Virus record (IMG/VR): IMGVR_UViG_3300030451_002189
Location: 1 to 36,035 of that record
DNA length: 36,035 nucleotides
Direction: 5' to 3' (one strand)
Origin: a virus
Positions 1-36,035 of the stretch are shown in pieces; position 1 is the stretch's first letter, and every line of letters begins with the position of its first letter. The position numbers and the translations under genes are program-made. Below the pieces are notes generated by a model. The model searched no databases, was not told where the DNA came from, and worked only from the letters and a program-made list of their open reading frames with translations.

Positions 1-1
1 A

Positions 2-1207
2 GCTCTTGTTGGTAGCACAGTAAACCCTATGGATAAGGGTGGTAAAGAATATAAAACGCTATGGGAGGATAGTGATCCAAACGAAAGGAATGCCAACGGA
101 AGAACGAAGACTGGACTTTACAGAATATTTATACCTGCATACGAAGCTCTAGAAGGTTTCTTTGATGTGTATGGCAATCCAGTGATAGATAACCCTAGCA
201 AACCCATAGAAGGATTAGATGGAGATCTTGTTGGACTAGGTAGTAAAACTTATTTAAAGAATGAAAGGGACAGCCTCAAAGCAGATGCATCAGAACTAAA
301 CGAGGTTGTTAGGCAGTTTCCGTTTACAGAAGAAGAAGCATTTAGAGATAGTATAGACGGAAGTTTATTTAATATAGGTAAGATCTATCAGCAGATTGAT
401 TTTAACAACAATCTATTTCCTACTCCAGTAGTGAGAGGTAATTTTATGTGGAAAGAAAAAGATAAAGAGGTTATATTCTCTCCAGACCCTAACGGTAGAT
501 TTAGAATGTCCTGGCAACCAAAGGATAGTAATAGAAATAAATTCATAGAAGAGTATGGTAAAAGAAAACCAGGGAATGCTCACATTGGTGTAGGAGGGGT
601 CGATAGCTATGATCTAGATGCAACGGTTGACGGTAGAGGGTCTAAAGGAGCAATGCACTTATATAATAAGTTTAACATGGAGGGTCTAAGTAACTCATTT
701 GTAATAGAATACGCTTCTCGTCCAGATCTAGCAAGTATATTTTATGAGGATGTTCTTATGTGTGCATTCTACTATGGATACCCTCTTCTTGTGGAGAACA
801 ACAAATATGGTATCGTAAGATACTTTGAATCAAGAGGTTATGATGGTTATCTTATGGATAGACCTAAACATCTTAGCTCTTCTACATCTAAAGTGAATGT
901 GAAGACAAAAGGAATCCCATCAAACTCACAAGATGTTATACAGTCACATGCTCAAGCGATAGAAGCATACATTCATGATCATGTTGGAGAAAACGCTCAA
1001 ACAGGTGAGGTAGGGCATATGTATTTTAACAGAACTCTTGAGGATTGGATTGGTTATAAAATTAACGACAGAACCAAGTTTGACTTAACAATAAGTTCTG
1101 GTTTGGCTCTTCTTGCTGCGCAAAAAGTAAAGAAAGAAAAGCCTAAAAAGAAACTTGATGAAACAAAGTTTTTTAGAAAATACAAAGTAAAACAATGGCA
1201 CTCTTAA
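2..1207 (+). CDS. terL: Terminase large subunit, C-terminal part (5' truncated by window edge)
   Basis: The reading frame is open from base 2 and the first ATG (29) is internal, so the N-terminal ATPase core lies outside the window. What remains is the end of the ATPase domain and the RNase H-like nuclease domain that cuts concatemers during headful or site-specific packaging. Visible nuclease signatures are GVDSYDLD (first acidic cluster, about base 598), FVIEYASRPD (second strand) and NDRTKFDLTISSGLALLA near the C-terminus, where the Asp of KFDL fits the last metal ligand of terminase nucleases. The linker phrase YGYPLLVENNKYGIVRYF is also typical. The portal gene follows after a 19-base gap, the standard packaging order. 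Family identity is secure; the packaging mode cannot be read from this fragment. Confidence 0.95.
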   Translation, partial: ALVGSTVNPMDKGGKEYKTLWEDSDPNERNANGRTKTGLYRIFIPAYEALEGFFDVYGNPVIDNPSKPIEGLDGDLVGLGSKTYLKNERDSLKADASELNEVVRQFPFTEEEAFRDSIDGSLFNIGKIYQQIDFNNNLFPTPVVRGNFMWKEKDKEVIFSPDPNGRFRMSWQPKDSNRNKFIEEYGKRKPGNAHIGVGGVDSYDLDATVDGRGSKGAMHLYNKFNMEGLSNSFVIEYASRPDLASIFYEDVLMCAFYYGYPLLVENNKYGIVRYFESRGYDGYLMDRPKHLSSSTSKVNVKTKGIPSNSQDVIQSHAQAIEAYIHDHVGENAQTGEVGHMYFNRTLEDWIGYKINDRTKFDLTISSGLALLAAQKVKKEKPKKKLDETKFFRKYKVKQWHS

Positions 1208-1213
1208 TTTCAC

Positions 1214-1221
1214 TATATTTG
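1214..1221 (+). promoter_or_regulatory. Bacteroidota -7 promoter box (TATATTTG) before portal
   Basis: This is a perfect TAnnTTTG match in the 19-base gap between terminase and portal. No convincing upstream TTG (-33) element is seen. The box ends only 5 bases before the portal ATG (1227), so the start of transcription would lie at or very near the start codon, giving a leaderless or nearly leaderless mRNA. Sequence match is direct; promoter activity is inferred. Confidence 0.65.
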
Positions 1222-1226
1222 CACTA

Positions 1227-3692
1227 ATGTACGGTAACACACAAAGTAATAAAAAAGGTGGTTTCCCAGATCCGCTTGCTCCTGAATCAGAAAAGGAAAG
1301 CAAGGATTATGGTTTAAGGTACGCTAAGGCTATTTACAATCAATGGTCTTCAGGAACACAGGGAAGCACGCTAATTAGAAAGCGAAAAGATACCTTTGTA
1401 AAGAATAGAGCATACGCTAGAGGTACGCAAGATACAAGTATCTATAGACAGCTTCTAACAAGTTTAGATCCAAACAATGGAGATGGAAGTTTTTTAAACT
1501 TAGACTTTACTCCTGTACCGATCTTACCTAAGTTTGTTAGAATCGTTGTAAACAAGATCTTATCTAGAGAACCCTATCCGAATCTAGAAGCTGTTGATCC
1601 TATCTCTTCTTCAGAAAAAGAAAGAGAAAAGAAAAAGCAAGAAGCTCTTGTGAATGCAAAGAAAGCTTTACAAAACATAAAAGATAAAACTGGAGTAGAT
1701 GTTGCTGATGTAGAGAACATACCAGATACTTTAGAAGAAGCTGAGATCTTTATGGATACTCAGATCAAAACGTCTGCAGAGGTAGCTGCACAGATAGCTA
1801 CGAATATGACGTTAAGCTGGAATGATTTCCACGACAAGGTTTACAGACGATGTGTTAACGACATTGTTACTTTAGGGATGGCTGTTGTAAAGAGAGAGAA
1901 TGACCCTAACTATGGTATTGTAACAAACTATGTAGACCCTATAGATTTTATACATAATGATGTAAAAGATCCTGGATTTAGTGATCTCATCTATGCTGGC
2001 CATATTAGACGAATGCCAATACACGAGCTTCGTAGAATATCAGCTGGAGAACTATCAGAGGAGGATCTAGAAAGTATTGCTAAAAAAGCTCAGAAGAAGT
2101 ATGGATATGATTCATCAGGAATGAGCGCACACTCTTATGATACTAGACATAACAGACCAACGTTTGCTTATGACAAGTATGTAGTAGAGGTTCTAGACTT
2201 TGAGTTTATGGCTGTCGATAAAATGCTTTTTGAAGAAAAAGAAAGTAAGCACGGCAACATGGGCTTCTATCAAAAGAAAGAGGGGTATACGCCGCCAGAA
2301 AACTCAATGTCTGTTAGGGTAATGAGAGAGATGGATAACGCTACAGTTTATGGTGGCTGTTTTGTTATGGGGTGCGATAAGATATTTAACTATGGTAAAA
2401 AGACAAACTTACCTAAGAATCTTCATGATTTATCTCGTGTAAATCTTTCTTACTCAGCTGTCGCTACAAATATTGAAGATATGATTCCAAAGTCTATGGT
2501 TAATAGCTGTATAGGCTTCGCAGATCAACTTCAGCTTACTCACTTGAAAATACAACAAGCTGTTGCTAAGGCTAAACCAGATGGAATCATTATTGACATA
2601 GAAGGTTTAGAAAACGTACAGTTAGGTAAAGGAGGTGAGCTTCAGCCGTTAGAGCTGCACGATATATACGAGCAGACTGGTGTATTCTACTACAGAAGTA
2701 AAAATCCAGAAGGAGGTTTCCAAAACCCACCGATTAGAGAAATAGGCAACTCTGTAAGAAACATCAATGAGTTTATTGGATTGTATAATCACTACCTACG
2801 TATGATTAGAGACGCAACTGGAATCAATGAAGTTATGGATGCTTCATCTCCAAAGGGCGATGCTCTTGTAGGTGTTAGACAGCAAGCTATAGCTGCAGGT
2901 AATAACGCTATATACGATATGACATACTCTTCTATGGTTTTATTTAAGAAGGTGTGCTCAGATATAGTAAAGTGTCTACAGGTTTTACCAGAAGATTCAT
3001 CTGTGTTTAGAGCTTATGCAAACGCTATAGGCGAAACAAACATGAAGGTTATTACTTCTTTCAAAGATCTATCTATGTACAACTTTGGTGTACAGGTGGT
3101 TAAAGAGATGGAAGATATTGAGAAGCAGTATCTAGAACAAAACATTCAGATAGCTTTATCTCAAAAAGAATTAGATATAGAAGACGCTATGGCCATACGA
3201 CAATTAAAAGATGTCAATCAAGCAGAGAGACTTCTTGTTGTTCGTAGAAAAAAGAGAATAGCTAGAAACCAACAGCTGGTTCAGCAAAATACTCAAATGC
3301 AAGGTCAAGTCCAAGCGCAATCTGCTCAAGCTGCATCACAAGCTAGGCAGCAAGAGATGCAAATGGAGGCTCAGATAGATGCTCAAAAAATGCAGATGAA
3401 AGCTGAGTTAGAGATGCGTATGGAGATGGCTAAGCATGAGATGAGAAAAGAAATAGAACTCATTAGAGCTCAAGCTACTTTAGGATTTAAAACTGACGAA
3501 CAAGAGTTTAAAGAAAAACTTGAGGTATTAAAAGAAGACAGAAAAGATACTAGAGTTAAAAAGCAAGCTGTAGAGCAAAGTAAACTTATTTCTCAAAGAA
3601 AAGGAATAAGAGCAGAGCTTGATGAAGTTCAAGAAGAAGAGGCTTCACCAGAAAGTCGAATCGATGAAATAGTTAATAATATTATACAATAA
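1227..3692 (+). CDS. Portal protein
   Basis: An 821-aa portal (head-tail connector ring), identified by its position after terminase, its length and its internal features. An N-terminal segment ends in PVPILPKFVRIVVNKILSRE (about residues 97-116), a portal-like phrase of Bacteroidota podoviruses. A clip/stem-like middle follows (FVEYN-type contacts are not individually recognisable), with the phrase YVDPIDFIHND and a long helical C-terminal part. Residues ~680-790 form a highly charged Gln/Met/Glu/Lys-rich coiled coil, which in a portal would project into the capsid as a barrel or crown. The ATG at 1227 is preferred because it sits just after a TATATTTG box with no room for a ribosome-binding leader. 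The next gene starts 2 bases after the stop. Confidence 0.9.
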   Translation: MYGNTQSNKKGGFPDPLAPESEKESKDYGLRYAKAIYNQWSSGTQGSTLIRKRKDTFVKNRAYARGTQDTSIYRQLLTSLDPNNGDGSFLNLDFTPVPILPKFVRIVVNKILSREPYPNLEAVDPISSSEKEREKKKQEALVNAKKALQNIKDKTGVDVADVENIPDTLEEAEIFMDTQIKTSAEVAAQIATNMTLSWNDFHDKVYRRCVNDIVTLGMAVVKRENDPNYGIVTNYVDPIDFIHNDVKDPGFSDLIYAGHIRRMPIHELRRISAGELSEEDLESIAKKAQKKYGYDSSGMSAHSYDTRHNRPTFAYDKYVVEVLDFEFMAVDKMLFEEKESKHGNMGFYQKKEGYTPPENSMSVRVMREMDNATVYGGCFVMGCDKIFNYGKKTNLPKNLHDLSRVNLSYSAVATNIEDMIPKSMVNSCIGFADQLQLTHLKIQQAVAKAKPDGIIIDIEGLENVQLGKGGELQPLELHDIYEQTGVFYYRSKNPEGGFQNPPIREIGNSVRNINEFIGLYNHYLRMIRDATGINEVMDASSPKGDALVGVRQQAIAAGNNAIYDMTYSSMVLFKKVCSDIVKCLQVLPEDSSVFRAYANAIGETNMKVITSFKDLSMYNFGVQVVKEMEDIEKQYLEQNIQIALSQKELDIEDAMAIRQLKDVNQAERLLVVRRKKRIARNQQLVQQNTQMQGQVQAQSAQAASQARQQEMQMEAQIDAQKMQMKAELEMRMEMAKHEMRKEIELIRAQATLGFKTDEQEFKEKLEVLKEDRKDTRVKKQAVEQSKLISQRKGIRAELDEVQEEEASPESRIDEIVNNIIQ

Positions 3693-3694
3693 CA

Positions 3695-4072
3695 ATGTCT
3701 ACAACATATCCCACAGTAAACTTAAACACAGCAGGAAGGCTAGATATTATTTGCAGAAGAAATGATTCTTTTCAACTTGTTTTAGAATTTAACGCTACTA
3801 TACCAACAAGCGGATGGAAGATGGATGTTGTAACAAAGTCTGGAGGTACAGTTATAATTCCAGACACTGAGTTTAGCTATGTTATTTCTGATGGTGTAGC
3901 AACAAACTCTAAACTTACAATATCTGCTCAAGCTGCAGAGATGATTGCAGCTGCAGGTCTTTATGTTTATGATATTCAAAACACTCACCCATCTAGCGAT
4001 GTAGACGGAGCTGATCTAGTAAAGACTTATTTATTTGGAACATTTAAAGTAGTAGGAGACATTACAACATAA
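3695..4072 (+). CDS. Small structural protein, possible fibre-associated domain
   Basis: A 125-aa protein predicted to be all-beta and without a signal peptide. It opens with STTYPTVNLNTAGRLDIICR, followed by alternating hydrophobic/polar strands and the phrase GWKMDVVTKSGG. This resembles the small beta-sandwich domains that precede or cap phage fibres and baseplate proteins, but I cannot name a family. It lies 2 bases after portal and 7 bases before the large fibre gene, so it is probably co-translated with the fibre and may be its adaptor or attachment protein. The function is inferred from context only. Confidence 0.55.
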   Translation: MSTTYPTVNLNTAGRLDIICRRNDSFQLVLEFNATIPTSGWKMDVVTKSGGTVIIPDTEFSYVISDGVATNSKLTISAQAAEMIAAAGLYVYDIQNTHPSSDVDGADLVKTYLFGTFKVVGDITT

Positions 4073-4079
4073 AACTAAT

Positions 4080-6182
4080 ATGGCTATACAAGTTTTAAAT
4101 TCATCAACAACAACGGTAGACGCTTCGTCTGCTACACCCATAGTAGTTAGTGTAACTAATGTAGGTCTAACTGGTCCTGCAGGAGTAGATGCTCCAGTTT
4201 TAAGTCCTGGAACAGGTATTGATATAGTTGGTACAGACATTAGCGTTGATGTATCGGACTTTATGAGCAATGGCGTTGACAACAGGGTTGTTACTGCTAG
4301 TGGCGCTGACACTATGAATGCCGAAGCTAATTTTACATTTTCAAATGAAGAGGCCATTATTGCTTCTACATCTTCCGCTAAACCAACTTTAGCTTTAGCT
4401 AACTCCAACTCAGATGCTAATGGACCAGGATTGATTTTTGCTAAACAACCATCAGGTAGCGCTGCGAATAACGATGTTGCTGGTACAATTCAGTATCAAG
4501 CATTTAATGATGCAAATCAATTAACAGCAATTACATCTATTAGCAGTCAGATAACTAATGTGGCTGACGGGGCTGAAGCAGGTAAATATAATATTTTAGT
4601 TACAGCAAATGGATCTACAATCCAACCAGGGTTACAACTTGAAGGTAGCAGCTTAGCAAATCAAGTAGATGCTACTATAGGAGCTGGAACAAGTTCGGTT
4701 ACTACTTTAGCTGGAACTCTTACTATGGGAACTACAGCAGCAATGACAAATGCTGGACAACTTTCTGTAGCGGCTCAACCTAACATTACGTCATTAGGAA
4801 CATTAACGTCTTTACAAGTAGACAATATAAATATAGATGGTAATACAATAACATCTTCTACTGCTGCAGACTTAACTATCAATGTGACTGATGGACAAAG
4901 CGTAGTTATTGAAGGTGTGGATATAGACGATGGAGTTGTAACTGGAGCTTCTTCAATTACGTCAACTTCTTTTGTTGGTGCGCTTACAGGAAATGCGTCT
5001 ACAGCTACAGCATTGGCTACTCCTAGAGCTTTTCAAACAGACCTAGCTAGTACGTCAGCTGTAAACTTTGATGGCAGTGCAGCCAATACTCACGGTGTTA
5101 CTGGAACGCTACCTGTTGCTAACGGAGGTACAGGCGCTACAAGTTTTACAGCTAATGAATTACTTTTTGGCAATGGAACAAGCGCAATACAAAGCTCGAG
5201 CAACTTAACGTATAGTGGTTCAACGTTTAGTATTACAGATAGTGATAGTTTTCAACCTGTGTTAAGGTTAGAAAACACTCATAATAGTGCACTTTCAGGG
5301 AACATAATATTTTCAAAAAGTAGAGATTCGGGGACTTCTGCTGACGGAGATAGAATTGGCCAGATATTTTTTATAGGTCATGATGACGCTGGTAATACGG
5401 GGCAACAATATGGTTTAATAGAGTGTAATTCTAAAGAAACTGGTAGCGGTCAAGAGGGTGGAAAAATATTCATGCAAGTTGCTTCTCATGATGGAAGCAA
5501 TGTTACTGGATTTTCAATAGAAGATGGAGACGCAGCTGGTGAGGTTGACGCAACGATAGCAGCTGGGACATCCTCGTTAACTACAGTTGCTGGAAATCTT
5601 AAAGTAACAACAGCGGAGAGTGTTAATGGAAATTACAGTTCTTTAGTTGTAGACTCTAGTAATAGCGTAGTAAAATCAGATGAAAGAGTAAAAACTTTAA
5701 AGGTTACTGGAGCCAGAATGAAAACCATGGGGAGTAGTCCTTTAACTGTGTTTGCTGCTCCAGGAGCAAATACTGCAATACAGATGATTGAGGCTACTAT
5801 GTTTGTAGACTATTCAGGAACTGATGCTAGTTTTCCTTCTTCTATAGTAAGCGGATCTGAGCAAAACAGACTTCAGTTTATTTGCACACCAGATGATGGG
5901 GTTAGTAATTCTACAGTAGTTCCTCTTGGAACATTCACTAGAGGGCAAGTAAATAACGCTCTTTCTAAGGACACTTTGGTTGTAAGGGATATACCTCAAG
6001 TACAAGCAAGACTTGGTATAAATAAACCAATACAGCTCAAATTCAGAAACGTATCAACAGGTAATGGTGTTGATTCTGTAGCTACTCCAGGCTCTGATTT
6101 TTTCTTTAAAATTAAATATAGAGTTGTAGATACAACATCTGATTTTGTAGTTTCAGCAACAGATACAGCATTAACACCGTAA
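4080..6182 (+). CDS. Fibre protein (head or tail fibre) with internal duplication
   Basis: A 700-aa Thr/Ser/Ala/Gly-rich protein. A short collagen-like piece (VGLTGPAGVDAP, residues 28-39) is followed by fibre phrases common in phage and metagenomic fibres: NITSLGTLTSLQVDN (~235-249), LTGNASTATALATPRAF (~302-318) and LPVANGGTGATSF (~344-356). A domain at residues ~101-212 recurs at ~392-506. Both copies begin with a PxLxLxN phrase, contain an IFxK strand and end with VDATIxAGTSSxTTxAG. The C-terminal ~180 residues are a separate beta-rich domain (ARMKTMGSSPLTVFAAP onward), possibly the receptor-binding tip. The location between portal and capsid genes leaves open whether it decorates the head or the tail. 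Host recognition is the likely role. Confidence 0.75.
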   Translation: MAIQVLNSSTTTVDASSATPIVVSVTNVGLTGPAGVDAPVLSPGTGIDIVGTDISVDVSDFMSNGVDNRVVTASGADTMNAEANFTFSNEEAIIASTSSAKPTLALANSNSDANGPGLIFAKQPSGSAANNDVAGTIQYQAFNDANQLTAITSISSQITNVADGAEAGKYNILVTANGSTIQPGLQLEGSSLANQVDATIGAGTSSVTTLAGTLTMGTTAAMTNAGQLSVAAQPNITSLGTLTSLQVDNINIDGNTITSSTAADLTINVTDGQSVVIEGVDIDDGVVTGASSITSTSFVGALTGNASTATALATPRAFQTDLASTSAVNFDGSAANTHGVTGTLPVANGGTGATSFTANELLFGNGTSAIQSSSNLTYSGSTFSITDSDSFQPVLRLENTHNSALSGNIIFSKSRDSGTSADGDRIGQIFFIGHDDAGNTGQQYGLIECNSKETGSGQEGGKIFMQVASHDGSNVTGFSIEDGDAAGEVDATIAAGTSSLTTVAGNLKVTTAESVNGNYSSLVVDSSNSVVKSDERVKTLKVTGARMKTMGSSPLTVFAAPGANTAIQMIEATMFVDYSGTDASFPSSIVSGSEQNRLQFICTPDDGVSNSTVVPLGTFTRGQVNNALSKDTLVVRDIPQVQARLGINKPIQLKFRNVSTGNGVDSVATPGSDFFFKIKYRVVDTTSDFVVSATDTALTP

Positions 6183-6184
6183 TT

Positions 6185-6493
6185 ATGGCTAAAAAGAAAG
6201 ATCCAAGATTAGCAAGAGCAGGAGTAAGCGGATATAATAAAGCCAAGCGTACTCCAAATCATCCTACAAAGTCTCACGTAGTTGTAGCTAAAGTAGGGGA
6301 TAAAGTAAAGCTCATCAGATTTGGTCAGCAAGGTAAAAGGGTTGGCACTATAAAAGGAACTGCAGGTAAGCCTAAAAAAGGTGAGTCAGCAAGAATGAAA
6401 GCAAAGCGTAAATCTTTCAAAGCAAGACACGCTAAAAATATAAAAAGAGGGAAACTGTCTGCTGCATGGTGGGCAAACAAAGTAAAGTGGTAA
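6185..6493 (+). CDS. Conserved small basic phage protein
   Basis: A 102-aa, Lys/Arg-rich protein. Its landmark phrases are RAGVSGYNKAKRTPNHPTKS near the N-terminus, VKLIRFGQQG in the middle and SFKARHAKNI followed by AAWWANKVKW at the end. From memory these phrases occur in a family of unknown function that is widespread in marine phages of very different hosts (cyanophages, pelagiphages, flavophages); I cannot verify the family number here. The strong positive charge and small size suggest nucleic-acid binding, possibly a DNA-associated head protein, but no catalytic motif is visible. It starts 2 bases after the fibre stop and ends a transcription block, because a promoter box follows. Confidence 0.8.
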   Translation: MAKKKDPRLARAGVSGYNKAKRTPNHPTKSHVVVAKVGDKVKLIRFGQQGKRVGTIKGTAGKPKKGESARMKAKRKSFKARHAKNIKRGKLSAAWWANKVKW

Positions 6494-6499
6494 AACAAC

Positions 6500-6507
6500 T
6501 ATCTTTG
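6500..6507 (+). promoter_or_regulatory. Bacteroidota -7 promoter box (TATCTTTG)
   Basis: A TAnnTTTG match in the 32-base gap before the gene at 6526, with 18 bases between box and ATG. The leader is A-rich (AAAACATAAAAACAAA) and has no Shine-Dalgarno sequence, as usual for Bacteroidota. No clear -33 TTG is seen. Confidence 0.6.
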
Positions 6508-6525
6508 TAAAAACATAAAAACAAA

Positions 6526-6999
6526 ATGGCAAGCGCAAATTATTATTCTATAAAAGTTACACCAACAGTACTTGCAGGTGCTGCTGATGCTGACGATGTT
6601 ATTTTTAACCCAACAAAAATACCTGGGGCTGCACCTACATTAGGTGGGGCGACTAGACTTTTAAATGTAAACGTAGTTTACTACGATGATTATGAAGGGG
6701 CTTTAGATCTTTATTTCTTTGAAAAAGATACTAACAATCTAGGTACTTTAGGTGCAGCTATTAGTATATCAGATGCCAATCTTAAAACAAACAAATTGTT
6801 AGGTGTTATGTCTATAGGTGCAGTTTCAAGTGGAGCAGTAGGTGATATGATAGGAGCTAGAGCTAAAACAAATACAAGTGCAAACATGATACTTCAAGCT
6901 GCTAGCGGAAGCTCTGATATATTTGTAGCTGGAGTTGCTCAAGGTGGACATACTTTTACAGCAGACGGTATAGACTTAACATTTTCATTTAGATCTTAA
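6526..6999 (+). CDS. Putative minor structural protein
   Basis: A 157-aa, Ala/Gly/Thr-rich, predicted beta-sandwich protein (VNVVYYDDYEGALDLYFFEK is the most distinctive stretch). There is no signal peptide, membrane segment or catalytic motif. It is the first gene after its own promoter box and precedes a similarly sized beta-rich gene after a 6-base gap. Size, composition and placement between fibre and capsid modules fit a capsid decoration, fibre-tip or minor virion protein, but I do not recognise a named family. Confidence 0.5.
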   Translation: MASANYYSIKVTPTVLAGAADADDVIFNPTKIPGAAPTLGGATRLLNVNVVYYDDYEGALDLYFFEKDTNNLGTLGAAISISDANLKTNKLLGVMSIGAVSSGAVGDMIGARAKTNTSANMILQAASGSSDIFVAGVAQGGHTFTADGIDLTFSFRS

Positions 7000-7005
7000 T
7001 AAATC

Positions 7006-7482
7006 ATGGCTACTACAGTAACAAATGCATCTCTTACAGTAACCGTTACAGAGGCTATAACTCTTAACGGTCAGGATTACGGTGCAACAAATAGTAAAGT
7101 AACAGCCTCAATAAATGAGATCGCAAAAGGTATTGTTACTGTCAATACTGATAAAAACGAAATACTAGGATTTATAGCTTCTGGTGCTGCAAAAGGAAGT
7201 TTCATAGAAGCTAATGTTAGGTATATAAGAATAACAAACTTAGACGATACAAACTTTGTTGTATTATTCTTTACAAACGAGAGCTCAGATGAGTTTGGCG
7301 TAAAGCTAGATGCTGGACAATCTTTTATATTTAACGCAGATAATGTTGGAGGTGTTGTAGATACTTTTGATGCAAACAGCGGAGGTGCTGCTTCATCAGG
7401 ACAGCTTGCTGATCTTACAGCAATATCTTCTCAAGCAGATACAGCCTCTGTAGATTTAGAATACTTTGTAGCTTGTGCATAA
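7006..7482 (+). CDS. Putative minor structural protein (beta-rich)
   Basis: A 158-aa protein with a beta-sandwich look. The segment VRYIRITNLDDTNFVVLFF followed by KLDAGQSFIFNAD resembles the 'ordered beta-strand with polar tip' pattern of phage decoration or spike domains. I recall similar phrases in marine phage proteins annotated only as structural or hypothetical. It lies 6 bases after the preceding gene and 1 base before the next ATG (7484), so the three are almost certainly co-translated. Whether it is a true virion component is inferred from neighbours only. Confidence 0.5.
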   Translation: MATTVTNASLTVTVTEAITLNGQDYGATNSKVTASINEIAKGIVTVNTDKNEILGFIASGAAKGSFIEANVRYIRITNLDDTNFVVLFFTNESSDEFGVKLDAGQSFIFNADNVGGVVDTFDANSGGAASSGQLADLTAISSQADTASVDLEYFVACA

Positions 7483-7483
7483 A

Positions 7484-7681
7484 ATGAAAGTCGTAAAGAA
7501 ATATAAAAAAGGAGCGAAGCTAAACGTAACAAACAAAAAAGTTGCGATAGATCCTCCTAAAGGACACCACTGGATGGAAGAAGGTGGCAGATACTACCTT
7601 ATGAAAGGAGAGTATAAGCCTCACCCTGGGGCTGTAGAAAAAGCTAGTTTTAAATTAGTAGATCACCCTAAAGCAAAATAA
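7484..7681 (+). CDS. Small basic protein, paralog of the next gene
   Basis: A 65-aa protein starting at the ATG at 7484, 1 base after the upstream stop; an in-frame GTG at 7475 lies inside the previous gene and is less likely. The N-terminus MKVVKKYKKG matches a Lys-aromatic-x-x-Gly pattern seen in other small proteins of this window. The rest (PPKGHHWMEEGGRYYLMKG, then ASFKLVDHP) aligns with the following gene: P-x-G-aromatic-aromatic-W, then E-x-x-R-Y-x-L, then A-x-FK(L/V)V. It is probably a small domain with a Trp/Tyr-rich core. The function is unknown. Confidence 0.65.
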   Translation: MKVVKKYKKGAKLNVTNKKVAIDPPKGHHWMEEGGRYYLMKGEYKPHPGAVEKASFKLVDHPKAK

Positions 7682-7684
7682 CTA

Positions 7685-7948
7685 ATGCCTGAGGTAACTT
7701 ACAATGAATACTCTACTGTTCTTAAGAATCACGAGACAAGACGAAAAGCTGTTGTAGTTAGACCTAGAGAGAGAGTTATTGCAACAAATACAAGACCGCC
7801 TACCGTTCCTGCTCCACTAGGTTATTACTGGTGGTTAGAAAATGAAAGATATCATCTTGTTGCTGGTAGGCCAGATAGAGCTTTCTTTCTTAGTGAACGA
7901 CAAGCTTCAACAACTGCAGTATTTAAAGTAGTAACTCTAAGGCCATGA
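7685..7948 (+). CDS. Small protein, paralog of the preceding gene
   Basis: An 87-aa protein. Its second half (PAPLGYYWWLENERYHLVAG, later AVFKVVTLRP) carries the same spaced pattern as the 65-aa gene just upstream: P-x-G-aromatic-aromatic-W-x-x-E-x-x-R-Y-x-L-x-x-G, then A-x-FKVV. The N-terminal third differs and is Arg-rich. The pair looks like a tandem duplication that has since diverged. Its stop overlaps the next ATG (ATGA). No function can be assigned; co-location with head genes suggests a virion or assembly role. Confidence 0.6.
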   Translation: MPEVTYNEYSTVLKNHETRRKAVVVRPRERVIATNTRPPTVPAPLGYYWWLENERYHLVAGRPDRAFFLSERQASTTAVFKVVTLRP

Positions 7949-8139
7949 AGAAAATGAAGTTCAACCCTAAGTATACTAAAGGTAGTTCTGATGTATCTAA
8001 ACGTAAAAAACTTATGGCGCAAATAGCTGCTATATATAAAAAACACAGAGGTACAAAAGATAAAAGAAAGAAAAAAGGATTCCCTCCTGCTGTAGCTGCA
8101 AAGCTAAAGTCGTTAATGAAACAAAGAGATAAGATATGA
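7945..8139 (+). CDS. Very basic small protein
   Basis: A 64-aa protein with about one third Lys/Arg (RGTKDKRKKKGFPPAVAAKL) and no acidic patch, starting by ATGA overlap with the previous gene and ending in an ATGA overlap with the next. The N-terminus MKKMKFNPKYTKGSSD has the K-aromatic-x-K-G pattern shared with other small genes here. The charge predicts binding to DNA or RNA, or to the acidic scaffold encoded downstream. No family is recognised, but the tight coupling on both sides supports a real gene. Confidence 0.6.
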   Translation: MKKMKFNPKYTKGSSDVSKRKKLMAQIAAIYKKHRGTKDKRKKKGFPPAVAAKLKSLMKQRDKI

Positions 8140-8348
8140 AAGCTGTTAGAAAGTATAAGAAAGGCGGTATGTCTGGTCTTGATGCTGCGCAAAAAGAAGT
8201 ATACCGTAGAGGTCTTGCTGCATATATGAGCTCTGGTAATAGACCAAAAGTGTCTCAGCATGCTTGGGCTATGGCTCGTGTAAAGAGTGAGTTCGGTAGA
8301 AAAGAAGCAGCGAAGATTAGAGCAGGCAAGGGCAAAAAGAAAAAGTAA
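8136..8348 (+). CDS. Small basic protein with KKYxxGG-type N-terminus
   Basis: A 70-aa protein opening MKAVRKYKKGGMSGLDAAQ and containing HAWAMARVKSEFGRKEA before a poly-Lys tail. From memory, 'AWAMARVNSF'-like phrases recur in small marine phage proteins of unknown function, often near structural genes, which supports a genuine gene. The predicted helices plus Lys-rich tail suggest nucleic-acid or scaffold binding. It is the last gene before a promoter box, and its start overlaps the previous stop. Confidence 0.65.
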   Translation: MKAVRKYKKGGMSGLDAAQKEVYRRGLAAYMSSGNRPKVSQHAWAMARVKSEFGRKEAAKIRAGKGKKKK

Positions 8349-8356
8349 TTTATTTA

Positions 8357-8364
8357 TACATTTG
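8357..8364 (+). promoter_or_regulatory. Bacteroidota -7 promoter box (TACATTTG) before scaffold/capsid
   Basis: A TAnnTTTG match in the 31-base gap before the scaffold gene, with 15 bases of A/T-only leader between box and ATG (8380). It would drive the scaffold and major capsid genes up to the hairpin at 10910-10933, a sensible unit for high-level head protein production. Confidence 0.6.
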
Positions 8365-8379
8365 TAAAAAATTTAATTT

Positions 8380-9471
8380 ATGGAAAATCAAGAAGTTACA
8401 CCAGAAGGTGCACCAGAAGGTGCGTCTTTTGAATTTATTAGCGATGATGTTGTACAACAGGCTCAACAAGCTCAACAAGCTGAACCAGTAGAACAGCCTC
8501 AAGAACAGCAAGTTGCTGATATCCAACAGGAGTCAACGGAACCTGTTGCAGAAAATATTGAAAACAATGAATCAGAGGTTTCGCAAGAAGCCCCTGAAGA
8601 AAGCTATACAGACGAAGAAATTGAAGGAGCTGTGTTTAGTTACTTAAGCGAAAGGCTAGGTACAGACATTAATAGTTTTGATGATTTTTCTTCTTTGCAA
8701 CAAGAAAGCGAGCTTGATGAGCGAGTAGAAGCTATCTCACGATTTGTAAATGAAACAGGTCGTGATCCTAAGGATTGGTTTACATACCAGCAACTAGACT
8801 CTTCCGAAATGGATGATCTTACTGCGGTTAAGTTTAAGATGTTATCTGACTACAATAACCTAAATGCTGAGGAGCTAGATACGCTTATAACAAGCAAATA
8901 CAAACTCGATCCAAATCTGCACACAGAAGAGGAGGTTAGACTTTCAAAGTTGCAGCTTAAGCTTGATGCTAAAACTGCAAAGGATCAAATAGAAAAACTG
9001 CGTGAACAATACGCAGCACCTTTGGAGGAGGAGCAGCAAGATTATGAATCTCCTATTACTGAAGATTGGGTGTACAATATGGCACAAGAACTTGATGAAT
9101 TAAAAGGAATTGAGTTTGACTTGCCTAGTGGCGAAACGTTTACGTTTGGCTTGACAGATCAATACAAAGTAGAGCTAGGGGAGAAAAATGTTCGCCTTGA
9201 CGAATACTTTGATTCTTACGTGCGTAAGGATGGAAGTTGGGATTACGACAAGTTAAACATGCATCGTTCCGTTATAGACAACATAGACACGATTGTGCAA
9301 TCAGTTTATAAACAAGGAATGGCGGATGGTCAACGAGGAATCGTTAACAAAGCAGCTAACGTAAGCACCAACAGTCCGAATCAAGGAGTCGCACAACCCG
9401 AATCAAGCCCACTGGCTGATCAGCTTAGAAATGCTCTAGGCCTCAACAGAGGGTTTGGATCAAACTCTTAA
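8380..9471 (+). CDS. Probable capsid scaffold protein
   Basis: A 363-aa strongly acidic protein. The N-terminal ~75 residues are a disordered Gln/Glu/Pro tract with short repeats (QQAQQAQQAEP), followed by helical, Glu/Leu-rich segments (~residues 80-220) and a basic/Gly/Ser C-terminal tail. Acidic, helical, low-complexity, about 360 residues and immediately upstream of the major capsid gene is the usual profile of a phage scaffold, whose basic C-terminus binds capsid subunits during prohead assembly. No protease motif is visible. Arginine codons are mostly CGN here, as in the capsid gene but unlike most genes in the window. An alternative is a minor head protein. Confidence 0.7.
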   Translation: MENQEVTPEGAPEGASFEFISDDVVQQAQQAQQAEPVEQPQEQQVADIQQESTEPVAENIENNESEVSQEAPEESYTDEEIEGAVFSYLSERLGTDINSFDDFSSLQQESELDERVEAISRFVNETGRDPKDWFTYQQLDSSEMDDLTAVKFKMLSDYNNLNAEELDTLITSKYKLDPNLHTEEEVRLSKLQLKLDAKTAKDQIEKLREQYAAPLEEEQQDYESPITEDWVYNMAQELDELKGIEFDLPSGETFTFGLTDQYKVELGEKNVRLDEYFDSYVRKDGSWDYDKLNMHRSVIDNIDTIVQSVYKQGMADGQRGIVNKAANVSTNSPNQGVAQPESSPLADQLRNALGLNRGFGSNS

Positions 9472-9501
9472 CTATTAAAACAATTTTAAAAACTTATTAT
9501 T

Positions 9502-10893
9502 ATGGCATTTGCTAAAGCAAACGCAACGGCTACTAACGTAGGACCTAAAGATTTTGATGCTACACCAGGGAATTATACTTCTCTAGGATCATTACTTGTA
9601 CCTACTAAGCCTGATGTGCGTGATTTATACATTCAGACATTCGGTGATCAAGGAATCACAGGAATGCTAGACGTAACTGGTGCAAAGCGTTCAGCTGGTT
9701 CAGCTGACGAGGTACACTGGTACGAAGAAGGTCGTATGAACAGAAAGCTAGACCTTACGCTTTCTTCTGGTACGGCTACTATTAACTCAGTTGATGGAGT
9801 TGCTCCATCAGCTTCAGGAAAAGGCGCTGAAGATTTCGTTCAACTGAACGATGTTATCTTACTTTCAAACGATGAGAGAGTTATTGTTACTGGTTCTATT
9901 GGAACTGGAGACACTGACACTTTTGTTTGTAAGCAGATGACTGACGATGCTGCTAGTGACGGAAGTAACTTAACTGGTATTATTATCGGTAATGCTTACG
10001 CTCAAGGAACAGGTCAGCCAACTAAGCCATTCGAAATGGACCTAGTGTTACGTAAGAACCCTTACATCATTGCTAAGGAGACTTTCCACGTTAACGGTTC
10101 ACAGGCTACTAACATCGGTTGGTTAAACGTAGACGGTCAGTACATGTGGTACTTAAAAGGTGAGATGGATGCTCGCAGAAAGTTCATGAATACTCGTGAG
10201 GCTATGCTAGTATTTGGTCAAACTAAGTCTTCATCTGGAGCTCCTGCTGCAGGTGGTGTTACTGTAAACGGTACTACTGTTACTGGTTCTGAAGGTTACT
10301 TCCAAGCTGTAGAAAACAGAGGTATTGTTTCTGCTACTGCTGCAGACCAAGACTTTAACACTTTAGCTGACCTTGATTCAATTCTTATTCAGTTAGATAA
10401 AGAAGGCGCACCAAAGGAGTACGCTATGTACATCGACAGACAAACTTCTTTGAATGTTGATGACATGCTAGCTTCAGGTGTTGCTACACAAAACACAGCT
10501 GGTTTAGCTGGTCAGTTCGGTGCATTTAACAATGACGCTGATATGGCTGTACAGCTAGGATTCAAATCATTCACTCGTGGTGGTTACACTTTCCACAAGC
10601 ATGATTGGAATCTTCTAAACGGAGAATATGCTGCTGGACACAGCACATACCAAGGAGCTCTTATTCCTCTTGCAAACGTAGTAGATCCTAAGAATGGTGG
10701 TTCTAACCCATCTCTTGAGATGAACTACAAGGCTGCTGGAAACTACAGCCGTGAGATGGAACATTGGGTTGAAGGTGGTGGTGTACTAGGATACGCAACT
10801 AACGGTGATGACTTAGCTAAGTTCCACTACCGTTCTGAGTGTAACCTATGTGTACGTGCTGCTAACCAACACGTTGTTCTTAAGGGTAACTAA
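9502..10893 (+). CDS. Major capsid protein
   Basis: A 463-aa protein placed between scaffold and decoration-like genes. The N-terminal phrase PDVRDLYIQTFGDQG with SADEVHWYEEGRMNRK is the N-arm/E-loop type start of HK97-fold capsid proteins from Bacteroidota phages as I recall them. A Gly/Thr/Ala-rich insertion follows (~residues 85-165) and conserved-looking core strands later (MYIDRQTSLNVDDML, FKSFTRGGYTFHKHDWNLLN). The gene uses CGT for most arginines and C-ending Asn, Tyr and Phe codons, as expected for the most abundant virion protein. Its 30-base leader is almost pure A/T with no Shine-Dalgarno sequence. A UUCG-loop hairpin follows 17 bases after the stop. Confidence 0.9.
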   Translation: MAFAKANATATNVGPKDFDATPGNYTSLGSLLVPTKPDVRDLYIQTFGDQGITGMLDVTGAKRSAGSADEVHWYEEGRMNRKLDLTLSSGTATINSVDGVAPSASGKGAEDFVQLNDVILLSNDERVIVTGSIGTGDTDTFVCKQMTDDAASDGSNLTGIIIGNAYAQGTGQPTKPFEMDLVLRKNPYIIAKETFHVNGSQATNIGWLNVDGQYMWYLKGEMDARRKFMNTREAMLVFGQTKSSSGAPAAGGVTVNGTTVTGSEGYFQAVENRGIVSATAADQDFNTLADLDSILIQLDKEGAPKEYAMYIDRQTSLNVDDMLASGVATQNTAGLAGQFGAFNNDADMAVQLGFKSFTRGGYTFHKHDWNLLNGEYAAGHSTYQGALIPLANVVDPKNGGSNPSLEMNYKAAGNYSREMEHWVEGGGVLGYATNGDDLAKFHYRSECNLCVRAANQHVVLKGN

Positions 10894-10909
10894 TTAACCT
10901 GAAATGATT

Positions 10910-10933
10910 AGAGAGAGCCTTCGGGCTCTTTCT
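10910..10933 (+). terminator. UUCG-loop hairpin after the major capsid gene
   Basis: AGAGAGAGCC-TTCG-GGCTCTTTCT can form a 10-bp stem (one G-T wobble) closed by a TTCG tetraloop. It starts 17 bases after the capsid stop, and the T-rich 3' arm runs into TTTCTATGATTTT. It is a plausible intrinsic terminator or mRNA-stabilising 3' end for the scaffold-capsid message, possibly leaky because no new promoter box is obvious before the next gene. Confidence 0.7.
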
Positions 10934-10957
10934 ATGATTTTCGCAACAACTATTAAT

Positions 10958-11290
10958 ATGGCACAATCGCACGTATTCCCACTTTTACTTGACGGAGCTC
11001 AAGTTAACATTTCTGCATCTACACATACGTGGGCTGGAACATCTAGCATACTTAGAGTAGACAGTACAAGTACGATTACAGTGGGTTCTGGTAGTGTTAC
11101 TGGAACTCTTCTTAACATTATTAGTAGAACTGCTGATGATGTTTTGGTAAGGATCTCACCAGATCCTTATGGTTCTAACAACTTAGATCAGATAACATTA
11201 ACAAACAGTGGAGATCATTGTACACTTATGTGGACAGGATCTGCTTGGATTATCTTATCTTCTGTTGTAGGTGCTGCTGCAATCGATTAA
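10958..11290 (+). CDS. Small capsid decoration-like protein
   Basis: A 110-aa beta-rich protein starting at MAQSHVFPLLLDGAQ. An upstream in-frame ATG at 10904 would put its first codons inside the hairpin stem and is rejected; an ATG at 10934 remains a minor alternative. The C-terminal phrase GDHCTLMWTGSAWIILS resembles a repeated signature of small phage head or fibre proteins (hydrophobic strand, W-x-G-x-x-W). Position directly after the major capsid gene, small size and two flanking hairpins suggest a separately tuned, abundant head decoration or head-fibre protein. The exact family is not known to me. Confidence 0.6.
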   Translation: MAQSHVFPLLLDGAQVNISASTHTWAGTSSILRVDSTSTITVGSGSVTGTLLNIISRTADDVLVRISPDPYGSNNLDQITLTNSGDHCTLMWTGSAWIILSSVVGAAAID

Positions 11291-11310
11291 ATAGACTACA
11301 TACGGTAATT

Positions 11311-11334
11311 GAGTTTGGGCTTCGGCCCTTACTC
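11311..11334 (+). terminator. UUCG-loop hairpin after decoration-like gene
   Basis: GAGT-TT-GGGC-TTCG-GCCC-TT-ACTC forms two stacked 4-bp stems separated by a T-T/T-T internal loop and closed by a TTCG tetraloop, 20 bases after the stop. The downstream tract (TCTTATCACTTCTAATTTT) is only moderately T-rich, so termination may be partial. Confidence 0.6.
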
Positions 11335-11369
11335 TCTTATCACTTCTAATTTTAATTAATATTATTTCA

Positions 11370-12182
11370 ATGACTAAAAAAACTACAACCAAGCCTAAGA
11401 CTAACGGGACGTTAGCACAGGCATCAGCTCCTGAAGTAGAGAGCAAGAAAACTATTTTTAAACTAAAAGAACAGCCTGTACTCAAAACAAAAGAGTATGA
11501 GCTGCTTAGGCCAGGAGGTATAATCTTCATGATGAAAGCAGGTCCTGTATCTGTTTATGATGAGGAGACAAACTCAATAAGATCTATTAGATACATACCT
11601 CAAGAAAATAGTATTTGGGTAAATGAGCAATCAGCTAAGCCCACAAAAGAACCTATCTTATTCAACTCAGGTAGATTGTTTGTAAGAAAAGATCAACCAA
11701 ACCTACAGAGGTTTTTAGATATGCATCCATCAAACGAAGCTAACGGAGGTAATGTATTCCGTCACGTTAATCTTCAAGAGAATGCAAAGAAAGATCTTCA
11801 ATCAGAGTTTGAGATTGTTGACGCTTTAAATCTTCTTAGAACAAAACCACTAGATGAGTTGCTAGCTGTAGCTACTGCTTTAGGTATTAACACAGACAAT
11901 CCTGCTGACGAAATCAAGCACGATCTTATGGTGAAGGCTAAGAAAAACCCTAGAGGTTTTGTAGAAGCTTTTGATAATCCAGCTATAGAAACTAAAGCTA
12001 AGATTCGTAAAGCTATGAATATGAGTATCATAAAGCACGAAAGGGGTCACGTAAAGTGGACAGATACAAACAAGCATATACTTGCTGTCGCAGAAGGTAA
12101 AGATGCTGTTGATGTGTTTACTAGATACTGCATGACAGAAAACGGATCTGTTGTTTTAGATGAGATTGTAAGACAGCTATAA
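11370..12182 (+). CDS. Conserved phage protein of unknown function, head-tail region
   Basis: A 270-aa soluble protein with a basic, Thr/Lys-rich disordered start (MTKKTTTKPKTNG), a beta-rich middle (IRSIRYIPQENSIWVNE), the phrase FLDMHPSNEANGG (~residues 115-127), and a helical C-terminal half ending TRYCMTENGSVVLDEIVRQL. I recall similar proteins downstream of capsid genes in Bacteroidota phages, without an assigned role. No enzyme motif is visible. It stands alone between two hairpins (11311-11334 and 12202-12227), so it could be transcribed by read-through from the capsid unit or from an unseen promoter in the 79-base gap upstream. Plausible roles are head completion or assembly chaperone. 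Confidence 0.6.
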   Translation: MTKKTTTKPKTNGTLAQASAPEVESKKTIFKLKEQPVLKTKEYELLRPGGIIFMMKAGPVSVYDEETNSIRSIRYIPQENSIWVNEQSAKPTKEPILFNSGRLFVRKDQPNLQRFLDMHPSNEANGGNVFRHVNLQENAKKDLQSEFEIVDALNLLRTKPLDELLAVATALGINTDNPADEIKHDLMVKAKKNPRGFVEAFDNPAIETKAKIRKAMNMSIIKHERGHVKWTDTNKHILAVAEGKDAVDVFTRYCMTENGSVVLDEIVRQL

Positions 12183-12201
12183 TCTTCATACATAACGCAA
12201 G

Positions 12202-12227
12202 AAAGGCCTCCCACTGTGGAGGCTTTT
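12202..12227 (+). terminator. Intrinsic terminator
   Basis: GCCTCC (12206-12211) pairs with GGAGGC (12218-12223) around the loop CACTGT; the stem extends outward through AAAG/TTTT (one wobble) and is followed by TTTTTCTTTTT. This is a classical Rho-independent terminator, the strongest in the window. It ends about 10 bases before the next promoter box. Confidence 0.88.
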
Positions 12228-12235
12228 TCTTTTTG

Positions 12236-12243
12236 TATATTTG
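12236..12243 (+). promoter_or_regulatory. Bacteroidota -7 promoter box (TATATTTG), leaderless candidate
   Basis: A perfect TAnnTTTG match immediately after the terminator's T-run, with only 4 bases (TATC) between the box and the ATG at 12248. Transcription should begin at or next to the start codon. It is likely the promoter of the neck/tail module (12248-18209). Confidence 0.7.
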
Positions 12244-12247
12244 TATC

Positions 12248-12997
12248 ATGCCAACAAGTGTAAACGTAGTATATAACACTCTTAAAGATTTAGTCAACAA
12301 GGATCAACAAGGATTTGTCACTGTAGATGAATTCAATCGTTTTTCTAACGTAGCTCAGATTAGAATCTACAATAGACTTTTTGATACGCTCAAGAGTGGT
12401 AGTCGTCTCGCTAGAACATCATTTGCTCAAGGTAGAGACAAATCGAAATACAAGCAGATAGAAGAAGACTTGGCTGTATTTGCTAAATCTACTAATGTAA
12501 CCAAGGCCTCTGATGTGTTTGCTAGACCAGCAGACTTTTCTAGACTAATTAGTATATCGACAGCTGGAGACATGCTTCTAGGTGTAAATACTAGAACTAT
12601 AGTAGAGCTATGCTACGATGAAGAAAAGATAGAAAGAATACTTTCTAGCACCTTAAATGCACCAACAGAGTCATTCCCTGTAGCTTTAATTAGCGGTGAT
12701 ATAGAAGTATTCCCTGAGTCTATACAAGAAGTAAAAATGAGGTATTACAAAATACCTGAAAGCTTTACTACAGCTGGTGTAAGATCTTCAGATCCACCTA
12801 CCTTTGGAGTTGTAACAGGTAGCACTACAGACCAATATAGCGCTACAAACAGCAGAGACTTTGAGCTCCCAGAGCATTACACTATGGAGTTGGTTATAGA
12901 AATAGCTGAGTTAATAGGTGTCAATCTAAGGGATAAAGATGTTTATGATTACTCAACAGCTGAGAGAGTAGAAAGAAACAGTGAACACTCATTCTAA
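12248..12997 (+). CDS. Neck/adaptor (ring-type) protein
   Basis: A 249-aa protein beginning MPTSVNVVYNTLKDLVNKDQ. An in-frame TTG at 12233 lies inside the terminator T-run and promoter box and is rejected. The N-terminal phrase NKDQQGFVTVDEFNRFSNVA matches my memory of connector/ring proteins in crAss-like and other Bacteroidota podoviruses. The middle has beta segments (ISGDIEVFPESIQEVKMRYY) and the C-terminus is helical (LPEHYTMELVIEIAELIGVN). Such proteins stack beneath the portal to join head and tail. It overlaps the next gene by one base (TAATG), and that gene is also adaptor-like, giving a two-ring neck as in other short-tailed phages. Assignment is by pattern and position. Confidence 0.65.
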   Translation: MPTSVNVVYNTLKDLVNKDQQGFVTVDEFNRFSNVAQIRIYNRLFDTLKSGSRLARTSFAQGRDKSKYKQIEEDLAVFAKSTNVTKASDVFARPADFSRLISISTAGDMLLGVNTRTIVELCYDEEKIERILSSTLNAPTESFPVALISGDIEVFPESIQEVKMRYYKIPESFTTAGVRSSDPPTFGVVTGSTTDQYSATNSRDFELPEHYTMELVIEIAELIGVNLRDKDVYDYSTAERVERNSEHSF

Positions 12998-13812
12998 TGG
13001 CAAGAAATTATATACCACTACAACAAATTATAGGTGACTTCTTAATCAGCATGGATGGAAGTGATTGGGCTTCTCACGTTAGTGATGCTGCTTTACGAAA
13101 CATAGGGTTACGTGGAATACGAGAGTTAGGCTTTGACACATTAAAAGTAATTAGATCATTAAAGGTTACTGTAGATAGCGCTACAAATACAGCAGTTTTA
13201 CCAGACGATTTTGTAGACTGGAGTAAAGTTGGTGTAGTAGGGAATGATGGATTGGTATACGTTCTTGGTGAAAACAAGAACATAAACTATTCTCAGAAGT
13301 ATTCACAAGTTTCTGGAAGCACATACGACTCAGATGGTGACGGCTTATTAGATAGAGAAGATGATAAGTCAGGTAGTTTAGGTGCAGTAGGAGCTGTAGA
13401 TGATGGGTTTGGAAGTTACATATTTAGAAACTATGTATACGGAAACAATGAAGGACAGCTTTATGGGTTGGGTGGTGGAAGATATCAAGGTGAGTTTAGA
13501 ATAAACCTAGATCAAAACAGGATAGAACTAAAAACAAATAGATCTCCAGGAGAGATAGTTGTAGAGTATGTTGCTGATGAGGCAAGGTCTACAAATCCTC
13601 AAGTCCATGCTTATGCTCAAGAAGCTTTGATGTCTTACATGTACTACAAGATTATAGAAAGAAAATCTACTGTACCTGGTAATGAAAAGCTAAGAGCTCG
13701 TTCTGAATACTATAATGAGAGAAGAAAGGCAAATGCACGTATGAAGTCATTTACTAAAGAAGAAGCTCTTAAAACTATTAGAAAGAACTATAAGCAAGCA
13801 CCTAAAGGATGA
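12997..13812 (+). CDS. Head-tail adaptor-like protein with a Ca-binding-type insertion
   Basis: A 271-aa protein. The start (IPLQQIIGDFLISMDGSDWA, then AALRNIGLRGIRELGFD) and the phrase TAVLPDDFVDWSKVGVVG are typical of podovirus connector/tail-tube adaptor proteins (T7 gp11/P22 gp4-like role). Helices near the C-terminus (VHAYAQEALMSYMYYKIIER, then AKNYNERRKANAR-like Arg-rich region ending KNYKQAPKG) fit the ring-contact helices. Residues ~111-122 contain DSDGDGLLDREDD, a calcium-binding-like acidic loop of thrombospondin-3/EF-hand style. The gene is coupled on both sides (TAATG upstream, ATGA downstream), which supports stoichiometric production with the neck and nozzle proteins. Confidence 0.65.
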   Translation: MARNYIPLQQIIGDFLISMDGSDWASHVSDAALRNIGLRGIRELGFDTLKVIRSLKVTVDSATNTAVLPDDFVDWSKVGVVGNDGLVYVLGENKNINYSQKYSQVSGSTYDSDGDGLLDREDDKSGSLGAVGAVDDGFGSYIFRNYVYGNNEGQLYGLGGGRYQGEFRINLDQNRIELKTNRSPGEIVVEYVADEARSTNPQVHAYAQEALMSYMYYKIIERKSTVPGNEKLRARSEYYNERRKANARMKSFTKEEALKTIRKNYKQAPKG

Positions 13813-16800
13813 TAGAAAAAAATATTCCACAGAAGTTTGTTTCTGACAAAGATGAGCGCCTACTAAAGGTGGGTGATATGATAGAAGCTCAGAACATAAC
13901 TGTCACACAAAGAGGTGAGGGTACTGAGTCTGTTATCAAAACTTTCAAAGGAGTAGATTCGGCTACTAAAGATTCAGAATTAAATCTCGTTAGCTCTGCT
14001 TCTACGGTTATTGGAAAAGTAGAAGACCCTCAGAGAGATTTTATTTATTTTTTTATTGCTGGAAATTCAGGAGATGATAACGATAAAATAGTTCAATATA
14101 ATCCGTCTACAAATAAATATAAATTAGTACACGGTAGTACCTTTTTAGCTTTTGATCATACGGGTTTTGTAAAAGCAGATGTGTTAAATAAAGACTTTGG
14201 AAGAAATGGTGGCTTACAAACTATTCTATATTTTACTGACAACGTAAACCCTCCAAGAAAAATAAACGTAGATAGGGCTATAGCTGGAGACTATGACGGT
14301 CTAAGTACATCTGAGTTGGAAATAGCTCTTGGATCTATGAGAGCAGCTTCAACAGTTCCACCAACATTTAGGTTTGAAACTGACACAACTGTATCTAACA
14401 ATAATTTTAAAAAAGAAATATTTCAATTTGCTACTCAGATTGTGTATCAAGACGGAGAAGTTTCAGCTTTATCACCTTATTCTAAAATAGCCGTTTCTCA
14501 AGCGGCTATATATGGAGGATTAGAAAGTTCAACAATGGGTGGTGCATCAAATGTTCAGAACCTTTGTGTTATATCTCATAATATATCTTTAAATCATCCT
14601 GACTTAAAAAAAGTAAGAATTCTTGCAAGGAGTGGTAATAACGGGAACTTCTTTATCGTAGATGAATTTGATCCAAACTCTAACTTAAGTAGAGATTTAT
14701 ATTCTAACAACGTTCAAGTTTATAGCAAAGATACTCGTGAATATAAATTCTATAATGATATACTTGGAACTCTAGTAAGCAGCGTAGAGGCTAATAAGTT
14801 ATTTGATGCTGTTCCATTTAAAGCAGAGGGTCAGTCTATTACTGGAAGTAGATTAATGTATTCTAACTATCAAGAGGGTAGAGCTAATGTCACATTAAAT
14901 CCTAACCACTATTCTATTACACCAAAGTACAGTGCTCCTGGATCTGGAGTTGAAGATTTTTCTGAAAATTCTGATGCAACAAACGTGTTCGGTGTTAGCG
15001 GTATGAATATAACTTATGATTTAGACAATGCTGCTAGTACTTCTGCAGGTACAGTCTTTCCAGCTGGAACAGAAATAAGTATATCTTTTCCGTTTAGACC
15101 TCAATTTACTTTAACAGATACAGGCGGAGATCCAGTTATTAAGTTTGATAGTGTAGTTCAACAATCATTAAGCGAGCAATTTGACACGCCATTTAACAGG
15201 CAGTTTCTTGCAGACACAGTTGTCTTTCCAGCTCCTACAGACACGACGAAGCAAGTTTCTTTTCACGCATTTACTCCTCAAGAATTTACAGGGACGACTG
15301 AGCTAGCTAATTTTATTCAGAGTCAATTAGACGACATGGATGAATTCTTTTTAGATTATGTCATTGTAAATCAAGCTTTTGTAAGACCTGACGGGTCAAG
15401 TTCCTATATAGGAAATAGCGGTGAAGCTGATGTAACATTAAGAGTATTCTGGAAGTTTGGAGAGACATTAACTTCAAGTAATGATCAGGTTGTGTTTGAA
15501 CCTAGAATAGAAAAGATAGAGCTTATAGATATACAGAAATCAACTAATCTTGGAGGAGGAAACCATATAACACACGCTTTTGGGAATACTTCATTATTTA
15601 ATATTGGTAACACCACCTACGAAGGTATTGCAGATGATACAATTACAAATCCAGCTACAGGAAACAGTGGTGATCCTTTGCTAAATAACGGATTGATTAT
15701 CGACAATAATAGTGGTAATCAGCAAAATGAGCACACCTTTGCTTCTATAACAAACGATATAGGTACATCTGACCTAACATCAGTAGCAACTACAAACTCT
15801 ACCACTTTAAGTTTTAAGCACACGGAATCACATGCATTTGGTATTGTGTTCTTTGATAAGTTTGGTAGGTCAGGATTTGTAAACGAATTGGGCAGTACTT
15901 ATGTAAAAGCACCTCATGAAAGAAGCACTCCAGGTTTAGGGCCTGTTTCTATGGAGTTCAATCTTAGTAACACTAACTTAAATTCTTCTATACCGAGTTG
16001 GGCAGATAGCTATCAAATAGTTTATGCAGGATCTTCCGCTGCTGATACATTTCAGTATACTGTAGGAGGGGCTTATGCTAGAAGGCTGACAGATGAAAGT
16101 GGCAGTAAACACGACTTAGACACAAGTACACACAACATATTTGTGTCTTTAAAAACTTTAGACAATTACAAAAGAGATAAAGAAGTTGTTAGAGATTATT
16201 CTTTTACTAAAGGAGACAAACTTAGAATTTTAACAAGGAGAGCAGATAACAATTCAGCTGATGAATTCCCTGCTTCAAGTCAAGGAGATGTAATAGAATT
16301 TGATGTTCTTGGCGTAAAGACAGTTACAGATGCTGATGATGATTTTCTTCAAAAATCTACTACAGCAATAACTGGAGAAAAAAACCCTCTTTCAGGAACG
16401 TTTCTAGTTATAAGCTCTCCTCAAGTAGAATCAACAGCCGCTCAAACCACTTCAAGCAACATTAATAAGTACGAAGGTTTTGATTGGTATTCTATAACAA
16501 ATACAGACTACAACGGAAGCGTAAGTTCTCCAAATAAAAATCATTGGAATAAAGCTGTAGCGGTAGAGATCGTTACACCAAGGTCAGCGACTGCTGAAAA
16601 AGTATACTATGAAATTGGAGAGAGAAGAAGGTTAGGAGCGTATAGGGATGGAACTGCTAGTAACTTTGGACCTGCTTTTATAGTAAGGAGTGGAGACGTT
16701 TATGTTAGACCTACAAGCGTTATAATACCTAAATATGATAGCGCATGGATTGACTTGAAAGAAGGGGCAACTGCTGTAGAAGATCCTGAAACTTGGGTGA

Positions 16801-18209
16801 GTGATTTTAGATACTTAGAGAGCCATAATGCTTCAGATATATTTGAATCTGAATCTTGGGATAAAGGTAGAGTTCATTCTGTATTTAGAGATGCTGCGAC
16901 TGTAACAAGATATAATAGTATTACGTTTAGCGATGCTTATGCAGACGATACAGCAACTTTAAACCTATCTTCTTTTAATCCAGGTTTGATAAATTTCTTT
17001 GATCTACCTTCTGAGCATGGCGCTTGTAGGTACATAGGAAACAAAAGTGACACTCTGGCTGCAGTGCAAGAGCAAAGGTTATCTTTGGTTACTGTTAACA
17101 AAGATATTATTGAGACAGGATCTCAATCTGGATTGGTATCTCTATCTACTAGTGTTCTAGGTAACGCTTCTCAATACGCAGCAGATTATGGTACGCAAAA
17201 CCCTGAGTCTGTTTTAATAAGAGATGGTGTTGTTTACTTTGTTGATAAGAGTAGAAGAGCAATATTAAGAGCTAGTCAGCAGGGTATGGAGATTATATCT
17301 AATACTGATATAAAATCTTTTATTGAAGATCAATTCTCACTATGGCCTGGAAATAGAATTGTTAGCGGATATGATCCAGAAGATAATGTTTATTACATGA
17401 CTTTAGAGCCATCGGGTTCTTATGCAGGTCTTACAGTAGGTTACAATATGGGTAAGTTTTGGCAAGGTCAATATACGTTCTTCCCTTCTTGTTATGCAGC
17501 TATAAATGACAGCTTCATTATATGCGACTATGTAAATAATTCAGCAAACGTTAGCGAAGATTTTATTATACATTCGTTCTCATCTCAAAACTCTAACTTA
17601 TTCCCAGGAATTTCTACTAGAGCAGAATCTAAATTAACAGTTGTTTCTAACTCCAACCCTTCTATGGTGAAGCAGTATAACTCTTTATCAATAGAATCAG
17701 ATTCTGCATGGACAACAACTTTAGAATCTAGTACAGGTCAAACTACAGGAAACCTTGTGTTCTCAGAAAAAGAAGATGCATTCTATGCAGATATTAGTGG
17801 AGACACTAGCTCAAATAGTTTAAAGCATTTAATTGGATTAGGTGAAGTATCATCTGTAAGCGGAAGTGTTATAACGTTGTCATCATCCTTAAAAGGAGTA
17901 AGCATACCTACAGGCTATAGTGTTTTTATAAATAGTGGGACAAGTAGTGTTGTTAATATTAACAGAACTGTAGTGTCTTTTGATAGAGCAACAAGAGAAT
18001 TAACTTTGTCTGCAGATGTGTCATCAATTGTTAACTCATCTAATTTAATATTTATATCAGCTAATCAACAGTTAACTGGTGATAATATAAGAGGACACTT
18101 CTGTAAGGTTAAATGCTCTAAAACTCCAACAGGAACAAACAGAGAAGAGCTATACGCTATAAACATGAATTTTGTGCCGTCAAAAGCAAATCATTCATCT
18201 TCATCTTAA
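13809..18209 (+). CDS. Tail nozzle ('muzzle'/stabilization-type) protein
   Basis: A 1466-aa protein with the layout of the large tail-nozzle proteins of crAss-like and other short-tailed phages (the role of T7 gp12 or P22 gp10). Signatures are LYFTDNVNPPRKINVDRA (~residues 140-158), IVYQDGEVSALSPYSK (~214-229), DAVPFKAEGQSITGSRLMYS (~335-354), and a late propeller-like region with PESVLIRDGVVYFVDKSRRA and YDPEDNVYYMTL. Between these are Ser/Thr/Asn-rich beta segments, possibly surface decorations. It should close the tail tube and contact the receptor-binding apparatus. It overlaps the adaptor gene by 4 bases and ends the neck/tail transcription unit; a promoter box follows. Confidence 0.8.
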   Translation: MIEKNIPQKFVSDKDERLLKVGDMIEAQNITVTQRGEGTESVIKTFKGVDSATKDSELNLVSSASTVIGKVEDPQRDFIYFFIAGNSGDDNDKIVQYNPSTNKYKLVHGSTFLAFDHTGFVKADVLNKDFGRNGGLQTILYFTDNVNPPRKINVDRAIAGDYDGLSTSELEIALGSMRAASTVPPTFRFETDTTVSNNNFKKEIFQFATQIVYQDGEVSALSPYSKIAVSQAAIYGGLESSTMGGASNVQNLCVISHNISLNHPDLKKVRILARSGNNGNFFIVDEFDPNSNLSRDLYSNNVQVYSKDTREYKFYNDILGTLVSSVEANKLFDAVPFKAEGQSITGSRLMYSNYQEGRANVTLNPNHYSITPKYSAPGSGVEDFSENSDATNVFGVSGMNITYDLDNAASTSAGTVFPAGTEISISFPFRPQFTLTDTGGDPVIKFDSVVQQSLSEQFDTPFNRQFLADTVVFPAPTDTTKQVSFHAFTPQEFTGTTELANFIQSQLDDMDEFFLDYVIVNQAFVRPDGSSSYIGNSGEADVTLRVFWKFGETLTSSNDQVVFEPRIEKIELIDIQKSTNLGGGNHITHAFGNTSLFNIGNTTYEGIADDTITNPATGNSGDPLLNNGLIIDNNSGNQQNEHTFASITNDIGTSDLTSVATTNSTTLSFKHTESHAFGIVFFDKFGRSGFVNELGSTYVKAPHERSTPGLGPVSMEFNLSNTNLNSSIPSWADSYQIVYAGSSAADTFQYTVGGAYARRLTDESGSKHDLDTSTHNIFVSLKTLDNYKRDKEVVRDYSFTKGDKLRILTRRADNNSADEFPASSQGDVIEFDVLGVKTVTDADDDFLQKSTTAITGEKNPLSGTFLVISSPQVESTAAQTTSSNINKYEGFDWYSITNTDYNGSVSSPNKNHWNKAVAVEIVTPRSATAEKVYYEIGERRRLGAYRDGTASNFGPAFIVRSGDVYVRPTSVIIPKYDSAWIDLKEGATAVEDPETWVSDFRYLESHNASDIFESESWDKGRVHSVFRDAATVTRYNSITFSDAYADDTATLNLSSFNPGLINFFDLPSEHGACRYIGNKSDTLAAVQEQRLSLVTVNKDIIETGSQSGLVSLSTSVLGNASQYAADYGTQNPESVLIRDGVVYFVDKSRRAILRASQQGMEIISNTDIKSFIEDQFSLWPGNRIVSGYDPEDNVYYMTLEPSGSYAGLTVGYNMGKFWQGQYTFFPSCYAAINDSFIICDYVNNSANVSEDFIIHSFSSQNSNLFPGISTRAESKLTVVSNSNPSMVKQYNSLSIESDSAWTTTLESSTGQTTGNLVFSEKEDAFYADISGDTSSNSLKHLIGLGEVSSVSGSVITLSSSLKGVSIPTGYSVFINSGTSSVVNINRTVVSFDRATRELTLSADVSSIVNSSNLIFISANQQLTGDNIRGHFCKVKCSKTPTGTNREELYAINMNFVPSKANHSSSS

Positions 18210-18225
18210 TAACCTGTAAAATTAG

Positions 18226-18233
18226 TATATTTG
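18226..18233 (+). promoter_or_regulatory. Bacteroidota -7 promoter box (TATATTTG)
   Basis: A perfect TAnnTTTG match in the 48-base gap before the gene at 18258, with 24 bases of A/T-rich leader between box and ATG. It would drive the first two internal-virion genes. No -33 TTG is visible upstream. Confidence 0.65.
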
Positions 18234-18257
18234 TATATCATTTAAAAAAGTGAATAA

Positions 18258-19133
18258 ATGGATCCTCTAACAATTTTAGGTCTTATAAAAGCTGGAACTC
18301 AATTGCTCGGAACTAGTCAAGCAGGTAATGCTATAGAGAATCAAGCTGCGGCAGATAGAGAAAGAGCTAATGAAGCTATAGCTCAAGCTGCTGGTATAGT
18401 TGATGCAGCTCAGCGAGAGCGTGAAAATTTTGGATTAAGCGAAAGCTTTAGAGATCTAAAAGCTATGGTAAATCAAGACCCTATGGCAGATTTAGCTAGA
18501 AGGTCAGCACAACAGACTCAAGCAAACGAGCTTGCAGCCTTACAGAGTGGAGGTGCTAGAGCTTTACTAGGAGGTCTTGGAGCTTCATCTCAGAGAGCTC
18601 AAGCAGCTTTTGATCAAATAGCTGCTGATTCTTTTGAAAGAAGAAAGTCTGCACTTGAAACTATAGGTACAGCTGAAGAAAGAGTTGCAACTCAAAGATT
18701 TTTAGACGCTAGAAAAGAATTAGATTTTGGTAGAGGTTTAGAAGCTCAAGGACTTCAAGCGTTATTTGGAGCTGAGGATGCAGAGAGACAGGCCGAACTT
18801 CAACGGCAGCAAGGTACGACACAAGCGTTTGGTAATTTAGCTAGTGCTTTTGTTTTAGGTGGTGATGATGCATCTGGTATTTCTCCTGAGTTGCTTCAGC
18901 TTGTTATGAAAGAAGGAGGTAAGCTTAGAGGTGTAACTCCAGGTGAGTTTTCTCACGAAGACAACCCTATAGACATAATGCAGGATGGTGAAAAGATAGG
19001 GGAGATGACTGGTGGAGAAGCTATTGTATCTCCTGAAGATTGGGGTGAGCTAACACAGAGAGCAGGAAGCGGAAACACAGGCTTGCACAAATATCTAAGA
19101 CAATTAATTGAAAAAATAGAAAGCAATGGCTAA
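18258..19133 (+). CDS. Putative internal virion/ejection protein with C-terminal GG-rich motif
   Basis: A 291-aa protein. The first ~230 residues are Ala/Gln/Arg-rich amphipathic helices (AADRERANEAIAQAAGIVDA; GARALLGGLGASSQRAQAAF), the look of small ejection or internal core proteins of podoviruses (P22 gp7/T7 gp14-like role, inferred). The C-terminal segment has GGKLRGVTPGEFSHEDNPID then GEMTGGEAIVSPEDW. This is a variant of the 'GGK-x(n)-G-x-SHE-x(n)-E-x-x-GGE-x-V' pattern that I recall from proteins of many Bacteroidota phages, function unknown. Its end overlaps the next gene by 8 bases. The position between nozzle and giant protein supports a role in genome delivery. Confidence 0.6.
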   Translation: MDPLTILGLIKAGTQLLGTSQAGNAIENQAAADRERANEAIAQAAGIVDAAQRERENFGLSESFRDLKAMVNQDPMADLARRSAQQTQANELAALQSGGARALLGGLGASSQRAQAAFDQIAADSFERRKSALETIGTAEERVATQRFLDARKELDFGRGLEAQGLQALFGAEDAERQAELQRQQGTTQAFGNLASAFVLGGDDASGISPELLQLVMKEGGKLRGVTPGEFSHEDNPIDIMQDGEKIGEMTGGEAIVSPEDWGELTQRAGSGNTGLHKYLRQLIEKIESNG

Positions 19134-20607
19134 TGGTCCTACTGTTAACAGATTCGAAAAAAGAACAAACCCTGTCCTTACAGATTTTTTAAAAAAACAA
19201 CAAGAGGGTTTTGAAAGTGCTAGTCAAGCTTTTATAGGCATTGGTAAAGCTATAGGTACAGTTAAGGCAAGAAAGTCAGCAGCTCAACAGCTTGTAGAGG
19301 ATGCAGACTTTAGTAAAGATCCTGGATCAACAAGTATATTCTCTGCTGATGCAGAAGAATTAAGGAAGAATATAGATGGATCTGGTGATAATCCATATAA
19401 CTTTGCTAAAACTTCAGATCAACTAAGATTTGCTGAGGATATAAAGAAGTTCAATCAAGATATCAGTGAAGCAGAAGGTCTTTATAATACTATAAACGAA
19501 AGAGTAGAGCTTTTAGATAATTCTTATCAGTATAACAAAAGCGTAGGGTTTGACGTAAAAAGAGCTCCTACAGAAGAAGTAGCTGGGATGGGTGAGGTTT
19601 ACGATGCTAGAGCTACTCCAGCGAGTTATGAAAGAGCTACAAGTGATTTACGTAAATTAAGAAACACTAAGTTTATAAAAACAGCAGATGGCAAGTACGT
19701 TAGTGAAACAGTAAATCCTGTAAATAACGAACCAGTTTATTCTTTTGACAGTAAAGAAGATTATTATAAAGCAATGACTGAATCTGTAAGCCCTCAGTAC
19801 GAAGCTGTCCCTGTTCCTACTGGAATGGATGTTGTTACTGAACAGAAGTTTGATTCAGAGTATACAGAAAAAGAAGGTGCATTTAGCGCTATGACAACGT
19901 GGGTTTCTAACCACCAGCAAGATGCAGCTAGAAGATTTAATCAAAAAAATAGAGAAGAAAACAATCCTAACAGAGAGGATGCAGCTTTAACAAAAACAGG
20001 TAGAGCAGAGCTTGCTATTGAACTAGGTATACCTGAAGAGTCTATTCCTGAAAACTTTACATTATCTCAGAAAGAATACTTAATAGAGATGACGGATGAT
20101 TGGATGGATAGGCAAGAGAAAAAAACTCCAACAAAGAAACCTCTAACTCCAGAAGAAAAAACAGCACAGCTTTTCACTAATACATTCGAAGATTCATTTA
20201 CAGTTACAAGCGAAGTTGATGTTTCAGCAAACTTTGACAATCCAAATGTGGATTTTGATGATATAGGAAACGTAGAGACTCCAGTTTCAGCTAGCTACGA
20301 AGTACCGTTACCGACAGGTCAAACATCATTTAGTATAAGCACAGCAGGTTTTTCTAATGAAGCTCCTGTAGATACTAATGGCAAAAGAGTAGCAGCATTA
20401 GGGCTTCAAGGATTTAAAATGGTGCGAGGGGAAGGTATTGTAATGCTAACTACTCAAGGAGATATTCCTATTGGTCCAGACCAGTTTGATGGACCAATGC
20501 TAACAAGCGTAAGACAACAGTTTGATCAAAGATATGGAGATGGAAGTTTTCAGAAAATGTTTGATGAAATAAGTAAAAGAGCATATGACGACTCTTTAAT
20601 AAATTAA
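19126..20607 (+). CDS. Putative internal virion protein
   Basis: A 493-aa, highly charged and largely helical protein without signal peptide or membrane segment. The N-terminal part (FLKKQQEGFESASQAFIGIG) is amphipathic; the middle is Asp/Glu/Lys/Asn-rich with little hydrophobic core; the last ~130 residues look beta-rich (VSASYEVPLPTGQTSFSIST). I do not recognise a family. It overlaps the preceding ejection-like gene by 8 bases and precedes the 2978-aa giant, so a role as cargo or ejection protein is the best inference. Its stop codon sits directly against the next promoter box. Confidence 0.5.
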   Translation: MANGPTVNRFEKRTNPVLTDFLKKQQEGFESASQAFIGIGKAIGTVKARKSAAQQLVEDADFSKDPGSTSIFSADAEELRKNIDGSGDNPYNFAKTSDQLRFAEDIKKFNQDISEAEGLYNTINERVELLDNSYQYNKSVGFDVKRAPTEEVAGMGEVYDARATPASYERATSDLRKLRNTKFIKTADGKYVSETVNPVNNEPVYSFDSKEDYYKAMTESVSPQYEAVPVPTGMDVVTEQKFDSEYTEKEGAFSAMTTWVSNHQQDAARRFNQKNREENNPNREDAALTKTGRAELAIELGIPEESIPENFTLSQKEYLIEMTDDWMDRQEKKTPTKKPLTPEEKTAQLFTNTFEDSFTVTSEVDVSANFDNPNVDFDDIGNVETPVSASYEVPLPTGQTSFSISTAGFSNEAPVDTNGKRVAALGLQGFKMVRGEGIVMLTTQGDIPIGPDQFDGPMLTSVRQQFDQRYGDGSFQKMFDEISKRAYDDSLIN

Positions 20608-20615
20608 TATATTTG
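20608..20615 (+). promoter_or_regulatory. Bacteroidota -7 promoter box (TATATTTG), leaderless candidate
   Basis: A perfect TAnnTTTG match that begins at the first base after the previous stop and ends 4 bases (CAAC) before the ATG at 20620. As for the boxes at 1214 and 12236, this leaves no room for an untranslated leader. Confidence 0.7.
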
Positions 20616-20619
20616 CAAC

Positions 20620-23600
20620 ATGAATGATAAGGCGATAGAATATATATTGCAGCAATATGAGTTAGGTAAAGATTCAGATAAAATATATGCTGATCTTGTT
20701 TTTAACCCTATGTTTAAACTAGAGAAAAATGTTGCTAAAAAATTAATTGAAGAGACTTTAAAAAAAAAAGACCCTGGTATAGAAACTACATTCCAAGAGC
20801 GGAATCCTGTTATAATAACTCCTTCAGTAGATATTCAATCTCCATCGGAAACATTCGATTCTCAATTACCAGAAGAAAAGCCTGAAGAAGAAGGGGAAAC
20901 TGACATCCCTATAATTTCTGGCTTAGCTGACTTTGCAGAAGGTATACCTGTTTTAGGTGGTCTTTTTGATTTTGCAGAGGACTTTTCGAGAGCTTTTGGT
21001 AGTGGGGTTACACAAGGAACTGCAGGCGTTGACGCATTAGAAGCTGCTTTTGGTAAAGCAGAAGATGACGATCTTCAAGAGATTGTAGATGCAATGATCG
21101 CTCAAGATCAAATTGGATTATCAGATGAGGCTATTGCTTTGCAAAAACAGATAGATGAACTGTATGCAAATGGAGGGAGTAGCTTTGATGCTTTTTTATT
21201 AAGAGGTACAAGTTTTGATAATTTTAGCGCAAGTCTTGAAATCCTAGGGAACAGCTTAGGATTAATGCTTGGTGCAGCTGTAGATGACTACGGTAAAAAT
21301 ACACTTGGGGCATTAGGTGTTGGTGCTACAACCAGTGCTGCAATAGCAGCTCCTGTGGGCGCTGTAGCGGCATTAAATCCTGCAGGTGCAGTTTCAGGAC
21401 CAGCAGCTTTTGGAGGAGCATTTCTTACTACTTTACCAAAAACAACTATGGGTGCTTTCTCTGGTATTATAGATGCAGAGGCTACAATAATGGAGATAGC
21501 CAGAGAAGAGCTTATGTCTGCAAACAAAGAAATCAATGTAGAAAACTTAAGAGCTGTATTTGAAGATCCTGAGATAAGATCTAGAATGCAAAGTAAAGCT
21601 GCTGCTAGAGGTATTGCAATAGGCCTTATTGATGCTGCAACAATGGCAGGTACTGGTAAGGCTGTTTCAGGATTAGCAAAAGCAGGGGTATCTACTTCAA
21701 AAAGATTTGCAGTTGCTACAACAGGAGAAGTGCTAGGTGGATCAGTAGGTGAAGCTACCGCTCAGCTTGTTACGGAAGGTGAGTTGAATTGGGATGAAGT
21801 TTTAATGGAAGGTGTTGCTGAAGGTCCTATGAGTTTGGTTACTTATGCTACTACTAAACAATCACAGTATAGATTAAACGGACAGCTTGTTAGCTTAGAA
21901 GAGTTTAACAACTATCTAAATAGCGGAGAAAGACTACAGAGCTTTGAGGTTACTGGTGATGCAGAAGTAAAAGATAGGGCTAATAAAATAAAGAAAGCTC
22001 AAAAAACAAGTGTAGATGAGGTAGAACAGATGCTTCAAGAAGAAGCCGCAAAAAGAGGTATAAAACTTTTTGGTCCATCTTTAACGAGAGCTGTTGGTCA
22101 TGCATTTAAAAAAGTACAAGACGCAAAGAATTCTAATAACAAGACAGACATAAACAAAGCAATTTCTTCTGCAGTAGATTTTGTTCAGCAGAGAAACAAA
22201 AAAGATATTTATGACCTTAATGCTTCAGAAGAAAGTTCAGGTTCTAGAGGTAGAACTATGGGTAGTTCAAAGTATGATAGTCAAGGTTCTGTTGCTGACA
22301 AACTTTTAAAAAGAGCTGCTCAAATCAGAGAAGAAGCTAAGCAAAAAAATCCTTCTGAAAGAAAATCTTTACTACAAGTAGCTGAGTCTTTAGAGGTTCA
22401 AGCTGAAGAAATTATATCAGAAAGATCTGAAGTATATAGAATACTTTCTGTAATTAACCCTCAGCTAGCAGATAAAATACAACAATTAGATCTTCAAGCT
22501 AGAAATATAGAAGAGAGGTTAAAAAAAGCTGATATCTCTCCAGAACTTAGAGAAAGCTTAGAGCAAACATTAAAAGATGTTGTAGGAGAAAGAGTTAATC
22601 TAGAGGCTTCAATCGATATATCTTCTGAGGTAGATGCAAATGAAGTTACAGCAGATTACTCTCAAGAAATACAGACAAGAAATGATAATATAGAATCAGA
22701 GATAAGTGATCTTCAAGGCACTATAGAAACCCTTCAAGAAGAGCTGTCTACTGAAAACGCAGATCCTGATGCATTGGATGCGGCTAATGCTAGAATGGAA
22801 GACTTGTTAGAAGAAAGAGCTGAGCTTCAAGACGCTTTATCTGAATATAATGCAGCAAAAGAAAATTTATCTAATCTATCTGAAGATATTGGTGGAGAAG
22901 GTTCTATTGATTCTATAAATGCTATTGATAAAGCAAATGAAAGATTAGCAGAAGCTAAGCAAGCAATAGCTGATATACTTGGGATAGACACGACAACAAT
23001 AGAAGAAGTACAGGCTGATTTGAATGAAACCGCAGAAGCTGTTGAAGGGGCTACGGAAACAGAAACTACAGAAACAGAAAGTACTTCAGAAAGAACAAAT
23101 GAAGCAGATCAGTCTAATATAGATACCTCAGATATTGAAGAAGAAAATACTAAAACTGAAGTCATAGGTAAAGTGCCTGATGAGTTTGGAGGAGGTGATA
23201 TTAAAAGAACTTCTACTACGACAGTTCCTGAAGCAGCACAAAAAACTCCTAGATCTAAGGATAACAATCCAGCGTGGAGAGAGGGAATGGCTGATGGGCA
23301 AATAACAGCTTCCCAAGCTAGAGCTCTAAACAACTTGCAAAAGCTTCTAGATAAGTTAGGTATAGAAATATACATATACTCAACTCCTGAAGCTGCTGCT
23401 AAATACAAAGATGGAAATTGGGGTGGTCTTTATAGTGGTGGAGCAGTTCATATAAATCTAAGCCAGATAAATGAATCTCAAAAGCTAGAGTCTGAAAGTG
23501 GATTTAGAAGAACAAAGAGCTTTGAAGAAACCCTGCAAGAAGAAGTAATGCATGGAATTATAGGTCCTATATTTTCTGGTGCATTTAAAAACAACCCCAA

Positions 23601-26600
23601 GGCTGCCGCTAAGTTTAGAAATCAACTAAACAAAATATTAAATAAAAATAAAGACTTAAAAGATAGGGTTGAAGCTAAGGAGAAAACATACAGAGATGCA
23701 GGGAAGTCTGAGGATGTAATATTTGAAGAAATTATTATAGAAGTTTTGTCTGCAATAGCAGGTGGAACTGAGGCTGTTAATACTGGAACTCTAGATCAAA
23801 TTAGAGTTTTAATAAACAATATTCTAAAAACAGCTGGTATATCTTACAGAATACAGAGCACTAATGATCTAATAAATTTTGCAAACAAATTTAAAGATGC
23901 TCAAGAAGGTAAGAATGTAAATCTTGAATCAGAGATTAATGCTGCTCAGTCTGAAAGAGCTAAAGCTGGTCAACGTGGTGCTGCGGATATAGACGCAAGT
24001 AAGGATAGAACTTCTTCTATGATATCGCCTGCTAAGATCCCTACAAATGAAGATGGGACTGTAACTGTAAAAATATTTAAAGAAGGTTATAGAAAGCTTG
24101 ATGATGGATTTAGAAAAGCTATAGGAGCTTTCCCAGAGGATAGAACGTTTAATGATCAATGGCATTTTATAAACTGGTGGAGAAGGGTGGCAAAAAACAA
24201 TAGCGACTATGTTTCTTTTTATACAAAAGATGACACTCCTATTGATGTTGAAAGAATAAATAGGTACAGATCTAGCGAAAGAGAAAGTTTAGCTTTAACA
24301 CCTGCAGAATCAGACATTAAAGAGATAAACAGGATGGTTAGTGCTGCTCAATCTCAAGGCATTTTAGATCCTATTGTAGCAAAAACAATAAGACTGAAGA
24401 TAAGATCAAAATCTAATAAGTTTAGGTACTTTAATGAAAGAGGGTTAACTGCTGAAAAAGAACAATATTCTAAAAATCAAAAACCTGTTGTAGCTGAATT
24501 TAAAACTTTTGTAGAAGGCATCATAGATAAAAATGCTAAAGACAGAAATATAGATTTTAACTTTAGAGGAGATGATGATGTTAGAAATTCAATATTACTG
24601 TCTAGAGAAATATTGAATACAGATGCTAATAGCAAAATAAACTACGGAAAGGTTGGTGACTTATTAGGAAAAATTACAGGTATTAAACCTAAAACAAGAG
24701 TTCAGACTTATGATTTTTTAAGAGGTGAATTAGAGAAAAGGTTTACAAATACAAATGATGCTGTTGCCCACTACAGTAGTTTATTGGGTGGTATTATTGC
24801 AGACCCTCAATTAAGGTCTGATATGTTTGGCGAAGAGAATCCTATTGAGTTTTTTACCAGTTACCAAAAAGAAGCTGAATCTCTTATAGATAAGCTTTTA
24901 GCTGATGGTGATATTACTGGAGACAGAGTGGATAACCTTGCTAAGCTTAATTACTTTATTGCTTTACTATCTGCTAAAAATCAGTCGTCTACAAATATTA
25001 ATGCTGCGGTAACATTATTAAAAGACTCAGAGAAGTTTAAAATAAATGATCCTCTTGGTATATCAAAAGACTTTATAAGAAAAGTTAGAACTGGAAAGAT
25101 AGAAGGTGTAAGCAATTTAGCTAGACATGCTATAGCTAGGGGTTTAGAAAAACTTATAGCCGTAGTTAATAACGATGTAGCTAGCATTGAAGGAATGCCT
25201 TCTACAATAGTTGACAATTTAAAACAAGGTTCCTCATTTATAAAAGACGGAGCCGTTGACTGGATGGGGTTAACAGAATTCTTATTGTCTCCTTATGAAG
25301 GCAGCAGAGTAAAGATACAAGGGGATGTGGTTTCTCAGCAGATATTTGGTCCAAAGATTGGAGCTTGGCTTTTAAATATGAACCAAGGTTTATTCCCTCA
25401 AATGTCAGTAGATGGAAAAAGATTGTCTGATGTAATTACTATTGATACACATGTTTTAAATACATCTGCTTTAGTATTGGGAGGCTATGTAGACGCTGGT
25501 GCTGCTGCTGGATATCATGCACAAAAAATAAATAGATTAAAACAAGAATATGGTGCTCCTCAAAACGAATTACTAACTGAAGTTCAGTTTGATAAAATTG
25601 AAAGAGCTAGAGCTGCCCTGTCGACTCCAGAAGAGGCTAGGAGTAAAAGACAAAATACGCTTATAAATGATGCTGGTAGAATTATAAGAGAACAAGTTCT
25701 ATGGTGTCAAAAAACAATAGAGTTTTTACAGGTCGAAGGAAGGGATAAAGAGGCTAGAAGAATAGAAAGAGCTTTGGACAATATTATAAACCCTGTTGTT
25801 TCTGAATCTATGCGTCTAAAGAGAGAGTCTAGAAAAGTAGTTGAATCTATTAGACAATCTCTTAACGATACATTTGGAACTGAGCTCACAAACTCTCAAG
25901 TAGGTCAGCTTATGTTTGCTGATAGACAAGCGTTTAGCTTTAAATTATTTAATGATGACGGAACTGTTAACACTAACAGCTTAGATTATAAAACTTATGC
26001 TAACTCATTAAAGGGATTGTCTAGCGTTGATCAAAGACCATCAGCATCAAACGATAACATGTCAGCTTCATACATGATATCTCCTTTAGAGAAAATGCAA
26101 AAGGCAGATGAGTCTCCTTTATATAGAGCAAGAACAGCTTCAGAAGTATTGCTGATGAAGAACGGAAGGCGAATCAATAATAGAGAAGTTAATGAAGCGC
26201 TAAGAAGTGATGCTGTTTCAAGAAGAATATTAGAAAAAAATAACTTTGTAGAAAATGATCAAAAGGTAGGTGTTAGGTTAAACCTTAATGTTCTTAAAAA
26301 TACTGGAGTTCCAGTTCAAACCATTCATGATAAAACAGCGACAGGAGAAGCTCTTTTGTATGCTCCATCTGTTGTGCTTAAAAATGTTAAGTTAAATGTA
26401 AATCAAAACGCTAGAAACAAAATAGTTACATTCCAAGAAAATAAGTTTCCAATGGCTAGTGTTGATGGAAGCTTTGTAACTACAAACCTAGACGAACAGA
26501 ATTACAATGGAGTAAAAGCTTTCTTCAATCCATTTAAGCACAATGTTTTTGTAGATGCATCTGGTAGACCAATCAAGTCTGCTAGCGAAGCAACTGTTGT

Positions 26601-29556
26601 GGGTAATAATGTTTACCTAAGAGGTGATATTGAGTACTATTCTTTTGATGATCCTATCTTAGATAAAGGAAGGGTAGAGTCTGCTGAGCAAAATGCTAAA
26701 AGAATAAAAAGAGGACCTAAGTATGACAAAGGACTTAAGAGGTTTGTTATGTGGTCAAAGAGTCAAGGTGTTGAGTTTGTAAATAACTTAGAAGCTGAAG
26801 CGGCATATGACAATATGCCAATACCTTCTTTAGTAGCTCTCAATGAAAGCGAAGTGGTTAATAACATGGAAGAGGCTCAAGACAGAGCTTCTATGATGTT
26901 GAAACTCAGAGCTACTGCTGGTAGAGGTGCAAGAACATATAGCTCTGTTAGGGATCAGATTATAAATAATCCTTCTAACTATTTTACACCACAAAAGTTA
27001 GAAGAGATAAAAGATAATCTTACAAACAAAAGCGATCAAGATCTTGTTGAAATGATGAGTGGTGAAGGCTTAAGTAATTTACAAAATAGGAATGATGACC
27101 TAGGTGTTTTAGCTGTTTCTGAGCTTATAAACAGAGCTGTCGCAGCAGGAAACATGGATGCAATACCTGGTCTTATAAATCAAGCTTCTCAAATTGGTAC
27201 TACTGTGGGTAGAATCATGAGGCACTTAAGAGAGTTAAAATCATCTACACCAGTTTCTATTGTACAAACAATAGTAAAGGCTGTTGAGGCAAATGGCAAT
27301 AGGCTATCTGCAGATCAAATGACTAGACTAGAGGGTATATCTGGAGAGTTATTTAGACTGCAGGCTGAGCATGAATCTCTAACTAAGAGAGCTATTGCTG
27401 GAGAAAACGTAGATGCTGAACTAAATGCTAAAACAAAAGAGCTAAAATTAGTAGAGAGAAGCCTTGATACTTTTGCAAACGCAGTTATTGAAAGAGGATG
27501 GGGGCAGATAGGAACTATGCTTATACAGGGTAACTTGCTTACTCCAATGTCTCAAATAACAAACGTTGGTGCTAACCTTGTTAATGCTATAGGTAAAGTT
27601 GGTGTAGACATAATTGCTTTGCCTATAGAAAAACTAATTAATGCATTTGGAATAGAATCTCCTATGAAGAGAAACTACTCTATTAATGCTTACATGTATG
27701 GGATTAGAAAGTTTGGAACTGGATTTGTAGAAGCTTTAGATTCTATTGTTACTGGTCAAGAGTCAGATGTTACTGAGTGGAGAATACACAGAGGATTTGC
27801 TCCGTTTAGATCTTTGATGTCTGCTATGGGTAAAGGAGATTTACCTTTAGGTCCTGACGGTAAAGCATCATTAAGTCAAAGAATAAAACTTGGTGTTCAA
27901 GGTACGTTAGGTATACCTGCAGAGACTATGTTCAGGTTCTTATCTCTTGGTGATACTCCTTTTAGAAGATATGTAGAAGGCATGGAGCTTTACAGGGCTG
28001 GATTGAATATGGGTCTAGAAGGTGATGCTCTCATTGACTTTATGAAGCATCCTAACAAAAAAGCTTTAGATGCTGCGCAAAGAGAAGGTAGGAAGCTCAC
28101 ATTCCAGGAGCAAACAACGCTGTCAAATGTAGCTGAAAATGTAACTAAGACTTTTGAAGACATTATGGCTTCTGCATTGACATGGCTTCCAGGTGTAGAC
28201 GGAAAAGCTTTTGCTAAGTTTATGATAAGATCTAACTTACCTTACCTAAGAACACCAGCTAACATACTAATGGAAACCTTAACATATGTGTCTCCTTATG
28301 TAGCTGTACCTAGAATCATGAAAAAGCTTCAAGAAGGAAATGCGAGGGAGGCTGCAGAAAACTTTGGTAAGCTTACGCTAGGAACAATGGCTGCTCAAAC
28401 TGCAACAATATTAGTAAAGGAAGGATTAATTTCAGGTAACATAGAGTGGGATGAAGACGAAGAAAGAAATATTGCATATGATCAGTTCCCTCCTAACAGT
28501 ATTAATGTAAGCGGTCTTAAAAGATGGTTGAAAGGAGAAGATACTTCTCATCAAAATGATGACTACTTTATATCTTATAATAAACTAGGAGTTTTAGGCG
28601 CTATTATGGGCGCTACAGCAAAGTCATCTAATAGAGAAGACTTGAAGTCTAGAGATTACTCTGAAACTTCTTTTGCATTACATGCAGTTCAAGATGCATT
28701 TGGTGTAGGGGCTTTCTCTTCTATGTCATACATGATGGATCAAAGCTTTATGCAGGGAATGAATACATTAATAAGTGTTATTTCTTCAGCAGATGCTAGC
28801 GACTTTGAAAGAAATTTTGAAAACTGGTCTAGAACTACATTCCAGGCTGTATCAGCAACAGCTTTACCTAATACTCTGTCAGCGTTATACAGAGGTAATA
28901 GAGAGTTTTTGCCTGATACACGAACAACAAAAGACGCTTCTTTAACAGATAGGATCTTACAGAGAATGAACTACACAATTAAGGAAAGAACTTTTGGTTT
29001 ATCAGGTGTTCCTGTTAGAATAAACTGGAAGGGAGAACCTATTAGGCAAACGCCAAGAGGAACTACAGGTATGCTTTACAATCTGTTTGATATTACAAAA
29101 GCTAGACAAGGTGAAGATGATCCAGTATCAAACGAAATATACAGGTTGTATGAACAAACATACCAACTTACTAAAGCTGTTGGTACTCCAGGGTATGCAG
29201 AAAAAAGAAAACTAAATGTGCCTAATGTAGGTTCTAAACAAATAAGAATGTTAAACAGAATGGGATTGAATTATAGCTGGATGAATGATCAAGAATTCAT
29301 GGCGGAAAGATTGTATCTCAATACAGATCAAATGAACAGACTTATGGCTGCTTCTGGAAAAGAGAGATATGCAGAGCTTGAAATGCTAATGAGTACACCT
29401 GAGTATCAATCTATGACTGATCAGCAAAAGATAGAAGCTTTAGATGAAATAAATGAAAATTATAATAGTGCAATAGAGATGAAGGGTGGCAAGTTTAAGA
29501 ACCACACTCTCGTTTTATTTGAAATCATGCAAGAAATATATGAAAATGAAAGATAA
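20620..29556 (+). CDS. Giant internal/ejected virion protein (large polyvalent protein type)
   Basis: A 2978-aa protein, a quarter of the window. Seen: a helical N-terminus; Ala/Gly-rich hydrophobic stretches (~residues 212-290) that could insert into a membrane; a coiled-coil region (~600-790); a Thr/Glu-rich linker (~808-840); and a zincin-like segment (~900-1050) with SGGAVHINLSQ and LQEEVMHGII. There EEVMH (974-978) stands where HExxH would be, so the first metal-binding His is missing. GPKIGAWLLNMN with DVITIDTHV (~1577-1605) recalls a domain of polyvalent proteins. The C-terminal third has LLTPMSQITNVGANLVNA, SLGDTPFRRYVEGMELY and NLPYLRTPANIL (~2538), phrases I associate with large polyvalent/ejection proteins. 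No RNA-polymerase DxDGD motif was found. It likely enters the host with the DNA. Confidence 0.7.
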   Translation: MNDKAIEYILQQYELGKDSDKIYADLVFNPMFKLEKNVAKKLIEETLKKKDPGIETTFQERNPVIITPSVDIQSPSETFDSQLPEEKPEEEGETDIPIISGLADFAEGIPVLGGLFDFAEDFSRAFGSGVTQGTAGVDALEAAFGKAEDDDLQEIVDAMIAQDQIGLSDEAIALQKQIDELYANGGSSFDAFLLRGTSFDNFSASLEILGNSLGLMLGAAVDDYGKNTLGALGVGATTSAAIAAPVGAVAALNPAGAVSGPAAFGGAFLTTLPKTTMGAFSGIIDAEATIMEIAREELMSANKEINVENLRAVFEDPEIRSRMQSKAAARGIAIGLIDAATMAGTGKAVSGLAKAGVSTSKRFAVATTGEVLGGSVGEATAQLVTEGELNWDEVLMEGVAEGPMSLVTYATTKQSQYRLNGQLVSLEEFNNYLNSGERLQSFEVTGDAEVKDRANKIKKAQKTSVDEVEQMLQEEAAKRGIKLFGPSLTRAVGHAFKKVQDAKNSNNKTDINKAISSAVDFVQQRNKKDIYDLNASEESSGSRGRTMGSSKYDSQGSVADKLLKRAAQIREEAKQKNPSERKSLLQVAESLEVQAEEIISERSEVYRILSVINPQLADKIQQLDLQARNIEERLKKADISPELRESLEQTLKDVVGERVNLEASIDISSEVDANEVTADYSQEIQTRNDNIESEISDLQGTIETLQEELSTENADPDALDAANARMEDLLEERAELQDALSEYNAAKENLSNLSEDIGGEGSIDSINAIDKANERLAEAKQAIADILGIDTTTIEEVQADLNETAEAVEGATETETTETESTSERTNEADQSNIDTSDIEEENTKTEVIGKVPDEFGGGDIKRTSTTTVPEAAQKTPRSKDNNPAWREGMADGQITASQARALNNLQKLLDKLGIEIYIYSTPEAAAKYKDGNWGGLYSGGAVHINLSQINESQKLESESGFRRTKSFEETLQEEVMHGIIGPIFSGAFKNNPKAAAKFRNQLNKILNKNKDLKDRVEAKEKTYRDAGKSEDVIFEEIIIEVLSAIAGGTEAVNTGTLDQIRVLINNILKTAGISYRIQSTNDLINFANKFKDAQEGKNVNLESEINAAQSERAKAGQRGAADIDASKDRTSSMISPAKIPTNEDGTVTVKIFKEGYRKLDDGFRKAIGAFPEDRTFNDQWHFINWWRRVAKNNSDYVSFYTKDDTPIDVERINRYRSSERESLALTPAESDIKEINRMVSAAQSQGILDPIVAKTIRLKIRSKSNKFRYFNERGLTAEKEQYSKNQKPVVAEFKTFVEGIIDKNAKDRNIDFNFRGDDDVRNSILLSREILNTDANSKINYGKVGDLLGKITGIKPKTRVQTYDFLRGELEKRFTNTNDAVAHYSSLLGGIIADPQLRSDMFGEENPIEFFTSYQKEAESLIDKLLADGDITGDRVDNLAKLNYFIALLSAKNQSSTNINAAVTLLKDSEKFKINDPLGISKDFIRKVRTGKIEGVSNLARHAIARGLEKLIAVVNNDVASIEGMPSTIVDNLKQGSSFIKDGAVDWMGLTEFLLSPYEGSRVKIQGDVVSQQIFGPKIGAWLLNMNQGLFPQMSVDGKRLSDVITIDTHVLNTSALVLGGYVDAGAAAGYHAQKINRLKQEYGAPQNELLTEVQFDKIERARAALSTPEEARSKRQNTLINDAGRIIREQVLWCQKTIEFLQVEGRDKEARRIERALDNIINPVVSESMRLKRESRKVVESIRQSLNDTFGTELTNSQVGQLMFADRQAFSFKLFNDDGTVNTNSLDYKTYANSLKGLSSVDQRPSASNDNMSASYMISPLEKMQKADESPLYRARTASEVLLMKNGRRINNREVNEALRSDAVSRRILEKNNFVENDQKVGVRLNLNVLKNTGVPVQTIHDKTATGEALLYAPSVVLKNVKLNVNQNARNKIVTFQENKFPMASVDGSFVTTNLDEQNYNGVKAFFNPFKHNVFVDASGRPIKSASEATVVGNNVYLRGDIEYYSFDDPILDKGRVESAEQNAKRIKRGPKYDKGLKRFVMWSKSQGVEFVNNLEAEAAYDNMPIPSLVALNESEVVNNMEEAQDRASMMLKLRATAGRGARTYSSVRDQIINNPSNYFTPQKLEEIKDNLTNKSDQDLVEMMSGEGLSNLQNRNDDLGVLAVSELINRAVAAGNMDAIPGLINQASQIGTTVGRIMRHLRELKSSTPVSIVQTIVKAVEANGNRLSADQMTRLEGISGELFRLQAEHESLTKRAIAGENVDAELNAKTKELKLVERSLDTFANAVIERGWGQIGTMLIQGNLLTPMSQITNVGANLVNAIGKVGVDIIALPIEKLINAFGIESPMKRNYSINAYMYGIRKFGTGFVEALDSIVTGQESDVTEWRIHRGFAPFRSLMSAMGKGDLPLGPDGKASLSQRIKLGVQGTLGIPAETMFRFLSLGDTPFRRYVEGMELYRAGLNMGLEGDALIDFMKHPNKKALDAAQREGRKLTFQEQTTLSNVAENVTKTFEDIMASALTWLPGVDGKAFAKFMIRSNLPYLRTPANILMETLTYVSPYVAVPRIMKKLQEGNAREAAENFGKLTLGTMAAQTATILVKEGLISGNIEWDEDEERNIAYDQFPPNSINVSGLKRWLKGEDTSHQNDDYFISYNKLGVLGAIMGATAKSSNREDLKSRDYSETSFALHAVQDAFGVGAFSSMSYMMDQSFMQGMNTLISVISSADASDFERNFENWSRTTFQAVSATALPNTLSALYRGNREFLPDTRTTKDASLTDRILQRMNYTIKERTFGLSGVPVRINWKGEPIRQTPRGTTGMLYNLFDITKARQGEDDPVSNEIYRLYEQTYQLTKAVGTPGYAEKRKLNVPNVGSKQIRMLNRMGLNYSWMNDQEFMAERLYLNTDQMNRLMAASGKERYAELEMLMSTPEYQSMTDQQKIEALDEINENYNSAIEMKGGKFKNHTLVLFEIMQEIYENER

Positions 29557-29980
29557 AAAAATAAAAGACACAAAGCTAGGTAGCTGGCTAAAAAGCAAAG
29601 CTCCTAAAGTATTAGATGTAGTTGGAGATCTACTACCAGATAGCGGTGGTTTAGGTGTAGTTAAGAATTTAATTGCAAACGATCCTGACGTAGATACAGA
29701 TGAAGGAATGGCTGCTGTTGATGCAGAGATTAAGTTTCAAGAAAACGTCACAGAGCGTTGGAAAGCAGACATGGGTAGTGATGTTAAATTAGCTAAGCTT
29801 ATACGTCCTATAACTCTCATTTCTTTGATGGGGATGTTTATGGTTACTATGATGATTGACAGCATGGACAATGTTGCTTTTAATGTAAAAGACTCTTATG
29901 TATCTTTGCTTGAATTATTAATGCTCACAGCGTTTGGTGCATACTTCGCTGGTAGAACTATAGAAAAGAGATCTAAATAA
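29540..29980 (+). CDS. Holin-like membrane protein
   Basis: A 146-aa protein starting at ATG 29540 (or 29546), overlapping the end of the giant gene; an in-frame GTG at 29486 would overlap by 71 bases and is less likely. The N-terminal ~85 residues are soluble and charged. KLIRPITLISLMGMFMVTMM (~87-106) and YVSLLELLMLTAFGAYFAG (~120-138) are two membrane segments, and the end is RTIEKRSK. The 'RP' before the first segment and 'AYFAGRTIEK' at the end match the pattern of GTA-type three-TM holins (and similar phage holins), which release endolysin or collapse the membrane. No endolysin is recognisable next to it. The assignment is good but not certain. Confidence 0.65.
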   Translation: MKMKDKKIKDTKLGSWLKSKAPKVLDVVGDLLPDSGGLGVVKNLIANDPDVDTDEGMAAVDAEIKFQENVTERWKADMGSDVKLAKLIRPITLISLMGMFMVTMMIDSMDNVAFNVKDSYVSLLELLMLTAFGAYFAGRTIEKRSK

Positions 29981-32487
29981 TGTTCCATAAACTACTGATT
30001 ACTATACTATTAAGTCTTGTTACTTTAAGTGGTGCTTTATCTCAACCAGGGATAGACAGTATCCCACCTATAGATAGTTTACCACAGCTTCAATGTGGAC
30101 TTCAAGGTTTGCAGGGGCAGATTGATTGTTTTCCGTTTGCACCAAACCAAGGACAGCTTCAGGTTATGTGGGAACCAACAGCTCCTGGTTGCGAACCAGT
30201 GGGGTTTTACAGGGGTGACGACTTAGATAACTTACAGTTTGTTCCATATGGTCAGTGGTTTTTCAATAGTTTCTATGGAGGAGTATCTTCTTCGCCTGTA
30301 TCTAATGATGAATATTATTTTATAGTAGAGTCGCCAGGTGATATTATGGATACACTAATTATTGAAAACCCTAACTGCGGTGTAGGCTGTTTAGATTCTT
30401 TGGCTACAAACTATAATCCTTTTGCTGGTATAGAAAGTGAGTTTGGAGAGTCTTGTCAGTATGGTGAGGTTTCGGAATGTGGAGATCTATTTACACAAAA
30501 AGTGTATGTAAGTATTACAGCGGATACGTATTCACAGTTTGAAACAAGCTGGGAGATAGTTACTACGGACAGCATCCCCATAGTTCTTGCTAGTGAAGAA
30601 GTAGGTTTTTATCAAACAGAAGGGCTCACTGTGACAACAGAATACTGCATACCGCTTGGAGTAGAGTTTACATTTAATATATACGACACGTTTGGAGATG
30701 GGCTTGCAGGATCTACAACGGGAGGATTTACTGATGGTGATGTTTTAGTATACACAGAATGTGGTAATACAATATACAGCATACTACCATTTGAAGGACA
30801 GAACCCTGACTACGGATATGAAGCTGTTAGTGTGCCTAACCTACTAAACCCATGTCCGCCAGACAATCCGCCTTTTGGCTGCTTAGATCCAGACTACTTA
30901 GAGTTTAATTCTCTTGCTACAAATAATGATTCTAATTTATGTGTAACTCCTGCTGTTCCAGGATGCCTTAACGAGAATGCATTTAACTATGATTCAGAGG
31001 CAAATATTATGGATTACATTCCTGAGTGTGAATACACGCTTATGTTGTTTGATGGAGGTGGTGATGGCTGGGATGGATCTTATTTAGGTGTTGTACAGGA
31101 TGGCGAACCTATTGGTGCGTTTACATGCACAGAAGAGCAAGCCTTTTATGACATAACAGTAAGCTCTCAAACACACGTAGAATTTAAGTTTTATGAAGTA
31201 GAGTTTGGTAGCTTCTTTGGTGAAGGTGGAACAAGCACTGATGTGTCACAGTGTGGATTTAAACTAATAAGTCCTAATGGCAATATAGTCTTTGAGAAGG
31301 GAACTAATCCGTGGCTAGACCCTATAGATCCTGACGAAGTATACACCCCTTACTTAAGGTGTGGCAACTACTGCGAGCCTTACACATACGGATGCACAGA
31401 CGAAGCTGCACAGAACTATGACTCTGCTGTTAATACAGAGGATGGTAGTTGTTATTATCAAGCTGGCTGTGCGCAAGCTGGTTACTTAGAGTATTACACT
31501 CAGGGTTATGAAGCCGACTATGATGATGGTAGTTGTGAAACGGTAGCTGTTTTTGGATGTACAGATGAATCTGCATTTAATTACAATGAAGAAGCAAATG
31601 TTGACAATGAGGGTTGCGTTCCTGTGGTGCTAGGGTGCATGAATCCTTTAGCATATAACTACCTACCATCTGCTAACGTAGATGATAATAGCTGTATACC
31701 TTATATATACGGATGTATGGACCCAGCAGCTTACAATTATGATGAGAATGCCAATATAGATGACGGAGAGTGTGAACCATTTATATATGGATGTACTGAC
31801 AATACTATGTTTAATTATAATCCTGCTGCAAATGCCGAGTACGACCCTTCTAATTGTGAGCCTTACATTTATGGCTGCACTGACCCTAGCATGCTTAACT
31901 ATAACTCATCCGCTAACACAGAGGATTTTAGTTGCATACCTTATATTTATGGTTGTACTGATCCTACTGCCCTTAATTATGATGAATTGGCTAATACAGA
32001 TAACGGGTCGTGTATTGAAGTTTTAGTTGACTGCATGGACCCTGATGCATTTAACTACAATGAGCTAGCCAACACCTCTGACGCAGAAGCTTGCTTGTAT
32101 GATGCAGGTTGCGTAGGAGGTCCTGGAGAACCATACTGGTTAAACGATGGTTGTTATGCTTGGATTATAGATATAGATCCGTACTGCTGTGACGTTGCAT
32201 GGGACGAGACATGTGTGGATTTATACTCATACTGCGAACAAGGTTGGCCGCAAGGTGTTGTAGAAAATATTAGGGATATATCTGTATATCCTAATCCTGC
32301 TCAAGATGTCTTGAATATCAACGCTCCTTCTGAGGCGATTACAAGCGTATACAGCGCACTTGGAGAAATTATAGTGTTAGACACTACAGAGAAAATTATA
32401 GACCTTTCACAGCTCTCTAATGGAGTTTACAAGGTTATAATAAAATATAATGGAATAACTATCAACAAAAAAATTATTAAACTATGA
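29980..32487 (+). CDS. T9SS-targeted secreted Cys-rich repeat protein
   Basis: An 835-aa protein. A Sec signal peptide is clear (LLITILLSLVTLSGALSQ, residues 5-22). Two 'fluid' beta-domains follow, each with a GDG signature (IYDTFGDGLAGS ~234; LMLFDGGGDGWDGSYLG ~355). Then come about eight GC(T/M)DPxAxNYNxxANxDDGSC repeats (~471-705), a WDETC/CC domain (~722-750), and a type A T9SS sorting domain at ~758-835: ISVYPNPAQDVLNI, later LSNGVYKVIIKYNG and the end KKIIKL. In Bacteroidota this C-terminal domain routes proteins through the type IX system to the surface or medium and is removed. The host must supply that machinery. It is coupled to the holin gene (TAATG) and to the next gene (ATGA). 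Likely a surface adhesin or exclusion factor; a virion role is possible. Confidence 0.92.
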   Translation: MFHKLLITILLSLVTLSGALSQPGIDSIPPIDSLPQLQCGLQGLQGQIDCFPFAPNQGQLQVMWEPTAPGCEPVGFYRGDDLDNLQFVPYGQWFFNSFYGGVSSSPVSNDEYYFIVESPGDIMDTLIIENPNCGVGCLDSLATNYNPFAGIESEFGESCQYGEVSECGDLFTQKVYVSITADTYSQFETSWEIVTTDSIPIVLASEEVGFYQTEGLTVTTEYCIPLGVEFTFNIYDTFGDGLAGSTTGGFTDGDVLVYTECGNTIYSILPFEGQNPDYGYEAVSVPNLLNPCPPDNPPFGCLDPDYLEFNSLATNNDSNLCVTPAVPGCLNENAFNYDSEANIMDYIPECEYTLMLFDGGGDGWDGSYLGVVQDGEPIGAFTCTEEQAFYDITVSSQTHVEFKFYEVEFGSFFGEGGTSTDVSQCGFKLISPNGNIVFEKGTNPWLDPIDPDEVYTPYLRCGNYCEPYTYGCTDEAAQNYDSAVNTEDGSCYYQAGCAQAGYLEYYTQGYEADYDDGSCETVAVFGCTDESAFNYNEEANVDNEGCVPVVLGCMNPLAYNYLPSANVDDNSCIPYIYGCMDPAAYNYDENANIDDGECEPFIYGCTDNTMFNYNPAANAEYDPSNCEPYIYGCTDPSMLNYNSSANTEDFSCIPYIYGCTDPTALNYDELANTDNGSCIEVLVDCMDPDAFNYNELANTSDAEACLYDAGCVGGPGEPYWLNDGCYAWIIDIDPYCCDVAWDETCVDLYSYCEQGWPQGVVENIRDISVYPNPAQDVLNINAPSEAITSVYSALGEIIVLDTTEKIIDLSQLSNGVYKVIIKYNGITINKKIIKL
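31390..32095 (+). repeat. Tandem GCTDPxAxNYN repeat array (coding)
   Basis: Copies begin at about 31390, 31555, 31633, 31711, 31789, 31873, 31951 and 32029, mostly 78 bases (26 aa) apart; a degenerate copy sits between the first two and looser relatives lie near 30388 and 30958. Each has Cys at the start and the end, probably disulphide-bonded outside the cell. DNA identity between copies is modest although the protein pattern is strict, so the array is old and under selection for protein sequence. Confidence 0.9.
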
Positions 32488-32672
32488 AAGTAAACTGGAT
32501 TAACAGCTGGAACTCTTATAACAAGAAGGAGAAGTATGAGCTAAACTTTAGACTAGGCACAGTCGATGTGCTTCAGATTCATGTATGCCCTTGTCCTGCG
32601 TGTAATAAGAAAAAGAAGAAGCCTTGTCCAAGGTTTAGACTCATGATACTCAACTTCGGATTCGAATTCTAA
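32484..32672 (+). CDS. Small Cys-rich basic protein
   Basis: A 62-aa protein starting inside the previous stop (ATGA) and ending by TAATG overlap with the next. It has CPCPACNKKKKKPCPRF (~residues 34-50), four Cys in a short basic stretch that could bind zinc, flanked by hydrophobic strands. No signal peptide is present, so it is probably cytoplasmic although it sits between two exported proteins. I recognise no family. Coupling on both sides supports reality; the role is unknown. Confidence 0.55.
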   Translation: MKVNWINSWNSYNKKEKYELNFRLGTVDVLQIHVCPCPACNKKKKKPCPRFRLMILNFGFEF

Positions 32673-33745
32673 TGACTGAAAAAAAAGATTTAACTGTATT
32701 TATCTATGCGCTGATCATGATTGTTGCCTTTATATTAGGCAGCAGTTTTGAAGCGAAAGGACAATCGTTAAAAAAAGTTTTTAGAGGGGCGACTTTCTAC
32801 ACAGCTTTCAGTGGAGGTAACTCAGTGTCAGATAATAACATTTACTCTGTAACAAATGGCTTGCAAACAGATGTTATTGAAACACCTTTTGATTATTCTA
32901 TAGCTGCTGGAGTTAGAAAGATTGCACGTTTTGGATATGAAAACAGAGCGAATGTTTTTTATGACGGCACAGAAAAATCTTATGGAGATGCTGCAACTGT
33001 AGGTAGGATAAATGGTTTTGAGTTTTTATTTGAAGCAGACTGGAGAAGACAACAAGGTAAAAAGTTTCTTGAGCAAGATTATTTTTTGAGATATGTTGCA
33101 AAAAACTGGATTGCTAAAGCAGAATATCTTCAAGATGGTTTTGCGGATGTGGAATACTTTGAAGCTTCTCAGAGATTTAGAGTGAACTTAAATAAGAAGC
33201 TAAGCTTTAACATAGGTGTAGCTCAAAGAATATCAGAGCCTTACGGTTACAACCCTTTAGATCAATGGATGCTGTCTAATGGTAACATACATTACACAAG
33301 TCTAGCTATTGAAGAAGGATATACGATTGATGTAGAACAAGGGGAATACTTTGCTCCAGATGGAACTCTTGTTGCAAATAGCGCTGATGTTTGGGAGCAG
33401 ATAATAATACCAGAGATAATAAGCGAATACGTTTCTACCAAAAGAAGTCAACTTCCTAGTCAGTGGAACTACTCTTTAGTTTTAGGTTACGATTACTATC
33501 ACTTTACAAAAGACTTCTGGGTGCATAGCTGGGCTACCATAATGCCTTACCACTTGAATACAGAAGGTGAATATTCTTACTTTGAAACGACTTCAGGGGA
33601 CCAATGGATTGATTACGGATCTGGCCTTATCTTTGGGTGTAGATTCAACAAAAGTCTTGGTGTATTCTTAGAGGGTAAATACAATAAGTATTGGAATCGA
33701 GAATGGCATGACTTCTCTGTAGGAATTAATTATGTAATATTTTAA
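32672..33745 (+). CDS. Outer-membrane beta-barrel protein
   Basis: A 357-aa protein. After a short basic/acidic start, VFIYALIMIVAFILGSSFEA forms the hydrophobic core of a signal peptide, with likely cleavage near AKGQS (~30). The rest alternates aromatic and polar residues in amphipathic strands (FEFLFEADWRRQQ; SLVLGYDYYHF; IFGCRFNKSLGVFLEGKYNK) and ends HDFSVGINYVIF, a C-terminal Phe as in barrel proteins assembled by BAM. I recall similar C-terminal phrases in flavobacterial phage proteins of unknown role. Possible functions are receptor masking/superinfection exclusion or an anchor for the T9SS protein made two genes upstream; a virion protein cannot be excluded. There is no SD and TAATG coupling to the gene before. 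Confidence 0.75.
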   Translation: MTEKKDLTVFIYALIMIVAFILGSSFEAKGQSLKKVFRGATFYTAFSGGNSVSDNNIYSVTNGLQTDVIETPFDYSIAAGVRKIARFGYENRANVFYDGTEKSYGDAATVGRINGFEFLFEADWRRQQGKKFLEQDYFLRYVAKNWIAKAEYLQDGFADVEYFEASQRFRVNLNKKLSFNIGVAQRISEPYGYNPLDQWMLSNGNIHYTSLAIEEGYTIDVEQGEYFAPDGTLVANSADVWEQIIIPEIISEYVSTKRSQLPSQWNYSLVLGYDYYHFTKDFWVHSWATIMPYHLNTEGEYSYFETTSGDQWIDYGSGLIFGCRFNKSLGVFLEGKYNKYWNREWHDFSVGINYVIF

Positions 33746-33747
33746 AC

Positions 33748-34626
33748 ATGTATCACAAAAAGAAAAAAATGAACATGCCAGGAGGAGGCATGATGAGACC
33801 TAAAATGATGATGCCAGGAGGAGGTATGATGAGACCAGTTAAAAAATTTCAGAACGGAGGTGTACCTCAAGGTGATCCCAACGCAGGTTCAGCTGCAGGA
33901 GCTGCAGGGGCTTCTATCGCTAAAGCTTTTGCCGCTGGCATGGCTGCAGGAGAAGACGCCTTGTTAGAAGACTTTGCGACTGAAGGGGAATTAGACCAAA
34001 TGAAATACCTTAATATGTTAATTGATTCTTCTACACAAGATAAAGACTACACTGCTATGGATACACAGGCAGGACGTAGACGCTCGCAAAGGGATTTGTA
34101 TGACGAATTGAATAATATAATTTCTAATATAGAAACTAGAATGCAAGGAGGAGAACGTCAAGAAAGGCTTTCTAAAGGAAACCCTAAGCCTGGCCCTTAT
34201 GAATTTGCTGCTGGAGGAAAGATGGATTACAAAGTAGCTAAGAGCTTAATGAATCCTATGATGGAAAAAGGCGGCATGACTAAGGATGAAAAGAAAGAAG
34301 CAAGAGAGAAAAGAAGGAAAGAGAATAAAGCAATCAGGGAAAATGAAAGGTTTCAGAGAAGAGCTGCTAGAGATCGTAAAGCTTTTACTTTTGGGACAAA
34401 AAGAAAAGGTGTAGAAGCACTTTTAGAAAATCTTGCTAACCCAGAAAAAGCTTATGAAAAGCAGCAAATAAGAAAGCAGTTAGGAAGAATGGTTGCTCTT
34501 GGACTTATAGGAGGGCTAACTCCTAACATAGCTAGGCAGATAAAACAAAGAGGTAAGTTTGTTCCTCAGAATGAAACGTCAAGCTTATTAGAAAGAATTT
34601 TGCCAGGACTATTTACAGAAGATTAA
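33748..34626 (+). CDS. Gly/Met-rich protein with charged helical middle
   Basis: A 292-aa protein. It starts with Lys-rich MYHKKKKMN and two copies of MPGGGMMRP, then KKFQNGGVPQ, an Ala/Gly helix (AAGAAGASIAKAFAAGMAAG), the phrases EFAAGGKMDYK and EKGGMTKDEKKEAREKRRKE (basic coiled coil), and an Arg/Gly/Phe-rich end. The K-aromatic-x-x-GG pattern recurs in other small genes here. Short GGGMM-type repeats are frequent in marine phage proteins reported as structural, but no function is known to me. It begins 2 bases after the barrel gene and ends 2 bases before the next gene. Confidence 0.55.
   Translation: MYHKKKKMNMPGGGMMRPKMMMPGGGMMRPVKKFQNGGVPQGDPNAGSAAGAAGASIAKAFAAGMAAGEDALLEDFATEGELDQMKYLNMLIDSSTQDKDYTAMDTQAGRRRSQRDLYDELNNIISNIETRMQGGERQERLSKGNPKPGPYEFAAGGKMDYKVAKSLMNPMMEKGGMTKDEKKEAREKRRKENKAIRENERFQRRAARDRKAFTFGTKRKGVEALLENLANPEKAYEKQQIRKQLGRMVALGLIGGLTPNIARQIKQRGKFVPQNETSSLLERILPGLFTED
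33775..33836 (+). repeat. 26-base direct repeat (two copies)
   Basis: Copies at 33775-33800 and 33811-33836, separated by 10 bases, differ at one position and both encode MPGGGMMRP. They are likely recent slippage or unequal-recombination products inside the coding sequence. Confidence 0.85.
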
Positions 34627-34628
34627 TT

Positions 34629-35078
34629 ATGAAAGCTAAAAAATTTCCAGACTTAACTGGTGACGGTAAAACAACAATGGCAGACATCTTAAAAGGACGA
34701 GGCGTTTTTGCTAGGGGAGGAATGATGCGTAACTATGAGCAAGGTGGAAGCGCACCTATGACTCCAGTTGATGGACAAGTTTTACAAGATGAATCAGGTC
34801 GTGAATATGTTTTATTCAGTAAAGGTGAAGGCATGGCTCCTGTAAAAGTTTACTCTGATGACTACGGATGGAACGAAGTAGATGGAGTTTTAGAAAGAGG
34901 TATTCAGTTTATTAGAACTGATATAACATACCCTGTTATTCCTGATGAAGAGTTTGGAGGTCTTAAGTTGGATGCTGTTAGATATGACGCTCAGATGAGC
35001 GATAGATCTGGAGGTATGTCAGATGACATGATGATGGAGGAAGAACAGCCTCAAATGGGAATGCGACCTATACGATAA
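34629..35078 (+). CDS. Small phage protein with dockerin/EF-hand-like motif
   Basis: A 149-aa protein. KKFPDLTGDGKTTMADILKG (~4-23) has a D-x-T-x-D-G-K-x-T-x-x-D spacing like a dockerin or EF-hand calcium loop, and the phrase is common near GG-rich proteins in marine phages as I recall. It is followed by GRGVFARGGMMRNYEQGG, again the K/N-aromatic-x-x-GG theme. The second half has a beta-rich core and a Met/Asp/Glu-rich tail (DDMMMEEEQPQMGMRP). No signal peptide is visible. It is probably a virion-associated or assembly protein; the role is unassigned. Confidence 0.6.
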   Translation: MKAKKFPDLTGDGKTTMADILKGRGVFARGGMMRNYEQGGSAPMTPVDGQVLQDESGREYVLFSKGEGMAPVKVYSDDYGWNEVDGVLERGIQFIRTDITYPVIPDEEFGGLKLDAVRYDAQMSDRSGGMSDDMMMEEEQPQMGMRPIR

Positions 35079-35082
35079 TGAC

Positions 35083-35367
35083 ATGGCTAGGCAAATAGGA
35101 GAAGATACTAAAGTAACGCTAGACCTAAAAACAATAGGTATGGGAGTCGCAGGTTTAGCAGCTCTTATTGGAATGTGGTTTGCTCTTCAAGCAGATATAG
35201 CTTTAGCTATGGAACTACCTGAGCCAGCTGATCCAGAGATCACACGCATGGAGTTTGATATGAAGGACCAGCTAGTACGACAAACAATAATGACAACTCA
35301 AGAAGATGTGTCAGAATTAAAAGAAGACCTGGATCGCATCGAAGAAAAAATAGATAAACTACAGTAA
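35083..35367 (+). CDS. Single-TM coiled-coil membrane protein
   Basis: A 94-aa protein with one membrane segment at about residues 16-40 (IGMGVAGLAALIGMWFALQA) and an acidic coiled coil to the end (SELKEDLDRIEEKIDKLQ). The topology (short N-terminal tail, one TM, long coiled coil) fits an inner-membrane spanin or a holin/antiholin accessory protein; similar small proteins occur beside phage lysis genes. The ATG at 35083 is used; an overlapping ATG at 35078 reads another frame. A clear endolysin partner is not seen in this window, so the lysis role is tentative. Confidence 0.6.
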   Translation: MARQIGEDTKVTLDLKTIGMGVAGLAALIGMWFALQADIALAMELPEPADPEITRMEFDMKDQLVRQTIMTTQEDVSELKEDLDRIEEKIDKLQ

Positions 35368-35369
35368 TT

Positions 35370-35567
35370 ATGAGGCATGTAAAAAAGCTCCCAAGAGATA
35401 GAAGTAATAATCTAAAGCTTAGCAAAAGCGATAGGGAAAAAATAAAAAAGCTTAAAAGAAAAACAAAAAATAAAAGACCCTCTACATCAGAAATAGGAAG
35501 AGCTGCCGCTATGGGTGCTGCAAAAGGCATTAAAGATTTAGGTATGAAGCTTATGAAAAAAAAGTAA
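35370..35567 (+). CDS. Small basic protein of unknown function
   Basis: A 65-aa protein with Lys/Arg making up about one third of residues (KLSKSDREKIKKLKRKTKNK), one short Ala/Gly helix (EIGRAAAMGAAKGIKDLG) and a MKKK end. It is tightly coupled: 2 bases after the previous stop, one-base overlap (TAATG) with the next. No family is recognised. Charge suggests nucleic-acid or membrane-surface binding. Confidence 0.5.
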   Translation: MRHVKKLPRDRSNNLKLSKSDREKIKKLKRKTKNKRPSTSEIGRAAAMGAAKGIKDLGMKLMKKK

Positions 35568-35905
35568 TGAAGCATCTAATCTACATATGTTTATTTGCAG
35601 TCACATCTCTTAATATGAGTATACCAGACTCTGGCATATGTGTTGTAGAGTTTAACGCAGCTTTTAATTCAGCGAATAGTGTAGAATGGATTGATGATTT
35701 AAGCGATTGTAAAAACAAACGCATAGATATCGCTGCTGAACCAGACATGCAGCGTGAACATAAAATTGTTGTTGTACCAACAGTTATTGTATTTAATGAT
35801 GGGGAGGAAGTAGAAAGATTCCAAGCAAATATAATGATGCAACTAGAGGCAACTCAAGATGAAGTGCAGGAGGCGGTTGATGAAATAATGATGAGCTGGT
35901 TCTAA
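35567..35905 (+). CDS. Thioredoxin-fold protein lacking the CxxC active site
   Basis: A 112-aa protein. A hydrophobic N-terminus (MKHLIYICLFAVTSLNMS) may be a signal or anchor. Then CVVEFNAAFNSANS (24-37) takes the place of the thioredoxin strand-WCxxC helix but has no CxxC pair; the only cysteines in the mature part are C24 and C48. KIVVVPTVIVFNDGEEVERF (66-85) contains the cis-Pro loop (VPT) and the final strands of a thioredoxin fold. The fold call is good; redox activity is unlikely in the usual form. In phages such proteins may serve as a structural or scaffolding subunit. Related sequences occur in marine phages as I recall. Confidence 0.65.
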   Translation: MKHLIYICLFAVTSLNMSIPDSGICVVEFNAAFNSANSVEWIDDLSDCKNKRIDIAAEPDMQREHKIVVVPTVIVFNDGEEVERFQANIMMQLEATQDEVQEAVDEIMMSWF

Positions 35906-36035
35906 TGCGAGCTAAAAAAGATCCAAAGGTAGGTACAGGAAAAAAGCCTAAAGGCTCTGGAAGACGGCTGTACACAGATGAAAATCCTAAAGATACAGTA
36001 GGAATAAAGTTTGCTACACCCGAAGATGCAAGGGC
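35905..36035 (+). CDS. Conserved small basic phage protein (3' truncated by window edge)
   Basis: Starts at ATG 35905, overlapping the previous stop by one base (TAATG), and runs open to the window end. The visible start (MRAKKDPKVGTGKKPKGSGR, then RLYTDENPKDTVGIKFATPE) is a phrase I recall from a small family of unknown function found in phages of very different marine hosts; possibly the DUF5872 family, which I cannot check here. It is very basic at its N-terminus. Only 43 residues are complete. Confidence 0.75.
   Translation, partial: MRAKKDPKVGTGKKPKGSGRRLYTDENPKDTVGIKFATPEDAR

Follow-up and report, generated by a model that had tools for sequence, protein, structure and literature searches.

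A phage gene for a type IX secretion system substrate is part of a conserved cassette with an outer-membrane barrel and exchangeable ectodomains

The gene at positions 29980-32487 of a 36-kb virus fragment (IMG/VR record IMGVR_UViG_3300030451_002189; the whole analyzed stretch of 36,035 nucleotides is referred to as the window) encodes, as judged by profile, a type A substrate of the type IX secretion system (T9SS). It carries an export tag, has a partner outer-membrane (OM) beta-barrel, exchanges its outer domain between phages, and lies among late-type phage genes. A sequence-only reading of this DNA had recognized the substrate; the main point beyond it is that the gene is part of a conserved cassette with a phage-specific barrel and swappable ectodomains. 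Taken as a whole, the gene somewhat more probably than otherwise supplies the cargo for a surface-display cassette carried by the phage.

Cargo gene and its operon

The 835-aa cargo ORF is located on the plus strand (ATG at 29980, stop codon at 32485-32487), as are all the features of the holin and the cassette described below, and consists of a signal peptide, an ectodomain, a Cys-rich stem, and a C-terminal sorting domain (CTD). The signal peptide (residues 1-22) is encoded by positions 29980-30045. The swappable ectodomain spans residues from about 23 to 677, and its repeats at residues 466-677 (GCTDPxAxNY) consist of tandem GCTDPxAxNYxxxANxDxGxC units, so that the earlier description of a large Cys-repeat protein was correct. 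The conserved stem (residues 678-757, positions 32011-32250) lies just N-terminal of the sorting domain (residues 765-835, positions 32272-32484) and remains linked to the barrel when the ectodomain is swapped.

The cargo gene is preceded by a phage holin gene (29540-29980; PHROG 3427 "holin", E 8.8e-21). The holin ORF was listed with a GTG start at 29486, but ATG at 29540 is likelier and yields a 146-aa protein that matches the 144-aa relatives. A 2978-aa ORF (20620-29556) is located immediately 5' of the holin. The holin stop and cargo start overlap in the sequence TAATG at 29978-29982, the cargo stop overlaps the following ORF (at 32484), and the stop of that ORF overlaps the barrel start (at 32672). 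Terminase, portal, and virion proteins were also found in the window by a PHROG scan. The proposed coupled operon with holin-like and virion genes therefore stands. A contig from another IMG sample, L003, is 99.86% identical to the window over 15,235 nt spanning the locus, which excludes the mis-join with host DNA that had been considered as an objection.

Export signals

The cargo N-terminus, MFHKLLITILLSLVTLSGALSQ, starts with MFHK followed by a hydrophobic core and LSQ; read by eye, it has a charged n-region, the core, and a Bacteroidota-style LSQ end. Q22 is almost invariant in the alignment of homologues, and residues 2-18 are helical in the structure model. On these three observations, the assignment of a Sec signal peptide was upheld.

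The sorting domain scored above the curated cut-offs of both TIGR04183 (35.1 bits, cut-off 23, residues 769-834) and PF18962 (39 bits, cut-off 27, E 9.9e-10). The type B profile (TIGR04131/CHU_C) was not matched by the window cargo, which confirms the proposed tag as type A alone; among 50 cargo homologues, CHU_C matches were weak and limited to 4 (best E 0.0043). In the cargo model, built with 50 viral homologues, the CTD forms a beta-sandwich. Its top PDB match in Foldseek was 8glk_D, the CTD of NucA trapped in the T9SS translocon (73 columns, E 2.7e-4, TM 0.74 on target), and the next among CTDs was 8glj_D, the CTD of FspA (TM 0.76). The sequence profile of the cargo CTD also matches 8glk/8glj. 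Since PF18962 was found in 48 of the 50 aligned viral homologues, the match is not due to chance. Counted by record, PF18962 matches were present in 33 of 36 phage records (one per record, 29 of them above the cut-off).

Two cargo homologues, L029:9352-12201 and L071:3-2090, lack the TIGR04183 tail and end with LLGR...LLLYIYSDGSIERK (LLGR...LLLYIYSDG...); these tails had no match to TIGR04183. Sequences like them occur in all 52 host-family genomes, one being seen to end at a stop codon, and because of this the export tag of the two homologues may have been replaced by another host-type tail.

The cassette and its distribution

A search with the cargo yielded 79 viral loci, most of which contain four genes together: the cargo, the OM beta-barrel, a 94-aa coiled-coil protein with one transmembrane (TM) helix, and a secreted thioredoxin-like protein. 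The cargo is the first gene of the cassette in most loci and the last in some. In the window, the cargo is followed by a small 62-aa ORF conserved mainly among close relatives (32484-32672) and by its constant neighbor, the barrel (32672-33745; 357 aa, 12 TM strands predicted from the alignment and model). Comparison of loci identified the next two ORFs (33748-34626, missing from most relatives, and 34629-35078) as variable. Of 130 loci, 117 have the conserved 94-aa protein (35083-35367) in the vicinity of the barrel, and 116 have the conserved thioredoxin-like protein (35567-35905; PF00085 at E 0.002, below the cut-off) there. The latter has lost the CxxC motif, yet it is conserved across phages.

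When the barrel alone was used as the query, at least 569 viral contigs proved to carry related barrels. At the 80 nearest barrel loci (the best 80 of at least 569), a CTD-bearing ORF was present on the same strand in 80 of 80, immediately upstream of the barrel in 78 and downstream within 4 kb in 2. In the deduplicated total of loci, 129 of 130 have a CTD neighbor, and the sole exception is at a contig edge. The source contigs reach 298 kb, and the similarity of the terminases and portals of relatives to those of the window ranges from 74% down to undetectable in the stretch examined. On both counts, the cassette appears to be distributed over more than one lineage of phages.

Several loci deviate from the common arrangement. 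Tandem pairs of CTD-bearing genes precede the barrel at L117:6679-9998, L146:6328-10022, and L148:6541-9998. The 298-kb contig L046 (IMGVR_UViG_3300027771_001853) encodes a 1321-aa cargo relative with a CTD, and a weak barrel match (E 7.9e-6) lies about 2 kb away. In several relatives, large proteins contain the GCTDPxAxNY repeats of the cargo and lack both a CTD and, apparently, a signal peptide (L058:2909-7573, L061:1-7497, L066:363-4757, L070:413-10327, and L077:757-8913); that of L061 is truncated by the contig edge. These are perhaps tail or virion proteins, and a PHROG scan of four of them assigned no family.

Among isolate phages, no relatives of the barrel or the 94-aa protein were found. 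The search of isolate and single-cell viruses with the cargo gave one weak match, to the single-cell virus AG-345-P14 (Kyanoviridae), limited to the repeats, and a PF18962 scan of this virus was negative. The portals of Cellulophaga phi38:1 and Flavobacterium elemoA have 28-30% identity to that of the window, and PF18962 was not found in these phages either.

The outer-membrane barrel

Barrel length ranges from 345 to 370 aa across loci, and the window barrel was modeled with about 12 membrane strands (pLDDT 76.7). No family was assigned by Pfam, NCBIfam, PHROG, or PADLOC, and sequence comparison with solved structures gave no match. By fold, only generic barrels were matched among solved structures (NanC, KdgM, TamA); the best viral fold match was A0A516LKJ4 (E 3e-22), a protein that carries no name. 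In the comparison bearing on a FadL-like barrel of the PorV type, a T9 translocon chain, 6h3i_F, aligned at Z 8.6 (rmsd 5.8, 182 residues aligned), within the range of Z 8-10.6 at which many unrelated barrels also align. Homology to PorP/SprF was considered and found no support: TIGR03519 (PorP/SprF) had no match at E up to 1 in 42 barrel members, and hhalign against the host PorP profile gave a probability of 2.3%.

The barrel was detected in one of 52 host-family genomes, on a 43-kb contig carrying the cassette. In a collection of 84,980 species there were five matches, three of them clear, and all three clear ones were on MAG contigs. By this distribution, the barrel is essentially phage-only.

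Exchange of ectodomains and selection

The exchange is illustrated by the window and L075. Their nucleotide identity is 97.6% upstream and 94%-95% downstream, while the sequence from nt 30039 to about 31867 has been replaced. The break falls where the signal peptide ends, and identity is regained before the stem. At the protein level the ectodomains are 39% identical, the stems 89%, the CTDs 94%, and the barrels 99%. The same pattern was observed for L096/L011, L012/L088, L151/L144, and others. Such replacement between near-identical phages suggests that phages of this kind may repaint the surface of infected cells.

Ectodomains fall into classes, with at least 21 class changes on the barrel tree (a count made without a shuffled control). 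Among 202 pairs with a barrel nucleotide identity of at least 0.80, 61 showed a replaced ectodomain and 67 a replaced CTD, but stem identity fell below 0.70 in only 14. Correlation with barrel distance was highest for the stem (rho 0.67, partial 0.39), followed by the CTD (0.49, partial 0.25) and the ectodomain (0.27, partial 0.12). Median dN/dS values were 0.065 for the stem, 0.11 for the barrel, 0.13 for the ectodomain within a class, and 0.22 for the CTD, indicating purifying selection throughout. From the swap counts, distance correlations, and dN/dS, the sequence behaves as an exchangeable outer domain and a replaceable export tag on a fixed stem-barrel core, although the strong constraint acting on the stem (dN/dS 0.065) could be enough to produce its apparent link to the barrel.

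Host

A Bacteroidota host is probable for the window phage. Its portal is 28%-31% identical to portals of Cellulophaga, Flavobacterium, Tenacibaculum, and Maribacter phages, and two cassette contigs were binned in Bacteroidota MAGs, which contain 42 and 15 PF18962 matches. PorP/SprF genes were present in all 11 genomes tested from one of the two MAG families. The GCTDPxAxNY repeats occur in 52 of 52 host-family genomes, so the phage cargo is built from host-like parts. The term marine is presumptive and derives from the MAG and isolate-phage sources of relatives rather than from IMG sample records. One cassette contig, L081 (CALBOT010000064.1), is assigned to an archaeal Nitrosopelagicus MAG and is most likely a mis-binned phage contig.

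Relation to known systems

The earlier statement that T9SS cargo is hardly described in phages proved nearly right, with two precedents. Cryophage (Bellas et al. 2020, PMC7468147) is likewise a phage of Bacteroidota; its type A T9SS-tagged proteins differ strongly between near-identical phages, and superinfection exclusion or strain competition was proposed for them. Allelic variation of this kind in a phage-borne T9SS-tagged gene is seen here between the window and L075 and in the other pairs. Cryophage differs in having three variable cargoes in one phage (an endoglucanase, a glycoside hydrolase 39, and a PA14-domain protein), and the available text of that report describes neither a barrel partner nor a cassette. 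Phages of crAss-BACON cluster 2 (PMC6949934) also encode T9SS-tagged proteins, whose genes lie close to the section of head genes in these crAss-like phages; the proteins contain BACON domains, and a barrel cassette is not described in the portion of that source consulted.

Among bacterial proteins, the T9SS type A substrates of Flavobacterium (such as NucA, FspA, and RemZ; PMC10994853) share with the cargo the signal peptide, the TIGR04183 CTD, and a beta-sandwich like that of 8glk/8glj. They use host PorV, whereas the phage cargo belongs to a late operon and has a phage-only barrel as its partner. In gene order the cassette resembles the SprB-SprF and PG1035-PorP pairs, where the OM barrel gene is directly downstream of the substrate gene (PMC12618676, PMC9143113). 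Those substrates are of type B, whereas the phage cargo has a type A CTD and its barrel is outside the PorP/SprF family. Among superinfection-exclusion proteins that phages direct at OM receptors, Cor of phages phi80 and N15, which acts on FhuA (PMC11436027), resembles the role proposed here as a phage product at the outer surface that stops further infection; Cor, in contrast, inactivates its receptor directly and involves neither a large exported swappable ectodomain nor the T9SS. The literature covered, which lay mostly outside subscription journals and preprints, contained no account of a conserved cassette of cargo and barrel or of how widely marine phages carry it, and the cassette appears to be new.

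Proposed function

Late in infection, the cargo would very probably cross the inner membrane by the Sec pathway and then be exported by the host T9SS via its type A CTD. This part of the sequence-only proposal, that the phage uses the host T9SS to place a protein at the cell surface or in the medium, is well supported at the level of predicted routing because the CTD profile and fold match agree and the tag is retained through recombination and purifying selection. The roles attached to it, namely a block of re-adsorption, protection from predators, and a virion adhesin, are hypothetical. After export, the CTD would be cut off or handed over.

The mature cargo could then remain on the surface of the infected cell, held through its Cys-rich stem by the phage barrel, which might act as a substrate-specific shuttle or anchor similar to PorP/SprF and non-homologous to it; we regard this step as evenly balanced. 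The idea of anchoring draws on what is known from F. johnsoniae, where PorP/SprF genes are directly downstream of their substrates and act as shuttles; SprF binds SprB, and PorP binds PG1035 (PMC12618676, PMC9143113). A type A CTD together with an unrelated barrel may thus work like a PorP/SprF-substrate pair without being a member of that group. An argument against a shuttle comes from the type of tag. Host PorV should be sufficient for type A CTD substrates, which would in principle make a dedicated shuttle unnecessary.

As a tentative final step, the most likely effect of the exposed allelic ectodomain would be to cover or compete with T9SS-displayed receptors, blocking superinfection and the re-adsorption of progeny. 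Mutations in T9SS/gliding genes occur in phage-resistant F. columnare, and T9SS display is thus of importance to at least one flavophage when it infects (PMC9233685). Masking or exclusion is favored because of these gld/spr mutations, the allele exchange in the outer domain, and the proposal made for Cryophage by Bellas et al. The late position in the operon suits a block of re-adsorption better than classical superinfection exclusion, which acts early and fits less well. A PADLOC scan matched no anti-phage family. Overall, the evidence leans toward display at the surface, combined with receptor masking or exclusion; the proposed roles are not cleanly separable.

The cargo might instead be a surface adhesin or host-lifestyle factor that alters attachment, grazing, or particle association and aids spread rather than exclusion. 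We consider this unlikely: the repeats are of a type abundant in host proteins, with matches in all 52 host-family genomes, and allelic swapping would suit a varying ligand, but the late genes of a probably lytic phage leave the infected cell little time, and a family scan of the cargo recognized no catalytic or carbohydrate-binding domain.

In the window the cassette lies directly 3' of the holin, and several relatives have a holin close to it, which raises the question of a lysis or envelope-disruption module. In such a module the 94-aa protein, with its TM helix and coiled coil, would be spanin-like at the inner membrane and the barrel would act at the outer one, while the cargo would loosen or coat the surface at release. 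This seems quite unlikely, given that many relatives have the cassette 3' of terminase and portal rather than lysis genes, that the coil is short, that no PHROG lysis family was found for the barrel or the 94-aa protein, and that a swappable extracellular ectodomain is hard to account for.

It is improbable that the exported cargo, loaded outside the cell, becomes a decoration or receptor-binding part of released virions. Virions assemble in the cytoplasm, and a T9SS-exported protein would need to bind them after lysis. The repeats shared with the large proteins of L058, L061, L066, L070, and L077 mean that the repeat module may serve virions too, but the four of these that were scanned have no PHROG assignment, so that their virion role is conjectural. 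Finally, the repeats and tag do resemble host T9SS proteins, but capture of host DNA without phage function, or a contig artefact, has a negligible probability in view of the replicate contig L003, the conservation of the same partners across many phages, and purifying selection.

Within the favored reading of surface display, a cautiously held and possible generalization is that many phages of marine Bacteroidota have their own T9SS add-on. A phage-specific barrel would serve as dedicated shuttle and anchor of a type A cargo whose stem is kept while ectodomain and tag are allelic, and the surface type so specified by the phage would decide entry and re-adsorption.

The cassette turns an isolated curiosity, a T9SS-tagged phage protein, into a recurring and testable system of marine phages, and the cargo-barrel pair is small enough for testing in a laboratory flavobacterium. 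Should the barrel prove to be a dedicated shuttle or anchor, it would extend a bacterial secretion system by a viral component and would define a new class of OM barrel, one that pairs with type A cargo. Should superinfection or re-adsorption be decided by the swappable ectodomain, phages that infect marine Bacteroidota would have in it a mechanism of surface identity.
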